Source of the DNA: Pirellulales bacterium
GTDB lineage: Bacteria > Planctomycetota > Planctomycetia > Pirellulales > Lacipirellulaceae
Assembly (NCBI GenBank): GCA_022448265.1
Contig: JAKVCC010000010.1
Coordinates: 1 to 64,000, forward strand
Direction of reading: 5' to 3'
Length of the DNA: 64,000 nt
The position numbers were made by a program, and so were the translations under genes. This document shows, one piece after another, positions 1 through 64,000 of this stretch. Numbering within the stretch: position 1 is the first letter of the stretch; every line of letters starts with the position of its first letter. The notes beneath the pieces were generated by a model that saw nothing but the letters and a program-made list of their open reading frames with translations, had not been told where the DNA came from and did no database searches.

Positions 1-93
1 CTTAGGCTTCGTGAACCATTGGACAACAAATCGGGCCTCTCCACCTCGGCGGTGGAGAGGCCTTTTTTTATTGGGCCCCACCCCGGATCAACA
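1..93 (+). repeat. Exact 93-bp repeat, copy 1 (truncated by window edge)
   Basis: These 93 bases are identical to 52838-52930, where the sequence follows the stop codon of a PEP-CTERM gene and contains its terminator. Beyond base 93 the copies diverge, but a short shared stretch (ctcgcggc) recurs in both about 12-20 bases later. The copy begins at the window edge, so the upstream gene, probably another PEP-CTERM protein, lies outside and cannot be seen. Confidence 0.95.
34..69 (+). terminator. Intrinsic terminator, copy 1
   Basis: A perfect 12-bp stem (ggcctctccacc pairing with ggtggagaggcc) with a five-base loop is followed directly by seven T. This is a strong Rho-independent terminator for a plus-strand gene ending before the window. 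An identical element stands at 52871-52906. Confidence 0.9.
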
Positions 94-173
94 GAAAGCT
101 GTAGATTCTCGCGGCGCCTGTCTGCTAGGCTGGTAGGACTGCTCTGGTACGTCCACCACTAACCGCACAACTA

Positions 174-2231
174 ATGCATCCATTCGCCATCGATCATCGG
201 TCTCTCGGGCTGTTTCGCATCTGCCTGGCTGCGGTTATAGCGCATTACCTAATCACGCACTTGGGGGTATTCGACGCGTTTCACGCGGCCGACAAGGCGA
301 TCTCCTCGGATCTATTGCAAAGCTACCATGGCCGCGCGTGGAAGTGGTCGCTCAATTGGCTGGGCAGTTCTTCCGCCTACCAATATTTCCTGCTGACCAT
401 TGGCTTTGCGGCTGCCATCTGCCTTGCCGGGGGCTGGCATACCCGCCTGGCCACGATTGCCTGCTGGCTGCTGGTGGCCTCGCTGAACAACAACGCACCG
501 TACGTCGCAAGTGGGGGCGATGCCTTGCTGTGCGTGCTGCTTTTCTGGAGTATGTTTTTGCCGCTCGGCCAACAGTGGTCTCTCGACCGACGCGGCCGCC
601 CCCCGGCAACCGCGGACCTGCCACCTACGCTGGTTTCCGTGGCCACGGCAGGAATCCTGCTGCAGATGGCCATGATGTATTTTTTTACGGGCATCTCTAA
701 ATGGAATGTCTCCTGGCTCAGCGGCACGGCACTGGACGTAACGTTCTCCAATGACAGCTTTGTACGTCCTGCCGGAAGACTGCTACGTGAATTTCCCCAA
801 CTAACTAGCATCCTCAGCCGCACGACGTTGTACTCCGAGCTATTGCTTCCCTGGGTCATGTTTTCGCCGTGGAGAACTTCGCTCTGCCGATCGGTTGCCG
901 TCTTGATGTTTTTTGGATTTCACATCGGCATTGAAGTCACACTGACGGTGCTGATTTTTTCCCTCATTTCTGTCACCGGACTTGTGCTCTTTATCCCCAG
1001 CCAGTGGTGGAAATGGGCCCCCTTGCGGAGCCTGCAAAAGGTCCTCGATCGCGTGGATTTTCCGTCTGAGGCGCAAAAAATTGAATCCAGGCAACAACGC
1101 CGCAAACGCCAGCGGATGGTGCAACGGAACTCAGGCCATCTCTGGGCCCACACCCGTCGGCTCCGGCAGGTACTGGCTGTCGGACTAATTCTCTACACGG
1201 CGGCGTGGAACCTGCTACATACGTTTGCTGCGGAAACAACGATCCGCAAGATCAGCTTTATGCAGCAGCCTGCCATGCTGCTCGCACTCAACCAACATTG
1301 GAACATGTTTAGCTATCCACCCAACCTTTGTATGGACGTGGCATGCGTCGCTCGCAAGCGGGATGGCGGACAGGTTGATCTCCTGCGCGGAGGAGCCGAA
1401 GTCGCTGACCGCTCTCAGGCGCCAAGCTGTGCGGCACCTGCCATCAGCACCCGCATGCTCAATGGCCTAGTGCTACTGAGCGCCGATGGAAACAAGGTTT
1501 TTCGCAAGGGATTCTTAGAATATCTCTGCCGAAGGTGGAATGAGGCAACCGCCTCAATCGACCAGCATCTGGTGGAATGCTATTTAACCTATTACCCGCG
1601 GATGCATCATCCGCTGGTCGGACAGGTTAGCTCTCAGGACATGTTTCGCCTCGACCTCCTTACCCAAGGCACCCTGCATGCAGGCGAACGGCACGGCCCG
1701 TGGGTATCGTATCACCAAAACGGACGCAAGAAGGCGGCAGGGTCCTACCAAATGGGCAAGAGCGTGGGACTGTGGACGTTCTGGTACCCGGGTGGCGGCA
1801 AGGAGGCCGAAGGAGTCATGAAGCAAGGCAAAGAACATGGCCTGTGGGTCGTATTTCACAAAAACGGACAGAAAAAAGCGTCGGGAACCTACAAGATCGG
1901 GCAGCGTGAAGGACTCTGGACACGCTGGCATCCCAACGGCCGCAAGGCGGAAGCAGGTGAAATGAAGCAAGGCAAGTACCATGGCCCCTGGGTCACATAT
2001 TACGAAAATGGGCAGGAGAAGGCAGCTGGAACCTACGAAATGGGGCAGCACGAAGGAGGGTGGACGATCTGGCACCCTGACGGTAGCAAGGCAGAAGAAG
2101 GAGTGATGGAGCGAGGGAAGCGGACCGGAAAATGGACGTATTACCAAGACGATGGCGCGAGGGTCGTTGATCACTCGCAACCACCCGACCCGTCCGATCC
2201 CCCCCTACCAACAGATAGCGGCGCTCAGTAA
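174..2231 (+). CDS. HTTM-domain membrane protein with C-terminal MORN-like repeats
   Basis: A 685-residue protein. The first roughly 300 residues hold several hydrophobic membrane segments and resemble the HTTM domain, the membrane part found in vitamin K-dependent gamma-carboxylases and bacterial relatives. A basic linker around residue 310 leads to another membrane segment and a domain I do not recognise. From about residue 502 to 668 there are seven repeats of about 24 residues built on G-x-W-x(3)-x-x-N/D-G-x-K, the MORN-2/YwqK type. The start has no clear Shine-Dalgarno sequence. A decayed copy of bases 605-699 lies at 54308-54401. The enzymatic activity is unknown; the repeats may bind partners or the envelope. 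No terminator is visible before the convergent gene downstream. Confidence 0.85.
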   Translation: MHPFAIDHRSLGLFRICLAAVIAHYLITHLGVFDAFHAADKAISSDLLQSYHGRAWKWSLNWLGSSSAYQYFLLTIGFAAAICLAGGWHTRLATIACWLLVASLNNNAPYVASGGDALLCVLLFWSMFLPLGQQWSLDRRGRPPATADLPPTLVSVATAGILLQMAMMYFFTGISKWNVSWLSGTALDVTFSNDSFVRPAGRLLREFPQLTSILSRTTLYSELLLPWVMFSPWRTSLCRSVAVLMFFGFHIGIEVTLTVLIFSLISVTGLVLFIPSQWWKWAPLRSLQKVLDRVDFPSEAQKIESRQQRRKRQRMVQRNSGHLWAHTRRLRQVLAVGLILYTAAWNLLHTFAAETTIRKISFMQQPAMLLALNQHWNMFSYPPNLCMDVACVARKRDGGQVDLLRGGAEVADRSQAPSCAAPAISTRMLNGLVLLSADGNKVFRKGFLEYLCRRWNEATASIDQHLVECYLTYYPRMHHPLVGQVSSQDMFRLDLLTQGTLHAGERHGPWVSYHQNGRKKAAGSYQMGKSVGLWTFWYPGGGKEAEGVMKQGKEHGLWVVFHKNGQKKASGTYKIGQREGLWTRWHPNGRKAEAGEMKQGKYHGPWVTYYENGQEKAAGTYEMGQHEGGWTIWHPDGSKAEEGVMERGKRTGKWTYYQDDGARVVDHSQPPDPSDPPLPTDSGAQ

Positions 2232-2380
2232 GAGGCAACGGAGTATAGGGCGAGAGAAACAGATGCTCGCCAGGGGCCCCCGTGCGGTGCAACACGTCCA
2301 GAAAACAGATTGCGAGGCACGCGGCCTCTACGAGCAACCAAGTTTCTGAATCGCAGCAGCATCGTTGGAAAAAATGTGGC

Positions 2381-4624
2381 CTATTGCAACCGATAACCCA
2401 CCGTGAGCCATCCGTTGTCGCAATCAAATTGCTGCGGCACGAGTGTCCATCCGCTGCCGCTTGATCCAGGAAAACGGATCGGCTGCACACGGATCTCCTC
2501 TGGGAATCCCTCTCCGGACGCGGCCCGCTGGTTCAAGTTTTTCTCCAGTATGCTGCGGACAGTTACTTGTTCGCCGGTAAGTTTGTCGTCCCAGCGAGGA
2601 TCCCCGTACCACTGCGGATCGAAGCCGGTCGGAAAAGCCTGAATATCACCATCGCGGCGAATCGCCATGCGGTGCCCCGCTTGGACAATGCGATAGGTAA
2701 TCAGAAAATCCCAATTCTTGCGGATCTGCTCTTCACCATCCTCCAGCGTTTTGAGTTCGGCGATGCGAATCCGTACCGTCAGTTTTTGGTCATCCAAACT
2801 GATGCTGGCCGGGTGATCTCGATTGAGTACAAACGCCCACGGCTTGAAGTCGTTGTCTCGCTTGGCAGCATCTGGCCCTGCCACACCCAGGCCCGGCTCC
2901 GCCACTTCCGGCGTGCCTTTCCCGGACAAGTTGCGTAGCCATGCCGGTACGTCGCCTTCCAGGCGTGGAGACCCGTCCTCGTGATCTTGCCGCAATCCTA
3001 TGCCGGCCAACACGGTCGGAAAGAAATTATTGGCCGCACTCTCATGAACCTGAATGGTCAAATCGTCTCGGGTCGGCCAAGCGGGTGGCGGCTGGGCAGT
3101 AGTGATTTGCTTGTACGAGGCCAGCCTAGCCTGGATCTCGACTCCGCCTACATCAGAGGCCATCAACAACTGACTGGGAAACATCCCAATCCGTACCAGC
3201 GGAGGCCGCAACTGGTGATCGTACTTGCGACGGACCTCGGCAATTGCCTCCATCAATTGCCGATCAAACTTGGCCGACACGCTCTGCTCCGCCCGTCGCG
3301 AGGCAATTTGCTCTGTCTGTTGCTTGCTCTCAGCCACTTTTCGACGGGCAATCTGCATGACGAGCTGTCGGCCCAATCTGCCGCCTGTCTTGCGAATCGA
3401 GCGCACATGGGTCTCGGTGCGGGCCCTGGCAATCGAGGGCATTACCAGGAACCGCTCATCGCTGATCATAAGACGCTTGCTTGCGACAAAGCTGGTGTCG
3501 CTGCGGCTGGAAATCTTCACCGGCTTCTTATAACTGGTAGTACGCGAATCGATGTGTCCCACCAGCCGTACATCCAGCGCAATATGTTCGGCCGCGGGGA
3601 CTGTGTGAAAACTCAATTGACCGGTCGAAGTGGCCGTGCCCCGCACCACCGCACCGAGTATGCAATCGTGCACGGGCCGCGATTCGTGCACGGGCCTTTG
3701 CGCGAGCCGGTTAATCGCACCTTGCGAAACCTTGATCAGGATGTTGGGCTGACTAAACTCGCTGCGAATCTGATCTACGAGTGGGCGCGAATGCCCCAGA
3801 TCCTCCATCAGGCCGAGTATCTTACCCACCTGGCGGGTCGACTCGACCGAGGGCGTTTCCAAGTTGCGGACGAGCTGCTTTTCGAGCTCTTTCAGATAGG
3901 CAGCATAAATAGCACGCGTGTCGCGCCGCTCGGCCAAGGCAAACCAAAAAGCGAGCTCGCGATAGACCTCGATTGCGGAAGCGGTGCGAGTAAAATATGG
4001 ATTTTCGAGCCCCGGATGGTTACTCCGAAACCGCTTCAGCACCTGATCCAGCTCGCTCAACCTTTTCCCGGTAAACTGAATCTCCGGGCTAAAATGAGGC
4101 GAGAGGAGATCCCACTTGAGATAGGCTTTCCACTGCTGGGCAAACGGAGTAGTGCCGGTAATTGCTGCCTCCAGGGAACGTGCAGCCGAGCGAAGTTCGC
4201 CTTGCACCGAGGCCAATCGCTCGCGAGAAACGGGCACGTGATCGCCTCGTGCGGCCCATACTCTCTTAGGAAGATCATCGCCGTATTGGGCTTGCAGGGC
4301 GCCCAGCCAGATGGCAAGCGCAGCCCGCACTTCCACAAACCTTGTCATGTCGAGCCCGTTGGCGCCCGACTGGTACTGCTGCAGGGCCCGCGACACGATG
4401 GCCGGATCGGCATCTGCTCCCCTGGCAAGCTGCTCGCGCAGCTCCGGAGACCGAAGATACTTTCGCCACTTGTCTCCGTTGGCCTCATCACCGATCCAGA
4501 CGTCCAAGTCGTCTAGCAATGAACTGAGTACGCCGACGTCGGCTGGTCCCGCAAAGACGGGCGACCCCAGACCCAAAAGGCCCGCGGCAACGAGGGCCAC
4601 CAAAAATAGTCGCATGAGTCGCAC
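2381..4624 (-). CDS. Large secreted protein of unknown function
   Basis: A 747-residue protein that I do not recognise. It begins with a typical signal peptide (hydrophobic residues 5-22, then SPVFA followed by G), so it should be exported. The rest is soluble, charged and without membrane segments; a central part (about residues 400-480) is rich in Arg, Lys and Gln and probably helical. I take the GTG at 4624 because an AAAGGGG Shine-Dalgarno sequence lies just upstream; an in-frame ATG at 4615 is also possible. The stop is TAG. A 511-codon open frame on the opposite strand (2981-4516) has no signal peptide or recognisable domain and is probably a shadow. It ends convergently with the HTTM gene, 150 bases away. 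Confidence 0.8.
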   Translation of the reverse strand: MRLMRLFLVALVAAGLLGLGSPVFAGPADVGVLSSLLDDLDVWIGDEANGDKWRKYLRSPELREQLARGADADPAIVSRALQQYQSGANGLDMTRFVEVRAALAIWLGALQAQYGDDLPKRVWAARGDHVPVSRERLASVQGELRSAARSLEAAITGTTPFAQQWKAYLKWDLLSPHFSPEIQFTGKRLSELDQVLKRFRSNHPGLENPYFTRTASAIEVYRELAFWFALAERRDTRAIYAAYLKELEKQLVRNLETPSVESTRQVGKILGLMEDLGHSRPLVDQIRSEFSQPNILIKVSQGAINRLAQRPVHESRPVHDCILGAVVRGTATSTGQLSFHTVPAAEHIALDVRLVGHIDSRTTSYKKPVKISSRSDTSFVASKRLMISDERFLVMPSIARARTETHVRSIRKTGGRLGRQLVMQIARRKVAESKQQTEQIASRRAEQSVSAKFDRQLMEAIAEVRRKYDHQLRPPLVRIGMFPSQLLMASDVGGVEIQARLASYKQITTAQPPPAWPTRDDLTIQVHESAANNFFPTVLAGIGLRQDHEDGSPRLEGDVPAWLRNLSGKGTPEVAEPGLGVAGPDAAKRDNDFKPWAFVLNRDHPASISLDDQKLTVRIRIAELKTLEDGEEQIRKNWDFLITYRIVQAGHRMAIRRDGDIQAFPTGFDPQWYGDPRWDDKLTGEQVTVRSILEKNLNQRAASGEGFPEEIRVQPIRFPGSSGSGWTLVPQQFDCDNGWLTVGYRLQ

Positions 4625-5379
4625 GTGGCCCCTTTCTCTTAAGTCAGTGGTCGATTACCTGGGCCACATCGGATTACACGTGACATTCCCCGCGCCGAGT
4701 TACCCAACAGCCGGTTTCAAAACCAAATGTAGTATATAGCCCCCAAATTGACTGTCCTACGCCAATTCCCCCAAAATTGGGTATTGCGCCAGTCTCAGGC
4801 GGTCGGCGCTAGGCCAGGGAAAGGGGGATAGAACCATGGCCCGGATCGTTTTGCAGTCGCAGTGGCCCCCCGGATCAAGTGGATCTGGGCAGGCACGTGC
4901 CCCATTTTTCAACCGCTCTTCGCGACGTGTCCGCAGAAAACAAGGCCGTTGGCGAGAAGAATCCCCCCAGAGGAGTGCAGCACCGCAATGCGCATCCTGG
5001 CACGCTCAGGGACAACTCAACGAGGATTCACCAAGACGTTGAAGTCGACTCCCCCACCGGTAACGCATCATCGCCAACAGCGCGAAGCAAAACTTTGTGG
5101 GGGAGGTCGCTTGGTACATGAACTGGGGTTTCCCATTTAGGTTGAGCGTGAAACCACTCCAGTCGTATTTTGCTCCCGATTCTAACATCGCCCCCCTGTA
5201 TCTAGCGCATTGGATATTTTCCGCATTTTTTCTTCCATTGACCGGTGTGGGTGGTTTCTTGGTCTGGCAAACGGGCCTTTCAGTTCGTATTGCAGCGCCG
5301 GACGCCGGGTAGGTGCAGCCTCTCCTCGTAACTTATCGCATTTCCGATGCTGAGCCGGGTCGTTTAGCTTGATCAGGCT
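4625..5379. other. Intergenic stretch without a recognisable gene
   Basis: About 750 bases between the secreted protein and a decayed gene. Several short open frames exist on both strands, none with a recognisable domain or good ribosome-binding site. A small inverted repeat (ccaatt/aattgg) lies near 4763-4781. The stretch may hold the promoter of the minus-strand secreted protein and further gene debris. Confidence 0.5.
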
Positions 5380-5816
5380 CTACTTACGGCTCGGCTCTCG
5401 GACATCGCCTAGTTTCTCAGCCTGTTTATCCAGTTCGCGAAAGAGTCCCTCGGCGTCCTTAAGCTCTTTGCGATCGGCGGCCGCCTAAGCCACTTCAGCC
5501 GACAGCGAAAGGCTACTGGCCACACGTTCCTTGAGCCCGTAGCGCAAGTCAATTTTCACGGCCGCGTCCAGGTCACCGGGACGGTGGACTAGCCTCCAAA
5601 TGCCGGCCACAAAAAATCCCAAAACAAGGTCCAGAGCGCCGCAAATGAGGGCCCAATTTACGGGCAGATTCGCGATGGCCACAAATTTGGGCACGCCGAT
5701 CGCCACACCTGCTGCAATAAACGCAGCAAGCCACAACACCGGAGCAAACCGCAGACAAGCGTTTCGAGCGTGAGATTCCGCCTCGCTCGCCCGACCTGGG
5801 CAAGAATCTGGTCCAT
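5380..5816 (-). pseudogene. Decayed N-terminal fragment of a membrane protein
   Basis: Read on the minus strand from an ATG at 5816, the sequence encodes MDQILAQVGRARRNLTLETL and then must shift frame near 5740-5750 to continue as a membrane-spanning segment (LWLAAFIAAGVAIGVPKFVA), a second hydrophobic segment and a helix starting DLDAAVKIDLRYGLKERVAS. An in-frame TAG follows at 5485-5487, then coding-like sequence (AAADRKELKDAEGLFRELDK) up to a second TAG at 5380. The pattern, two membrane segments followed by a charged helical region, resembles the start of large DUF4175-like membrane proteins, but the family is not certain. At least one frameshift and one internal stop make it nonfunctional. 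Confidence 0.7.
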
Positions 5817-6035
5817 GGCACCACGCTCCCTGGGGATTAAGCCACTTCTGGGATACAATAGAGTCGGTACTCCCGTTCTACCTGCTCCAGGCTAACAGGT
5901 CACGCTGCAATAAGAGCGGGCTGTCTCCTTAGGCCATGGCGGCAGTCGCTCGAAAGAGGCCGACAACGTTAACGTGTGTAGAAAAACCGGTTCTCATTCA
6001 AGCTGCCCCCACGAAACTTTGTCACACCAATCACC

Positions 6036-6524
6036 ATGACTTCTCCAGCCCCATCCCTGCCCTGCCCGTCTAAGCGACCCGAGGCGGATGTCGTGATTTA
6101 TGACGGCGACTGCGGTATTTGCTCGGCCCAGGTGCGCAAGTTGCCCTGGTGGGATTGTCGTCAAAAACTGTCTTATATCTCGCTGCACGATGCCCAGGTG
6201 GCGAAGCGCTGGCCTCAACTGCCAGCCGGGCGACTCATGCAGGAAATGTGCATAGTCACTCCCTCGGGACACGAATACTGGGGAATAGATGCGATTCGCC
6301 ACCTCACGCGGCGTCTGCGTCGTTTATGGTGGCTGGCTCCACTCCTCCACGTGCCGGGTAGTATGTTTGTTTGGCGACCCCTCTATCGTTGGATTGCGCG
6401 AAATCGCTATCGGCTTAGCGGCATGAAAGACTGTCCGACCAATGTGTGCACCACAAAAGGGCGCGCGAACGACGCTAGCCAAACGGACGGTTACGAGGCC
6501 GATGCGGGGAAGTTACACCGCTGA
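6036..6524 (+). CDS. DCC-family thiol-disulfide oxidoreductase (DUF393)
   Basis: A 162-residue protein with the signature YDGDCGIC near residue 22, which gives the DCC family its name, followed by the conserved alternation of helices and the end motif around WRPLYRWIARNRYRLSG. The family is predicted to use the CxxC-like cysteines for thiol-disulfide exchange; in planctomycetes it is often found near HTTM proteins, and such a protein lies 4 kb upstream here. The true C-terminus may be functional only to about residue 137; the tail is low in conservation. It runs convergently into panB, with 5 bases between them. Confidence 0.85.
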   Translation: MTSPAPSLPCPSKRPEADVVIYDGDCGICSAQVRKLPWWDCRQKLSYISLHDAQVAKRWPQLPAGRLMQEMCIVTPSGHEYWGIDAIRHLTRRLRRLWWLAPLLHVPGSMFVWRPLYRWIARNRYRLSGMKDCPTNVCTTKGRANDASQTDGYEADAGKLHR

Positions 6525-6529
6525 GGTAA

Positions 6530-7357
6530 TTACTCGTATCCATGCTCCGGCCCAGGAAACTCCCCTTCGCGCACGTCATCGCGAAAACGGCGCACTGCGC
6601 CTAAAACCTCGGTCTTCAGATCGGCATAGGCCCTTACAAAACGGGGCACGTAATCCACCGTCAGTCCCAACAGGTCGTGCAAAACTAGGACCTGACCGTC
6701 GCAGTGCGGGCCCGCGCCAATACCAATGGTCGGAATGGCGATGCTCTCCGTAATCTTGCGGGCAACCTCCTGAGGGACGCATTCCAGAACCATGGCAAAG
6801 GCCCCTGCTTCGGTTGCCGCACGGGCATCGTCAAGAAGTGCCGCCTCATCGCGTTGGACCCGATAACCACCAAGCTGGTGAATGCTCTGCGGCCCCAGAC
6901 CACAATGGGCCATCACGGGAATCCCCGCCGACACCAGCGCGCTAATCGTGTCGGCCTGGTCGACTCCCCCTTCAAGTTTCACCGCCTGACAGCGCGATTC
7001 CTTGAGTATGCGTCCGGAACTTTCAATTGCTTTGCTAACGCCCACGTGGTAACTGGGAAAAGGCATATCTACAACAACCAGCGCAGACTGAACCGCCCGC
7101 CCAACCATCTCGGCATGGTAGATCATCTCGTCCAGGGTTACCGGAAGCGTATTTTCATGGCCTTGCACGACCATCGACATGCTGTCGCCCACCAAGATAC
7201 ATTCCACCCCGGCGGAATCGACAAGCTGTGCAAACGAATAATCGTAGGCAGTGACCATAGAGATTTTGCGCCCTGCAGCCTTGAGATCAGCGAATCCCGG
7301 CGCGGTCATCCGCCGCTGAGAACTGGTTCGATCGGAAACAGGGTCGCGGGAGGACAT
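6530..7357 (-). CDS. panB: 3-methyl-2-oxobutanoate hydroxymethyltransferase
   Basis: A 275-residue protein of normal PanB length. It transfers a hydroxymethyl group from methylene-tetrahydrofolate to 3-methyl-2-oxobutanoate, the first committed step to pantothenate and coenzyme A, in the cytoplasm. Recognisable motifs are the metal-binding GDS in ILVGDSMSMVVQGH (about residues 55-66), the MPFPSY segment, the KLEGG loop and the GIGAGPHCDGQVLV segment near residue 205. The ATG at 7357 follows a GGGAGG sequence. It stands alone: panC is not adjacent. Confidence 0.96.
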   Translation of the reverse strand: MSSRDPVSDRTSSQRRMTAPGFADLKAAGRKISMVTAYDYSFAQLVDSAGVECILVGDSMSMVVQGHENTLPVTLDEMIYHAEMVGRAVQSALVVVDMPFPSYHVGVSKAIESSGRILKESRCQAVKLEGGVDQADTISALVSAGIPVMAHCGLGPQSIHQLGGYRVQRDEAALLDDARAATEAGAFAMVLECVPQEVARKITESIAIPTIGIGAGPHCDGQVLVLHDLLGLTVDYVPRFVRAYADLKTEVLGAVRRFRDDVREGEFPGPEHGYE

Positions 7358-8801
<1,444 letters not shown>

Positions 8802-8892
8802 CGCCTAAAATAGGCAACGCTTGCAAAGTGTCGCACCCCCATAATCGATGAGGCCGAGCCGCAAGATTCTTGTAATCTGCTGTGCAAAACTG

Positions 8893-10329
8893 TCAATCAG
8901 GCGATTGGCCGGGGACCGATTGCACCATGCTTGCGCGGCGCACGGGGCGTGCCGGTTGCGCTTGTTGCAAACCACTCGCAGTCCGCTGGGCCGACCAACC
9001 CTGGACGCGTCGGGCTGTGGTGGAATAGCTCTCCGAGAGAGGATGGCTCCGCTCCATTGAAGCTCGCCAGCGTGGCTCGGGTTTTGGGGCCGCGTCGCGG
9101 GCTGCCGCTGGTCGTAGACTGTTGAACTCCAGCTCAGAATGTGGGAGACGGCTTGGGGTCGACTCAATATCTACGGGCGCAAGGTCCACTTTCGGATCGC
9201 TCAACTCATGCATCTCTGCCAAGGGGAGCTGTGCCAAGAGTGGCTTCTCTTCAGTCACGTTCTCCTCCATCGGAGTAGCATTGCCGATCGCTGGCAGTCC
9301 CTGCGGGTCGAACAGAAATTGTGTGAACAGTTTTCCGCCGTCTGGTGAGACCAGCCGTACCCAAAGTTCCAAGCCGGAATTCGGAAGTGGCGCATCTCCC
9401 AATGGCAATTCCAGGTGCAGGCCGTCGCCCAATGCTGAAGACTGCCAGGCGGTGGTGGTTTCTTCGCCCGTAAAGTCCCACCGCCTCAACCGCTTCGGAG
9501 ACTCAGGGTCGGCAGTCATTACCATCAACGAAACTTCGCCTTCCAGATCTACCGGTTCGTCTTTGGAGTCGCGTGCCTCCACCACAGCGAGCAGGCTGCC
9601 GGGGTGTTCCGAGTCGTCAGTGCCTCGCAAAAGCTGAGCGACAATCAGATTCTCAGCAGACCGGTCGTCAACGGTTGGTGGCTCCAGGTCAATGTTGCGG
9701 TGGTCTTCGCTGACCGCTTCGCCAACGGAATCATCGGCCGATATGGCTAATGGAGCATCTGCAAACTGTTCGTCGTCGCGGTAATCCCCTTCCACGTCCT
9801 GCGCGAAATGAGCCGGATCAGGAACGAATAACACCTTCGCTTCGAGTGAGCGCGGCTCATGATGACCCGCCTGGACGACGCGAGAATCGGGGGAACTCCA
9901 CGCATTGTTTCCTACCGGCTCACTGATTTCTAGGTCGGGGATATTGAGGTCCTCAGGCTCCTCATCAACTGGCTCCTCATCAACTGGCTCCTCATCAACT
10001 GGCTCCTCAACGACTGGCTCCTCAACAGTGGGACTTTCTTCTTTCTCAGTTTCGGGGTCGTTGACCGGCGCCAGCGCCTTGGCATCAGAATAGATAACTG
10101 TTTCGCCATGATCGACGCAGCGACATTGCCTCAATTTATCGGAATACGTGACAACATACTCTTCCAGCTCGTAGATATAGTCTTCCTGAGACCGTAATTC
10201 TCTCTCCAAAATGTCGATCTGGTTGTCCCTTGCCGAGCGACAACCACTCGATGCCACTAACAAGCAGCCGGACACGGCGAACACCAGCAGCACGCTGCTG
10301 GAAGGGCTATTTCGAGGAAGTGTAGACAT
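8893..10329 (-). CDS. Lipoprotein with acidic EEPVD repeats
   Basis: A roughly 478-residue protein that I do not recognise. The frame is open to 10506, but the double ATG at 10332/10329 begins a classic lipoprotein signal (hydrophobic stretch, then cysteine after VSG or SSG), so the start is placed there. After the cysteine comes a predicted coiled coil (DILERELRSQEDYIYELEEYV), an acidic segment with repeated EEPVD units, and a C-terminal region of moderate conservation. It should be anchored to a membrane in the periplasm. It ends convergently 91 bases from gap; only a weak GCCT/AGGC hairpin stands between. Confidence 0.75.
   Translation of the reverse strand: MSTLPRNSPSSSVLLVFAVSGCLLVASSGCRSARDNQIDILERELRSQEDYIYELEEYVVTYSDKLRQCRCVDHGETVIYSDAKALAPVNDPETEKEESPTVEEPVVEEPVDEEPVDEEPVDEEPEDLNIPDLEISEPVGNNAWSSPDSRVVQAGHHEPRSLEAKVLFVPDPAHFAQDVEGDYRDDEQFADAPLAISADDSVGEAVSEDHRNIDLEPPTVDDRSAENLIVAQLLRGTDDSEHPGSLLAVVEARDSKDEPVDLEGEVSLMVMTADPESPKRLRRWDFTGEETTTAWQSSALGDGLHLELPLGDAPLPNSGLELWVRLVSPDGGKLFTQFLFDPQGLPAIGNATPMEENVTEEKPLLAQLPLAEMHELSDPKVDLAPVDIESTPSRLPHSELEFNSLRPAAARDAAPKPEPRWRASMERSHPLSESYSTTARRVQGWSAQRTASGLQQAQPARPVRRASMVQSVPGQSPD
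9956..10030 (-). repeat. 15-bp tandem repeat, five units, inside the lipoprotein gene
   Basis: Three identical units (ggctcctcatcaact) at 9956-10000 are followed by two variants (10001-10030). Each encodes five residues of the EEPVD type in the lipoprotein. The unit length is a multiple of three, so change in copy number keeps the frame. Confidence 0.9.
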
Positions 10330-10720
10330 CATACCGCGAACAATTGCGCGCGTAACGCTTGGAGGAGAGGGCTTATTTTCTTGCGTGGACTGTCGCTTCT
10401 TAATAGGGCCGAGCTCTTTTGCCTGGGTGGGCGCCAGACAAGATTGGCACCGGCGCAACCCTGAAATCAAGGGGCAAGAAATAGAAAACGGGCTGTTAGC
10501 CGTCAAGCGAGATAAACCGTGCTAGCACGTCAAATAAGACTCGCCGCACGTCCAGCTTCTCAATGTCAACACGAAGAATCTAAGCATATTCCGGGGCGCA
10601 TGCCTGGTTTTAAGCAAATGGCAAAATTTAGCTTGAGCCGCCGGCATGGGGAATGCCTTGCATGCCTAGAAGGGCCACCGGACGGGGGGATGAAATAATG
10701 GTCTACGGCTATGCGTTCCG

Positions 10721-11308
10721 TCAGACTTCCATCTTCTCGATCACTTTGTCAATGAGCCGATACTCGGTCGCCTCAGCAGCCGACATAAACTTGTCTCGAT
10801 CGGTGTCAGCCTCTATTTGCTCGAGAGATTGGCCCGTGTGTTCGAGCAGTATCTGATTCAACTTGTCTTTCGTTCTCTTATACTCACTGGCGTGAATCAT
10901 AATATCTGCGGCCGTCCCCTCCATGCCGGCGGATGGCTGGTGTATCATGATCCGCGAATTGGGCAACGCATGCCGTTTGCCCGCTGCTCCGGCGGCCAAC
11001 AACAAAGCCCCCATCGAAGCAGCCTGCCCCAGACAGTAGGTCGCCACATCGCAGGTGATAAACTGCATGGTATCGTAAATTGCCATACCTGCAGTCACAC
11101 TGCCACCCGGGCTATTAATATAGAAGTGCACGTCTGCCTTCGCGTCCTCGGACTGCAAAAATAGCAGTTGGGCCACGATATTGTTGGCCACATCGTCGTT
11201 CACGCCCGAGCCCATCAGCACGATGCGGTCCTTGAGTAGCCGACTGTAAATGTCCATCGCCCGCTCTTCGCGGCCCGACTTTTCAATAACGTAAGGTATC
11301 AGCGTCAT
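10721..11308 (-). CDS. clpP: ATP-dependent Clp protease proteolytic subunit 1
   Basis: A 195-residue serine peptidase that forms the barrel of the Clp protease and degrades proteins fed by ClpX or ClpA/C. The triad is visible: Ser98 in GQAASMGA, His123 in MIHQPSAG and Asp172 in [11 protein letters not shown]. The start lacks a long propeptide. It lies 89 bases downstream of clpP2 on the same strand, with tig further upstream, the classic tig-clpP order but with two peptidase genes. Confidence 0.96.
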
Positions 11309-11397
11309 GGCTGGATTGATCCATAGTGTTGGAAAGCGTTCTAGGATGCGTTCAAGGACGCACTGGGAAAGCCGTCATAGCAAGCATTTTGGTCAAG

Positions 11398-12159
11398 CTA
11401 GTCGTCTTCTTCGTCACCGCTCGGTTGTTTGATAAGAATATCGTCAACCACACCATACTCTTTGGCCTCGGCAGCCGTCATGTAATAGTCGCGGTCACAC
11501 GCCTTGCCGATTTCTTCCACCGTTTTCCCGGTATGGCTGGCCAGGATTTCGTTAAGCAACTGCCGAGTTCGGACCATTTCGTTGGCTTGTATTTCAATAT
11601 CTGAAACTTGTCCACCGACCCCGCCATGTGGCTGGTGGATCATGACCTTTGCATGCTTCAGCGCAAATCGCTTTTTCGCAGCCCCGCCGGCCAACAACAC
11701 AGCCCCGCCACTGGCCGCCAGACCAACGCAATAGGTCGCAACCGACGGCGAGATCATTTGCATGGTGTCGTAGATGGCTAGAGTTGAGGTGACACTTCCT
11801 CCGGGAGAATTGATGTAGAAGTGAATATCCTTACGGCGATTCTCACTCTGCAGGTACAACAGTTTCATCACCAACTCATTGGCGTTGCCGTCGTAGATTT
11901 CTCCCTGCAAAAAAATAACCCGATTTTCCAGCAGCAGGTCGCCCAGCGTCATTTGGCGCTGGCGCTGATATTCGCGCATCGCCGACGCCATCGGCCCTTC
12001 AAACAGAGTGCCGTCCAGCGGCTGCCCGTCATGGGAGTTCGGTTTCTGCCCACCGGCATAATGCGCGCCGCCCTGGCCACCGGCCGAATGGCCAATATCA
12101 CCCTTGGAAAAACCGCCGGTGTCAAATCCTCCGGTGCCAAACCCAGCCTTCTCGTTCAT
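11398..12159 (-). CDS. clpP2: Second Clp protease proteolytic subunit with Gly-rich N-terminus
   Basis: A 253-residue ClpP paralogue. The triad is intact: Ser150 in GLAASGGA, His175 in MIHQPHGG and Asp224 in CDRDYYM. Unlike its neighbour it carries about 55 extra N-terminal residues rich in Gly (GFGTGGFDTGGFSKG), which could be a propeptide or a docking tail. The ATG at 12159 follows AAAGGA; a TTG six bases upstream is less likely. It starts 21 bases after the end of tig. Two different ClpP subunits suggest mixed or alternative barrels, as known in some bacteria. Confidence 0.94.
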   Translation of the reverse strand: MNEKAGFGTGGFDTGGFSKGDIGHSAGGQGGAHYAGGQKPNSHDGQPLDGTLFEGPMASAMREYQRQRQMTLGDLLLENRVIFLQGEIYDGNANELVMKLLYLQSENRRKDIHFYINSPGGSVTSTLAIYDTMQMISPSVATYCVGLAASGGAVLLAGGAAKKRFALKHAKVMIHQPHGGVGGQVSDIEIQANEMVRTRQLLNEILASHTGKTVEEIGKACDRDYYMTAAEAKEYGVVDDILIKQPSGDEEDD

Positions 12160-12180
12160 CGCCAATCCTTTGTTCTAAAC

Positions 12181-13728
12181 TTATGAAACGTCGCGATGCG
12201 GCTTGGCCTCGGTCGTTACTGCGTGTCCCACGGACTCGTCCCCGCTCTCCTCCGACTCGGTCGCCTCCGGAATAGCTTCGCCTTGATCTCCGCCGCCTGC
12301 GGCTAGGTAAATCGCTTCTTCGTCAAGCCGTTCAGGCTCGTAAGGCTCATCGATAAATTCCGCCTCGGCCTGAACCTGCTCGAGTACCTTTCGCTCCAAA
12401 ATTTGATTTTGCAATACATCCATCAAGCCCTTCTTTTCAATCTGGGCTCGCACGCGTCGAGGCGACTCTCCACTTTGCGCAGCCATGAGGAAGACTTCTT
12501 TCTCGAAATCTCCTTCCTCGACTTCGATACTGGCCTCCTCGGCAATTCGCTCCAGAATAAAGTGCTCTTTGAGGCCCTGCGCTGTCGAGGCACCGCTATT
12601 TTGCCTGAGCTGGTTTTCGCGAGCGCGGATCTCTGCCTCGCTAAAACCGGCACTACGCAATTCCATGACAGCCCGTTCCAACTCTCGCGCACTCTGGCGC
12701 TTTAGCAGCCCGGGTGGCAAATCCCAGTCAGCTGATTGCGTTAGAGACTTCGTGATCTGACCTCGCACCGCTTGCTGCTGCTGGTATTCCAGTTGACGAT
12801 TAAGATTGGCACGAATCGCTTCGCGCAGCTTTTCCTCATTGTCGAATCCACCCATTTCCTGCAAAAACTCCTCGGTAAGCTCAGGCAGTTTTAGGTGCTT
12901 GACTTCTAGAACCTCGAATTCGACGTCCACTTCCTGCCCTCGAAGCTCTTCATTTGGCGCATCCTGCGTGAGTGTCAACTTGCTTGATCGCTTGTCGCCC
13001 GCCTGGCACCCTGCCATGAGTTGGTCGAAACCCTCCAGCTTTCCGTCACGAAAGCTGAGCGTCGGCCGAATGCGCGTGACACGCTCTTCATCACGAACCA
13101 ACAATTCGCCGCCGCAGCTTAACACGATATTCACGGTCAGATAGTCGCCGCCTTGGGCCGGACCCTCGAGCGGCACGAGTTGGCCAAAACGGGTCAGCAT
13201 TTTCTCCAACTGCTGATCAACATCCTCATCAGTAAAGTCGCGCACGGGGCGTTTGAGCTTTAGCCCCTTCCACTTCGGCAAATCAAAATCAGGACGAACC
13301 TCAATATCAAACTCAAAAATCATGGGCCCCTCATCCGGGACCTCAACAGCTTCGAGATTTAATTCCGGCTCACCGATCGCAATAAACGATTCCTCTTCAC
13401 AAATCTGGCTGAGACTATCCATCAACAGCGAGCTCTTGATCTGTTCGCCAGCCTCTTTCTTGTACCGGTTTTCAACCAGCTTGCGCGGAGCCCGACCAGC
13501 GCGAAAGCCAGACACATTGGCCTCGGGCATCATAGTACTGAATACGTCATTCAGATATCGGTCGATATCTTCGCGCGCCACGGTCACTGTTAAGTGCCGC
13601 TGGCAGGCGCTGGGGGAGACAATTTGCACTTCGAGATTGAGCTTTTGCAGCACATCATCTTCGACGTCGATATCGTCGGCATTATCATTTGGATGTGTCG
13701 CAACTTCGTCGAGTTCTTCGGCAGCCAT
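12181..13728 (-). CDS. tig: Trigger factor, ribosome-associated chaperone
   Basis: A 515-residue protein, longer than the usual 430-450. It binds nascent chains at the ribosome exit. The ribosome-binding part shows the signature GFRAGRAPRKLVENRY (about residues 74-89, corresponding to GFRxGKxP), followed by the FKBP-like part and a long helical C-terminal domain. The extra length is an acidic N-terminal extension (about 30 residues, many Asp and Glu) and an acidic C-terminal tail of about 50 residues. It heads the tig-clpP2-clpP cluster, coupling folding and degradation of new proteins. Confidence 0.94.
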   Translation of the reverse strand: MAAEELDEVATHPNDNADDIDVEDDVLQKLNLEVQIVSPSACQRHLTVTVAREDIDRYLNDVFSTMMPEANVSGFRAGRAPRKLVENRYKKEAGEQIKSSLLMDSLSQICEEESFIAIGEPELNLEAVEVPDEGPMIFEFDIEVRPDFDLPKWKGLKLKRPVRDFTDEDVDQQLEKMLTRFGQLVPLEGPAQGGDYLTVNIVLSCGGELLVRDEERVTRIRPTLSFRDGKLEGFDQLMAGCQAGDKRSSKLTLTQDAPNEELRGQEVDVEFEVLEVKHLKLPELTEEFLQEMGGFDNEEKLREAIRANLNRQLEYQQQQAVRGQITKSLTQSADWDLPPGLLKRQSARELERAVMELRSAGFSEAEIRARENQLRQNSGASTAQGLKEHFILERIAEEASIEVEEGDFEKEVFLMAAQSGESPRRVRAQIEKKGLMDVLQNQILERKVLEQVQAEAEFIDEPYEPERLDEEAIYLAAGGGDQGEAIPEATESEESGDESVGHAVTTEAKPHRDVS

Positions 13729-13846
13729 GGGCTCGCAACCTGATTGCTACTGGCAGTGATTGGGATTTCGGATATTGAGTGCGCCCCGTGTTAGGGCAAC
13801 ATGCCCCCCTGTAGGGCAACAAGCAAATCGCAGGACAGAAACTAAG

Positions 13847-13919
13847 AGCGGGTGATCGGATTTGAACCGACGACAACAACGTTGGCAACGTTGTGCTCTA
13901 CCAACTGAGCTACACCCGC
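13847..13919 (-). tRNA. tRNA-Gly (anticodon GCC)
   Basis: The minus strand folds into a full cloverleaf: acceptor GCGGGTG pairing with CACCCGC, D arm GCTC/GAGC with AGTTGGTA loop, anticodon stem CAACG/CGTTG around loop TTGCCAA (anticodon GCC), and T arm with loop TTCAAAT. The discriminator base is T. CCA is not encoded. Confidence 0.97.
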
Positions 13920-14392
13920 AATTTATCTATTTTCGCCAAGACTCCAATTCGCCAAGTGCCTAGGGCCAAAAATTCTCGACACCGAACATCCTATTTCCAG
14001 AGGCGTCACCCTGAATCCTGGCAAGACGGCCGTCCTACAGCGATCTCAAAATTATAGGATCGCCCCTCAGCCACGCAAGGGGATCTTACCACGCGTCAGA
14101 GGGTCAAATTGTCCTCCCAGACGAATAAACGACCAAGGCCCTAGAGCGTGACAGCATTCTAGTCATCACGCCCCGGATCATGAACCCAAGCCGCGCAGCG
14201 GCTTGGGCCTGAAAGGCATTCGCAACAGGTTGCTTAACAGGTAATCGACACTATTGATCTTTGCACCACCAATGAGCCACTGCCCCACTCATTTTTTTTT
14301 CTAGAAGCAGTCTATATGCCGGCAATGGCACGAATCCACCTGCCCAACCGGGCTCAATGGCACCCACAACATGGCATTGGCAAGAAACTCTA
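13920..14392. other. Intergenic stretch upstream of tRNA-Gly with one hairpin
   Basis: About 470 bases between tRNA-Gly and a membrane-protein gene, both on the minus strand. It should include the tRNA promoter. The only clear structure is the hairpin at 14185-14207. No credible open frame was seen. Confidence 0.5.
14185..14207. other. Perfect 10-bp hairpin, three-base loop
   Basis: The arms cccaagccgc and gcggcttggg pair perfectly around gca. No T tract follows on either strand, so it is not a standard intrinsic terminator. It might be a transcript-end stabiliser for the membrane-protein gene that ends 185 bases away, or a small repeat element. Confidence 0.6.
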
Positions 14393-15070
14393 CTAGTATG
14401 CAAAAATCTCTCGCATGGCTTGGACAACGTGCTGCGGATGAGCCAACATGTGTGTCGTACTCGCGACGACCAAGATGATCGCGACGAGCATGATGCCAAG
14501 CGCCCGCGGATTGGGGCCGACCCGCAGGGATTGCAACCGCTGGTACAAATTTGTGGCCAGGCGCCCCCAGCCTGCGAGATTCTGGCGCCCTCCGCTGGCC
14601 ACCACCGACACATGCCGCATCAATTCGAAACTTTCCAGATGCAACTGCACACCCAAAGTCGGCAACGACAAACTATCACCGGCCCACCGTGCTAGCGGAT
14701 CAATAGCACGGCTTGCCTCGGCAAGCACCGGGCGCAGCTCTTCGACACTAACGTTGTAAATAACCAGCCGGGGACGAGCCAATAAGACAGCAAGCCAAAC
14801 GCATAGCCAGTAAAGCAACAATAAAAACAGCCAAACGTAGCTGCCGTACTCCGTCGATGCCGCTTCAGGACGAAAAAGCTCCACCGGGCCAACCAGCACC
14901 ATGCCCGACATGGCCGCTCCCAGCGCAGCTAGATCTGCACCGCCGCTGGTCAAAAACGGGCGTCGCCGGGCATTGAGCAGGCCGATCAGCAAACAATACG
15001 AAGCCAGTGGCACCAAAGCAATCGACAGGCGCAACGGGTCAGGAAGCATCAAGGGAAACCCCGCAATCAT
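14393..15070 (-). CDS. Membrane protein of unknown function
   Basis: A 225-residue protein with four or five hydrophobic segments: about residues 13-30, 45-62, 76-97 and 190-207, with a soluble loop of about 90 residues before the last one. I do not recognise the family. It is the last gene of the minus-strand glycan arm, 216 bases after the GT9 gene, and may or may not belong to that operon. A role in envelope assembly is only inferred from position. Confidence 0.7.
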   Translation of the reverse strand: MIAGFPLMLPDPLRLSIALVPLASYCLLIGLLNARRRPFLTSGGADLAALGAAMSGMVLVGPVELFRPEAASTEYGSYVWLFLLLLYWLCVWLAVLLARPRLVIYNVSVEELRPVLAEASRAIDPLARWAGDSLSLPTLGVQLHLESFELMRHVSVVASGGRQNLAGWGRLATNLYQRLQSLRVGPNPRALGIMLVAIILVVASTTHMLAHPQHVVQAMREIFAY

Positions 15071-15286
15071 TCAGCAAGTGTGAATGGATCGACAGCCGCA
15101 CGGCCATCAACCCAATGATTTTTACCTGCTATCAGAGAAATTTCTAGCCTACATTTCTCACCTGTTTGGGCACCGCAGCACAGCTTGGGTGGGCGCAATG
15201 AGCCCCCCCACACGGTGAGTCCCAACAAAAGCTACCAAAAGCGGCATCGCAGTGAAAGAAAAAGGACCGGCATAAAACGCCCGTGA

Positions 15287-16264
15287 TCAGGCCACGTGAC
15301 GCCGTCCTTCGCCGCACGAAATAATTTCGCAAACCTTTCTAAGCACAGTTTCGCTACTCAGCTGCGACAAATGGCCACCAGGTGCGGTTAACACGTTATT
15401 TCGCGGCAGCTCAAGAGGATAGGGGCCGTAGAGCTCGGGTGAGGTTGGCCCAAAGAGCCCCAACGTCGGTCGACCGAGTGCGGCAGCAATATGGAGCGGA
15501 CCGCTGTCGTTGGCAATTACGAGCTTGGCCCGTCGCAGGAGTTCCACCATTTGCAGGAGGGAAGTGCGAGCTGTCAGGTTAACGAAACGCGATAAACCAT
15601 TCGCGACAGGGTCGTCCCACGGGAGATGGCTATCCCAGACTACCAGGCTATCAGGGTTTTGCTCGAGTATCCCAGCGGTGAGTTCGGGGTAGTACTGCCA
15701 TTCTTTGTGAGCGCCGCGGCTATTTGGCAATATCACAATCGGATGGGCATTGGCCAGTCGCGAATCAAGCACATCGGGCGCATCGCCGCGGATCTCGATA
15801 GGCGAGCGCAGTTCGGGCTGCAGCCCAATGGCGGGCAAGAACTGCAATAGTTTGTCGATCGCATGGGTGGAGCGGCCACCCTCCGGAGCGGGCACGATCG
15901 CGTTGTAGGCCAGTCGGCTGCCTTCGCGAGCAAACACGCTTCCGACTTTCAGGGACGCATGGGCTCTCCATGTCATCCAACCAGTGCGTAGCAGCCCCTG
16001 GAAATCGAGCACCGCATCATACTGGCGTCGTTCCACCTCGCGCACAACCTGGTGTAAGCGAGGCAAGCCGCGCAAACCTTTTCGATGGTTGAAAACAATA
16101 ACTTCGCCATTCACCGTAGCGCAGCGGCGCACGACTTCGGCGAACCGCTTCTTGACAACCCAGGAAATGACGGCTTCCGGGCACTGCTGGCGAATGGATT
16201 GCGCCACGGGCAGCGCACAAATGATATCGCCCAAGGAACTCGGTTTCAGAATCAGAATTCGCAT
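15287..16264 (-). CDS. Glycosyltransferase family 9 (heptosyltransferase-like)
   Basis: A 325-residue GT-B fold enzyme of the WaaC/WaaF type. The N-terminus MRILILKPSSLGDIICALPVA carries the acceptor-side motif SLGD; the donor-side motifs DSGPLHIAAALGRPTLGLFGPTSP near residue 255-280 are conserved. Family members move ADP-heptose or a related sugar to a growing oligosaccharide in the cytoplasm. It starts 25 bases after the DUF4254 gene and fits the glycan locus. The exact donor sugar cannot be read from the sequence. Confidence 0.92.
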   Translation of the reverse strand: MRILILKPSSLGDIICALPVAQSIRQQCPEAVISWVVKKRFAEVVRRCATVNGEVIVFNHRKGLRGLPRLHQVVREVERRQYDAVLDFQGLLRTGWMTWRAHASLKVGSVFAREGSRLAYNAIVPAPEGGRSTHAIDKLLQFLPAIGLQPELRSPIEIRGDAPDVLDSRLANAHPIVILPNSRGAHKEWQYYPELTAGILEQNPDSLVVWDSHLPWDDPVANGLSRFVNLTARTSLLQMVELLRRAKLVIANDSGPLHIAAALGRPTLGLFGPTSPELYGPYPLELPRNNVLTAPGGHLSQLSSETVLRKVCEIISCGEGRRHVA

Positions 16265-16289
16265 CCCGACTTCACATCTCTTCTGTTCG

Positions 16290-16868
16290 CTACGCAGCGC
16301 GGCGAAGCTGTGGGTTTAGTTCCTGGTCGTTGTACATCTTAAACTGGAAGTACACGCGAAAACTACGAGTCCCCGCCCGTACTTCGTTAAGCAGCCTAGA
16401 CAGCGCCGCGGACAAATGGCCTATCTGCTGCTCAATAACAGAAAGTTTGGTGCAGCAGGTGGCACGATGTTCGCTTGTGGCGTCTTCGCGCTCGGATTCC
16501 TCTCGCATGTGATACTGCTTGAGTGCCAAGATCGATAGTCGATCGATCATCATCCCGGGTGTTTCTGAATTGAAGGGAGAGCCTTCTTCCGCCGGCTGCA
16601 GGGACTGGACAAAATACCGGTCGATCGCTTCGATTAAGTCATTCCGCTGTTGGTTATGGCGGTCAATCGCACGTTTGGCCTGGACAATGCGCTGATCCCC
16701 CAGGTTGTCGCAACGGGCCACGTCCTCTTCATGCCATAGCTTGAAATTCTCAAGGTGATTTTGCTCCGCGATCCCCAACAAGCTTGTATCCCTTGTGGCC
16801 ACCACGTCCTCAGCGTGCCAGCGAATCGTCCGCTCTTGCTGCAAGACGATGATGTCTTTGACGTCCAT
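16290..16868 (-). CDS. DUF4254 protein of glycan loci
   Basis: A 192-residue soluble, helical protein rich in charged residues, matching the DUF4254 pattern (segments around HEEDVAR, NDLIEAID and ETPGMMIDRLSILALK). The biochemical role of the family is unknown; members occur next to heptosyltransferase-like genes in Bacteroidetes and planctomycetes. The frame opens at 16985, but the ATG at 16868 is preferred because it gives the usual family start and has an AAGG just upstream. It is followed closely by the GT9 gene. Confidence 0.85.
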   Translation of the reverse strand: MDVKDIIVLQQERTIRWHAEDVVATRDTSLLGIAEQNHLENFKLWHEEDVARCDNLGDQRIVQAKRAIDRHNQQRNDLIEAIDRYFVQSLQPAEEGSPFNSETPGMMIDRLSILALKQYHMREESEREDATSEHRATCCTKLSVIEQQIGHLSAALSRLLNEVRAGTRSFRVYFQFKMYNDQELNPQLRRAA

Positions 16869-17145
16869 CCTTGAACTCCCAAACAAATGACAAAGCAATT
16901 GCGTGAATACTAGCCGAGCCGCACAAACTATGGCGAGATCATTTTTGCACAACCTCACTCGCACACGCTGGCATCCGATAGGCAACGAAGACTACCATGC
17001 TTCGCAACCCAAAATTGGCGTTTGACGCGGGAGACGTAGGTACTTTTCAGAATCGCAGCAGAGGGGGATGAACTATGCAGGCCGGCCTTTCTTGTCGCAG
17101 CGACCCGCCACCAGTGCAACCATTTTCGGGGCAGTCTGGCACAAC

Positions 17146-18597
17146 TTATGCGGCACAACGCTTTTTCTTAGCCCGATGTCCGGCCCACTTCTTGACCGCT
17201 TCGCACAGCAAATCGTCGGCGGTTCGTGCTAGCTGACTGGCCCACGGGTGGGAAAGTCGGAATCCTTTTGGCACCATGGTTTTTCCGGTGGAATCCACAT
17301 ATCGGAGCGGATCGAAATCAAATTCCTCAAAATTGGCGAATCGCGCCGCATTGCGCCGGTCCTTCGGCAGCAAATCTCTGCGTAAGAGTTCCAAAAATTC
17401 GTCGGGCGACTCCGGGTTATACGATATGTCAAGCTGATCGAAGAACGATGGGCCGAGCATGATCACTGGTTTGTTCATCCAACACGCTTCGACTGTTACC
17501 GTCGAGCCGAACGTCACCACCACGTCACTCCAATCGATCAACGTGTAAGTATTGGCACAGTCGTTCGGATAATAGATCACGGTATTCGGAAGCTCAGCAA
17601 TCTCGCGGAAAGGCGTAATGATGTCACTGCAAACATCCGCCTGATTGGGATGAAAGCGAATGCAGAACAGTTTGTCTGGATTCTGCAAGCTGGCCTCTTT
17701 GACACTTTTTGCGTAATCCAGGAAAGGTGACACCCAATCTTTGCCCAGCGACTCAAATTCATCCTGGCTGCTAAGGAAAATGCTGACTTTCTTCTTGAAT
17801 CCTGCGGCTTTCGGAGGAACGAAACCAGGCGCATGCTTGCGCGCAAATTTATTGGTACGAGGCTGGCGCCGCCGACCGTAGTAAATATCCGCAACCTTCT
17901 CGTTTGCGTCATGCTTCATGATCCGCTTTTGCATTTCACTACGGTCGTGTGCAGTATGTCCTTCAAAAATGATCGGTTTTTGCCGTGTCGTCCCTTCCAA
18001 AGTATTAAAGGGTATTTGCATGCTTTCAGCGGCCGTCAAACAAATGCGAGAGCACGCGTGACGTCCGTTGAATACTTCGACACGGTCAGGCCGTTCTTGC
18101 CGCACAAGCGTCTTCAGCGCGCCTAGCAATCGTGAGGCAGTGCGAAAATACCGAGCCTTGATTGCCGAGATGATCGCTCCGCACGATCTGTCGCCGGGAA
18201 GCGTGCGAAACCTGGTCGTAATGGCACTCTGCACACCGATGGCCAGCTCTTTTCGTTCGCTTAATTGCAACAGACTTGTGTCGGACGCCGTGGCGTTGCT
18301 TGTTTCTAACGGAACCGCACGGAGCCCGAGTGAAGACGCAGTCGACCTGACCCGATTGCGACAAATCCAGCAAGCGACCGGACTTCCCACAAAATTCGCA
18401 GCGCAGGTGCCTGCCTTGCTATTGCAGTACGTCAGCACAACCTCGTCACCCCGGTCCTGGAGTTCCTTAGCCCGCGCCATGACCATGAGGGGCTGTTTCC
18501 GCCACAAAGGATACGCAACGTGCAACAAAACTTTCTGCGGGCCGGGTGCCTCGGCCAGAGGGCCTTCGCTCCGTGTCTCGCTGCCCAGGTTCATCAC
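17146..18597 (-). CDS. GT-B-like capsule protein with Cys4 N-terminus, copy A
   Basis: A 483-residue protein related to the 462-residue product at 20487-21875. Near the N-terminus four cysteines (58, 65, 76, 79) have spacing C-x6-C-x10-C-x2-C, a possible zinc site. The C-terminal half carries FCIRFHPNQAD and DVVVTFGSTVTVEACWMNKPVIMLG, which resemble the donor-binding half of CDP-glycerol/capsule-type GT-B transferases. I infer a glycosyl- or phosphoglycosyltransferase acting on a surface polysaccharide; the substrate is unknown. A GGAG stands before the paired ATG start. It follows the FkbM gene by 95 bases. Confidence 0.8.
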   Translation of the reverse strand: MMNLGSETRSEGPLAEAPGPQKVLLHVAYPLWRKQPLMVMARAKELQDRGDEVVLTYCNSKAGTCAANFVGSPVACWICRNRVRSTASSLGLRAVPLETSNATASDTSLLQLSERKELAIGVQSAITTRFRTLPGDRSCGAIISAIKARYFRTASRLLGALKTLVRQERPDRVEVFNGRHACSRICLTAAESMQIPFNTLEGTTRQKPIIFEGHTAHDRSEMQKRIMKHDANEKVADIYYGRRRQPRTNKFARKHAPGFVPPKAAGFKKKVSIFLSSQDEFESLGKDWVSPFLDYAKSVKEASLQNPDKLFCIRFHPNQADVCSDIITPFREIAELPNTVIYYPNDCANTYTLIDWSDVVVTFGSTVTVEACWMNKPVIMLGPSFFDQLDISYNPESPDEFLELLRRDLLPKDRRNAARFANFEEFDFDPLRYVDSTGKTMVPKGFRLSHPWASQLARTADDLLCEAVKKWAGHRAKKKRCAA

Positions 18598-18692
18598 AGC
18601 TCCACGTTTTCGAGGGGGGGGCTGGCCTTCATCTCCCGTGCTCAGCAGGCCACGGTTACAACTCGCCTTTACGAACCATCAGCGGCCGCAGG

Positions 18693-19412
18693 TTAGGCGG
18701 CTTGCCGCCTCCGCGCGCGGGCGGGCAAGCAATGAATTTCGGGCGTCGACTCCAGTTGATTGCCGCGAATCGGCGCAAGATAATACCCCGTCTTCGTGAG
18801 TAGCTGACAACAGTCGGCATGGATGTCGGCCCCATGCGTCGACAGGTAAATCTCGGGGCGATGGGCCCGCAAGGTACTCAACGCACCTTGGAGAACATCC
18901 AGTTCACCACCCTCGACATCAATCTTTAGGTGTGTGGGGGCGAGGCCATGCTCGGCGACAACTTCATCAATGGTCACAACTTGAATACGATGGGAACCCT
19001 GATCCGAAACGCGCCCTGTGCCCGTGCCGCTACCAAGTTCAAACAAGGCGAACCCTGAAGATTTACCGACCGCTGCCTGGACAACGGTGACACCGTCCAA
19101 ATGATTGGCCTCAATGTGACGGCGAAGAAAGTCTGCACATAACGGATGGGGTTCGAAGGCAAGGGTACGACAAGCGTCGCCGGTCAGCCGCGAGGCCAGG
19201 AGCGAGTAGTAACCGTGGTTGGCGCCTACATCTAGCAAAACCGAACTGGGACCAATGCTCTTTTGGAGTAATTTAGTTTGATCGGGCTCATAGGTGCCCA
19301 TAAATATGCGGGCGATCTTGCCGCCCGATGCGGGCGCCCAATAGGTGCCGCGCAAAGGACCCGCGAGAATTGGGAGGCACCTGATTCGTTTGCTCATGAC
19401 GGATTCCGACAT
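18693..19412 (-). CDS. FkbM-family methyltransferase
   Basis: A 239-residue SAM-dependent methyltransferase. The SAM-binding glycine-rich motif is VLLDVGANHGYYSLLASR (about residues 58-75), with the acidic FEPHP after strand 2 and the FkbM hallmark HLKIDVEGGELDVL near residue 160. Members methylate hydroxyl groups, often on sugars of surface glycans. It lies between the sulfotransferase and GT-like copy A, and has a good Shine-Dalgarno sequence (GGGAAGGGAA). I infer O-methylation of the glycan made by this locus. Confidence 0.92.
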   Translation of the reverse strand: MSESVMSKRIRCLPILAGPLRGTYWAPASGGKIARIFMGTYEPDQTKLLQKSIGPSSVLLDVGANHGYYSLLASRLTGDACRTLAFEPHPLCADFLRRHIEANHLDGVTVVQAAVGKSSGFALFELGSGTGTGRVSDQGSHRIQVVTIDEVVAEHGLAPTHLKIDVEGGELDVLQGALSTLRAHRPEIYLSTHGADIHADCCQLLTKTGYYLAPIRGNQLESTPEIHCLPARARRRQAA

Positions 19413-19581
19413 ATTTCCCTTCCCCGGAAGCGCACACCGTCCAGTACATCAACGTGCTGCTAGCCCGTCGCCCTGGTTGTTGTAGATTCGGCCGGAACTG
19501 TAAAGAAACCAAAAAATTGGGTCAAGCCGGCTTTGGCAGCCAGTGGGCGCACGACTGGACAATCGCACGTGCTATCAGATC

Positions 19582-20466
19582 TTAAGCAACACGTCGCCGA
19601 GTGAGCTGGGTAGCTTTTCGCTTGAACTTTTCCGCGAACTGCTCGAAGGCGTAGGTCACGAGCATGCCTCTTAGGTTGTCTGGGACAAGCGGGTATCCCA
19701 GCTCTTCGCAGCCCGTACGCAGTTCGTTGGTCACGCAAGCCTTGTCTGGGGAGTCGTGGAATGCGTGCTTGATAAAATAGAAGTTGGCGCGTGCCGGCTG
19801 GGGGATTACGGCTGCCCGATCGAGTCCGGGCATTTCACCTTCGCGTAAGCCCAATTTCTGACAGATCCCGGCAATCGAAGTCCGAGGAGAATCAACGAGT
19901 TGCTCGTACTTGGCCACGACCCAATTCTTATCGCGCGACCGCTGATAGCTGGAAAACGCGTCCCCCCAACCGATTGCGGCCCGAACCAGCAGGCTCTGAC
20001 ACCGGTCGGCCGCTCTCGGCGTCAGCAATAAAAAACTATCTCGCCCCTTCTTGACCATTGACTGCAGCGTGTGCCAGGGATTGCGAATACAATACACAAA
20101 CTTTGCATCGGGAAATACACGGCGCATCAGATCAGGATAAAGAATGTGGGACGGATTTTTGATTACAAGGCGCCGCCCCTGCGCCAACTCCAGGTATCGA
20201 GCCCTTATCCGCTGAATCGCCTCTGCGGAAGGTATCGGCACATCGATGCTGGGACGCATTTTCGCATCATTCCAGGCTTGATACTCAAAGTGATCCCACC
20301 AAAGTTGGTGGTCTAAAACTTGCGACACCTCTTCAGGAACATCAACCGATTTATTGCTGTGCTCACTTATCAGAAAAAAGTCGCGAGACAAACTACCAAA
20401 CACGCGCGCCATCATCTGCGTACCCGACCTGGGGCAACCTGTAATGACAATGGGAGCAGTGCGCAT
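19582..20466 (-). CDS. Sulfotransferase family protein
   Basis: A 294-residue protein with the PAPS-binding loop TGCPRSGTQMMARVF at its start (residues 8-22) and a second PAPS contact region around FVYCIRNPWHTLQSM. It should transfer sulfate from PAPS to a hydroxyl or amino group. The open frame extends to 20598, but the upstream part overlaps the neighbouring gene; the ATG at 20466 gives the expected start 20 bases after that gene ends. Position in the glycan locus suggests sulfation of a surface carbohydrate; planctomycetes are rich in sulfated-glycan metabolism. Confidence 0.88.
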   Translation of the reverse strand: MRTAPIVITGCPRSGTQMMARVFGSLSRDFFLISEHSNKSVDVPEEVSQVLDHQLWWDHFEYQAWNDAKMRPSIDVPIPSAEAIQRIRARYLELAQGRRLVIKNPSHILYPDLMRRVFPDAKFVYCIRNPWHTLQSMVKKGRDSFLLLTPRAADRCQSLLVRAAIGWGDAFSSYQRSRDKNWVVAKYEQLVDSPRTSIAGICQKLGLREGEMPGLDRAAVIPQPARANFYFIKHAFHDSPDKACVTNELRTGCEELGYPLVPDNLRGMLVTYAFEQFAEKFKRKATQLTRRRVA

Positions 20467-20486
20467 AGAGACCTCAGACCAGACGA

Positions 20487-21875
20487 CTACGGACGCAATT
20501 GGTGCGAAATTCCAAGCCCAACTGCCGTTCTTAGAAACTTGTTTACCAGAAAGTTTATTTTTTTTGCGGGCGTCGCAAAAACAGAACCTTTCCTGCAAAA
20601 TCCTATCGGCTTCCCCGCACCCGACGAATACTCCAAATACTTTAGATCATCAAAATCATTCATGTCGTAGTTGGCAAACTGGGCGGCCCCCCTGCGGGGC
20701 GATGCCTTGAGATTCGTGCCCAACAACTGCAAGAATTCCGACGTGCTTTTCGGAGTGTAGGAAATACCCAGCTCATCAAAAAACGATGGCCCAAGCTGGA
20801 CGACCGCTTTGCCAGCCCAGCATGCTTCGACAGCAACTGTTGACGCAAACGTCACTACCAAGTCACTCCACTCGATAAGGCTATAACTGTCGACCTGGTC
20901 GTCGGGGTAATAGATCTCCACATTGGAAAGATGTTGCAATTGGCGAAATTCGCTTGTGATGTCGCTTAGGATATTTGCCTGGTTCGGATGAAATCGAACG
21001 CAAAAGAAATAGTCCGGAAACTCCTCGCAAGCCTGCCGGACCACCTCGGCACTCTTTTGAAAGGGCGAGCGCCATTCGGGCCCCAAAGATTCACACTCAT
21101 CCTGGCTGCTGAGAAAAAAAGCTACTTTTTTTTGTGTTTTGCGAGGGGCGCAAGGGGCAGCGGAAATCTGATGCCTGCCCGCAAATGGGTTGAATCGCTT
21201 ATCTTTTCTCGCCATGTAATACTGCTGAGCGATTGCCTCGTCGGGCGGACTACGGCGAATCCGCTGCTGAATCGCCTTGCGGTCGTGAGGGGTATGGCCC
21301 CGAAATACCATGGGCCTGCCGACGCAACTGAAATCCAGAGTATTGTAATCCAAACCAAACCTCTGCGCGGCAATCAGGCCAATCTTCATGCAGGCATAAC
21401 GACCGTTTAAGACCTCTATGCGATGCACTTGGCGTGTTTTCATTAGTGCAGTCATGGCCTTAAATAAGACTGTTGCCGTGCGAAAATTCCTCCGCTTGAT
21501 CCATCGCAGCAAAGGATTGCGATTCAAATCGTTTTTTAGAACTCGCACTAAGGTAATGAGGCAGCTATTTACCCCCTCTAAGAGCTCTGTGCGATCATGG
21601 CGAGCAAGCTCTAGAGCCCCTGATTCGTCTTGCGTCTGGCGGAGGTGCACTAATTCGAGTCCGGTGTCTGCCACGGATTTTCGAGTGCTATACCGACACG
21701 CTGAACAAATCAATCGGCTTCCCATCAAATTGGCTGAACACGTGCCGGCCTGCAAATCGCAATGCGTCAAAATGACGGACTCTCCTTCGTCCCGCACCTG
21801 TTTTGCTTGAGCAAGCATCAATTGGAATGCTCGCTTCTGCGTCGGTGGCGGAAGATAAACGATTACGCTCGACAT
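20487..21875 (-). CDS. GT-B-like capsule protein with Cys4 N-terminus, copy B
   Basis: A 462-residue paralogue of 17146-18597. The four cysteines 39, 46, 57 and 60 have exactly the same spacing (C-x6-C-x10-C-x2-C). The donor-half motifs are also shared: FCVRFHPNQAN, YYPDDQVDSYSLIEWSDLVVTF and VEACWAGKAVVQLGPSFFDELGISY. Middle sections diverge more. Both copies contain a segment ending in HTxHDR before a basic stretch. I infer a glycan-assembling transferase. It ends with TAG and is followed after 20 bases by the sulfotransferase. Confidence 0.8.
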   Translation of the reverse strand: MSSVIVYLPPPTQKRAFQLMLAQAKQVRDEGESVILTHCDLQAGTCSANLMGSRLICSACRYSTRKSVADTGLELVHLRQTQDESGALELARHDRTELLEGVNSCLITLVRVLKNDLNRNPLLRWIKRRNFRTATVLFKAMTALMKTRQVHRIEVLNGRYACMKIGLIAAQRFGLDYNTLDFSCVGRPMVFRGHTPHDRKAIQQRIRRSPPDEAIAQQYYMARKDKRFNPFAGRHQISAAPCAPRKTQKKVAFFLSSQDECESLGPEWRSPFQKSAEVVRQACEEFPDYFFCVRFHPNQANILSDITSEFRQLQHLSNVEIYYPDDQVDSYSLIEWSDLVVTFASTVAVEACWAGKAVVQLGPSFFDELGISYTPKSTSEFLQLLGTNLKASPRRGAAQFANYDMNDFDDLKYLEYSSGAGKPIGFCRKGSVFATPAKKINFLVNKFLRTAVGLGISHQLRP

Positions 21876-21924
21876 TGAAGAACCCTGTTGGTGCCAGCCC
21901 TCCTAACGATCTGCACTGGCAGCA

Positions 21925-23187
21925 TCACGCGGCAAGAGGTGCCTGAGCGCAACCACCGTCATCCAAGCCCGTACCCGCGACAGTATGGCGCAGTCGGGGA
22001 TTACCAGCGGCATCCGTACCCCACAGATGTGGCGAGCGAAATGTGTTTTCCAGTTCACGGAAACGCGATGGTGTCATGCCAATGTAGTCCATCACCTCAT
22101 CAAAGTATCGATCCGGAAATTCGCCATCGAAACGATTAACAAGTGCTACGGCCTCTTCTCGCGTGATGTGGCCATTTCGAATTTCTTGAGAAGCATCGTA
22201 GGTAGCTCGCCCAATACCAAACTTCGTGTAGGTCGTGTAGTAATGCAGATCATCTATTTTGTCGTCGATGCTGTTGTACTTGCTGTAGGTGCCTTGGGTT
22301 CGGAAAGGGCGCGCCTTAAAGCCGGTGTTTTCAACTGCATAGTAGTAAACTTCCTGTGGCGTCCACTTGAGGTAATAGCCCAGATAGTGCACCTGAACGT
22401 TGGTGCGGGCCAGTTCCTCTGCCTGCGCAGGCAAAAAACTCATTAGATCCGCGAGCGCAACACCATGCTTTTCTATGAGTTCGTGAATCGATACGCCGCT
22501 CAGATACATATCGTCCAGGCTGCTAAAGGTGTGATAAGAGCGATCGCGCAAACTGGCTGCCGTATCGGCGATGGGATTGCCGTACTCCGCCTCATTCTCT
22601 CCATAAAAGACCAACGGAATGTTCATTTTAGCGGCCAATTTGGGGCCGAGATTTTTTTGTCCCAAAATAAATGTTTGGAACGGATGAAATAAATTCTCGA
22701 TCGAAAGCCGCGTCAGCAACTTCATGACACGGCCGTTCCGGGTAAACGATATGTTGTCAAACCCGCCCACATCCAACCAGTTTTTCCAGTTCTGATGGCC
22801 ATACTCGGTGTAGAGAATGGGCGGCCAGGTAACAGTGAGTGGATTCATTCCGTATTTGTATTTCAACACGTGCGCCTGGAATGCACTGTCTTTGCCACCA
22901 CTGCCCGGAACGAGGCAATCGTAACTGCCGTCCTTGGAGCGATACTTGTCTAGTAGTTGGAGGAGTTCCTTTTCACGCTGCTGCCAGTCAATCTGGCGCT
23001 GCTTTTGATCGGCCACCCGGCAGGCGTCACAGACGGCGTCTCCGTCCAGTGCAAGCGTTGTTTTTTTGGAGTCGATCGTATGTCGAAATTCAGCCGTAGA
23101 AGCCGGTCGCTGATTGGACATGACACAACGGCGACAGAACTCCACGGTCTTGGGCAATCCATAATAGGCTTCCAAATCAGTTGGCAT
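21925..23187 (-). CDS. N-acetyl sugar amidotransferase (PseA/WbpG-type)
   Basis: A 420-residue PP-loop ATPase with SGGKDS near residue 96. Two cysteine pairs (CRRCVMS near residue 18 and CDAC near residue 54) probably bind zinc. WbpG of Pseudomonas aeruginosa and PseA of Campylobacter turn an N-acetyl group of a nucleotide-activated sugar into an acetamidino group, using ammonia from a HisH/HisF-like pair. That pair lies immediately upstream here (hisH-like ends 66 bases before the start). The start ATG follows AAGGG. Together the three predict amidination of a sugar made by the neighbouring nonulosonate operon. Confidence 0.93.
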   Translation of the reverse strand: MPTDLEAYYGLPKTVEFCRRCVMSNQRPASTAEFRHTIDSKKTTLALDGDAVCDACRVADQKQRQIDWQQREKELLQLLDKYRSKDGSYDCLVPGSGGKDSAFQAHVLKYKYGMNPLTVTWPPILYTEYGHQNWKNWLDVGGFDNISFTRNGRVMKLLTRLSIENLFHPFQTFILGQKNLGPKLAAKMNIPLVFYGENEAEYGNPIADTAASLRDRSYHTFSSLDDMYLSGVSIHELIEKHGVALADLMSFLPAQAEELARTNVQVHYLGYYLKWTPQEVYYYAVENTGFKARPFRTQGTYSKYNSIDDKIDDLHYYTTYTKFGIGRATYDASQEIRNGHITREEAVALVNRFDGEFPDRYFDEVMDYIGMTPSRFRELENTFRSPHLWGTDAAGNPRLRHTVAGTGLDDGGCAQAPLAA

Positions 23188-23253
23188 AATAGAATCCCTT
23201 CTCGCGGCAGAATGAAGCCGCCCTTACTCAGTGTGTTGGCTTGCCGAGGTTGC

Positions 23254-23901
23254 TCACAGGCCTTGTGCCCAATTCCGATAAAATTGCAGACCCAAATCGG
23301 CACTTTTTTCAGGATGAAACTGCACGCCAAGAATAGTGTTGCGCAAGACACTGGAGCAATACCGGATTTCACCGTATACAGTTGTGGTAAGCCCATCGCT
23401 CGCATCAGTCGGTTGTGCGAAATAGGAATGAACGAAATACATGGACGAACCATCAGGGATACCCATGAGGACCTCCTCTGATTCACGTCGGTCGCAGAAA
23501 TGAATCTCGCTCCAGCCCACGTTGGGCACGCGCAGCTTACGCTCTGCTAGCATTTGATCGGGAATGCGACAGATTTGCCCTCCCAGCAACCCAAGCCCCT
23601 GATGCACCCCGAATTCCTCGCTTTGGTCGAACAAGAGCTGCATTCCCAAGCAAATTCCCATGAGCGGTTTGCCTTGGGCGACCGCATCGCACAGCGGCTC
23701 AATCAGATTAAGCTGCTGCAAACTGGCCATCGCATTGCCAAACGCGCCCACGCCTGGCAGGATCAGTCCATCCACCTCGTGCAACGTCTCAGACGAGTCC
23801 GAGACGAAGGCGTCGATGCCTGCGCACCGGCAGGCCTGCTGAATGCTGAAGACATTTCCAAGTCGATAGTCGATGATTTGCACACGCGGAGCCGCTTTCA
23901 T
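23254..23901 (-). CDS. hisH: HisH-like glutamine amidotransferase for sugar amidination
   Basis: A 215-residue class I glutaminase. The nucleophile is Cys84 in MGICLGMQLLF, and the His-Glu pair is in GVQFHPEKS. It should release ammonia from glutamine and pass it to its HisF-like partner. The ATG at 23901 overlaps the partner's TGA as ATGA, indicating translational coupling; an in-frame GTG at 23922 is less likely. Because it sits in a glycan locus with a PseA/WbpG-type amidotransferase, it is probably the specialised paralogue (as WbpG's partner) and not the histidine-biosynthesis enzyme. Confidence 0.9.
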   Translation of the reverse strand: MKAAPRVQIIDYRLGNVFSIQQACRCAGIDAFVSDSSETLHEVDGLILPGVGAFGNAMASLQQLNLIEPLCDAVAQGKPLMGICLGMQLLFDQSEEFGVHQGLGLLGGQICRIPDQMLAERKLRVPNVGWSEIHFCDRRESEEVLMGIPDGSSMYFVHSYFAQPTDASDGLTTTVYGEIRYCSSVLRNTILGVQFHPEKSADLGLQFYRNWAQGL

Positions 23902-24770
23902 CCGCCTGCCCTCATGCGGCACGGAATCGACTGGCCAACCAAGTGCTGCTTGAGTTGATCAATGCTTGCCGGTGTAATCGCCTTACTCGTCCTGCCGCTC
24001 TTCAAAAACTCAGTGTTTCCTTCCTCAGCTCCCAAATGGGACGAATGCATTTTGGAAACGGCCTCATAGTGAAAAATACTGGCGATCGCCACGGCATCAA
24101 TATTTGCGGCGCGAACAACATCTGCAACCTGTTCCACGCATCCAGGGCCACCGTGCGCAATCACGGGAATAGAAACTTCTCGGGCAATTTCCTGCGTGAG
24201 TGCCAAATCAAACCCGTCGCCAGTTCCTTCGCGATCGACCGAAGTGGCGATGATTTCTCCAGCTCCCAGCTGCTCTGCCTTTCTCGCCCACTGGACCGCG
24301 TCGACCCCCGTATGTTCGCGACCATTATCCGTGTACGCTAAGTAGGAGCCGTCAGGCTGGCAAATCGCTTCAATGGCTACGACAATGGTCGACGAGCCGA
24401 ATTGAAGTGCGGCCTGCTCGATGAGCTCTGGATTTCGAATAGCCGCCGTGTTGATAGACACTTTGTCAGCGCCCACGGCAAGGGCTGCCGAAATATCCTC
24501 CAACGTTCGGAGCCCTCCTCCCACCGTGAGTGGTACAAAAATCTCTCGGGCAGTGCGGGAAATAAACTCGTGCAAACTATTTCGCTCGTAGAGACTCGCG
24601 ACCACGTCTTGATAGATCAGCTCGTCGGCACCCATTTCGTAGTAGTGCTGCGCGTAGTCTTCGGGTGTGCCCAAAACGCGCAGACCTTCTAAGTGGATCC
24701 CTTTCACTAGGTTGGGGCCCTTTATGTCCAGTCGCGGAATAATGCGGACCACTGGTAACGGCATTGACAT
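23898..24770 (-). CDS. hisF: HisF-like partner for sugar amidination
   Basis: A 290-residue TIM-barrel protein, about 40 residues longer than normal HisF at its C-terminus. The start shows RIIPRLDIKGPNLVKG, keeping the first catalytic aspartate (Asp15). The second catalytic aspartate of cyclase HisF (in the motif AIDA) is replaced by Glu134 (VAIEAI). This suggests loss or change of cyclase chemistry while the barrel still carries ammonia from HisH. The ATG at 24770 overlaps the stop of the decayed PhyH gene as TGATG, so the pair was once coupled. A role in acetamidino sugar formation is inferred from context. Confidence 0.88.
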   Translation of the reverse strand: MSMPLPVVRIIPRLDIKGPNLVKGIHLEGLRVLGTPEDYAQHYYEMGADELIYQDVVASLYERNSLHEFISRTAREIFVPLTVGGGLRTLEDISAALAVGADKVSINTAAIRNPELIEQAALQFGSSTIVVAIEAICQPDGSYLAYTDNGREHTGVDAVQWARKAEQLGAGEIIATSVDREGTGDGFDLALTQEIAREVSIPVIAHGGPGCVEQVADVVRAANIDAVAIASIFHYEAVSKMHSSHLGAEEGNTEFLKSGRTSKAITPASIDQLKQHLVGQSIPCRMRAGG

Positions 24771-25553
24771 CAAACTCGGCTCAGGCAGCTTGCGCTTGCC
24801 AAGGTATGCGTGGATAGCCGTCCGAATTGGACTCCACGGCAGCCTATTCCATCACGTTCCAGTTGCCGGTCCCAGGGACACAAATTCGGCAACAACAAGT
24901 ACACAAACACGTCGCGACACTCCCTCTTGGGTGGTGCCCCTTTGTGCAAAGTATTGTTGAAAAAGAGCATCACGTCGCCTGGCTTGGCATTGCGATCGAA
25001 TGGATGGTTAGGCAAGTCGTATTGTTCGGCAAACAACTGGACATTACCGACTCGCTTGGAAGTACGGCTTCGGTATCCGGCCAGATCATACACTAGGGTA
25101 TCGTCCATCGTCATGAATTGCGTTGCATCCCGGTCGATTCCGGCATTCGTCAGGCACAGCATCACTTTAAGCGTTTTCTTCGGGAATATCGTCGGAATGC
25201 CACAGGCGCGACGAACTTGCGTCAGTCGCGGGTAGGCTGTGGTAGTGGTCTAATCACTGAATCCGATAGTACGAACCAAAAAACACCCGAATCTTCTGGT
25301 CTAGTTTCTCGTTGTGAAATATGCCTACGACGGCTCGCCCCAGTTTAGAGATCGGTGTCGGGACCTTCCTCATCAAATGCACCACTTCACCAGCAGACGC
25401 GGCACTTGCCGCAACAATTGCTTGCCCTATCCGATCCGATAACTGGCGGGCTCCCAGCGATCGCAGCGGTTTTCTAGCGGAAGCCAGAAGGTGGTCTGCC
25501 GCCTTTTCACTAAGACGGATAACAGATGCTCGATCGGACACAATAGAATCCAT
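24770..25553 (-). pseudogene. Broken phytanoyl-CoA dioxygenase (PhyH)-like gene
   Basis: From an ATG at 25553 the frame encodes about 100 residues ending FFGSYYRIQ, then a TGA near 25252. The same frame continues LDHYHSLPATDASSSRLWHS, including the expected iron-binding HxD region (WHSDD), and then shifts by one base near 25185-25195. It resumes as KTLKVMLCLTNAGID and a C-terminal half with GDVMLFFNNTLHKGAPP, the second iron-binding histidine and substrate loop. One nonsense change (probably TGG to TGA) and one insertion therefore destroy a nearly full-length gene. It overlapped hisF by TGATG and was the first gene of the minus arm. Confidence 0.85.
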
Positions 25554-26051
25554 TTCAAAACCAACAGTCGGCGGCAAGATTCGAATATTGGATGTGAACC
25601 TGGGTACGCAACTGCAAACGCTCGACCTGAAAATGTGCTGGAGGGCGCACATCGTACACAGAACGCGCACATTGCTCCACGCCGATCGGCCGATTGGCGT
25701 GGAGATGCCAGCGGCACGGGTTGTGCAAGTTGATGATCGTCAAATGGTCGGGTGGGGGGCAAGCGCTGCTTCACGAAATATCCATCCGGAGATGTGCTAG
25801 CAGTACAGCCGTTTTTGACCTGGGATACCACCAGAGCAAATAAGGCAAACAAGGCGAATAAGGGGCCAACTGTTGGATAACTTCGAAATCTGCCAACTGC
25901 CTATTTGCTTGCCAGAGACGACGACACCAGTATTCGAGCGATAGCAGCATTTTGAGGCATTTCGTTATGCACTAAGCTGATGTTGCTGCGCCAAGGTCTT
26001 TTGGATAGAAAAATGGGCCCCAAGCAGCCTAGCAGCAACGAGATCCATGCC
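25554..26051. other. Divergent promoter region of the glycan locus, with possible gene debris
   Basis: About 500 bases between the two arms. One minus frame (25555-25743) contains INLHNPCRWHLHANRPIGVE and PPAHFQVERL, which looks like protein sequence, perhaps the end of a methyltransferase, but it has no start or intact domain. The rest should contain promoters for both arms; none is clearly visible. Confidence 0.45.
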
Positions 26052-26780
26052 ATGGAAAACATTGTCGGCTTCATCTTTGCGCGCGGTGGCTCGAAAGGGG
26101 TCCCCGGCAAGAATTTGCGCTCGCTTGCTGGCAAGCCACTCCTGGTGCATGCGATTCATTGCGCTCAAGCCTGCCGCTCACTCCAGCGGATCATTGTATC
26201 GACCGATTGTCCCAAGATAGCGGAAACGGCCCTTGCCCATGGCGCGGAAGTTCCGTTCCTGCGTCCTCCCGAACTGGCGTGCGACGAGGCCCCTGAACGG
26301 CTCGCCTGGCGCCACGCAATCCTTGAGGTCGAAGCTCGCGACAAGAATCGCGTGGACGTACTGGTGAGCATCCCTCCCACATGTCCGCTAAGGCTTCCCA
26401 AAGATATCGACCATTGCGTGGATAGCTTGCTGGAGTCGGATGCAGATATCATGCTTACCGCCACGGAGATCAACAGCAATCCCTACTTCAATATGATTAC
26501 CCAAGACGACCAGGGCAGGGCCCATTTGGTCCTGGCCCCCGACGGTGATGTCTTGCGGCGCCAAGACGCGCCGCGAGTCCATGGTCTAACGGCGGTCGCC
26601 TATGCAGCACGGCGGGACGCACTATTTACCTACGATACAATTTTTCAGAGTCGCGCGTCTGCCGTGCTAATTCCTTCCGAGCGCGCCGTTGACATTGATA
26701 CGGAGTTGGACCTCAGCTTGGCAGAATTAATCATGGATCGGCGTCAACGTCCGGACCGCGCGTATCGACCGGCCGCATGA
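26052..26780 (+). CDS. neuA: CMP-nonulosonate (legionaminate/sialate) cytidylyltransferase
   Basis: A 242-residue cytidylyltransferase. The nucleotide-binding signature is FIFARGGSKGVPGKNLRSLAGKPLL at the N-terminus, with STDCPKIAETA and the metal-binding DIDTELDL near the end. It activates a nonulosonic acid as its CMP form in the cytoplasm. The open frame starts at 25980, but MENIVGFIFARG at 26052 matches the family start; no strong Shine-Dalgarno sequence helps, and 26013 is another option. The first gene of a six-gene operon. Confidence 0.92.
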   Translation: MENIVGFIFARGGSKGVPGKNLRSLAGKPLLVHAIHCAQACRSLQRIIVSTDCPKIAETALAHGAEVPFLRPPELACDEAPERLAWRHAILEVEARDKNRVDVLVSIPPTCPLRLPKDIDHCVDSLLESDADIMLTATEINSNPYFNMITQDDQGRAHLVLAPDGDVLRRQDAPRVHGLTAVAYAARRDALFTYDTIFQSRASAVLIPSERAVDIDTELDLSLAELIMDRRQRPDRAYRPAA

Positions 26781-26851
26781 TGCAGCCTGGTTGGGTTGCG
26801 TCAAACTAGGGATTTGGCGCGCGAACGACAAACCATGGAAGGAACTTCAAC

Positions 26852-27910
26852 ATGCCCCAGCCGGTGAGCATCGACATTGCCCAGCGCTCAGTAGGTGAAG
26901 GACATCCGTGCTTCGTCATCGCTGAGGCGGGAGTGAACCACAACGGCAGCTTAAAGCGTGCGCTGGATCTGGTTGATCAGGCCGCCGCAGCGGGTGCGGA
27001 CGCAGTCAAGTTTCAGACCTTCCGCGCGAGCCAATTGGCCACCGCACAGGCACAACAAGCAGCGTATCAGCGAAAAAACATGGGCCAAGAGCGGTCACAG
27101 CTCGAAATGCTGACGCAGTTGGAGCTCTCCGGCGAGGATCACCAAAAAATCGTCCAGCGCTGCGTCGACCAAAACATTTTGTTCATCTCCACGCCATTCG
27201 ACTCCGAGAGCGCGGAGTTGTTGATGGAACTCCAGGTGCCCGCGCTGAAAGTCGCCTCGGGCGAAATTACCAATCTGCCATTTCTCGAGCAAATTGCGAG
27301 GCTGGGCAAGCCGCTCATCGTTTCCACGGGCATGTGCCGGCTAGGGGAGGTCGAGGACGCAGTCCAGACGATCCAAGCTGCGGGCAACGACAATATAGCC
27401 CTGTTGCACTGCGTCAGCGACTACCCGGCCGATCCTCGCGAGGTCAACCTGAAAGCTATGCAAACATTGCGCCGGGCCTTTGGTCGACCCGTCGGATATT
27501 CCGACCATACGCTGGGTATCGAAGTCGGCGTCGCATCGGTTGCCTTGGGGGCCTGCATCCTGGAGAAGCATTTTACGCTCGATCGCAACTTGCCCGGCCC
27601 CGATCATCAGGCATCGTTGGAGCCGCAGGAATTGTGCCACCTCGTGCAAGGCGTGCGCGCGGTGGAATCCGCACTGGGCGACGGAAAAAAACAACCCTCC
27701 GAGCGCGAACTCAATACGGCTCAAGTCGCACGCAAGAGCCTAGTGGCGGCAACGCTCATTCCGCTCGGCACTCGGCTCACCGACCAATTAATCGCCATCA
27801 AACGTCCGGGAACCGGACTGCCACCGGCGATGAAATCGCATTTACTCAGCCGCGTGACAACCGCAGACCTCCCGGAAGGGCACCTCCTCACCTGGAAGGA
27901 CGTCGCATGA
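26852..27910 (+). CDS. neuB: N-acetylneuraminate/legionaminate synthase
   Basis: A 352-residue enzyme condensing phosphoenolpyruvate with a 6-deoxy-mannose-type acetamido sugar to give a nine-carbon nonulosonic acid. The barrel domain carries IAEAGVNHNGSLKRA (residues 23-37), DAVKFQTF, STPFD, KVASGEI and STGMCRL; the C-terminal SAF (antifreeze-like) domain follows residue 285 and includes ARKSLVAA and IKRPGTGLPP. GGAAGGA lies before the ATG. The distance to neuA is 71 bases; neuC overlaps by ATGA. The context with legB and ptmE favours legionaminate over sialate. Confidence 0.95.
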   Translation: MPQPVSIDIAQRSVGEGHPCFVIAEAGVNHNGSLKRALDLVDQAAAAGADAVKFQTFRASQLATAQAQQAAYQRKNMGQERSQLEMLTQLELSGEDHQKIVQRCVDQNILFISTPFDSESAELLMELQVPALKVASGEITNLPFLEQIARLGKPLIVSTGMCRLGEVEDAVQTIQAAGNDNIALLHCVSDYPADPREVNLKAMQTLRRAFGRPVGYSDHTLGIEVGVASVALGACILEKHFTLDRNLPGPDHQASLEPQELCHLVQGVRAVESALGDGKKQPSERELNTAQVARKSLVAATLIPLGTRLTDQLIAIKRPGTGLPPAMKSHLLSRVTTADLPEGHLLTWKDVA

Positions 27911-29091
27911 GAACCATTTGTGCTGTTACGGTTGGGCGCTCTGACTGGGGAATCTATCGCCCAGTCTTGAAGGCAATCCGCGACGAGCCCGATCTCGATT
28001 TGCATCTAGTCGCCTCAGGCGCCCACTTGGTTAGCGATCATGGCTCGACCCTCGATAGCATCGATGCTGATGGGTTTGAGGTGCGTGATCGGGTCGACAC
28101 ATTACTCTCCGCGGACACGCCCACGGCGATCTCCAAATCGATGGCCTTGGGTACGCTTGGCTTTGCCGACGTATTCCAGCGGGCTCGCCCTGATATTCTT
28201 CTGCTGCTTGGGGACCGTTTCGAAATGCATGCCGCTGCCGTGGCCGCCATTCCTTTCCAGATGCCCATGGCCCATATTCATGGCGGCGAACTCAGCGAGG
28301 GGGCAATTGACGATGCTCTGCGACATGCCATCACCAAGTACAGCCATTTGCATTTCACATCCACACTTGGTCACGCCCAGCGGATTATGCAATTGGGTGA
28401 AGAGCCTTGGCGCGTCACGGTAAGCGGAGCGCCATCGCTTGACAATCTCACTACGTTCGTGCCCCTGAACAAGTCCGAGCTGGCAGATCGGGTGGGTATG
28501 GCCCTGCCGAACAAGCCGCTGCTGGTTTGCTACCATCCAGTAACACTTCAGGCTGATCTAGCCGAGCAGCAAACTGGGGAACTACTCGCAGCGATCGCGT
28601 CCTACGATGGCCCCATCGTTATCACGCGTCCGAACGCCGACCTCGGCAACTCAAACATCACTCGTTTGCTGGCACAATTTGCCGAAAATCGGTCAGGTAC
28701 GCAACTGATTGACAATCTGGGTACCAAGGCTTATTTCAGCCTCATGCAAGCATCGGCTGCGATGATCGGCAATTCCTCAAGTGGCATTATTGAAGCCGCT
28801 TCATTTCGTCTGCCAGTCGTAAATATTGGCCTGCGCCAAAGTGGGCGAGCTCAATCGGGCAATATCATCAACGTCGCCTGCCAAACAGCAGCCATTTCTC
28901 AGGCGATCCAACAGGCCCTGTCCGACGAATTCTGTCACCATGTGCAGCAAATCTCCAACATCTACGGCGATGGCACGGCAGCGGCCAAGATCGTGCTACG
29001 ACTGAAAACACAGCCACTCGGCGATCGATTACTAATAAAAAAGTTTTGCGACATACCCGTCAACTCGGATCAACAATCTCAGGCAGCCTGA
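27907..29091 (+). CDS. neuC: UDP/GDP-sugar 2-epimerase (hydrolysing)
   Basis: A 394-residue GT-B-like hydrolysing epimerase (NeuC/LegG type). It removes the nucleotide from a diacetamido sugar while inverting carbon 2, giving the substrate of neuB. The start MRTICAVTVGRSDWGIYRPVL contains the family's TGTRADYG-like segment; LLLGDRFEMHAAA, HIHGGELSEGAIDD and GNSSSGIIEAASF are conserved. The ATG at 27907 overlaps the neuB stop (ATGA). The frame is open far upstream within neuB, but that part is a shadow. The tail after residue 370 is poorly conserved. Confidence 0.94.
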   Translation: MRTICAVTVGRSDWGIYRPVLKAIRDEPDLDLHLVASGAHLVSDHGSTLDSIDADGFEVRDRVDTLLSADTPTAISKSMALGTLGFADVFQRARPDILLLLGDRFEMHAAAVAAIPFQMPMAHIHGGELSEGAIDDALRHAITKYSHLHFTSTLGHAQRIMQLGEEPWRVTVSGAPSLDNLTTFVPLNKSELADRVGMALPNKPLLVCYHPVTLQADLAEQQTGELLAAIASYDGPIVITRPNADLGNSNITRLLAQFAENRSGTQLIDNLGTKAYFSLMQASAAMIGNSSSGIIEAASFRLPVVNIGLRQSGRAQSGNIINVACQTAAISQAIQQALSDEFCHHVQQISNIYGDGTAAAKIVLRLKTQPLGDRLLIKKFCDIPVNSDQQSQAA

Positions 29092-29109
29092 CACAATGAA
29101 TGGATTGAG

Positions 29110-29769
29110 ATGCGCATGAAAAAAATTGTCCTCATCGGTGCTGGTGGGCATGCGCGCGTGCTGCTCGACATCCTCCAGGATGACAAGAACAGCCAGGTAT
29201 GCGCTCTGCTTGACACGGATCGCGACAAATGGGGCACGACCATTTGCAACGTCCCTGTCATCGGAGACGACAATTGCCTAGCCGACCTGCGACGCCAAGG
29301 TGCGAGCCATTTCGTCGTTGGCATCGGTGCCCCCGGGCAGGCAGCGCGCCGTCGACAGCTCTTCGACACGGCCCAGCGGGTGGGGCTGGCGCCTGCGTCG
29401 ATCGTGCATCCGACCGCTACATGTTTCCCCAGCGCGATGCTTGCCGAGGGCGTTCAGCTGCTTGCGCAGAGCGCGGTTAGCGCCGGGGCGACTGTCCAGA
29501 CCAATGTGATCGTCAATACAGGAGCCATTGTCGAACATGATTGCCTTCTAGAGCCGCATGTTCACGTAGCCCCACGTGCTTGTCTGGCGGGCGGTGTTCG
29601 AGTTGGCACCGGAGCCCATATCGGCCTGGGCGCGGCTGTCAAAGAAGATGTCTCGATCGGCGACCACTCGATCGTTGGAGCCGGCGCCGTGGTGATCGAA
29701 AACGTACCAGCCAATACTGTTGTCGTGGGGATCCCCGCAAAACCGCTCCGGAAGAAGGAAGCCGCATGA
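29110..29769 (+). CDS. neuD: NeuD/PglD-type sugar acetyltransferase
   Basis: A 219-residue protein with an N-terminal Rossmann-like part (IVLIGAGGHARVLLDIL) and a C-terminal left-handed beta-helix of hexapeptide repeats (about residues 98-205), ending VVGIPAKPL. Members are acetyl-CoA-dependent N- or O-acetyltransferases of UDP/GDP-amino sugars or of nonulosonates. Here it is the best candidate for the LegH step, acetylation of the 4-amino group. It starts 18 bases after neuC and overlaps ptmE by ATGA. Confidence 0.93.
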   Translation: MRMKKIVLIGAGGHARVLLDILQDDKNSQVCALLDTDRDKWGTTICNVPVIGDDNCLADLRRQGASHFVVGIGAPGQAARRRQLFDTAQRVGLAPASIVHPTATCFPSAMLAEGVQLLAQSAVSAGATVQTNVIVNTGAIVEHDCLLEPHVHVAPRACLAGGVRVGTGAHIGLGAAVKEDVSIGDHSIVGAGAVVIENVPANTVVVGIPAKPLRKKEAA

Positions 29770-30827
29770 CTCAAGAAATCGAGCAACTTCTGGTCACCGC
29801 CGATATGTGCTTGCGCGAAGTCATGGAACGCATCGATCTGGCCGGGCTTGGCATTGCGCTGCAGGTAGATGCCGAAAAACGCTTTATCCGAACGATTACC
29901 GACGGCGACTTGCGCCGCGCCATACTGGACGGCCTCTCCCTGGATTCTGCAAATGTCGAGAAGCTCGCCAGCCCCACGGGCGGCGCGTCCATTACGGCCC
30001 AACAGGCTACGCCGCGCGAAGAACAATTGGAAATCATGCTACAGGCACAGGTCCGCCACCTACCCCTTCTCCGCACCGACGGCACCGTGGCAGAACTCGC
30101 CTCTAGCGATACCCTCGTACCGCTGGTGCCAATGCAAGCAGTAATCATGGCTGGTGGTTTCGGTACGCGATTGCGACCCTTGACGGACGACACTCCTAAG
30201 CCCATGCTTCCCGTGGGCGGCAAGCCGCTGATGGAACGCACGATCGAAGGCCTAGAACGAGCAGGCATCACAAGGATCAACGTCACAACCCATTACCTAC
30301 CGGAAAAAATTACTCGCTATTTTGGCAGCGGCAGCCGCTATGGCGTCGAACTCAATTACGTCGCCGAGGACCAACCGCTTGGCACGGCAGGCGCCATTCG
30401 CCTCATGGACGAAGTCGATGAGCCGTTATTGGTGATGAATGGCGACATTTTGACAAATGTCGACTACCGTTCACTACTCAAGTTCCACCAAGAACACGAG
30501 GCTGCTCTCACCGTGGCAGTCAGGCAGTATGACGTGCAAGTGCCTTATGGCGTAGTCGAAGCCAAGGCGGGACTTGTACAGGGCCTCAAGGAGAAACCGC
30601 AATTTAATTTCCTAGTCAACGCGGGAATCTATTTGTTAGAACCGAAGGTACGCAAGCACATTCCGTTCAGAAAACGATACGACATGACTGATTTGATCGA
30701 TGCCCTACTCGAGAATAACGAAACAGTCGTCGGCTATCCAATCATGGAATACTGGATGGATATAGGCAGGCATGATGACTTCCAGAAAGCCGAACAAGAC
30801 ATAAGCAATCGCAAGTGGGCCGCATGA
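29766..30827 (+). CDS. ptmE: Sugar-1-phosphate nucleotidyltransferase with N-terminal CBS domains (PtmE-like)
   Basis: A 353-residue fusion. Residues 1-115 form two CBS motifs (TDGDLRRAILDG and RHLPLLRTDG), which usually sense nucleotides. Residues 120-353 form a nucleotidyltransferase domain with VIMAGGFGTRLRPLTDDTPKPMLPVGGKP and the metal-binding VMNGDILTN. In Campylobacter, PtmE of the same architecture makes GDP-glucosamine and starts the GDP-linked legionaminate pathway. The ATG at 29766 overlaps neuD, and the stop overlaps legB, both by ATGA; the longer open frame to 29541 is a shadow. Confidence 0.93.
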   Translation: MTQEIEQLLVTADMCLREVMERIDLAGLGIALQVDAEKRFIRTITDGDLRRAILDGLSLDSANVEKLASPTGGASITAQQATPREEQLEIMLQAQVRHLPLLRTDGTVAELASSDTLVPLVPMQAVIMAGGFGTRLRPLTDDTPKPMLPVGGKPLMERTIEGLERAGITRINVTTHYLPEKITRYFGSGSRYGVELNYVAEDQPLGTAGAIRLMDEVDEPLLVMNGDILTNVDYRSLLKFHQEHEAALTVAVRQYDVQVPYGVVEAKAGLVQGLKEKPQFNFLVNAGIYLLEPKVRKHIPFRKRYDMTDLIDALLENNETVVGYPIMEYWMDIGRHDDFQKAEQDISNRKWAA

Positions 30828-31807
30828 GATGGACAGGACGAAATGTATTGGTAACCGGCGCGGGCGGCTTCATTGGTAGCCATTTGGCCGAGAAGCTCAC
30901 CGAGGCAGGTGCGAATGTACGCGCTTTGGTCCACTACAATTCTAGAGGGCGGCAGGGATGGCTGGACGAGTCGCCCGTCCAGTCAGAAATAGAGATCATT
31001 GCCGGTGATATCACCGATGCCGGGTCTGTCATGCAGGCTATGGACGACTGCGAATTTGTTTTTCATTTAGCAGCGCTCATCGCCATTCCCTATTCCTATG
31101 TCGCTCCCGCTTCGTACATACAAACCAACGTCGTCGGCACACTCAATGTATTGGAAGCAGCAAAGCGACTAGGCACAGAGCGCGTCGTCCACACATCTAC
31201 CAGTGAGGTTTATGGCACCGCACTCCAAATACCTATCTCAGAAGAGCATCCACTACAGGGACAATCCCCATACTCGGCTAGCAAAATTGGAGCCGACAAG
31301 CTTGCGGAATCGTATTTCCGATCGTTCGGCCTGCCGGTAGTCACTGTGCGTCCGTTTAATACGTTTGGCCCGCGACAGTCGGCCCGCGCAGTTTTACCGA
31401 CGATTATCACGCAGTGCTTGCAAGGCGGCACAGTACGTCTCGGCAGCCTGACTCCCACCCGAGATTTGAATTATGTTGCCAATACGACGGAAGGATTCAT
31501 GCTGGCCGCCGAACCCAGTGAAGCAATCGGCAAGACGATCAATCTGGGATCGGGCAACGAAATCAGCGTCGGCGACCTAGCGAAAACTATTGCAAAACTG
31601 ATGGACTGCGAAATCAACATCGAATGTGACCAAGACCGCGTGAGACCCTCAAAAAGCGAGGTCGAGCGTCTGTTGGCCGACAACAGCCTGGCCCGCACCC
31701 TCATTGGCTGGCAACCGCGAGTGAACCTCATAGAAGGCCTGCAAAAAACCATTGACTGGTTCCGCAGCCATTCTGGCGGCTATCGGGCAGACGTTTACAA
31801 TGTTTAA
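30824..31807 (+). CDS. legB: NAD-dependent sugar 4,6-dehydratase (LegB-like)
   Basis: A 327-residue extended SDR. The NAD motif is VTGAGGFIGSHLAEKL (residues 9-24); the active site has THTSTSEVYG-like residues (HTSTSEVYGTA) and YSASKIGADK. The sequence resembles the GDP-linked LegB dehydratase/epimerase of the Campylobacter legionaminate pathway, removing water to give a 4-keto-6-deoxy sugar. It ends the operon. No aminotransferase (LegC) follows, though one is required next; it must be elsewhere in the genome or be replaced. The start ATG at 30824 overlaps ptmE by ATGA. Confidence 0.92.
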   Translation: MRWTGRNVLVTGAGGFIGSHLAEKLTEAGANVRALVHYNSRGRQGWLDESPVQSEIEIIAGDITDAGSVMQAMDDCEFVFHLAALIAIPYSYVAPASYIQTNVVGTLNVLEAAKRLGTERVVHTSTSEVYGTALQIPISEEHPLQGQSPYSASKIGADKLAESYFRSFGLPVVTVRPFNTFGPRQSARAVLPTIITQCLQGGTVRLGSLTPTRDLNYVANTTEGFMLAAEPSEAIGKTINLGSGNEISVGDLAKTIAKLMDCEINIECDQDRVRPSKSEVERLLADNSLARTLIGWQPRVNLIEGLQKTIDWFRSHSGGYRADVYNV

Positions 31808-32477
31808 CGACCTCCCCGCAACTTCCCTCCTACCCGAATGGGCGAGTCCAACAATGAGAAGATGTCATGTACTGAGAGGTAGGATGGTAGTAGCTCCTCG
31901 GTCCGCAGATCGTGGTTAGCAACAACTTACTGCTGCTCTAAAACGCTAAAGCAGGCCGGATAGTCGGCCGCCCGGATCTTGCCACCTATGCTATGCTCTG
32001 CCTGACCGGAATTGAAAATTCCCTGGCACCAAAAAATCGTTTCATCGCCATTGCAGAGCAAATCCTCACTTGCTGCACACTAAGACAACTGGTCACCTCT
32101 TCAACAAAAAATCCCAAAGTCAGGTTAGACTGATGCTGCGCAAGAGCTAAGCTCACAAGAGTTGCGTTGTGCTGTTCAAGCTGCCAATGGCTCCGAGGAA
32201 GTCACTTGCTCTCCGCGAGGGAATTTTTACCTGCATCAGGTCGTGCCACCATTGCTAGTCTTTGGTACAAAGGGGTCGCAGCACTGGACTGCCTCTTCAT
32301 TGTGGAATTTCTGTAAGCGGGAACAAATACACCCGCTTGCCACGGCAGAGGTCGTTTACCAAAAAATGAACTGTGAAGACCCGCCGCAGAAATTGGCCGC
32401 ACTAGGATCGACAGCGGCTTCCCGGAAGATTTCCCCAGACTTGGTATCCTCGATTTTACTCGCCTAGAAATATCGCC
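31808..32477. other. Intergenic stretch after the nonulosonate operon
   Basis: About 670 bases before trpC. A 101-codon frame (32162-32467, +) and an antisense frame over trpC have no recognisable domain and no ribosome-binding site. No clear terminator with a T tract was seen after legB. The trpC promoter should lie near the right end. Confidence 0.45.
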
Positions 32478-33263
32478 ATGCCAGAAACCATCCTTGACAG
32501 AATTATTACGACGAAACGCCAGGAGGTTGAACAGGCTCGGGCCCTTGTACCGGGTACCGAGTTGCGAAAACAGATTGAGCAGGCGGACCCACCCCTCAGT
32601 TTTTTTGAGGCACTGGCCCGGCCCGGGCCGATTCGCCTTATCGCCGAAGTCAAGAAAGCCAGCCCTTCGGCAGGCGTAATCCGCGCGGACTTCGACGCGG
32701 CAGCGATCGCCCGCGCTTACGCGGATCATGGTGCCACCTGTATCAGCGTGCTGACGGATGAGAAATACTTTGGCGGAGGGCTGCATCACCTCCGACAGGT
32801 GCGTGCGGCAGTTGCCTTGCCCCTGCTGAGAAAAGATTTCATCATTGATAGCTACCAATTACTCGAAGCCCGGGCAGCTGGTGCTGACGCGGTACTGCTA
32901 ATCGCCGAATGCCTGGATGATTGCAACTTGCGAAAGTTGCACAATGAAGCGGTCGAACTGGGCCTGACCCCATTGGTAGAGCTCTATGACCGGGCGAATC
33001 TGAAGCGTGTACTCGATGCCGGGGCCTCACTGGTTGGGGTCAACAACCGGAATCTTCATACATTTGAAGTGGATCTGAAACACGCGCTCCGCATGCGAGA
33101 CGAGATTCCCAACGAGTGCTTGTTGGTCGCGGAGAGCGGCATCAAAACGCGTGCAGACGCAGAGCAACTTGAAGCCGCAGGCGTCGAAGCGATGCTCGTA
33201 GGCGAAACGTTGATGCGTTCGCCGGATATTGGTACGGCTGTCCAAGGACTGCTAGGCCGTTAA
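32478..33263 (+). CDS. trpC: Indole-3-glycerol phosphate synthase
   Basis: A 261-residue TIM-barrel enzyme of tryptophan synthesis that closes the indole ring from carboxyphenylamino-deoxyribulose phosphate. The motifs IAEVKKASPSAG (catalytic lysines, near residue 55-66), LTDEKYFGG, LLRKDFIID, VGVNNRNLHTF and VAESGIKTRAD are all present. Length is normal and it is monofunctional. No other trp gene is adjacent. Confidence 0.96.
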   Translation: MPETILDRIITTKRQEVEQARALVPGTELRKQIEQADPPLSFFEALARPGPIRLIAEVKKASPSAGVIRADFDAAAIARAYADHGATCISVLTDEKYFGGGLHHLRQVRAAVALPLLRKDFIIDSYQLLEARAAGADAVLLIAECLDDCNLRKLHNEAVELGLTPLVELYDRANLKRVLDAGASLVGVNNRNLHTFEVDLKHALRMRDEIPNECLLVAESGIKTRADAEQLEAAGVEAMLVGETLMRSPDIGTAVQGLLGR

Positions 33264-33329
33264 CGCCACCCCGCAAACACTTCGACGCCAGAATACTGCG
33301 TAACGCTTCTGAGCTGGCAACTAGGATGC

Positions 33330-33638
33330 TTAGCCTCTCCTGGCGCGGCGGTGCATTCTCCTGGTACTTACTACACCCAATCCGATGAAGATCGCCAATC
33401 CAAACGTGGCCGGTTCGGGCACTTCAATCTACGTAAACACCTGCTGAAATGTCGTTATTTCTGCCTTGTCGACTGGAGCATTGTCGCCGACTTCCAGCAA
33501 TGACGACAGAGAAGTATTTTCTCCGAGCCCATACACACCGGGCATCGCATGAGCGACACAAGCTGCGCCGCATATGAGAACCGCTATTGCTAGGCCGTAA
33601 CAGCCGGCCGCAAAAAAGCAAATACACAAACGCCTCAT
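33330..33638 (-). pseudogene. Broken PEP-CTERM protein gene
   Basis: From the ATG at 33638 the minus strand encodes a signal peptide (MRRLCICFFAAG, then CGAACVAHA) and about 35 further residues to FQQVFT, then an in-frame TAG. After it the same frame resumes IEVPEPATFGLAIFIGLGVV and STRRMHRRARRG, a standard PEP-CTERM sorting signal (VPEP, hydrophobic segment, basic tail). Only some 35 residues separate the two signals, so most of the mature body is gone. Without readthrough, the sorting tail is not made. Confidence 0.8.
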
Positions 33639-34126
33639 AGCATTCAACTCCAAGATGCGCCTACCCCTAAGGACAATGATGTGCCAAATGGGATTGTTCG
33701 TTGACCTGCTTCGAGATCTAAACAATATGCAAATGCCTTTGAGATTCTTTTCGGCGTCCGCATTATGGCAACGCAACCTGCTACAGATGCGTTCTCTTAT
33801 TCGAGCGCTGATGAATGCCGCCTTTGGTATGTCCTCCGCGACACGTCGCCTTTGAACTTCGGCGATTTGCTCTTCCCGGTTTCGTTGTGCGGCGTTCGTG
33901 GAGTCGACTCCGCATAGGCCTGACACCTACCGCGATGCCAAACTCATGATCTGAATCCAGCGAGTTAATATTTTGTCTCTTGTTCATATCACTGCCCTGC
34001 CATTAGGTTTTGTGATGTGCAAACTGAATATACCCATGCTTTTCCTTGCCAAATCTCCGTCCAGTTGGCTTTAATAGTTCGTGTTTTTCTCACCCCATTT
34101 CTCCTTTGCAGAGACTCACAAACAGT
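33639..34126. other. Intergenic stretch without a recognisable gene
   Basis: About 490 bases upstream of the broken PEP-CTERM gene. It contains short frames on both strands without domains. It may hold that gene's former promoter. Confidence 0.4.
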
Positions 34127-34636
34127 TCAACTCGTCTGCGCGGAGGAATCTAGGTACGCCATCGCCTGGCGCGCCAGTGCCTGACGCGCTTCCCGGAACA
34201 TCAGCTCCCAATCCTTCTGCAAAGTCATCTCCGACAAGTAAGTCCATACGCCCAACTCGCGCGCCCAGACTTCATCGACAGCACGTCCTTTTTCCACAGA
34301 CACGACCATCAAAGCTTTACTGGTTTCTTTCGCCCACGATGCCGCCGCACGAAACTCGCGATAGTTGGCCGACGCAAACGGCGGCAGATCAATCAACAGC
34401 AATGGGTGCTTTTGTTTAAAAATGTTTCGCATAAATTGCCTGGTACTCGAGCAAGCAATGGCTTCCCACGCCTCTGCCTCAGCGGCGGCCTGGACCATGC
34501 CAATGCATGGATCAGAATCTGAAACGAACAGGCAGCGCAGCAAGCCTGGGGGTGCAATTTTTTTCTTCGCAACCAGTCTTTGGTTCTTCCGGTCTCGAGA
34601 CCGCGCTGAGTCTGTATGTAAATGAGTAGGTGGCAC
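34127..34636 (-). CDS. Receiver-like (CheY-fold) protein of unknown function
   Basis: A 169-residue protein. After about 35 basic N-terminal residues, the sequence reads like a divergent response-regulator receiver: LLRCLFVSDSDPC as strand 1 with acidic residues, LLLIDLPPF as strand 3 with a possible phosphoacceptor Asp, and LMVVSVEKG as strand 4. The conserved lysine is not clear, so phosphorylation is doubtful. The GTG at 34636 is preferred because AAGGA stands seven bases before it; a TTG at 34651 would add five residues. It lies 1.1 kb downstream of a sigma-54 activator that lacks its own receiver, but a link is only inferred. Confidence 0.65.
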   Translation of the reverse strand: MPPTHLHTDSARSRDRKNQRLVAKKKIAPPGLLRCLFVSDSDPCIGMVQAAAEAEAWEAIACSSTRQFMRNIFKQKHPLLLIDLPPFASANYREFRAAASWAKETSKALMVVSVEKGRAVDEVWARELGVWTYLSEMTLQKDWELMFREARQALARQAMAYLDSSAQTS

Positions 34637-35756
34637 AATATCGTCCTTCAAATAAATGTTTTTCGTATTCTCGCCTGCTACACAAATGCTGCACGAACAA
34701 CATTAGGAGCCGGAGAGCCTATAGCCTTACTGAAACCTCCGGATTGCGATTCTTCGTTCGTATTGCAACGCGCAAACTTTGCGACACGGCTTCCCAGAGC
34801 AACTACCTATACAGGGTCCAGCTCGGGCGGTCCGCAAATCATCGCACACCGCTACCACGACATCTTGCGCTTGTGACGACGATGAATGCCGTTCACCGAC
34901 TGTGGGGTCTTGCCACGACGACGACCGTGGGATGGACTACTTCGTTTGGCCGGCTTATTGCGAACTGTGCGGCGAAAACTGTCTGTACCGTAGTCCGCTT
35001 GCAACGCTTCATATATTTGGGAATGGCTCATTCAGTGTTTCTCCTATTCAATACAAAAAATTTGGGGCCCTAACCCCACAAAACTTGACGACTTCGGCAC
35101 TCGCCAAAATCACGTTTCCACTCTCAGTCCGCCACGCCTCAACCAATTGTCGACTGAGGCAACCGATAAGCGACACGGATACGTCACAAAGACGAGACCA
35201 GTCGTTTCACCTGTGTCTCTGAAACAAACCGAGAGTCGCCTTTGCTTAAAGCGATTACTGTGCCGAACTAGAGTTCCGACCACGAAATGCTTGTAAGCGC
35301 TTTCCGCTAAAGCGCTTATGTGATCGCGCCGGGACGCGCAGCGGCAGCGCGCAGAATCACCAAACTAGGGATCACTTCTTCACCTCCATGGCCATTTGGT
35401 CCGCTTCATAAAGAGCCGCGGCGAGTGATTCACTCTTTTGGTTAGATCTCACCACAATGATGGACGTATCAACGCAAGAAACGCGATGCGGAGTACGCGC
35501 AGGGGAGGCGGCACGGGACGGTTGAGGGTGAGGGTGAGGATGGAGAGCATCCGAGAATTGAGAGGTGCACAGCTTGGAAGCCAGGTCTCTCAGCTGTTTG
35601 AGAACCCATCCCAACGGGATCGGCCATAGCCATAATCGAGTGATTCCTGCCGCCCCAGCCTAGGCGTCGAGTCCATACTCCAAAAGGAACCACGCAGCAA
35701 CCTGGCCGCAGAAGCCACAACGGTCAACAGCGTCGCAGGCAATCCAGTGGCAAGAA
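34637..35756. other. 1.1-kb stretch without a convincing gene
   Basis: No frame here has a recognisable domain with a ribosome-binding site. An 80-codon minus frame (35372-35614) ends in a plausible helical sequence but is His/Pro-rich in the middle and probably chance. The stretch holds a strong hairpin at 35294-35318 and many short repeats of the taagcg/aaagcg type around 35245-35320. Confidence 0.45.
35294..35318. other. Perfect 10-bp inverted repeat
   Basis: The arms taagcgcttt and aaagcgctta pair perfectly around ccgct. A related half (gcttaaagcgat) occurs about 45 bases upstream. There is no T tract. It could be a protein-binding operator or an RNA hairpin. Confidence 0.6.
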
Positions 35757-36719
35757 TTAATCGTCCGACATCTGCGAGAGGAGTCGCGTGAGCGTATTGG
35801 GGTGGACGCCCAGCAATTCAGCGGCCTGACCCTTGTGGCCACCGGTTGTCTGCAGTGCCTGGTTAACCGCGGCGGCACGCAGTCTTACCAGATTGGTAAA
35901 CGGCAAATTCAGCACCCGTGGAGTCTGGTCAGAGCTTCCCGGTAACACCGGTTCGCACTGCAACACGTAGCTCTGTTCAATAACTAGACTGAGCTGCCGG
36001 ATGTTGCCCGGCCAACTATATTCGCTAAATTGCCGGAGCTTTTCAGCGTCCGGTTTCCAACAGGGCTGCTCGTAACGGGCCGCAAATTTCTGTGCGAAAA
36101 ACTCGATAAAACGAGGGATATCTTGGACTCGCTCGCGCAGGGAAGGCATCCGCAAGTCGACCATATTGAGCCTGTAATACAGGTCTTCCCGGAAGCGACC
36201 TTCTTCGACGTCAAGGAGCAAATTTCGATTGGTGGCCGCGATCACTTGGACATCGACGTAAACCGGCTGCGCTGAGCCCACAGGAGTTACTTCTCCCTCC
36301 TGCAAGACACGGAGCAGTTTTGGCTGCAGTTCCAAGGGCATATCACCTACTTCGTCGAGGAAAACGACTCCACCGTGACCCGCCCGAAAAACGCCCAAGC
36401 TCTCGCCGGCTGCCCCCGTAAAGGCTCCCCGCTCATGCCCAAACAATTGGCTCTCAGCAAGCGTGGCTGTGAGCGCGGCACAATTCACCGGGACGAAGGG
36501 CTTTTGCATGCGCGGACCAAGACGGTGCAACATGCGCGCCCAGACCTCTTTGCCCGTCCCAGTCTCGCCGGTAAGCAGGACAGTGCACTCGACCTGGGCT
36601 GCCCGCTCCGCATGATGGGCAACCTCATTCGCCGTAGAATCTTGCCCAATAATCAGACTCGCCGGGTCGTCAGGAGGCAAAGAAGCCACCGACTCCAGCG
36701 AAAAATTGATAGATGCCAT
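35757..36719 (-). CDS. Sigma-54-dependent transcriptional activator (AAA+ and Fis HTH)
   Basis: A 320-residue enhancer-binding protein. Walker A is GETGTGKE (residues 51-58), the sigma-54 contact loop GAFTGA is intact (98-103), Walker B is VVFLDE (118-123), and the C-terminus has a Fis-type helix-turn-helix (AAELLGVHPNTLTRLLSQM). The N-terminal sensor is only about 20 residues, with no receiver, GAF or PAS domain, so activity must be controlled by level or by a partner. The ATG at 36719 follows AGGAG; the frame upstream to 36806 is probably not used. Its targets are unknown; sigma-54 activators (PrsR) regulate PEP-CTERM/exosortase genes in other bacteria. Confidence 0.92.
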   Translation of the reverse strand: MASINFSLESVASLPPDDPASLIIGQDSTANEVAHHAERAAQVECTVLLTGETGTGKEVWARMLHRLGPRMQKPFVPVNCAALTATLAESQLFGHERGAFTGAAGESLGVFRAGHGGVVFLDEVGDMPLELQPKLLRVLQEGEVTPVGSAQPVYVDVQVIAATNRNLLLDVEEGRFREDLYYRLNMVDLRMPSLRERVQDIPRFIEFFAQKFAARYEQPCWKPDAEKLRQFSEYSWPGNIRQLSLVIEQSYVLQCEPVLPGSSDQTPRVLNLPFTNLVRLRAAAVNQALQTTGGHKGQAAELLGVHPNTLTRLLSQMSDD

Positions 36720-37131
36720 TTCCCTTACTCCTAGGCTAGTCAACTCACGCTGCCTAACCAAAAAGTCCGCCCCCTTAGAGACTCGTAGCCTGCAGTTCCG
36801 ATGCAAGCTAATCTCCTCTGCGTTACTAATCTCACTGGCTGTCCAGCCCTAAATCAGATGCGATTTGTACCTTAACAAAAGCCCTAACCCGGCCTGACAA
36901 AAATTGACCGTGGGCCCCTGCCAACACTTACGGTTAATTCTAACCAGAATCTCCAAATACTCCAGTGTCCGGCGCTAAATAAACCCTGCAGGTTAGGTAT
37001 TTTTTGACGGCTGCAGATTAGGTGTTTTTTGACGGTTAAAAGGGTTACCACGGATAGCTATAAACCCTTTGAAATGAGAGGCTTAAGCGACTTCAGAGGG
37101 CGGTTAGCCAATTATCAAGGTGACTGGCCGC
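36720..37131. other. Intergenic stretch between lpxI and the sigma-54 activator
   Basis: About 410 bases downstream of lpxI and upstream of the activator (both minus). It contains the 25-bp tandem repeat at 36986-37035 and a hairpin aaaagggtt/aaaccctttt-like pair just after it (about 37037-37075), which may end the lpxI transcript. Confidence 0.5.
36986..37035. repeat. 25-bp direct tandem repeat, two units
   Basis: The units 36986-37010 and 37011-37035 agree in all but two positions. Each starts ctgcag and ends ttttttgacgg. They lie about 270-315 bases upstream of the sigma-54 activator start, so they could be binding sites, or a duplication without function. Confidence 0.85.
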
Positions 37132-38046
37132 TCAGGCGGCGGCGCGGCCCAGTTCTGATTCCTGCACCGCCACAACCGAAATCCGTAACCTAGCGGCAGC
37201 ACGACAGAACTCGGCTTGATTCAAGAGGATGGTCCGTCCCGCTTCAATTGCCAGGACTTTCCCGCCCGCCACGGAGACCGACTCAAGCGTCTGCACCCCG
37301 ACGGCCGGAACATCGAAACGCATATCTTGGTTTGGCTTGGCGACCTTGACAACGGAAAACCCTCCCAGACCGCAAAGCTGGCCAGCTCGCTGAATACACT
37401 GGTCGGTGCCTTCGATGGCCTCTAGGGCGAGGACTGTCTGATCTTTGACGCACACACATTGCCCTACATCGAGGGCCCCCATTCCTTTCGCCATTTGCCA
37501 ACCAAACTGCACGTCTCTGCGCTGCCGGGCCGTCAATCGGCGACCGGCAATCTGGCCCGCAGAAGCCAGTAATTCCGGTACATAATCGGTAGCCGGACCA
37601 AATACGACCCCTTGATCGGCAAAGGCAGCGACGACCCTGCCAAGCATCGTGTCGTCTTTGCGGTCGCCAGAACCGTACAGGAGCTGCGGATAAAAAAACC
37701 GGATCGCGTGCCAATCGGGACGATGCTTGAACCACCACCCTGGCTGATACAAAAGGACCTTGTGGACCTTGCCCGCCATCACGGCCCGCTTGACACCCCA
37801 ACGACGAAAGTAGCGAGCTGCGCGCCCGATGCCACCAATACCGATCCATCCAAAGTGATCGCAAAGATCCGCCAGAGCCTGATCAGCGTGGTCCACAATG
37901 CCCACGCCCGCTACCGAGCGACCTTGATTTCGCAAAGCGCGGGCGACAGCCAGCGGATACTCGCCCCAACCGGCCAAAATACCTATTGGCGCATCGGCCC
38001 CGGGTGAGGCCATGGATTCCGTGCTATTGCCAAATCGGGCAAACAT
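37132..38046 (-). CDS. lpxI: UDP-2,3-diacylglucosamine pyrophosphatase, LpxI type
   Basis: A 304-residue protein of the LpxI (DUF1009) family. It hydrolyses UDP-2,3-diacylglucosamine to lipid X and UMP, step four of lipid A synthesis, at the inner membrane face. Recognisable parts are IGILAGWGEYPLAVARAL at the start, AGKVHKV near residue 90, GDRKDDTML near residue 125, and the C-terminal catalytic domain with KGMGALDVGQCVCVKDQTVLALEAIEGTD. It begins 65 bases after lpxD. LpxI replaces LpxH in such organisms. Confidence 0.93.
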   Translation of the reverse strand: MFARFGNSTESMASPGADAPIGILAGWGEYPLAVARALRNQGRSVAGVGIVDHADQALADLCDHFGWIGIGGIGRAARYFRRWGVKRAVMAGKVHKVLLYQPGWWFKHRPDWHAIRFFYPQLLYGSGDRKDDTMLGRVVAAFADQGVVFGPATDYVPELLASAGQIAGRRLTARQRRDVQFGWQMAKGMGALDVGQCVCVKDQTVLALEAIEGTDQCIQRAGQLCGLGGFSVVKVAKPNQDMRFDVPAVGVQTLESVSVAGGKVLAIEAGRTILLNQAEFCRAAARLRISVVAVQESELGRAAA

Positions 38047-38111
38047 CGTCTTTAAAAGCAGGTTAGTCAGGGACTGCGGGTCGGACGTCGTTCCCGCCTG
38101 GAGGTTTCAAA

Positions 38112-39191
38112 TCAGGCGGCCTGTTCACCCCGTCCGCTGTCGGACTCATCGTCCGACTGCTCCACAAACCGTTCCAATAGCGATTCCATTTGACGCTGCA
38201 GCAGGCGAAATTGCTTGCGCATTTCTGGCAACTTGGATATTGCGGCCATTTGTAACTTTTGTTTGCGCAGGGAAGTGGCCGGCTGGCCGAGCACAACCTC
38301 ACCTGCTTCAATATTGTTGGAGATTCCCGCTTTGGAACAAAGCACGGCACCGCTGCCGATGTGGACGTGGTCTCGCACTCCCACCTGGCCTGCCATCACG
38401 ACGTGGTCGCCCGTGGTTGTGCTCCCTGCGATACCGACCTGACCGCAAATGAGATTGTGTTTACCCAGCCGACAGTTGTGGGCAATCTGCACTAGGTCGT
38501 CGATCTTAGAGCCCTCCCCGACTACCGTGGGCCCATACGTACCCCGATCGACCGCCGCGCAGGCACCAATTTCTACATCCGAGCCAAGCTCCACAAATCC
38601 AAGCTGTGCCGACAGCTCGTGGGCCCCGTCCGACTGGCTGTACCCGAAGCCGTAGGCGCCGATGACTGCACCTGCATGGAGGATCGAACGGTCACCGATT
38701 TTTGTATTCTCGTAAAGCACCACGTTGGGAAACAACGTGACATAGCTCCCAATGGCGCAACCGTGCATTACGCACGCCCCCGAGTACACGGTCGAACCGG
38801 GACCAATGACGACGTCGTCGCCCACCTGAGCAAAAGGGTGAATATCCACGTCTTCTGCTATCTGAGCCGAAGGGCTCACACTCGCCTGGGGACTAATGCC
38901 GATGCGTGCCCGCGCGGGGACCGGGCGAAAGTGCATAACAATCTTGGCAAAGGCGGCATGGACATCGTCCACAATAATCGTTGGCTTGGCCGCACAACGA
39001 ACTCCCGGAGAAACGATCGCCGCCGACGCAGGTGAGGCGGCCAGCTGCTGCTCAAAATCCGGACCGTCTGCCAGGGTGATCTGGCCCTCGGCCACCATCC
39101 CAAGCGTGGCGGCACCTGAGATACCTAGCACCGGATCGCCACACAGACGTCCGTGCACAAGTTCCGCCAAGTCGGCCAGGGTGGTCGACAT
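38112..39191 (-). CDS. lpxD: UDP-3-O-acylglucosamine N-acyltransferase
   Basis: A 359-residue acyltransferase that adds the second hydroxyacyl chain from acyl-ACP in lipid A synthesis. The N-terminal uridine-binding part has TLADLAELVHGRLCGDP; the C-terminal left-handed beta-helix of hexapeptide repeats spans about residues 110-300, with the catalytic-histidine region QIAHNCRLG. A helical tail of about 50 residues is longer than usual and ends acidic. It is operonic with lpxI. Together with lptB it shows an LPS-type outer membrane. Confidence 0.95.
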   Translation of the reverse strand: MSTTLADLAELVHGRLCGDPVLGISGAATLGMVAEGQITLADGPDFEQQLAASPASAAIVSPGVRCAAKPTIIVDDVHAAFAKIVMHFRPVPARARIGISPQASVSPSAQIAEDVDIHPFAQVGDDVVIGPGSTVYSGACVMHGCAIGSYVTLFPNVVLYENTKIGDRSILHAGAVIGAYGFGYSQSDGAHELSAQLGFVELGSDVEIGACAAVDRGTYGPTVVGEGSKIDDLVQIAHNCRLGKHNLICGQVGIAGSTTTGDHVVMAGQVGVRDHVHIGSGAVLCSKAGISNNIEAGEVVLGQPATSLRKQKLQMAAISKLPEMRKQFRLLQRQMESLLERFVEQSDDESDSGRGEQAA

Positions 39192-39319
39192 CCAAACATC
39201 CTTTCCATAAAAGCTCGTCGTTATCGGACCTCAAAAACCGACCAGACAGCTACAAGCAGGACGAGCAGGAGCAGAATCGTAACGCTGAAGGCCCCCTGAT
39301 AGCAAGAGCAGAGTCACTG

Positions 39320-39727
39320 CTAGCTGCGCACCAGGTTCAGCGCATCCTCAAACTGGCGCTGCAATCGCAAGAACTTCTGTAAATCACCGCCTCGATCGGG
39401 ATGTAGCGTTTTGGCCAATTCTCGATAGGCGGCCAATACGTCTTCCTCTGTACATGGCATTTTCAAATTGAGTGCCGTCAAACACGCATGGCGCTCGCTC
39501 TGCGCCCAGGCTGGTGTGGTCGCCACGATCCGATTTGCGACAATCGCCAGCGCCCTCCGCAGTGAGCGCAGGTAGCGATGAAAGTCGAGCGCCATAAATA
39601 CGTAACCCAATAAGGGCACGACGATGATCAGCATCAAAAAACAACTGGTAATCAGCCAATCGTAGCCATCCGGCCACTCGGTCGCGGCCAAAACCGGCGG
39701 CATCGCAAAACACCTGACATCGAACAT
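39320..39727 (-). CDS. Membrane-anchored J-domain protein
   Basis: A 135-residue protein. Residues 25-47 form one membrane segment (LITSCFLMLIIVVPLLGYVFM). The C-terminal 65 residues are a J domain: YRELAKTLHPDRGGD carries the HPD tripeptide that triggers DnaK ATPase. Because the J domain is at the end and the membrane segment in front, the protein should recruit DnaK to the inner membrane. A later ATG (M9) is possible. It lies 128 bases upstream of lpxD on the same strand. Confidence 0.85.
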   Translation of the reverse strand: MFDVRCFAMPPVLAATEWPDGYDWLITSCFLMLIIVVPLLGYVFMALDFHRYLRSLRRALAIVANRIVATTPAWAQSERHACLTALNLKMPCTEEDVLAAYRELAKTLHPDRGGDLQKFLRLQRQFEDALNLVRS

Positions 39728-39854
39728 GGAAATTCAGGGAATACAGAAATTCGGGAAAGAAGGCCGTCTACAAAGACACGAAGGTAAAGTATATACGACG
39801 ACACTGCCAACGTGATGGCAGTCATCAAGAAGCTGTCTTCCGCAAAAGGGCCAA

Positions 39855-40721
39855 CTAAGGAAGTGGCTTCAGCACTCCCATGACACTAGCCAAGGCACGA
39901 TCGACCAGCCTCTTTGGAGTCAACCACCTTGCATAGCGCATGCCGTGTGCGTCGATACCCACCGTATAGTGGGTCTTAGGTCTTCTCGCCTCAAGACAGC
40001 GAAGCACCACGCTGGCGACCTGCTCAGGCGATGTCAAGGATTTCGCCCCGCGTTCGTTGAAGGAGCCCGCGCGCGCATACATCTCGTCGTAGCCACTCTT
40101 AAGTTCTTCGGGTATCTCAGGGCTGTTCGCTTGCAGGTGCTCACGGGCTTTGTCAAAAATGGACGTCCGAACTTGCCCTGGGCGAATCAAGCTAACCGAA
40201 ATCTGCCAGGGGCGGAGCTCCACTCGTAACGTGTCGGAAAGCGCCTCGAGTGCAAATTTGCTGGCGGAATAGACGCCAACCATCGGCAATGCCAAGGTGC
40301 CATTCATAGACGACATGTTGATGACCCGGCCCCGCGTCTGGCGCAAGAGCGGCAGGCAATGCTGGATCATTCGCAGCGGAGAAACCGAATTCACTTCAAA
40401 CAACTTCCGGACTTCGTCAAGTTGAGAAAGTTCCACAGCTGCCGGCAAGCCAACACCTGCGTTGTTCACCAATGCAAAAAGCCCACCGGGACAGCGCTGA
40501 CGGATGTCGGCGACGGTGCGCGCCACGTCGTCGTCCTGGGTAACATCAAGCAGCACGGGCACCAGAAACGGCACCTCGAGCGCCTCAAGCTCTTGGAGAT
40601 GCTCATCGCGGCGCACTCCGGCAAACACTTGATAACCGCTCCTGGCCAGGAGCAAAACGATTGCCCTTCCAATGCCTGACGAACACCCGGTTACCAAGAC
40701 GGCACGTAAAGAATCGTGCAT
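39855..40721 (-). CDS. Short-chain dehydrogenase/reductase
   Basis: A 288-residue classical SDR. The cofactor motif is VTGCSSGIGRAI (residues 10-21), the structural motif LVNNAGVG is near residue 84, and the catalytic Ser-Tyr-Lys is in NMSSMNGT and YSASKFALE. The long C-terminal part and its relation to retinol/hydroxysteroid dehydrogenases point to a lipid-like alcohol or ketone, but the substrate cannot be given. The Arg residues following strand 2 (GVRRDEH) favour NADP. Confidence 0.9.
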   Translation of the reverse strand: MHDSLRAVLVTGCSSGIGRAIVLLLARSGYQVFAGVRRDEHLQELEALEVPFLVPVLLDVTQDDDVARTVADIRQRCPGGLFALVNNAGVGLPAAVELSQLDEVRKLFEVNSVSPLRMIQHCLPLLRQTRGRVINMSSMNGTLALPMVGVYSASKFALEALSDTLRVELRPWQISVSLIRPGQVRTSIFDKAREHLQANSPEIPEELKSGYDEMYARAGSFNERGAKSLTSPEQVASVVLRCLEARRPKTHYTVGIDAHGMRYARWLTPKRLVDRALASVMGVLKPLP

Positions 40722-40837
40722 GACTTTGCATCTCGTTCCTGAAAAAATTCATAGACTAACTCCGCCGAGCATAGCAGCTTAGGAGCGGAATAGCACGTCC
40801 CTCGCTCGACGAGCGAGGGTTCCTGCAAATCGCCCGC

Positions 40838-42073
40838 TTAATGGGCCGGTTTTTCTGTGGATCGCAGATCAATGGGAACTTCGGCCAGCGCCTCGTCTGC
40901 AAGCACATACGATCGCCCAATAAGTTCGGCGTCATGATTAACCAGATCCGGGAATTGGCAATCCACAAGGATCTCTACCGCAAAAATCTCCTGCACGGCA
41001 TCTTCGAAGCGGCAAAAGGCGACTGTCTGGCCCGTTTTGATATTCACTACCCATATGCCGCAGGTTCGCTCTTCAAGCCGCTCAACAAGCGGAATGCCGC
41101 TAAATACAGCCGACTCGCGAACCTGGGACAGCCCAACAAATGCTAAAGAACCAAAAAAACTTAGGCCGCGGGTAAAGCCGGGCAGACGCGCGACTTCTTG
41201 GTAATTGCCCGTTTCCAGATCAATGGTGCCAATCCCACCGTTGCCTGACTCCAAAACCCATAACTGGTCTTGGTACCAGCGAGGCGAGTGCGGCATTGAA
41301 AGCCCCCTCGTGATGATTTCGTGACTTGCAACATCGATCAGCAAGCCACCGTCACGTTTGTTTTCCCGCCACCCGCCGGGAGTATTCGCCTCGCCCAGGG
41401 CCGTGACGTAGCGCACCTGGCCGTCGCGCAATGCCAATCCATTGAGATGGCATTTGTCACCTGGCCCCAAGTCCGTCACATACGACGGCCGCCACCTCGG
41501 CTCAAAACTATTGCCATCCGAACGGGTCGCCAGGCAGCTAAACGCCGTATTGACAAACCACAACTCCTCGCCGACCCAGGCCATTTCATGGATCTGTACG
41601 TCGCCCGTCGCATGGCTCCGGCGAGGCAGAAAACATGCGTCGTGGCTGAACGTGCAATCTTTGTATTCGTCCAACTCCTTGAGCCGCGAACAAACGGCCG
41701 GCACATTGTGGAATTCCCAAATGTCGATATGACATCCGATCGCGACCTTCCCCCCCTGCACGGCCAGCCCCATGGGCTTTGCAAAATTTCGGAAGTGGGT
41801 ATTCAGGACGCCCTGGTCATTACGAAGAATAACCAGTTTGCCCGCCTGATACGTACTGACAAGAAGCGAAAAACGGCCCTCAGCAAAGATTTGCGGCAGG
41901 TTGTCGGTATGCACGCTGCGCAAAGACGGATCGGTAGGTGGGGCCTCGGCGCCGGAATCCGTGGCGCCAACTTGTTCGCTTGCGCTGCCTGGCTCGGTGT
42001 CGTCTTGGGCGTGATCCATGGCGACATTGTAATTACCGAAGCGGCTTCGACCAAGGAGCAATGGAAACCCCAT
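40838..42073 (-). CDS. TIGR03032-family beta-propeller-like protein
   Basis: A 411-residue protein. The core begins SLRSVHTDNLPQIFAEGRFSLLVSTYQAGKLVILR, characteristic of the TIGR03032 (DUF4915) family, and ends with conserved repeats about GIWVVNIKTGQTV. The fold is probably a beta-propeller; the function is unknown. Members can occur near sulfotransferase or TPR proteins. No signal peptide is seen. Two ATG starts are possible, 42073 or 42019; neither has a clear ribosome-binding site, and the first 45 residues are of low complexity. Confidence 0.85.
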   Translation of the reverse strand: MGFPLLLGRSRFGNYNVAMDHAQDDTEPGSASEQVGATDSGAEAPPTDPSLRSVHTDNLPQIFAEGRFSLLVSTYQAGKLVILRNDQGVLNTHFRNFAKPMGLAVQGGKVAIGCHIDIWEFHNVPAVCSRLKELDEYKDCTFSHDACFLPRRSHATGDVQIHEMAWVGEELWFVNTAFSCLATRSDGNSFEPRWRPSYVTDLGPGDKCHLNGLALRDGQVRYVTALGEANTPGGWRENKRDGGLLIDVASHEIITRGLSMPHSPRWYQDQLWVLESGNGGIGTIDLETGNYQEVARLPGFTRGLSFFGSLAFVGLSQVRESAVFSGIPLVERLEERTCGIWVVNIKTGQTVAFCRFEDAVQEIFAVEILVDCQFPDLVNHDAELIGRSYVLADEALAEVPIDLRSTEKPAH

Positions 42074-42111
42074 GCCCGATGGAAAGCCATCTCCTACTCT
42101 GCACTACCCCC

Positions 42112-42945
42112 TCACGCAGCGTGATCCCCAGGCCCCACATTGCGGCCCGTGAGGCGACCGCGAATGGCGGCGAGTCGGCCGCGCGGTACAGCAGTTTCCG
42201 AGCCATTCAGGCCTTGCAAACCAAGGTCCATAGCTTCACCAAAGTAGTATTTGCGTGCCGCCTTGTCTTGAAGCACCTCGCTCGGCGTGCCATGGCAGAG
42301 CACCTGGCCATCACGAATCACATAGCTGCGATCGGTGATTTGCAAGGTTTCTCGGACCTGATGATCAGTTATCAGAATAGAAATGCCCCCCGCGCGCAAA
42401 TCGCGGACAATGTCCTGGATCGTCGCAATGGTAACCGGGTCGATGCCGGTAAAGGGCTCGTCCAACAAAATAATGTCGGGATCCGACACAAGGCAGCGCG
42501 CGATCTCAAGCCGACGACGTTCGCCGCCGGAAAGCGACATTGCCTTGCTCCGCCGAAGCTTCTTGATGCCGAACTGCTCAAGCAATTCGTCGCAGCGGCG
42601 ACGGCGGACCTTTCGATGCATGCCCAGCATTTCCATCATACCTAACAAATTATTCTGCACCGACAACTTGCGAAATACACTCGACTCCTGGGCGAGATAG
42701 CCCATGCCGCCTTCCCGTGCGCGGCGGAACATTGGCCACTCAGTTACGTCCTGGTTTCCCAGCAAAACCTTCCCCGCGTCGGGTTCAGCCATGCCGCAGG
42801 TCATCCTAAAGGTAGTCGTTTTTCCCGCGCCATTAGGACCCAGCAAGCCGACAATCTCACCCTGCTCGACTGAAAAATCGACACCGTCAACTACACGACG
42901 GCGACCGTAGTTTTTGACCAGACCAGAAACTTCAAGTAGGGGCAT
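42112..42945 (-). CDS. lptB: LPS export ABC transporter ATP-binding protein
   Basis: A 277-residue ATPase of the Lpt bridge, which drives lipopolysaccharide from inner to outer membrane. Walker A is GPNGAGKTTT (residues 36-45), the signature LSGGERRRLEIARCL, Walker B DIILLDEPFTGIDP, and the switch histidine is in ITDHQVRETL. The last 40 residues (after KYYFGEAM) are an extra basic tail not found in the usual 241-residue protein. It begins 77 bases after the end of the large signal peptidase gene. Confidence 0.94.
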   Translation of the reverse strand: MPLLEVSGLVKNYGRRRVVDGVDFSVEQGEIVGLLGPNGAGKTTTFRMTCGMAEPDAGKVLLGNQDVTEWPMFRRAREGGMGYLAQESSVFRKLSVQNNLLGMMEMLGMHRKVRRRRCDELLEQFGIKKLRRSKAMSLSGGERRRLEIARCLVSDPDIILLDEPFTGIDPVTIATIQDIVRDLRAGGISILITDHQVRETLQITDRSYVIRDGQVLCHGTPSEVLQDKAARKYYFGEAMDLGLQGLNGSETAVPRGRLAAIRGRLTGRNVGPGDHAA

Positions 42946-43022
42946 GGGATCGTCCTCCGTGACGGGTTGCGAGGCGCGAGATTAAAGGCCGGAAGCAGGA
43001 GTTTAGAATCGCGCCTTGAAAC

Positions 43023-44936
43023 TCACCTTACTATTCTCATGTCTCCAAAATTTGGGAAACCGGGCAGCTGGTTCAGGCCAGGGATGCTGCCCCACGAATG
43101 TGGCCAGAAAACGCAAACGGCCTTGCCAATCAGCATCCGCCGATCCAGGTATGCCCCACCCGGTTTGCCGCCATCGCGGAGCATATTCCAAAGGCGGCAG
43201 TCGGCGCTCTCCGGGCTATTGTCTCCCATGACAAAAAACTGATTTGCATCAATTGAGAACTCATACTTTTTGCGCAACTTAAAACGATTCCACGAAGCAG
43301 GTTCGGCAAACAAGAGGTGATGGCCAAGCGGGCCATCCGCATTGTCTAAAGACTCCTCGGGATAATCCTGGTACTGCGGAATCATTTGACCAGCGCGGAC
43401 TGCAACATAGTAAATGTCACGCAGCACTTGTAGGCGATCAACTGAAAATGTGGCCCCGCGCGCGCCGACACCTACCGGGGCTAAATCACCGAGGTCGGCG
43501 GAGCTCGTTGCCGGCAACACTAGGCTGCGATCACCAAATATCTCTTCGGCATCGTACTGCACGCCCGGCACCTGTTCACCAAAAGACACCAGTTCGTCGT
43601 CCACCCACAGGAGAAGCTGGTCGTCCACATTGCTGAAACGCAGCTGATATTGGCCTGGGGCGCTCACGGACGTCGGTTCGAGCGACGCCACCTCCTCCGC
43701 CCCACCGGCAGAAATGTTGGCTTGGCCGGTTTGCAAATCGATCCTACAGGTGAAATGCTTACCGCCTTCCACCAAATCCAAAAGCACTTCACCCGCAGCC
43801 CGTTCAACTTGTATCCTGCAATCGACCGCGAGATCACTCACCCAATTCCTGCCATACCTGTATGGTCGCATGGACCAGCCAGTTCTCCCGCGATTGTCAC
43901 GGCGAACGATTTCTATGCGTTGGTAGCGTGCATTGTAAGAATTGAAATCCCGAATCAATGTCGGACGCGCCTCGCTCAACCACTGTTCTTTGGTTGTGCC
44001 AACTGGATAAGCACCTGTCTTAGAAAATTCTCGGGCAATAAACCAATCGTTTTCAGTAGGAACCCGGTGCCGGTAGCGCAGCCATGCAATGCCGGAATCG
44101 TTTTGGCCATCAAGGGAATTGACGAAGTATTGCTGTCGTACGTTTTGAGCTCCCGCTTCGGCCTCGACACGCCACTGCTGGGACGCATCCGGCTCCCAAC
44201 GAAGGGGCCAACCCGCACGGTACATACGGCTGCATTCATGTTGGGTATCGTGTACCGGCTGGAGCATGACCGGCACCTTGTCGATTGGCTTGCGCTCAAT
44301 GCGATATTCAGCTCCACCCCCTGTGGGGCGAGTGAAGAGATCGCCCTGGTAGATCCGCAATGTTTCGTTCGGCAGGCCTACCAATCGCTTGATATAGTTC
44401 ATCTGGCCGTTACCTGGAAACTTAAAGACCACCACGTCCCACCGCTGAGGATCCTGATAAGCATAAGTGTATTTGTTTACCAGGATGCGATCGCCCGGAT
44501 AGGTGGTCGCCACAGAGATGTCGTCTTGATCGATATGTGGCGGCACGCGCAGGGGCAAGTCCCTGCGAAAAGCCATCGTTTGACGGCACATCGGACAGGT
44601 CCCCGCAACGATATCCGCTAAGGTCGGATCTTCCCGATTGGACTTCAACTTGTCGCGCTCGTCCCCCTCGCTGCTGGCGGTCGTGCGAAAACGATAGCCA
44701 CATTCGCTGCAATCGACGTCCTTGTGCTGACCTTGCAGCGATGGCGACATCGACCCGGTAGGAATTACAAAGGCTTCCGCCTCAAACGTGCGGAATAAAA
44801 ACGCCAGCACGAATGCGATCACGATTGATTCGAGCATCTCGCGCATCGCATGCAGCCCGCCCATAGGAGCGGCAACAGCCGGCCCCTGTTTAGCGGCTCG
44901 CTCGCGATATTTCATCTTTTCTTTCGATTTAGACAT
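43023..44936 (-). CDS. lepB: Giant signal peptidase I with zinc ribbon and inserted beta-sandwich
   Basis: A 637-residue type I signal peptidase, over twice the usual length. A membrane segment (residues 36-50) is followed by the catalytic Ser62 in PTGSMSPSL; the base Lys183 is in YIKRLVGLP, and GDNSPES (571-577) precedes a conserved C-terminus. Between the serine and the lysine lie two CxxC pairs (76/79 and 114/117), a likely zinc ribbon. Between the lysine and GDNSPES is an insertion of about 380 residues, whose second half looks like a concanavalin-type beta-sandwich (YQLRFSNVDDQLLLWVDDELV). It should cut exported proteins on the outer face of the inner membrane. The ATG at 44936 is preferred over 45029. 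Confidence 0.93.
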   Translation of the reverse strand: MSKSKEKMKYRERAAKQGPAVAAPMGGLHAMREMLESIVIAFVLAFLFRTFEAEAFVIPTGSMSPSLQGQHKDVDCSECGYRFRTTASSEGDERDKLKSNREDPTLADIVAGTCPMCRQTMAFRRDLPLRVPPHIDQDDISVATTYPGDRILVNKYTYAYQDPQRWDVVVFKFPGNGQMNYIKRLVGLPNETLRIYQGDLFTRPTGGGAEYRIERKPIDKVPVMLQPVHDTQHECSRMYRAGWPLRWEPDASQQWRVEAEAGAQNVRQQYFVNSLDGQNDSGIAWLRYRHRVPTENDWFIAREFSKTGAYPVGTTKEQWLSEARPTLIRDFNSYNARYQRIEIVRRDNRGRTGWSMRPYRYGRNWVSDLAVDCRIQVERAAGEVLLDLVEGGKHFTCRIDLQTGQANISAGGAEEVASLEPTSVSAPGQYQLRFSNVDDQLLLWVDDELVSFGEQVPGVQYDAEEIFGDRSLVLPATSSADLGDLAPVGVGARGATFSVDRLQVLRDIYYVAVRAGQMIPQYQDYPEESLDNADGPLGHHLLFAEPASWNRFKLRKKYEFSIDANQFFVMGDNSPESADCRLWNMLRDGGKPGGAYLDRRMLIGKAVCVFWPHSWGSIPGLNQLPGFPNFGDMRIVR

Positions 44937-45085
44937 GGACTTTACACGGGTTACAAGACAGATGGCCGGTCGCGAGTGACCAGCCCATAGGGACCAGTCA
45001 AGCGAAGCAAGGTTTTCCAGACGCTTCACTGCTGCCGCCGCAATATAGTAGAAATCCTTCCCCGCGGGCAGCGGAATCTGCCCAG

Positions 45086-46198
45086 CTAGCGGGCCGTTAT
45101 TGCCTTGCCTATCAGGAGTTTCGCTGGCACCGGGCCCCAGGCACGACTGTCCAGCGAAATGGGCGAATTGTCCCCAAGCAAAAAGTACTCGTCTTTTTCC
45201 AACCGAACGGCCGGTTGGTGCCGCCAGGCCGTCCCTACCGGCTGGCCGAGAAAGTGCGTGTCGCGATACATTTGCACATCACCGAGTTCAGTAGTGGCAC
45301 CGGCCACTTCCACGGCGATGGGAAGTGCCACTCCAGCGGGGGGAGAGTCGTCCACAATCGGCTCGCGCAGCTCAACCCGGCCGCCCAGCGCCAACAGTAA
45401 TTGACGGTCGAAATTGGAAAACTCCAAATCGAGCGGCCCCTCTTCGAGCCGCCTCCGGCAGTGAGCAGACAGGCGGAACTGGTAGCAGCGCGCGCCATTT
45501 TGTTGCAATGTTACCAGGCCGCCCGGACTGGTAATCGTCACCTGGTAGGTCAGCCGCCCGTCGTCGATCTTGAGGGCAACCCATCCCGGACCCGTCAGCT
45601 GCAACGTTGCCGAAAGACTAAAATCACGAACCCAGTGCAGCGGTCGGGACAGGCCTGCATTGTACGGAAAATCGTCGGCCAGCGGCCTGCCATCGCCCCA
45701 GATTGGCAGCCGAAGTGCGCGCTGCTCGGCGAGCGACTTAACCACAATCTGCCCATCGATCCACAGGTCGCCACCCTCAATGACCACCGTTTCTCCGGGC
45801 AAACCGGCGATCCGTTTAACGCAGAGTTCACGGGCATCATGAGGGGCACGGAGCACGACCGTCTCCCACCGATTGGGTTGCCGGCTCAGCAGCGCCGAGC
45901 GATCGACCCACATGGAATCTCCCTTATAGGAAGAGAGTTCAGATAGCGAAACCTCTGCCTTGCCACAACGGGGACAGGGTACCGCGGCACCAGCGATTGC
46001 GTATTCCGCCGCAACGTCAACTTGGTGTGCACACTCCGGGCAGCAGGCGGTGACGAAGGCGCCGCGAAGGGTGGGGGCCATCGAACTACCGGCGACGGTC
46101 ACCGGCGCGATGAGCCCCAAAACAAGCCACCCCCGCACCAGCATCGCCAGGAGAAAAGTGCCGACGGTGAGGTAAATAACTACGCGAAATGTGTGCAT
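45086..46198 (-). CDS. lepB2: Second signal peptidase I with zinc ribbon and smaller insertion
   Basis: A 370-residue paralogue of the neighbouring enzyme. A membrane segment covers residues 7-34; the catalytic Ser39 is in GSSMAPTL, Lys128 in CVKRIAGLPGE, and LGDNSPISLDSR lies near the C-terminus. Two cysteine pairs (C53/C56 and C75/C78) form the same zinc ribbon. The insertion before GDNSP is about 180 residues and contains a matching beta-sandwich segment (LDLEFSNFDRQLLLALGG). It ends 57 bases before the upstream open edge of lepB, so they are likely co-transcribed. ATG 46198 is chosen; a GTG nine bases upstream is possible. Confidence 0.92.
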   Translation of the reverse strand: MHTFRVVIYLTVGTFLLAMLVRGWLVLGLIAPVTVAGSSMAPTLRGAFVTACCPECAHQVDVAAEYAIAGAAVPCPRCGKAEVSLSELSSYKGDSMWVDRSALLSRQPNRWETVVLRAPHDARELCVKRIAGLPGETVVIEGGDLWIDGQIVVKSLAEQRALRLPIWGDGRPLADDFPYNAGLSRPLHWVRDFSLSATLQLTGPGWVALKIDDGRLTYQVTITSPGGLVTLQQNGARCYQFRLSAHCRRRLEEGPLDLEFSNFDRQLLLALGGRVELREPIVDDSPPAGVALPIAVEVAGATTELGDVQMYRDTHFLGQPVGTAWRHQPAVRLEKDEYFLLGDNSPISLDSRAWGPVPAKLLIGKAITAR

Positions 46199-46224
46199 GG
46201 CAATCACGGAAAGAAACCGGGCGA

Positions 46225-46443
46225 TTATTTACTCGGGGCATCCAGACGGCGGATATTGGCGGTTTGGCCATCCTTATGCTCGGGCACGCGCAACGACCCG
46301 GTGATCGCCCACCACCACTTGCCCAACAACTCTATTTCCGGGGAATCTATGACGCTATTTTCGTTTTCCTGCGACTCTTGGAACTCGACAACGGTTCGCC
46401 CAAATCGAATTGACAATCCAAATTTTACACCGAAAGTAGTCAA
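46225..46443 (-). CDS. Possible small protein upstream of lepB2
   Basis: A 72-codon frame starting with TTG and ending 26 bases before lepB2. Its middle (LLGKWWWAITGSLRVPEHKDG) looks like real protein, with conserved-type aromatic residues, but there is no ATG and no Shine-Dalgarno sequence. I do not recognise it. It may be a short gene translated before lepB2, or chance. Confidence 0.3.
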   Translation of the reverse strand: MTTFGVKFGLSIRFGRTVVEFQESQENENSVIDSPEIELLGKWWWAITGSLRVPEHKDGQTANIRRLDAPSK

Positions 46444-46730
46444 CTCTAAAGCCGGGCCAGGGCCGTATTGAAACGACTACAGGGATCGTACTGTGGATGC
46501 CGCCTAGGGAGTCGCAATCCGATTGCGCAACCGACGGGGCAGGAATTCCGACAAAAAATGATGCGAAAAAACATCACAAGTGTTTGCTTTGAGCAACATT
46601 GTGGGCAATGGTTGAGTGGACAGGAATCTGTCTGCCTGGCGCCAACACACCTCCCCGTCCACCACGGACCCCACCCCCTGGCACAGGCCCACCCCTCCAG
46701 TGGAGCGTCCCGCATCGGGGACACGATACG

Positions 46731-47009
46731 ATGAGAACATCCTTGCTGAGACTTGCTGTTGTTGCGGTGATGGTTAGCGCAGCGGGCTGCGGTACCTGCC
46801 GGAATATCTTCGGCTACAAGACTCAACCCGTCGCAACGTCCCTCTACTCGCAATGTATTCCGACGTGCCAACCTGACTGCAATTCATGCGGTTCGACAGG
46901 CAAAGAAGTCACCTACGGCTACAATAGCCTTCCCGGGACGACTTATTCACCGGCATCCGCGGCCGGCTCACTCCCCATGATGTTTCCGGCAGATAGCGGT
47001 GGCCAATAA
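46731..47009 (+). CDS. Small cysteine-rich lipoprotein
   Basis: A 92-residue protein. The signal peptide MRTSLLRLAVVAVMVSAAGC ends in a lipobox (SAAGC), so the mature protein should be lipid-anchored. The rest has several cysteines (GCGTC, CIPTCQPDCNSCG) that could form disulfides or bind metal, and ends in a small Gly/Ser/Pro-rich tail. I do not recognise the family. The ATG at 46731 is chosen for the signal peptide; the frame upstream to 46599 is Pro-rich shadow. It converges with lepA, 10 bases apart. Confidence 0.75.
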   Translation: MRTSLLRLAVVAVMVSAAGCGTCRNIFGYKTQPVATSLYSQCIPTCQPDCNSCGSTGKEVTYGYNSLPGTTYSPASAAGSLPMMFPADSGGQ

Positions 47010-47019
47010 CCGAGTTGGG

Positions 47020-48837
47020 TCATTTCTTTTTTGCTTCTTCCTCGCCCGTCTCCAAGACGGCGAGGAAGGCCTTTTGGGGAATGTCGACCGACCCAATCGA
47101 TTTCATCCGCTTTTTGCCCGCCTTTTGCTTTTCCCATAGCTTGCGCTTCCGAGAAATATCACCTCCATAGCACTTGGCAGTGACGTTTTTTCGCATAGCG
47201 CTGATAGTCTCGCGCGCAATAATTCGAGGACCAATTCCTGCCTGCAGTGCAACCTCAAACATGTGACGGGGAATCTCTTTCTTAAGCTTCTTGATCACCG
47301 CTCGCCCGCGAGCTTCGGCGTCACGCTTATCACACACGATCGAGAGGGCATCGACACGCTCTCCCTTTACAAAAATATCCATCCGGACCAATTGCCCCGC
47401 TTCGTAACCCTGCAATTCGTAGTCCATGGTGCCGTAGCCGCGGGTCACGGTTTTTAGCTTGTCGTGCATGTCGTAGACAATCTCGGCTAGTGCAACATCG
47501 TAAACGAGCAGGGCCCGCGTGGGCGATAAGTACTCGGTTCGCAAGTAAGTGCCTCGGCGATCGGCGCACAACTTCATGACGCCGCCGATATACTCCGCAG
47601 GGAGTACGAAACTGGCCCGCACAATCGGCTGGAGAAATTTTTCGATATCACCACTGTCAGGCACATCTTGCGGTGTATGAATCTCCCGTGTTTCGCCCGT
47701 CTTGGTAACAACCTGGTAGGTGACGTTGGGAGCCGTTTGCACTAGGTCGATGTCCGCCTCTTGTTCCAGTCGCTGCTGCACAATCTCCATGTGCAAGAGC
47801 CCCAAGAATCCACAGCGGAATCCAAAACCCAGCGCATCGCTGGTCTCGGGCGCAAACTCAAAACTGGGGTCATTGATGGCCAACTTGTCCAGGGCGGCGC
47901 GCAACTGTTTGAAATCTTGTCCATCGGACGGATAGAGCCCGCAAAACACCATCCGCATTGGTTCTGCGTAGCCAGGGAGCAGCTCGGCCGGATCTTCACC
48001 GGCAATGCTAATAGTATCGCCGACGTGAACGTGGCCCAGCGACTTGATATTGCAAATCAGATAGCCGACCTGACCAGCTGTTAATTGATCGGCCACCGCG
48101 CGAAGTGGCCTGAACTGCCCCAGCTCGACAACTTCGTGCGTGGTACCTTGCTGCAAGAATTTTATCTTTTGACCTTTTTTCACCGTTCCGTTCATCACCC
48201 GCACGTAGGTGATCGCGCCTCGAAACTCATCGTAATGGGCGTCAAATACCATAGCCTGCAGAGTGGCTTGCGGATCTCCGGCGGGTGCTGGGACACGTTC
48301 GATGATGGCCCGCAGTACATCTTCGCAGCCGACACCTGTCTTCGCACTACAGCCCAATACGTCGGCCCCGTCGACGCCAAGGGTTTGCTCCATTTCCTCA
48401 TGCACCTCCTCGGGGCGTGCATGGACCAGATCCACTTTGTTCATTGCCGGCACGATGACAAGATCGTGTTCCATCGCTGCGTAGGCATTGGCAACCGTCT
48501 GGGCTTCAACTCCTTGAAACGCGTCTACCAGAAGCACGGCTCCTTCGCAGCAAGACAATGAGCGAGACACCTCATACTGAAAATCGACGTGACCAGGCGT
48601 ATCGATCAGATTTAACTCGTACTGCTCGCCGCCATGCTCGTAGTGCATCGTCACGGCGCGCGCCTTGATTGTAATCCCGCGCTGCCGCTCCAGATCCATA
48701 TCATCTAGGAGCTGCTGCTTCATCTCCCGCTCGCTGACAGTGCCGGTGCGCTCCATCAGCCGGTCGGCCAAGGTGCTTTTACCGTGATCGATATGAGCAA
48801 CAATCGAAAAATTGCGAATGAATTGGGGTAGGGCCAT
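47020..48837 (-). CDS. lepA: Elongation factor 4 (LepA), back-translocating GTPase
   Basis: A 605-residue translation GTPase of normal length. G1 is AHIDHGKST near residue 13, switch and G3 are DTPGHVDF, and G4 is NKVDL. The LepA-specific C-terminal domain is present (about residues 490-600) and ends KAFLAVLETGEEEAKKK. It acts on stalled ribosomes and is linked to initiation and assembly. The ATG at 48837 gives the family start MALPQFIRNFSIVAHIDHGKS; an upstream GTG is less likely. Confidence 0.97.
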   Translation of the reverse strand: MALPQFIRNFSIVAHIDHGKSTLADRLMERTGTVSEREMKQQLLDDMDLERQRGITIKARAVTMHYEHGGEQYELNLIDTPGHVDFQYEVSRSLSCCEGAVLLVDAFQGVEAQTVANAYAAMEHDLVIVPAMNKVDLVHARPEEVHEEMEQTLGVDGADVLGCSAKTGVGCEDVLRAIIERVPAPAGDPQATLQAMVFDAHYDEFRGAITYVRVMNGTVKKGQKIKFLQQGTTHEVVELGQFRPLRAVADQLTAGQVGYLICNIKSLGHVHVGDTISIAGEDPAELLPGYAEPMRMVFCGLYPSDGQDFKQLRAALDKLAINDPSFEFAPETSDALGFGFRCGFLGLLHMEIVQQRLEQEADIDLVQTAPNVTYQVVTKTGETREIHTPQDVPDSGDIEKFLQPIVRASFVLPAEYIGGVMKLCADRRGTYLRTEYLSPTRALLVYDVALAEIVYDMHDKLKTVTRGYGTMDYELQGYEAGQLVRMDIFVKGERVDALSIVCDKRDAEARGRAVIKKLKKEIPRHMFEVALQAGIGPRIIARETISAMRKNVTAKCYGGDISRKRKLWEKQKAGKKRMKSIGSVDIPQKAFLAVLETGEEEAKKK

Positions 48838-48883
48838 GATCACACAGATTGAATATCGAACAAGTTACGTCGAAGTGTCGAAA

Positions 48884-49918
48884 TTAACCTGTGCGCTCTT
48901 GTTCCAACCGGGCCAGTCCTGCCGCGCCAATATAACCGGCATCACTACCTAGTTGCGCAAATCTAATTTGGAGAAAGTCCTTGAGTGATGGCAGCAGGCG
49001 CGGCCGTACTTCCTCGCAAATCCTCTGCAGGAATTCCTCGCCAAGAGGATGGCCCGCACCGCCAAAGGTCATGGCACCGCCCAGCACCACGCTATCGGGA
49101 TCGATCGTATGGATCAAGGTCACGATTCCCAGCGCCAGATAGCGAGCCGTCTCCAGCACGACTTCGCGGGCCAAAGCGTCTCCCGCTTCGGCTGCGTGTG
49201 AGATCGCCAGTGGTGTGATCGGCTCGCCTGCAGCAGATAAGTCGCGGAGCTTGCTTTGTCCGTCGGATCGTAGTGCCGCCTCGGCCCGGCGCACCACCCC
49301 GTAAGAACTGCAATAGGCTTCCAGCGACCCCATCTTGCCAAATGAATCACGGGGCCCGTCGTCTTCGGCATCAATCAAAATATGTCCGAATTCGCCGCCA
49401 CATCCATGGACGCCTTCTAGCAGCGCGCCGCCTACGATCACGCCGCCACCCACACCGGTTCCCAGCGTCAGAAGCACCATGCTGTCGTGCCCAGTCGCCG
49501 CTCCTCTCCAATACTCACCATAGGCTGCGGCACTGGCATCGTTGGCAAATCGAACCGGCAACCCACACGCTTCGCTCACCCGCCGACGAATCGGAAAATT
49601 CCACCACCCGGGCAAATTTCCCGGAGTCAGCAACATACCCTCGTGGAGATCCATCGTGCCGGGTGTTGCCAACCCGACTCGCGCTGCGTCTGCAACCGTG
49701 TACCCGGCCTCTTGTAGCAGGGTCTCAACGGTGTCGGCAATGCGCTGAACCGCACGGTCCGGGTCGCCCTCAGGATCTGTCGGCACTGCCTGATAGGCTA
49801 ATGAGATTCCTGCATCATCTACCAGACCTATCTTGATACTCGTACCGCCGACATCGATACCCACATAGAGCGGTAGCTGGGGCTGTTTCCGGGGCACAAA
49901 CGATTCACGCGTAGCCAT
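48884..49918 (-). CDS. ROK-family sugar kinase lacking the zinc cysteines
   Basis: A 344-residue kinase-fold protein. The phosphate-binding motif VGIDVGGTSIKIGLVDD is near residue 18, the catalytic aspartate is in VRFANDASAAAYGEY, and the second phosphate motif LTLGTGVGGGVIVGG is intact. These fit a glucokinase or related ROK kinase. The usual zinc motif CxCGxxGCxE after GHI is replaced by a sequence beginning PRDSFGKMGSLEAYCS, with only the first histidine and LEAY kept. It may therefore fold without zinc. The start ATG at 49918 is the second codon of the open frame. Confidence 0.9.
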   Translation of the reverse strand: MATRESFVPRKQPQLPLYVGIDVGGTSIKIGLVDDAGISLAYQAVPTDPEGDPDRAVQRIADTVETLLQEAGYTVADAARVGLATPGTMDLHEGMLLTPGNLPGWWNFPIRRRVSEACGLPVRFANDASAAAYGEYWRGAATGHDSMVLLTLGTGVGGGVIVGGALLEGVHGCGGEFGHILIDAEDDGPRDSFGKMGSLEAYCSSYGVVRRAEAALRSDGQSKLRDLSAAGEPITPLAISHAAEAGDALAREVVLETARYLALGIVTLIHTIDPDSVVLGGAMTFGGAGHPLGEEFLQRICEEVRPRLLPSLKDFLQIRFAQLGSDAGYIGAAGLARLEQERTG

Positions 49919-50141
49919 CAAGAATTGCCATCAAGGAAGACGGAATGCCCTGTACGAGTTGCCGCCACTTGTACAAAACCGACAGTATAGAACTCGCGTC
50001 CTGACACCGCAATTCTCCTCCGCGGCCAAGTCGATGGAAAATTTCCTACAAGTACGTCAGCCCAGTGGTTGTCAGGTCTTTCTAAAGGGTACCCTCAGAA
50101 CAGGAGCAGACATCGCCGGCCCTTTTCAGGTGCCACCGGCA

Positions 50142-51296
50142 TCAACGTTCCTGCCGGATCCTCGTCGACGAAATATCTTCGCGAAACTCCATCTCCGTAA
50201 CTTCATCGCAAAGTTCGCCCAAGGGGGCAGGGATCGACAGATCGCTGAGCACCTCAAACCGCTCACCTATCCGCCGTCCAAAAACCAGAAATCGGCATCC
50301 TCGATCCCCAATTTCTCGCACGGCGTCCGCAAAGTTCGCACAGTTGCCTGTGTAATAGTCCGCATTGGCAATGCGTTGCATCGTGTCGACACCAACGACA
50401 AACGTGCATCCCGGAAACAGCTCTGACTTGGCGCGAAACGTGTGCGCATCAGTCAACGCCAACACGGCCTCCCCATCGAGCGCCTGCAGCAACTCGAACC
50501 GATGGCCCATCTCTATGAAGTCGAGTGGCGGCTTATCGACATTGGTAATCGAAAGCTCGTAGGCGACCGCTCGTCCCGTCCGCTGGGCAGCCACTAGGGC
50601 CATGCGACGATGGCCAAGGTGGGGCGGGTTGAACGAGCCGGGAAAGATAACTTGAGGGATTGAAACATCGGGCGAGGGCAGGGCGGACCAATTGCGCTGA
50701 CCCAGCAAGAGTTCTGTCCAAGCGGAATCCGCCTGCCGCTCGCACCACTCGATTGTTTCGCCATCGGTCAACTGTGACATAAGGGCCTGCTCGGCCCCGT
50801 CCGTCGCGATGTCGGCAATTTGGCCGAGTGTCACCAACAGCAACCCGGCGGCGATCCATTCTTCTTTCTTGCGCAGCCGCTGACCTTTGTTCAGCACCAG
50901 CGAAGCCGACGAAGTCGACGTGGCCGTTTGCGCCGCCACATGAATCCTGTGCTGCCCCCGCTTGGCCCGGTTGCCGGCCAGACTGGCCGTGGCGGCCAAT
51001 CCGATCAGGGCCTGCACGTCCGCATCGCCTGACAAACACCGCGCCCGCATCCAACTTGCCATCGCCATAGCACGCGCGGTCGCCCCGCTCGCCGATTGAT
51101 CAGGCGCTCCGCCCAGCCAGTTCGCCAGCGCAACACCCGAATAGGGTACCACCGCTTCCAGCACCGATTGCGACGCCCCGGGTACTTCCAGCAACTGGCT
51201 AATCGCCTTGCTGCCTCCCCCGGTGACCGCCACCACAAGTGGGTGGCCGCTGGCGTGAACGGCAGCGATCAGCTCAGTCCAAACGGTCGCGTTCAC
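50142..51296 (-). CDS. CinA-like / NadD-like nucleotidyltransferase fusion
   Basis: A 384-residue two-domain protein. Residues 1-200 resemble the CinA C-terminal (PncC, nicotinamide-nucleotide amidase-like) domain: AVTGGGSKAISQLLEVPGAS and SVLEAVVPYSGVALANWLG. Residues 215-384 are a nucleotidyltransferase with FPGSFNPPHLGHRRMA (the HxGH motif is HLGH) and ISSTRIR at the end, as in NadD and CoaD. I infer a role in NAD metabolism or repair, joining deamidation and adenylylation. The GTG at 51296 is chosen for its AGGTGGAAG; the frame opens at 51338. It does not look like a standard NadD. Confidence 0.85.
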   Translation of the reverse strand: MNATVWTELIAAVHASGHPLVVAVTGGGSKAISQLLEVPGASQSVLEAVVPYSGVALANWLGGAPDQSASGATARAMAMASWMRARCLSGDADVQALIGLAATASLAGNRAKRGQHRIHVAAQTATSTSSASLVLNKGQRLRKKEEWIAAGLLLVTLGQIADIATDGAEQALMSQLTDGETIEWCERQADSAWTELLLGQRNWSALPSPDVSIPQVIFPGSFNPPHLGHRRMALVAAQRTGRAVAYELSITNVDKPPLDFIEMGHRFELLQALDGEAVLALTDAHTFRAKSELFPGCTFVVGVDTMQRIANADYYTGNCANFADAVREIGDRGCRFLVFGRRIGERFEVLSDLSIPAPLGELCDEVTEMEFREDISSTRIRQER

Positions 51297-51879
51297 CTTC
51301 CACCTACCTCTTCTGCGGACCAATTCATGCCAACCCAAATAACAAAAATAGGCACCTGCAAGCAGTCGCCGCCAGGGACTGGCAGGAAGAATCTCGGTAG
51401 ATTTTTCCGATTATTTCAATTTTCCTGATTGGGCTGGACCTGCGGGCCCGATAAGGACTGCGAGTAGTTTTTTTTTCGGGAAGGGCTCCCGAGACTTGCT
51501 GAATGAGAACGTGCCAAAACGGGCTTGCCGCAACGCCGTACCCTTCAGTTCATGTCAATCATCTTAGGCGCCAACCTCTAGGGAAAGATCGTTATATTTG
51601 GCCACTGTGGCACTACCGCTACGCTGCAAAAACGCATCCTGATGCCTGAAATGAACACAGCGCACCTCTCGGACTCTCGTGGCGCCCTCGCATAATCGCC
51701 TGCCACACCAACCGCATCGTAGCATTTCCCCCCCAGTGGGCAACGCGCGGCACGCATCTTGCAGTAGAGGCAGAAGAGTCGCAACAAGCGATCTGAAAAA
51801 ACAACCCGTACTAAACACATCTTTAATTCGTTGGCCGGCGGCCCACCAGCCTAACCGGCCATGACACTCAACTATAGAG
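51297..51879. other. Intergenic stretch before the PEP-CTERM gene
   Basis: About 580 bases. Short frames on both strands lack domains. A run of nine T (about 51469-51477) and the gene promoters may lie here; nothing else is clear. Confidence 0.4.
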
Positions 51880-52164
51880 GTCCGACTCATGAAGTTACCA
51901 CTGGGCTCCCCGGAAAAAGCGACTCACTCTAGCAGCTGAGTGCCTTCCGGGAACCTGAGGAGCGGCCTGGAACTTCCCAGATCGCCCTCGAAAAACCAAC
52001 CCGTGCCAAGCGATCCTTTGGCAAGGCCGGTCGGGACGACCGCCCCATCGCTGGGCCGCAGGATGCTCACCAAGGTAACACTTACGTTTAACATTTTGTT
52101 CAGTTTTTAGTTCATTGCGAGTGGCACCCCCGGTGCCACCTCAACTTTTTTGGAGATACTCACT
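51880..52164 (+). promoter_or_regulatory. Structured leader of the PEP-CTERM gene, with terminator-like hairpin
   Basis: Several perfect stems follow one another: cccggaa/ttccggg (about 51911-51955) around cact/agtg, a long-range ctggg/cccag, tgccaa/ttggca (about 52006-52024), and cggtcg/cgaccg around gga (about 52030-52044). Near the end, gtggcacc/ggtgccac around ccc (52121-52139) is followed by tcaac and six T, and then directly by the GGAG of the gene. This is the layout of a leader with a regulated terminator. I could not match it to a known riboswitch. Alternatively, tggcac and gtgcc at 52122-52137 have sigma-54 -24/-12 spacing. Confidence 0.5.
52121..52151 (+). terminator. Terminator-like hairpin just before the PEP-CTERM ribosome-binding site
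   Basis: A perfect eight-base stem (gtggcacc, ggtgccac) with loop ccc is followed by ctcaac and tttttt. The T tract is six bases from the stem, so as a terminator it is imperfect. The GGAG of the gene begins at 52152. Confidence 0.5.
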
Positions 52165-52824
52165 ATGAAGAATCTTTTCCTTGCAGTACTGATCGCCTTG
52201 TCCACTTCGCTCACCGCTATGGCTGGCGTGCCCTCGACCCAGTTTGTCCAGATTAATACCGGGACATTCGATAATGCTGGGCTGGCAGGCTTCTCTACCT
52301 GGGCCATGCGAGTTACAGCCGACACCGACTGGACCAACGCCGACTTGGATATCGAGCTCACCAGTGGAACGATGAACCACATCGCGCCAGCGTTCCTTGG
52401 CTCACCCGAGGGGACCGGTGGTTTTGGCGATACAGCCGGCTTGGCGCCTACGGTGGTCAACGGTGACCTGACGGGGGGTTTCAATGGCACCTACTCCAAC
52501 GCCTATCATTATGAGTCTGCGACTGAGTTTGTGTCGAAATGGTTTACCACTGAAAATGACGACATTGGCACGTTTGACGTCGCCATGATCACCATTTCCG
52601 ACGACGCGAACGGAGCCTTGAGATTTCGTACGCTTGCCGGAGCGGACGCGGATGCATCAACCTGGGACCCAAAAGATCCGGTCACCGGAGACAGAGCCGG
52701 TGGCATACCTTTCATTGCGATTACCAACGGCATCATCGGTGTCCCGGAGCCGACCAGCCTCGTTATGGCCAGCCTGGGCCTGGTGGGCTTGTACGGAACG
52801 CGTCGTCGTCGTCGCCGCGCATAA
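52165..52824 (+). CDS. PEP-CTERM sorting-domain protein
   Basis: A 219-residue secreted protein. A signal peptide (MKNLFLAVLIALSTSLTAMA) is followed by a beta-rich body of about 165 residues and, at the end, a PEP-CTERM signal: VPEP near residue 191, a hydrophobic segment and a run of seven Arg residues. Exosortase should cut there and attach the protein to the surface matrix. The body is a planctomycete type I cannot name. The ATG at 52165 follows GGAG. It ends before a strong terminator whose sequence is identical to the start of the window. Confidence 0.9.
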   Translation: MKNLFLAVLIALSTSLTAMAGVPSTQFVQINTGTFDNAGLAGFSTWAMRVTADTDWTNADLDIELTSGTMNHIAPAFLGSPEGTGGFGDTAGLAPTVVNGDLTGGFNGTYSNAYHYESATEFVSKWFTTENDDIGTFDVAMITISDDANGALRFRTLAGADADASTWDPKDPVTGDRAGGIPFIAITNGIIGVPEPTSLVMASLGLVGLYGTRRRRRRA

Positions 52825-52837
52825 CTTGACAGCGAAG

Positions 52838-52930
52838 CTTAGGCTTCGTGAACCATTGGACAACAAATCGGGCCTCTCCACCTCGGCGGTGGAGAGGCCT
52901 TTTTTTATTGGGCCCCACCCCGGATCAACA
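52838..52930 (+). repeat. Exact 93-bp repeat, copy 2
   Basis: Identical to bases 1-93. It begins within 15 bases of the PEP-CTERM stop codon and includes the terminator. This suggests the window start lies just after a similar PEP-CTERM gene. Confidence 0.95.
52871..52906 (+). terminator. Intrinsic terminator of the PEP-CTERM gene, copy 2
   Basis: Twelve-base perfect stem with a five-base loop, then seven T. Same sequence as at 34-69. Confidence 0.93.
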
Positions 52931-53054
52931 ACAACCAGCAAACTCTCGCGGCAACTGTACTCTACATATTTCAGAGTATAGAATAGACTTCACATATTCC
53001 TGTCTGCCCGGATCAGCGCCGAATGAAGCCGGGCTTCGAATTTTTTAGAACAGC

Positions 53055-53936
53055 ATGTGGAACCCTCAAATGCATCTGTTTTTTCGCAGTTCTGCCCTGA
53101 TTGTCGCTTTCATGCTGGCGAGCACTGTCTCCGCGGTTCCGGTTGATCTGGGCATAGCGGGCCACTACACGATATTGGGTGCTGGTGTAACAACTTCCAC
53201 GAGTCACTACGCGGGCAATCTGAGCCTAGGCTCTGAAGCACACGTCTTCGGTTCGGCCGGTGGGCGTAACGTTGTCAATGTGGCCCCCAGTGTTCAGGTG
53301 GATGACGATCTGAGTGGTGGCCACATCAACGCCAGCCTCGACTTGATTGTGGGCGGGACCCAAGCGGTGCTTTCTGAGGGAGAATGGAGCCTTATTCATC
53401 AAGACATGATAGACGCCTCAGCGGAGGCGGCCGATTTGCCCAATCAAACTGCGTTGAGCAACATCAGTGGCTCGACAGTTTTGAGTTCTACCGGTTCAGC
53501 CCTTTCCGTATACAACGTCACGGGCGCTATTTTTCTGGGTGCCGCTGATGTCTTAACTATTAGCGGGAGTACCAGTGATGAGTTCGTCATCAATGTCGAC
53601 GGGGGCATGAATCTGGCTTCTGGTGCATCCATTGTGATGTCGGGTGGTGCTCGACCTGAAAACGTTCTTTTCAATTTTACGGGTGGAGGATTCGGTGGCC
53701 CGGCGTCGATCATCGGCGCGACCACCTTCAACGGAACCTATCTCGCACCCTATATGTATTTTCAGATCGGGGATGGCGCGATCATGGATGCAACCCGAAT
53801 CCTGGCTAGCGGTATCCAGGGGAATATCCAGGACATTACGCCTCCGCTACCGATTCCGGAACCCACCACCGCGATTTTGCTCGGACTGGGTCTGGCCGTC
53901 ATGGGAATGAAAATGACGAAGGGCCAAAGACGCTAA
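53055..53936 (+). CDS. PEP-CTERM protein with choice-of-anchor/ice-binding-like body
   Basis: A 293-residue secreted protein. A signal peptide (hydrophobic region ending TVSA) leads to a beta-rich, Gly/Ser/Asn-rich body with VPVDLGIAGHYTILGAGV, ISGSTVLSS and VLFNFTGGG, which resembles choice-of-anchor A or ice-binding (DUF3494) proteins. The end has IPEPTTAILLGLGLAVMG and a basic tail, a PEP-CTERM signal. Exosortase processing and a surface role are inferred. ATG at 53055 or 53070 are both possible; the second has GGAA before it. Confidence 0.85.
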   Translation: MWNPQMHLFFRSSALIVAFMLASTVSAVPVDLGIAGHYTILGAGVTTSTSHYAGNLSLGSEAHVFGSAGGRNVVNVAPSVQVDDDLSGGHINASLDLIVGGTQAVLSEGEWSLIHQDMIDASAEAADLPNQTALSNISGSTVLSSTGSALSVYNVTGAIFLGAADVLTISGSTSDEFVINVDGGMNLASGASIVMSGGARPENVLFNFTGGGFGGPASIIGATTFNGTYLAPYMYFQIGDGAIMDATRILASGIQGNIQDITPPLPIPEPTTAILLGLGLAVMGMKMTKGQRR

Positions 53937-54113
53937 GCCAAAAAGATGCGTCGCGGTCACGCTTAGAAGAACCGAGTCCGTGATTTTGCGACTTGACGTT
54001 AAAACCAAGTCCTCTTCAAAACCAGGGGGCGTCTAGTTCCCTGATCGCCCCTCTGACTAACCCACTTTGCGGCGTCCCTCCTCCCGCACCCGCTGCGATC
54101 AAAGCTGAACTGA

Positions 54114-54303
54114 TCAAGCGAAATCGATCACTGAACGGATCACCTTGCCATCTTTCATGGCCTAAAACGCGTCGTCGACCTGCTAGAGCTTGATGTGCTG
54201 AGAGATCATGTTCTCGAGATCCAGCTTGCCAATTTTCCACATGCGGAGCAATTTCGGCATAAAGGTTCGAACGTTGGCACCTTCCATCCATGGAGCCGAC
54301 CCA
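54114..54303 (-). pseudogene. Remnant of a zinc-dependent alcohol dehydrogenase, C-terminus
   Basis: On the minus strand the frame reads EGANVRTFMPKLLRMWKIGK, then LDLENMISQHIKL, TAG, QVDDAF, TAG, AMKDGKVIRSVIDFA and TGA. This is the C-terminal end of a medium-chain zinc alcohol dehydrogenase (the Y/MISH..L..INEAFDAMRxGKVIRSVI pattern). Two in-frame TAG codons and the missing first 300 residues show it is dead. Confidence 0.8.
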
Positions 54304-54307
54304 CGAG

Positions 54308-54401
54308 GGCAACCGCGGACCTGCTGCCCACGTTGGCTTCCATGGCCACGGCAGGAATTCTGCTGTAGATGGCCATGATGCATTTTTTGCGGGCATCTCT
54401 A
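54308..54401 (+). pseudogene. Decayed copy of part of the HTTM gene
   Basis: These bases match 605-699 of the HTTM gene at roughly 85-90 percent identity (my count by eye). Where the gene has CAG (Gln), the copy has TAG, and one T is missing from the T run, shifting the frame. It reads ATADLLPTLASMATAGILL, then TAG, then MAMMHFLRASL. It borders the alcohol dehydrogenase remnant. Confidence 0.85.
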
Positions 54402-54506
54402 TATAAGCCGATTGAGGGTCGAGTCGAGCGCACAAAAAAACAGGTGGACAACCTGGGGCTGAATTGCTTTGGGTACCGCAACACTGGCAAACCGGCCGAG
54501 TTGACC

Positions 54507-55598
54507 TTAGTACTCGGAATCGTCCAGCGGCGGGTTCATGAATTCAAGAGGGGCGTATTGGTTGGGAGCAAACTGACTAGGAGCCGCCTTGGCCCCGTTG
54601 GGCGTCATCAACTGCTGGTAGACGCGATAATCGATGTTTTCGTTGATCGATTTGGTATTGCCGCCGGCGAATGCGACAATGAATATTTCTGGGTGCTCGC
54701 TAGCGGGACGCATGAAACGTGTATAGCGAGATGCACTTTCGGCACCGTAGTCTGCGTTCCGGTCACTCCCTGTTCGATCATCGCGATTAAATCGTTCGCA
54801 AATCTCAGCCGGTGGAGTGAGCGAGTTGCCGTCATAGACCCACACCATACCAAAACGTTGCTCAGGATTTGTCTGCATGTCGGCCTCGGTAAGCGGCAGC
54901 GTGACATCGATCTTGAGCGGTCCCAACCAGGTGCTATTCTGCCCGCCACACTGATGGGCCAATTCATCCTTGTGGATATTTTCGGAGACCAGCAGGGTCG
55001 TGTTGGCACCGTCCTTGATATCAGCACCGTAGCGCACCGCGGGTCCATTCCGAATCTTGCGCAGGTCGTGGCACAGGCCATTGGCTCTAAGGTCGCTAGG
55101 CGGACCTCCTGACAGGTCCAACGGCGGTGCCGGCAAGTCCTCGACACCTGCATTGACCACATACGTAAGACCGGCCACCTTGGGATTTGTCCGCGCGTCG
55201 CTTGGGCAGAGATAGAAATCTAGTTTGGGCGGGTTACTATAATCAAATGCGTTGCTACTAATTAACTGGTCCCATAGCCCTTTTTGATCGAGACGCGGTA
55301 GCAACTTGGCAGCCCAACTCACAGGGATCGATCCAAAGTTCGATCCAAAAAGGGCTTGAGCAGCGGCGGGCCCCAGCTTTTGATCTTGAGCCCAACCGGG
55401 AAAAACTCCCTTGCCCTCGGTGGCATAGCTAATCATCGCCTTGGCTATTTGGCTTTGGTTGTTATTGCAAGTCAGTTGCCGTGCCCGTTCGCGGGCGGCG
55501 TTCACCGCCGGCAATAACAGTGCCATCAATAGCCCGATAATAGCGATAACGATTAGGAGTTCCACAAGCGTGAAGCCGCGACGAGACGAAGTATTCAT
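54507..55598 (-). CDS. DUF1559 protein with prepilin-type N-terminus
   Basis: A 363-residue protein. The start [20 protein letters not shown] is a type IV prepilin/pseudopilin signal: cleavage between Gly and Phe with Glu at mature position 5, then a hydrophobic helix. The rest fits the planctomycete-expanded DUF1559 family (C-terminal SBP_bac_10-like part, with [19 protein letters not shown]). Such proteins are numerous in planctomycetes and of unknown role, perhaps pseudopili or surface fibres. The ATG at 55598 follows GAGGAGG; the frame upstream to 55775 is a shadow. Confidence 0.92.
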
Positions 55599-56052
55599 GG
55601 GATAGGCCTCCTCAATTTGGGTTCTGTTCCGCCGTCGGCAACGCCCCATTGCCACCGGGTGTATTGGCCAGCCTGGCTCGCCCGGCTGCCCGTGCGACAC
55701 CCGACCGGCCGCCTCCGACATTACTGGATTATCGCCGAAAACAGCCGAAAAATCCAGCATGGGAAGGAACCGCAATCAACGGCCAAATCTGGGGCCAAGT
55801 CGCAGGCTAAAATCGGACCAGCTTCTCTGCGAAGCCAATTTTTCGACCAGTCGGCTTGTTGGCCGTCAGAATTGGTCGAGTGTGCAACCGATCGCCGACA
55901 TCCCAGCGGGATAGTTGCAATATTGTTTGCAAGTGAGGTAGCTCCGGGTTAGTTTAAACCCTCCCTTGCCACCTCTCTACTGAGGCGAGGTTCCCAGGAG
56001 GCCGACTACGAGTAGGGGCAATCTCATAAAGCGAGGAAGCACCAAGTCTATC
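55599..56052. other. Intergenic stretch upstream of the DUF1559 gene
   Basis: About 450 bases with no credible gene. It holds the DUF1559 promoter on the minus strand and, at the right end, the start of the fragment at 56053. Confidence 0.4.
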
Positions 56053-56298
56053 ATGCGATTTCGAACTATATTTTTCTCGACATAGCTGGTCGCTATCGGT
56101 GCCGCGGGAGCCGCGGCTCAAACAATCTTGTCGCAATATGAATTTGACGGCGACCTGTCCAACTCGTCATCGCATGTGGATGCCAACGCGGTCGAGGCCC
56201 CGAATAGTACGTTCAAAGAAGGTCACGTTGCGGATACGGCCGTGACCGGAACGGCGACATTTGGAACGGGCCTGGATGGGTCGGCCAATGCTGCATGA
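56053..56298 (+). pseudogene. N-terminal fragment of a LamG/PEP-CTERM-like secreted protein
   Basis: From the ATG at 56053 the frame gives a signal peptide (MRFRTIFFST, TAG at 56083-56085, LVAIGAAGAAAQ) and then a mature start ILSQYEFDGDLSNSSSHVDA and sequence to GTGLDGSANAA before TGA. This is the N-terminus of the LamG-like secreted proteins that often carry PEP-CTERM tails. It is cut off after about 80 codons and broken by TAG in the signal peptide. Confidence 0.75.
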
Positions 56299-56337
56299 TG
56301 AACTCAAGCCGTGCAGCGGCACCCACAACTCGAAACC

Positions 56338-57906
56338 TTAATGCCGAAAATGCCGACTGCCCGTGAAAATCATAGGCAAGCCATGTTCGTTGCAGGCCGC
56401 GATCACTTCGTTGTCGCGCTTGGATCCGCCGGGCTGGATCACCGCCGCGATGCCCGCGCCGGCCGCCCGGTGAATCGAATCGTCGAAGGGGAAAAACGCG
56501 TCGGAGGCCAGCACGGAACCTTCGGCCCGGTCGGCCGCTTTGCGAATGGCAATTTCTACCGAATCGACCCGGCTCATTTGCCCAGCCCCGACGCCAACCA
56601 ATAGGCCCTGCCTGGCAAGGACTATGGCGTTTGACTTGACGTGGCGACAGACCGACCAAGCAAAGGCTAGATCGCTTTGCTGGGCGCTGCTGGGCACGGC
56701 ATCAGTAACGACCTTCCAAACCGAGGGGTCGTCGTCCAGGTCGTCGGCAGCCTGACAAAGCATGCCGCCATCGATTTGGCGAAATTGGGGCTGCGCCTGC
56801 CCCGCCTCAATTTTTCCGACCCGTAACAGCCGCACACTCGCCTTCCATTTGGGTCGGGTGGTAAGAATCTGAAGCGCCTCGGGCATAAAATCGGGAGCGA
56901 TAATTGCCTCGACAAAGCGTCCTGGCCCCACCAAAAATTCGGCCATGGGACCATCAACCGCCACGTTCACTCCAATCACCGAGCCAAAAGCGCTGGTTGG
57001 ATCGCCTTCCCAGGCATTGGCAATTGCTTCGCCCAGACTGCCGGCGGTCGCCGCCCCGCAAGGGTTGTTGTGTTTGAGCACGGCCACACCGGGAGTCGGC
57101 AACGAACGGGCAATCGCTAGGGCTGCATCAAGGTCCAACAGGTTATTGTAGGACAACTCCTTGCCGTTAAGTTGCTCGGCGTTAACCAGACGGTGCGGAC
57201 CAGCGGCAGGCGAAGTGTAGAGAGTGGCCGATTGATGCGGGTTTTCGCCGTAGCGCAGCCCCACGCGACGTTCCAGTTGCAGCAATACCCGTTCGGGCGC
57301 GCTGGAGCCGGCCGTGAGGCCGGCAAAGTAGGCTGCAATAGCCGTGTCGTAGGCAGCCGTGCGGGCAAAGGCGGCGCCAGCCAAATCGTGGCGCAGTTCG
57401 GGAGTGGTACACCCGTCGCGCTGAATATGTGTCGCGATCAGGTCGTACTGGTCCGGACTGGTTGCGAGCGTAACAAAGGCGTGGTTCTTGGCCGCGGAAC
57501 GGACCATCGAGGGCCCGCCGATATCGATTTGCTCGATCGCTTCCGCCACGGTTACGCCGTCACGGGCAACCGTATCTTCGAACGGGTAGAGGTTCACCAC
57601 GACCAACTCGAAGGGAGCAATGGAATGCTCGGCCACCGACGCCATATCGGCCGGATTGTCGTGCCGACAGAGGAGCCCGCCGTGAACCTTGGGGTGCAGG
57701 GTCTTGACCCTGCCCTCCATCATCTCGGGAAATCCGGTGTACTCGGCAACGTCACACACTGCAAGTCCCGCATCTTCCAGGTGGCGACGTGTGCCGCCTG
57801 TGCTGAAGATCTCAATGCCTGCGCCAACCAGGGTCTGGACAAATTCAACGAGGCCCGTTTTGTCACTAACGCTGACTAGCGCGCGCTGGATGGGGGAAGA
57901 AGCCAT
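56338..57906 (-). CDS. purH: AICAR transformylase / IMP cyclohydrolase
   Basis: A 522-residue bifunctional enzyme of purine synthesis of normal length, catalysing the last two steps to IMP in the cytoplasm. The N-terminal MGS-like cyclohydrolase domain contains [43 protein letters not shown] and NLYPFE; the C-terminal transformylase has [36 protein letters not shown] and the final GSRHFRH. Start ATG at 57906. Confidence 0.97.
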
Positions 57907-58560
57907 GATAGGAATTCGGATGGAGGATTAGGAACTGCGGACTGGTCTCTGGCCGTTGATTCTATCGCAAAGCAGACCGACCCACCCCCGATCTCCTCGG
58001 GGGAGTCCCACGATAGCACTTCGGAGATTGTGTTTCAACTTGTGCGCCCACATAGGCCCCAGCCGTTCCGCCTACCTCTACTTGCGACGAACTTTTTCAT
58101 TCGTCATACGTAATACAACAATAAGTGGTAGCCGGATCCTATGATGACCGGCATTGTCCTTGCAGGACGCTTTTCCTTGTCGTGTCGGGCACCTTGGATT
58201 CAATTCTGGGGTCGCCTCATAAACGGAACCAGTCGACTATTCAGCAAAACCCGTCTCAGCGGCGATTCCAGTGCGAGGCCTCTGATCGGAAGCGCGATGG
58301 TGATTGCCGCATGGACTGTGACGGTCGCGCTGGACCCTGTGTAGAAAGTACTCGCAAACACGCCTGGAAGTTTTTTGACCAGGCCAATTGCGTGACCTAT
58401 ATTCACTTGGGTGCAAATACTGACCCGTTTTGCTTTCCGTGCGCTCCGAGTCTGCATTTCGTGGGGCCCGGTGCGTAAGACTCGCCGTCGCACTGATCGC
58501 CCCCTCCCAGGGCCCAGTGCGGGCGACGCGACACACTCCCCACATAATTACGAGCATCAC
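57907..58560. other. Divergent region between purH and the processing protease
   Basis: About 650 bases. A hairpin cccccga/tcggggg around tctcc lies at about 57985-58003. Frames on both strands (for example 58200-58493, minus) have no domain. Both promoters should be here. The frame of the protease is open to 58411, but that part is not conserved. Confidence 0.4.
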
Positions 58561-60252
58561 ATGACAAAATGGGTCCCCACGCAGCAAACTGGGTTTGCAC
58601 ACCCAACGCTATCCTGGCTGCTTTCTGCAGTTCTCTTTGCGACAGTGGCCGGGCCAGCCAAAGCCCAAACTGCGGCTGTGGATCAGCCTGTCACGATAAG
58701 CTCGGAAACCTTACCACAGCCTGAAGTCAACGCGCTGCTGGAAAGATTAGATCAATTGGAATCCAACAAACGTTGGGGCGAAGCGCTCAGCGTTTATGAG
58801 GATTCCCTACGAGAATATCGCAACAATGAAACCCTGCGATTGCGGCATGATATCGCGAAGTTGCACTACAGCTTGGATCGCCGCTATCGGGATCAAAGTT
58901 TTCGGCGCTCGATTGCAAGCTTGAATCGCCAAGAATCTCTGGCGCTCTATTCCGAGCTCCTGCAAAAAACTAACACTCACCACGTCCATTCGCCGGCCTG
59001 GCGAACTCTGGGAGTGCGCGGTACTCGCGCGGTAGAACTCGCATTGGCTGACCAGGACTTCCTCAATACAAACAACATTCAATTGTCGGCCGATCGACAC
59101 GCAGCATTGCGGGATGAATTGCATCAACTACTAAGTCAGAAAAACCTCGACACGTCACACAATCTCGTTGGGTATGTATCGGAAGTAGCCCAATTATTGG
59201 AGGCTCGCGCCAGGCTGAATCCAACCGCTTCAGTATTGGAATTTGTTGCCGCAGCTGCCGATGGACTAGACGACTATTCGGCCTACCTTACAGCCGATCA
59301 GCTTCGCGAGGTGTATTCGCAAATTGAAGGAAATTTCGTCGGCCTGGGAGTCGAGCTCAAGGCGGAGGAAGGCGCGCTATTGATTGTTCATGTGATTCCA
59401 AACAGCCCCGCCCAACGATCGGGTATCCAGGCCAATGATCGTATTGTTGCTGTCGATGGCAAAAGTACCGCCGAAATGTCTACGGATGAGGCGGCCGCCA
59501 TGCTTACCGGCGCCGAGGGGAGTTGGGTGCGTGTTACTGCCTACACAAATGGCTCGCAGCCGAGGGTACTTAATATTCGGCGTGAGCACGTAGAGGTTCC
59601 GAGCCTGGAAGGCGTGAAAATTTGTGATCCTGACTTTGGCATTGCCTACATTCGCATCCCTGCTTTCCAAAAAGCAACTGCCCGCGATCTGGAAGCCGCC
59701 CTGTGGGACCTGCATCGTCAAGGGATGCGTTCGCTGATCCTCGATCTGCGTCACAATCCAGGTGGATTATTAACCTCGTCAGTTGAGGTCGCCGATAAGT
59801 TTTTGACCAAGGGAAATATCGTTTCCACTCGTGGCAGACGGGCCCAGGAGGACTTTAACTACCAAGCCCACTACGGTGGCACCTGGCGAGTACCGCTGGT
59901 TGTACTGATTGATGGCGACAGTGCCAGTGCCAGTGAGATTTTTGCGGGAGCTATCAAGGACAATAATCGAGGCCAGGTCATCGGCACCACCTCCTACGGC
60001 AAAGGCTCCGTCCAAGGAATCTTTCCGCTTGGATTCGCGGGTGCCGGCATTCGGTTGACGACGGCCAAATTCTTTTCGCCCAACGGCGTACCAATCAACC
60101 ATCGCGGAGTCGATCCTCATGTGGTCGTCGAGCCATACCGAGTAGCCAAGCCCGTCTTCTCAGAGATTGCAGACAACGAGCCGCACGAAGACGAGGATGC
60201 GGTTTTGGAGGCAGCGGTAGCCGCCGCGCGTAGCCGATTGGCAGCCCGCTGA
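58561..60252 (+). CDS. Carboxy-terminal processing serine protease (S41, CtpA/Prc)
   Basis: A 563-residue exported protease. A signal peptide covers residues 1-35 (ends AKAQ). A helical region (60-270) precedes a PDZ domain (about 265-345; GNFVGLGVELKAEEG, IPNSPAQRSGIQANDRIVAVDG). The catalytic domain has DLRHNPGG, Ser456 in DSASASEIFAGA and Lys481 in SYGKGSVQG, 25 residues apart as expected, and ends in SPNGVPINHRGVDP. It should trim or degrade proteins in the periplasm. The ATG at 58561 is chosen for the signal peptide. Confidence 0.93.
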   Translation: MTKWVPTQQTGFAHPTLSWLLSAVLFATVAGPAKAQTAAVDQPVTISSETLPQPEVNALLERLDQLESNKRWGEALSVYEDSLREYRNNETLRLRHDIAKLHYSLDRRYRDQSFRRSIASLNRQESLALYSELLQKTNTHHVHSPAWRTLGVRGTRAVELALADQDFLNTNNIQLSADRHAALRDELHQLLSQKNLDTSHNLVGYVSEVAQLLEARARLNPTASVLEFVAAAADGLDDYSAYLTADQLREVYSQIEGNFVGLGVELKAEEGALLIVHVIPNSPAQRSGIQANDRIVAVDGKSTAEMSTDEAAAMLTGAEGSWVRVTAYTNGSQPRVLNIRREHVEVPSLEGVKICDPDFGIAYIRIPAFQKATARDLEAALWDLHRQGMRSLILDLRHNPGGLLTSSVEVADKFLTKGNIVSTRGRRAQEDFNYQAHYGGTWRVPLVVLIDGDSASASEIFAGAIKDNNRGQVIGTTSYGKGSVQGIFPLGFAGAGIRLTTAKFFSPNGVPINHRGVDPHVVVEPYRVAKPVFSEIADNEPHEDEDAVLEAAVAAARSRLAAR

Positions 60253-60395
60253 TTGTGATTGACCCCAAGGCGAATCAATCTTCGCGAGGCTTTGCCACCG
60301 CCGCGTGCCAAACTTGGCAGAGGTAGCTGGTTGACGCGAGATTGGCCGCACCCGATACTTGATCCGGTTCCAATCTACTTCTACGGGTATCTCTC

Positions 60396-60848
60396 ATGGC
60401 TTACGACGACGAGGACGATCTGTTTGGTGAAGAATTCGACTTCGTGGATGACGACGAAGGTGACATCCAAGCGGACACAAGAGAAGACGAATCCGGTCGG
60501 CAAGAAGCCGCTACAGACGAATCGTCAGGCAAGAAAGAAAAACCCAAGCGACGGACAACTCGGGGTGGCAATAAGCGTCGCACCAAAAGCGACTCTGATG
60601 GCGACGACTCGGAAACTGTGGACACGGAAGCTGCCAAAAAGCCCGAAGAGGATCCAGGCCCTCCTCCACCTCCAACCGACCATGTCGTGCACATCTACGA
60701 ATTCGGTAATTTTGTTCGCACTATCCAACGCGAATTCACCAGCGAAGATGCCGAAGCCTTTGCCACTGAATTCAACCGCACGTCCAAGTCATACAGTCGT
60801 GCAGCGGTTCCTGCTGGCAAGGATGAGGAAGCGGCGCTGTCTATCTAA
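60396..60848 (+). CDS. Hypothetical protein with acidic/basic disordered N-terminus
   Basis: A 150-residue protein. Residues 1-90 are disordered: acidic (DDEDDLFGEEFDFVDDDEGD), then basic (KPKRRTTRGGNKRRTK), then Pro-rich (PPPPPTD). Residues 94-140 form a small compact part with HVVHIYEFGNFVRTIQREF and EDAEAFATEFNRTSK. I do not recognise it, but the C-terminal part looks conserved. The start has GGGTA upstream. It lies 143 bases after the protease. Confidence 0.75.
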   Translation: MAYDDEDDLFGEEFDFVDDDEGDIQADTREDESGRQEAATDESSGKKEKPKRRTTRGGNKRRTKSDSDGDDSETVDTEAAKKPEEDPGPPPPPTDHVVHIYEFGNFVRTIQREFTSEDAEAFATEFNRTSKSYSRAAVPAGKDEEAALSI

Positions 60849-61342
60849 GAAGCCCGCCTGAATGATACTCAGTGCTTGATTGATTATTGTGCGGGAACCT
60901 GCTGGGAGTGCGCACAAGATCTGGCTACTGCGCGGCCTGTCTTCATCATGCGGAGCATGATGTCTACAATGGGCCGTCATAACTTTCTGTGACAATTGCC
61001 TTATTGATCAGCGCGCGAAGATGTGACCCGGGCCACCGCCGGTGAAAAACATGTTTGCGCACTTAAAATCGCTTAAGGCGGGGGCTCATGAACAAAGCAA
61101 AGATCTTTAGGAGCCTTGTCCCGTTTCCCAAGGGTCTTGCCCGCATTCAGAGGGACTGGCCCACCTGAGGAGCTACCAGGCACCGTTATTTTCGTTGTCA
61201 TGGGCACTCTGGGAGTATTCGGCACATCGGGGAGCAAAAAGCCCGAGACCCACAGTCAATTCGCGTGCTTTGGTCGGGCGGTGCGTGGTACGTTAAATAG
61301 TTGCGATACCGCTGCCCTGCTGGACTACGAGGATAGAATCCA
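60849..61342. other. Intergenic stretch before the TPR gene
   Basis: About 490 bases. The 61116-61403 frame on the plus strand overlaps the TPR gene start and has no domain. Nothing else is evident. Confidence 0.4.
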
Positions 61343-62905
61343 ATGCCAAATCTTAATTTTTTCTCCTACGCTCTGGGAGTGCTGGCCATTGCACTCCTAT
61401 TAAGCGTTCCGGCCGGCGCCCAACCAACCCAATCGAACCGCCTCCCCGAGGTGGATGCCGCTTTCCAAGCCGGCACTGCAGCACTGGCTGCCGAGAATTG
61501 GGACGAGGCCGTTGCCCATTTCAGTCGAGCCACCGGTATGGATGACACATATCCGGAGGCTTTCCTGGGGCTGGCAGATGCCCTGCTTGGGCTAAAAGAC
61601 TACCAGGAAGCAGGCCTGAATTATCGCAACGTAACAGATCGCAGCGTCAATCTATCTCCAGTGGTGATGGCTCAGGCCTTGAACGGTCGAGGGATTTGCT
61701 CTCGCGAGATGGGGGATTGGGATGCAGCCATGAGAGACTTTGAACTTGCGTTTTCCGCGGATCGCAATAATGCCGAGGTTGCGGCAAACGCCGGTGACAT
61801 GCTGATCAACTATTTCCCTGTCCCAGAACCAACCCGAGCACTACGTTTTTTGGATGTTGCGATCGGGCAGAATCCGGCAAATGCAGGAGCGCTGCGTAAC
61901 CGCGGTTGGGCATATGGCGCACTCGGGAACTATGATGAAGCCGTATTGGATATGAAAAGATCGCTTGAGGTGGCTCCTGGGGATTTTGAGACGCATTTTC
62001 GTCTGTCAAAGATCTACAACCGCCAAGAGGACTACGCGGCGGAAATAACTGCCCTTTCTAATGCAATTTCTACTTACAAGCCTGAGGAGAACACCGATCC
62101 GGAAACCTTCATCCAAGGCTATCTCGACCGCTCGAGAGCCGCGCTGACCCTGGCAAATCGTGCTGATACGCCTCAAGCGCAGAAGGATGAGCTCTACGAT
62201 GCGGTCATCGTCGATGCGGACGCGGTGCTGGCGGAAGAGCCCGACCGATATCCCGTATCAGGGCGGGCCCTCTATCGGCGAGGCCTAGCATTGCGAATGC
62301 AAGGCCGTTTGAGCGAGGCCATCAAATCACTGGACGAAGCAATCCAAATAGCTCCGGTGGGTACTGAGGGCGGCTATCTTGCCGAAGCCTATCAAAAGCG
62401 GGGAATTTGCTGGCACTATCAAGAGCAGGGAAGTCTGGCACGGGGCGATTTTGAAGCGGCAGCCAACATCAGTTTTGAGGATCCACTACCACCACTTTGG
62501 ATCGGTTACACCTATGCCCAGGAAGGCGACTATCGCCAAGCGGTCAAGAGCTTTGGCGAGGCACTGGCCAAAAACCCGGCCTTCCCATTGGTCTATGTAA
62601 ATCGAGGCTTGGCCTACGTGCAACTGAAAGAATACAAAAGGGGCGTAGACAACTTTAACGAAGCCATTCGCCACGAGTCTGAAGAAATAGCCAAGGCTAG
62701 GCATTTCTACAAGCGTGGGGTCGCCTACTTGTGGCTCGAGGAGCATCAGAAGGCCTTTGAATCGTTTCACCATGCCACGCTCAACGACACCAAGTACCAG
62801 GCGGCATTTAGTCAAGCGGCTGCGGCCCTGGAAAAATTGGGTAAATCAAACCTGGCAGAGCAATACCAGCAGCGAGCCCGTGCCTTGTCGACTTTACCAA
62901 ACTAA
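61343..62905 (+). CDS. Exported TPR-repeat protein
   Basis: A 520-residue protein. The signal peptide MPNLNFFSYALGVLAIALLLSVPAGAQ is followed by about 13 tetratricopeptide repeats from residue 35 to the end (for example AENWDEAVAHFSRATGMDDTYPEAFLGLADALLGL and KAFESFHHATLNDTKYQAAFSQAAAALEKLG). It is probably periplasmic and mediates protein contacts. AGGATAG precedes the ATG. A terminator follows at 62933. Confidence 0.9.
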   Translation: MPNLNFFSYALGVLAIALLLSVPAGAQPTQSNRLPEVDAAFQAGTAALAAENWDEAVAHFSRATGMDDTYPEAFLGLADALLGLKDYQEAGLNYRNVTDRSVNLSPVVMAQALNGRGICSREMGDWDAAMRDFELAFSADRNNAEVAANAGDMLINYFPVPEPTRALRFLDVAIGQNPANAGALRNRGWAYGALGNYDEAVLDMKRSLEVAPGDFETHFRLSKIYNRQEDYAAEITALSNAISTYKPEENTDPETFIQGYLDRSRAALTLANRADTPQAQKDELYDAVIVDADAVLAEEPDRYPVSGRALYRRGLALRMQGRLSEAIKSLDEAIQIAPVGTEGGYLAEAYQKRGICWHYQEQGSLARGDFEAAANISFEDPLPPLWIGYTYAQEGDYRQAVKSFGEALAKNPAFPLVYVNRGLAYVQLKEYKRGVDNFNEAIRHESEEIAKARHFYKRGVAYLWLEEHQKAFESFHHATLNDTKYQAAFSQAAAALEKLGKSNLAEQYQQRARALSTLPN

Positions 62906-62932
62906 CTTATTGATGCAGAGTAATCCTGACGA

Positions 62933-62966
62933 CCCGCGTCTCGCTCGTGAGCGGCGGGCTTTTTTT
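62933..62966 (+). terminator. Intrinsic terminator after the TPR gene
   Basis: Stem cccgc/gcggg with an inner gctc/gagc and a following run of seven T or ct plus T. It lies about 28 bases after the TPR stop codon. Confidence 0.85.
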
Positions 62967-63107
62967 GTGCGCGGCGTTGGCACTGCTGCTTTCCAACAAA
63001 GGGCTATAGGCCGACCCTTTGTTGTCATTGCGGGACGGTAAGTTGGCGGTGGCACTCGGGGAAGGCCATGTGGCGGGGGGAGGTGTTACCAAGATTTGGG
63101 ACTGGTT

Positions 63108-64000
63108 TTACCCAATAACGTCATGAATTGGTTCGACGCGCTCCACGCCCACTAGTTTTTTATCAAGACCACCGTAGAAATAAGTAAGATTGTTGGGATC
63201 CAGGCCAAGCTGGTGCAGAATTGTGGCGTGAAGATGTTTGACATGCAGCGGCTTCTCGACGGCAGCAGAACCCAATTCGTCCGTCGTGCCGACGCTCATA
63301 CCGCCGCGGATTCCACCTCCCGCCATCCACATGGTAAATCCATAGGAATTGTGATCGCGCCCTGTTCCCTTGTCATACTCGGCCGTCGGCTGCCGACCAA
63401 ATTCTCCGCCCCATACGACAAGCGTATCGCTTAGCATGCCGCGCTGCTTGAGGTCTTTGAGCAGCCCCGCAATCGGTTTGTCGGTGCTGCCTGCGTGCTT
63501 ATTGTGGTTGTGCACTAGGTCGCCGTGCGCGTCCCAGTTGTCATCATTGTGAGCACCGCCCGAATAAAGCTGGATAAAACGAACACCCCGCTCAACCAGT
63601 CGTCTTGCCATCAAGCACTTGCGTCCAAAACCCTGTGTTCGACTATCGTCAATTCCGTAGAGCTTATGCGTGGCCGGCGTCTCATCGTCCAAATTGACGG
63701 CTTCCGGGGCATGATCTTGCATTTTATACGCCAGCTCATAGCTTGCGATGCGCGCCGCCAGATCAGAGTTGTCTGTCCGCGGGCTTTGATGGTTCTGATT
63801 TTTTTCGAGCAAGCGATCCAGAAGCCGTCGTTGCGTCGATCGGCTCATCCCCGCAGGCGGATTCAGATCTAGAATCGGCACCCCCCCCGATCGCATCACG
63901 ACGCCCTGGTGCGCAGCAGGCATATACCCGCTCGACCAGTTCTTGGCGCCGCTGATAGGACCACCAGTGTCGTCGAGCATGACGACGAAGCCGGGTAGAT
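63108..64000 (-). CDS. DUF1501 protein, C-terminal part (runs off the window)
   Basis: At least 297 codons of the C-terminal end. The visible start at the window edge is LPGFVVMLDDTGGPISGAKN, followed by NWSSGYMPAAHQGV, then GVRFIQLYSGGAHNDDNWDAHGDL and VVWGGEFGRQPTAEYDKGTGRDHN, which are hallmarks of the planctomycete DUF1501 (sulfatase-like, alkaline phosphatase fold) family. The N-terminus with its Tat-type signal is beyond the window. In planctomycetes these proteins usually pair with a DUF1549/DUF1553 cytochrome-like gene, which should lie just outside. Confidence 0.92.
   Translation of the reverse strand, partial: LPGFVVMLDDTGGPISGAKNWSSGYMPAAHQGVVMRSGGVPILDLNPPAGMSRSTQRRLLDRLLEKNQNHQSPRTDNSDLAARIASYELAYKMQDHAPEAVNLDDETPATHKLYGIDDSRTQGFGRKCLMARRLVERGVRFIQLYSGGAHNDDNWDAHGDLVHNHNKHAGSTDKPIAGLLKDLKQRGMLSDTLVVWGGEFGRQPTAEYDKGTGRDHNSYGFTMWMAGGGIRGGMSVGTTDELGSAAVEKPLHVKHLHATILHQLGLDPNNLTYFYGGLDKKLVGVERVEPIHDVIG

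Follow-up and report, generated by a model that had tools for sequence, protein, structure and literature searches.

The 93 bases that occur twice in the window, the stretch of 64,000 bases analysed here (G000:C2:1-64000, that is, contig C2 of the draft genome G000), most likely mark where a second, near-identical copy of a PEP-CTERM gene ends, a copy that was split by the assembly. The repeat is genuine and its cause rather ordinary, very probably a recent second gene copy, and from the sequence comparisons we put the probability that this copy arose by recent copying within the genome at about 0.7. A hidden second gene copy, if true, would correct the local assembly. We read the repeat as one case of a general sharing of PEP-CTERM modules at the DNA level in G000, and this modular copying of genes is the most worthwhile part of the analysis, more than the 93-base repeat.

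Extent and gene context of the 93-base repeat

Alignment confirmed that positions 1-93 and 52838-52930 are identical base for base, without any mismatch, as the original prediction had claimed. The weaker similarity described behind the repeat was found as well. Identity falls abruptly from 100% to 19 of 28 bases at 94-121 (+), which gives 112/121 for the whole block. The two copies had been placed at both ends of the window; the second one sits 11 kb inside it and not at the right end. In the whole draft genome (3,640,095 bases, 87 contigs) the repeat has an E value of 1.2e-42, and the search for extra copies gave, besides the pair, no match to the 93 bases longer than 29 bases. Base 1 of the window is the first base of contig C2. 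The left limit of the first copy is set by this assembly edge, and its true left border is hidden.

The repeat is not a noncoding element that stands alone; it has to be described as the downstream end of a PEP-CTERM gene unit. Copy A of this unit, in the outer limits common to copy B (52058-52930, +), consists of the gene with 107 bases in front of its ATG and 106 bases behind it that include the terminator; 52058-52180 matches the end of contig C87 and 52838-52930 equals window 1-93. The gene (52165-52824, +) encodes the PEP-CTERM protein P0002 of 219 aa, whose C-terminal tail exceeds the curated cut-offs of both PF07589 (23.8 bits, cut-off 20.7) and TIGR02595 (21.1 bits, cut-off 16) and whose N-terminal start is hydrophobic, as judged by eye. 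By family, P0002 is presumably an exosortase-sorted surface protein. A fold model built without alignment reached a mean pLDDT of 35.3 and was unusable.

Just 5' of the presumed ribosome-binding region, a hairpin followed by a T run is seen at 52121-52139 (+) from folding and reading of the sequence. The terminator predicted within the 93 bases is real. In copy A it spans 52871-52906 (+) with arms at 52871-52882 and 52888-52899, and the region 52825-52930 folds with -43.3 kcal/mol (z -4.28). The 3' end of copy B at the edge of C2 (1-93, +), a downstream region matching 52838-52930 exactly, carries the same terminator at 34-69 (+), with hairpin arms 34-45 and 51-62 in the same letters as the arms at 52871-52899, and seven T. 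The shared limits 52058 and 52930 fall just outside the upstream hairpin with its T run and the terminator, respectively. Rfam gave nothing in 51300-54600 up to E 0.1.

A probable second gene copy at a contig gap

A PEP-CTERM gene to the left of the window, as originally suggested, is probable. The end of contig C87 contains the upstream region and the first 16 coding bases of such a gene, and the start of C2 contains the terminator. Over its last 122 bases (C87:198257-198378), C87 is 99.2% identical to window 52058-52180; the only difference is an indel of 1 base, and substitutions are absent. Over the 216 positions of A that are visible in B, the two copies therefore show no substitution and one indel, a deletion in copy B at 52103 that is absent from copy A. 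The exact identity of A and B may be inflated by the collapse of graph bubbles. Among the 20 contig ends examined, only the C87 end and the C2 start carry an exact end repeat of at least 20 bases within the 1.35-Mb G000 pool (1,348,409 bases, 37% of the genome).

The exact run measures 77 bases at the C87 end and 93 bases at the C2 start. A k of 77 is a default of SPAdes and may apply to G000. A break at the first 77-mer that two copies of a longer repeat have in common would leave an exact 77-base run at the contig end, as seen in C87. Since the run at C2 is 93 and not 77 bases long, a further difference is needed just to its left. Copy B may thus differ from A immediately left of the 93 bases, comparable to a related copy on contig C1 of genome G021, in which the alignment shows an inserted C at this place.

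We infer from these ends that C87 and C2 are adjacent, that the PEP-CTERM gene 52165-52824 has a second copy (B) between them, and that this gene fills the approximately 657 bases lost in the gap. The coding sequence of copy B could be another one, the middle being absent from the assembly. When stretches of 40-80 kb from five congeners were compared for groEL synteny, none of the genes in the initial 30 kb of C2 was matched near groEL at E 1e-20. In the congener G004, two adjacent C2 genes (32418-33260, 66% at the amino acid level; 34130-34681, 35%) match about 16-19 kb from groEL, which weakly supports the adjacency of C87 and C2.

Origin of the second copy

Copy B is adjoined by a gene for an HTTM-domain protein with MORN_2 repeats (174-2231, +; Pfam PF05090, E 1.8e-12, and PF07661, E 1.8e-9). 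Downstream of the copy A unit, alignment revealed a 97-base relic of the HTTM gene (54308-54404, +) that is 88% identical to 605-702. HTTM sequence thus follows both copies in the same orientation. Copy A is also followed by a gene for an ice-binding-like PEP-CTERM protein (53055-53936, +; PF11999, E 1.6e-9), and it is preceded by a fragment (51366-51576, +) 85% identical to C78:26224-26019, which in C78 is located around the start of another ORF (L030 8372-10033, minus strand). By eye, the minus strand of 54100-54300, beside the HTTM relic, resembles what is left of a disrupted alcohol dehydrogenase C-terminus, and this region has the appearance of a patchwork of gene fragments. A 15-base tandem repeat occurs at 9956-10030.

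The original prediction named a recent duplication or gene conversion as possible causes, and both are compatible with the data. The most likely route would start with an older block duplication of the unit together with the HTTM gene, and copies A and B of the unit would later have been homogenised by ectopic gene conversion. A conversion between older duplicates is suggested by the absence of mismatches in 93 bases followed by 9 mismatches in 28, and by the 88% identical HTTM relic near A. If the 12% divergence of the relic reflects the age of the duplication, the chance of 0 changes in 93 bases would be about 7e-6 (0.88^93), neutrality being assumed. As in ectopic gene conversion, A and B share a near-identical tract with an abrupt edge within older, weaker homology; this change of identity inside homologous DNA is seen on the right side only. 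Unlike in that process, the left edge of the tract is without older homology, as no similarity between the A and B loci was found left of 52058, and the middle of B is unseen.

The dissimilarity left of 52058 would also fit a simple recent duplication, in which the unit was inserted once at a new site without gene conversion and the HTTM relic goes back to a separate event. This possible alternative shares the core of the preferred reading, and the other copied fragments that surround A (51366-51576 and 54308-54404) speak for it, but an older block common to both loci is suggested by the weak 28-base homology that follows base 93 and by the presence of HTTM sequence behind each copy.

An artefact of assembly or strain mixture, with one copy per cell, is unlikely. 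Both visible ends of B do coincide with contig edges in a draft genome of 87 contigs. A double placement of reads at such an edge, the artefact considered in the original prediction, hardly agrees with the different unique DNA found next to the repeat at each of the two contig ends, and the deletion at 52103 is present in B but not in A. A strain mixture in the MAG G000 is a conceivable source of apparent copies.

It had also been proposed that the repeat belongs to a conserved cassette moving with PEP-CTERM genes. This was borne out in part: what has been copied is a gene together with its control regions, and further PEP-CTERM modules of the genome are copied as well. A self-inserting, transposase-less cassette with its left end near 51780 or 52058 and its right end near 52930 or 53049 would explain the sharp borders in three contexts (A, B and G021:C1) and the similar ends of tail modules in several genes. 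Such self-mobility is nevertheless improbable, since the borders vary between the copies and an inverted-repeat scan of 51560-53080 gave no pair linking the left and right borders; two imperfect pairs touch 52058, with their partner arms upstream at 51634 and 51835. Terminal inverted repeats as in transposons or MITEs were not found at the common ends, nor was an empty site of the unit. Neither a recombinase nor an integrase domain was detected in the nine window ORFs scanned. P0002 had no match in plasmids and viral contigs, and the unit none in phages. As direct repeats, 1-93 and 52838-52930 could in principle allow recombination over the intervening 53 kb.

A third copy on a contig binned with another genus

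A family search with window 51500-53100 as query gave matches in three of 43 genomes, G000, G021 and G039 (65 bases, 77%). G021 is the Pirellulales MAG ALOHA_ZT_43, filed under another genus than G000. The stretch 51780-53049 (+) is 98.2% identical to positions 1-1268 of its contig C1 (JAKVCB010000001.1). On the left, this contig ends; past 53049 the similarity stops and G021:C1 continues into unrelated DNA. Only five bases separate this point from the start codon of the gene 53055-53936. Copy A and G021:C1 differ at 23 of 1,270 bases, 12 in 660 coding and 11 in 610 noncoding bases. The differences are equally frequent in both, so that an unusual constraint on the 93 bases is not indicated. 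Within the 216 positions visible in B, G021:C1 differs from A at 3, and it also has the extra base immediately left of the 93 bases.

Among the codons of the gene, 3 synonymous and 6 non-synonymous differences were counted, and three of the six are clustered in 8 bases (52553-52560). The residues encoded there are E-N-D in copy A, A-A-G in G021:C1 and A-G-G in a paralogue (58%) on contig C3 of G000, and copy A is therefore probably the changed one. Of 396 genomes of the order, two (G000 and G021) gave relatives of P0002 at E 1e-10. Among 392 genomes sampled from the phylum, G000 was the only one among the matches listed; G021 was not among the genomes shown there.

Tetranucleotide usage links G021:C1 to G000. 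The rest of the contig has a distance of 0.102 to G000 and 0.148 to six other G021 contigs, compared to 0.092-0.104 among pieces of G000 and 0.122-0.143 among pieces of G021. With 14-kb pieces, the distances of the two parts of G021:C1 are 0.124/0.125 to G000, 0.159/0.169 to G021 and, for five congeners, 0.147-0.213. When the G000 set was enlarged, the distances to it were 0.137/0.133 for the two parts, 0.155-0.203 for pieces of G021 and at most 0.173 for pieces of G000 itself; some C15 and C18 pieces of G000 (0.173 and 0.160) are as unusual in composition as the nearest G021 pieces (0.155). G021:C1 also contains two copies of a G000 tail repeat family (see below), and the contamination of the G021 bin is listed at 6%. 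Most of the contig has no close match in G000: none was found for 10.7 kb, and elsewhere the matches listed comprise tail copies and short repeat-type matches. Judging from tetranucleotide usage and the common tail copies, G021:C1 was probably misbinned and comes from a near relative of G000, not simply from the same strain. A horizontal transfer of the unit between the two genera could account for 98.2% identity over 1,270 bases, compared to 65-66% in the purH region between G000 and G021 (mostly 69-74% to four congeners), and for the restriction of P0002 relatives to these genomes among the 396 of the order, but it is very unlikely, being undercut by a composition that is that of G000 rather than of its own bin, by the two copies of the G000 tail module and by the contaminated bin.

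Shared tails and modules of PEP-CTERM genes

The repeat family consists of the DNA of the PEP-CTERM tail, [VI]PEPHTLLLASLASMGLTLRRRRSAR, with the stop codon and about 8 further bases. A consensus search located the tail at 10 places, of which 8 belong to the G000 pool and 2 to G021:C1, a contig covered by the segments L017 and L028. Seven tails are near full length, that on C26 is cut at the 3' end, C15:39391 is a 57-base remnant and C15:31661 is degraded (87%). Pairwise comparison showed near-identical tail DNA with unrelated flanks at six G000 places (L083:3182-3275, L084:3206-3305, L085:3306-3392, L086:2846-2938, L087:2922-3007 and L088:2782-2845).

The hosts of the tails include, by eye, RCC1-like repeats and a dockerin-like module with DLGILLAAF repeats, Pfam giving only PEP-CTERM for three hosts with the latter module. 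On C17 the host is a 420-aa ORF with weak, repeat-like Pfam matches besides PEP-CTERM. At C4 and C15:40918, no more than 24 and 32 codons in front of the tail are open. In pairs among 9 of the 10 places, near full-length copies of the 81-base tail from different hosts are 90-99% identical, and the value is 81-86% when C26 or C15:31661 is involved; the 40-base flanks are 15-40% identical. Near full-length tails differ by 0-4 synonymous codons out of 26. The hosts on C17 and at the G021:C1 locus share an additional 86-base segment (80%) away from the tail and are thus not wholly unrelated beyond the compared 40-base flanks.

Modules in front of the tail are shared as well. C26 matches C15:17926 at 109/120 positions before the tail and at 23/69 past the VPEP codons, and C15:45163 at 102/120 and 25/69; for C17:15129 and C4:71588 the values are 98/120 and 21/69. 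With C18 and C8, which carry the same tail as C26, C26 agrees at 58/69 and 59/69. Tails and modules appear to switch partners at or near the PEP codons, a junction that alignment does not place more finely, the PEP codons being conserved anyway. It is a doubtful extension that the genome reshuffles its exosortase surface proteins at the DNA level, with a tail cassette of about 88 bases, which begins at the VPEP codon and ends shortly after the stop, and preformed gene units copied to new places, the PEP codons serving as exchange point and new surface proteins arising by exchange of tails and modules. A change of partners at the PEP codons in near-identical DNA would explain lineage-specific, fast-evolving tails, and DNA-level sharing of tails, if true, makes the mechanism testable in a cultured relative.

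Modular expansion of PEP-CTERM is known at the protein level. P0002 resembles the described PEP-CTERM/exosortase proteins (TIGR02595, PF07589; Haft et al., 2006, PMC1569441) in its tail, which lies above both cut-offs. In contrast, copying at the DNA level, of a unit with its control regions and of tails with few synonymous differences in unrelated hosts, is not described in the available parts of that paper. Ice-binding proteins of marine MAGs are, according to the accessible sections of PMC9957290, of secreted type, some with a PEP C-terminal motif, and occur in variable domain combinations. The likeness extends to this mixing of domains, but shuffling is deduced there from domain architectures and here from DNA junctions. 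A literature search, with many subscription papers outside its scope, gave among the papers listed none recognised as describing DNA-level swaps of PEP-CTERM modules.

Dispersed repeats in G000 and a congener

Dispersed repeats were defined by at least 88% identity over at least 50 bases and, if on one segment, a distance of at least 2 kb. For the G000 pool, C17, C8, C18, C4, C15 and C26 had been chosen for their tails and C2, C87, C3 and C78 for matching the unit or its surroundings. The pool contains 20 dispersed-repeat intervals, 16 of which are PEP-CTERM DNA, a proportion that is biased towards tails by the choice of contigs. Eleven intervals touch the 23 PEP-CTERM genes found by a regular expression (3.3% of the pool), which misses unusual tails; five are B ends or orphan tails and four touch no known PEP gene, these nine being grouped by hand. 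Without the six tail-chosen contigs, 8 intervals are left, 4 belonging to the A/B repeat and 4 not PEP-related. In 640 kb of the congener G006, with 24 PEP-CTERM genes (8.1% of the pool), 2 of 7 intervals touch such genes, and the pattern is therefore not shown beyond G000 and its near relative. G006:C1 carries a 645-base repeat of 99.8% identity at 1920648-1921292 and 2014384-2015028.
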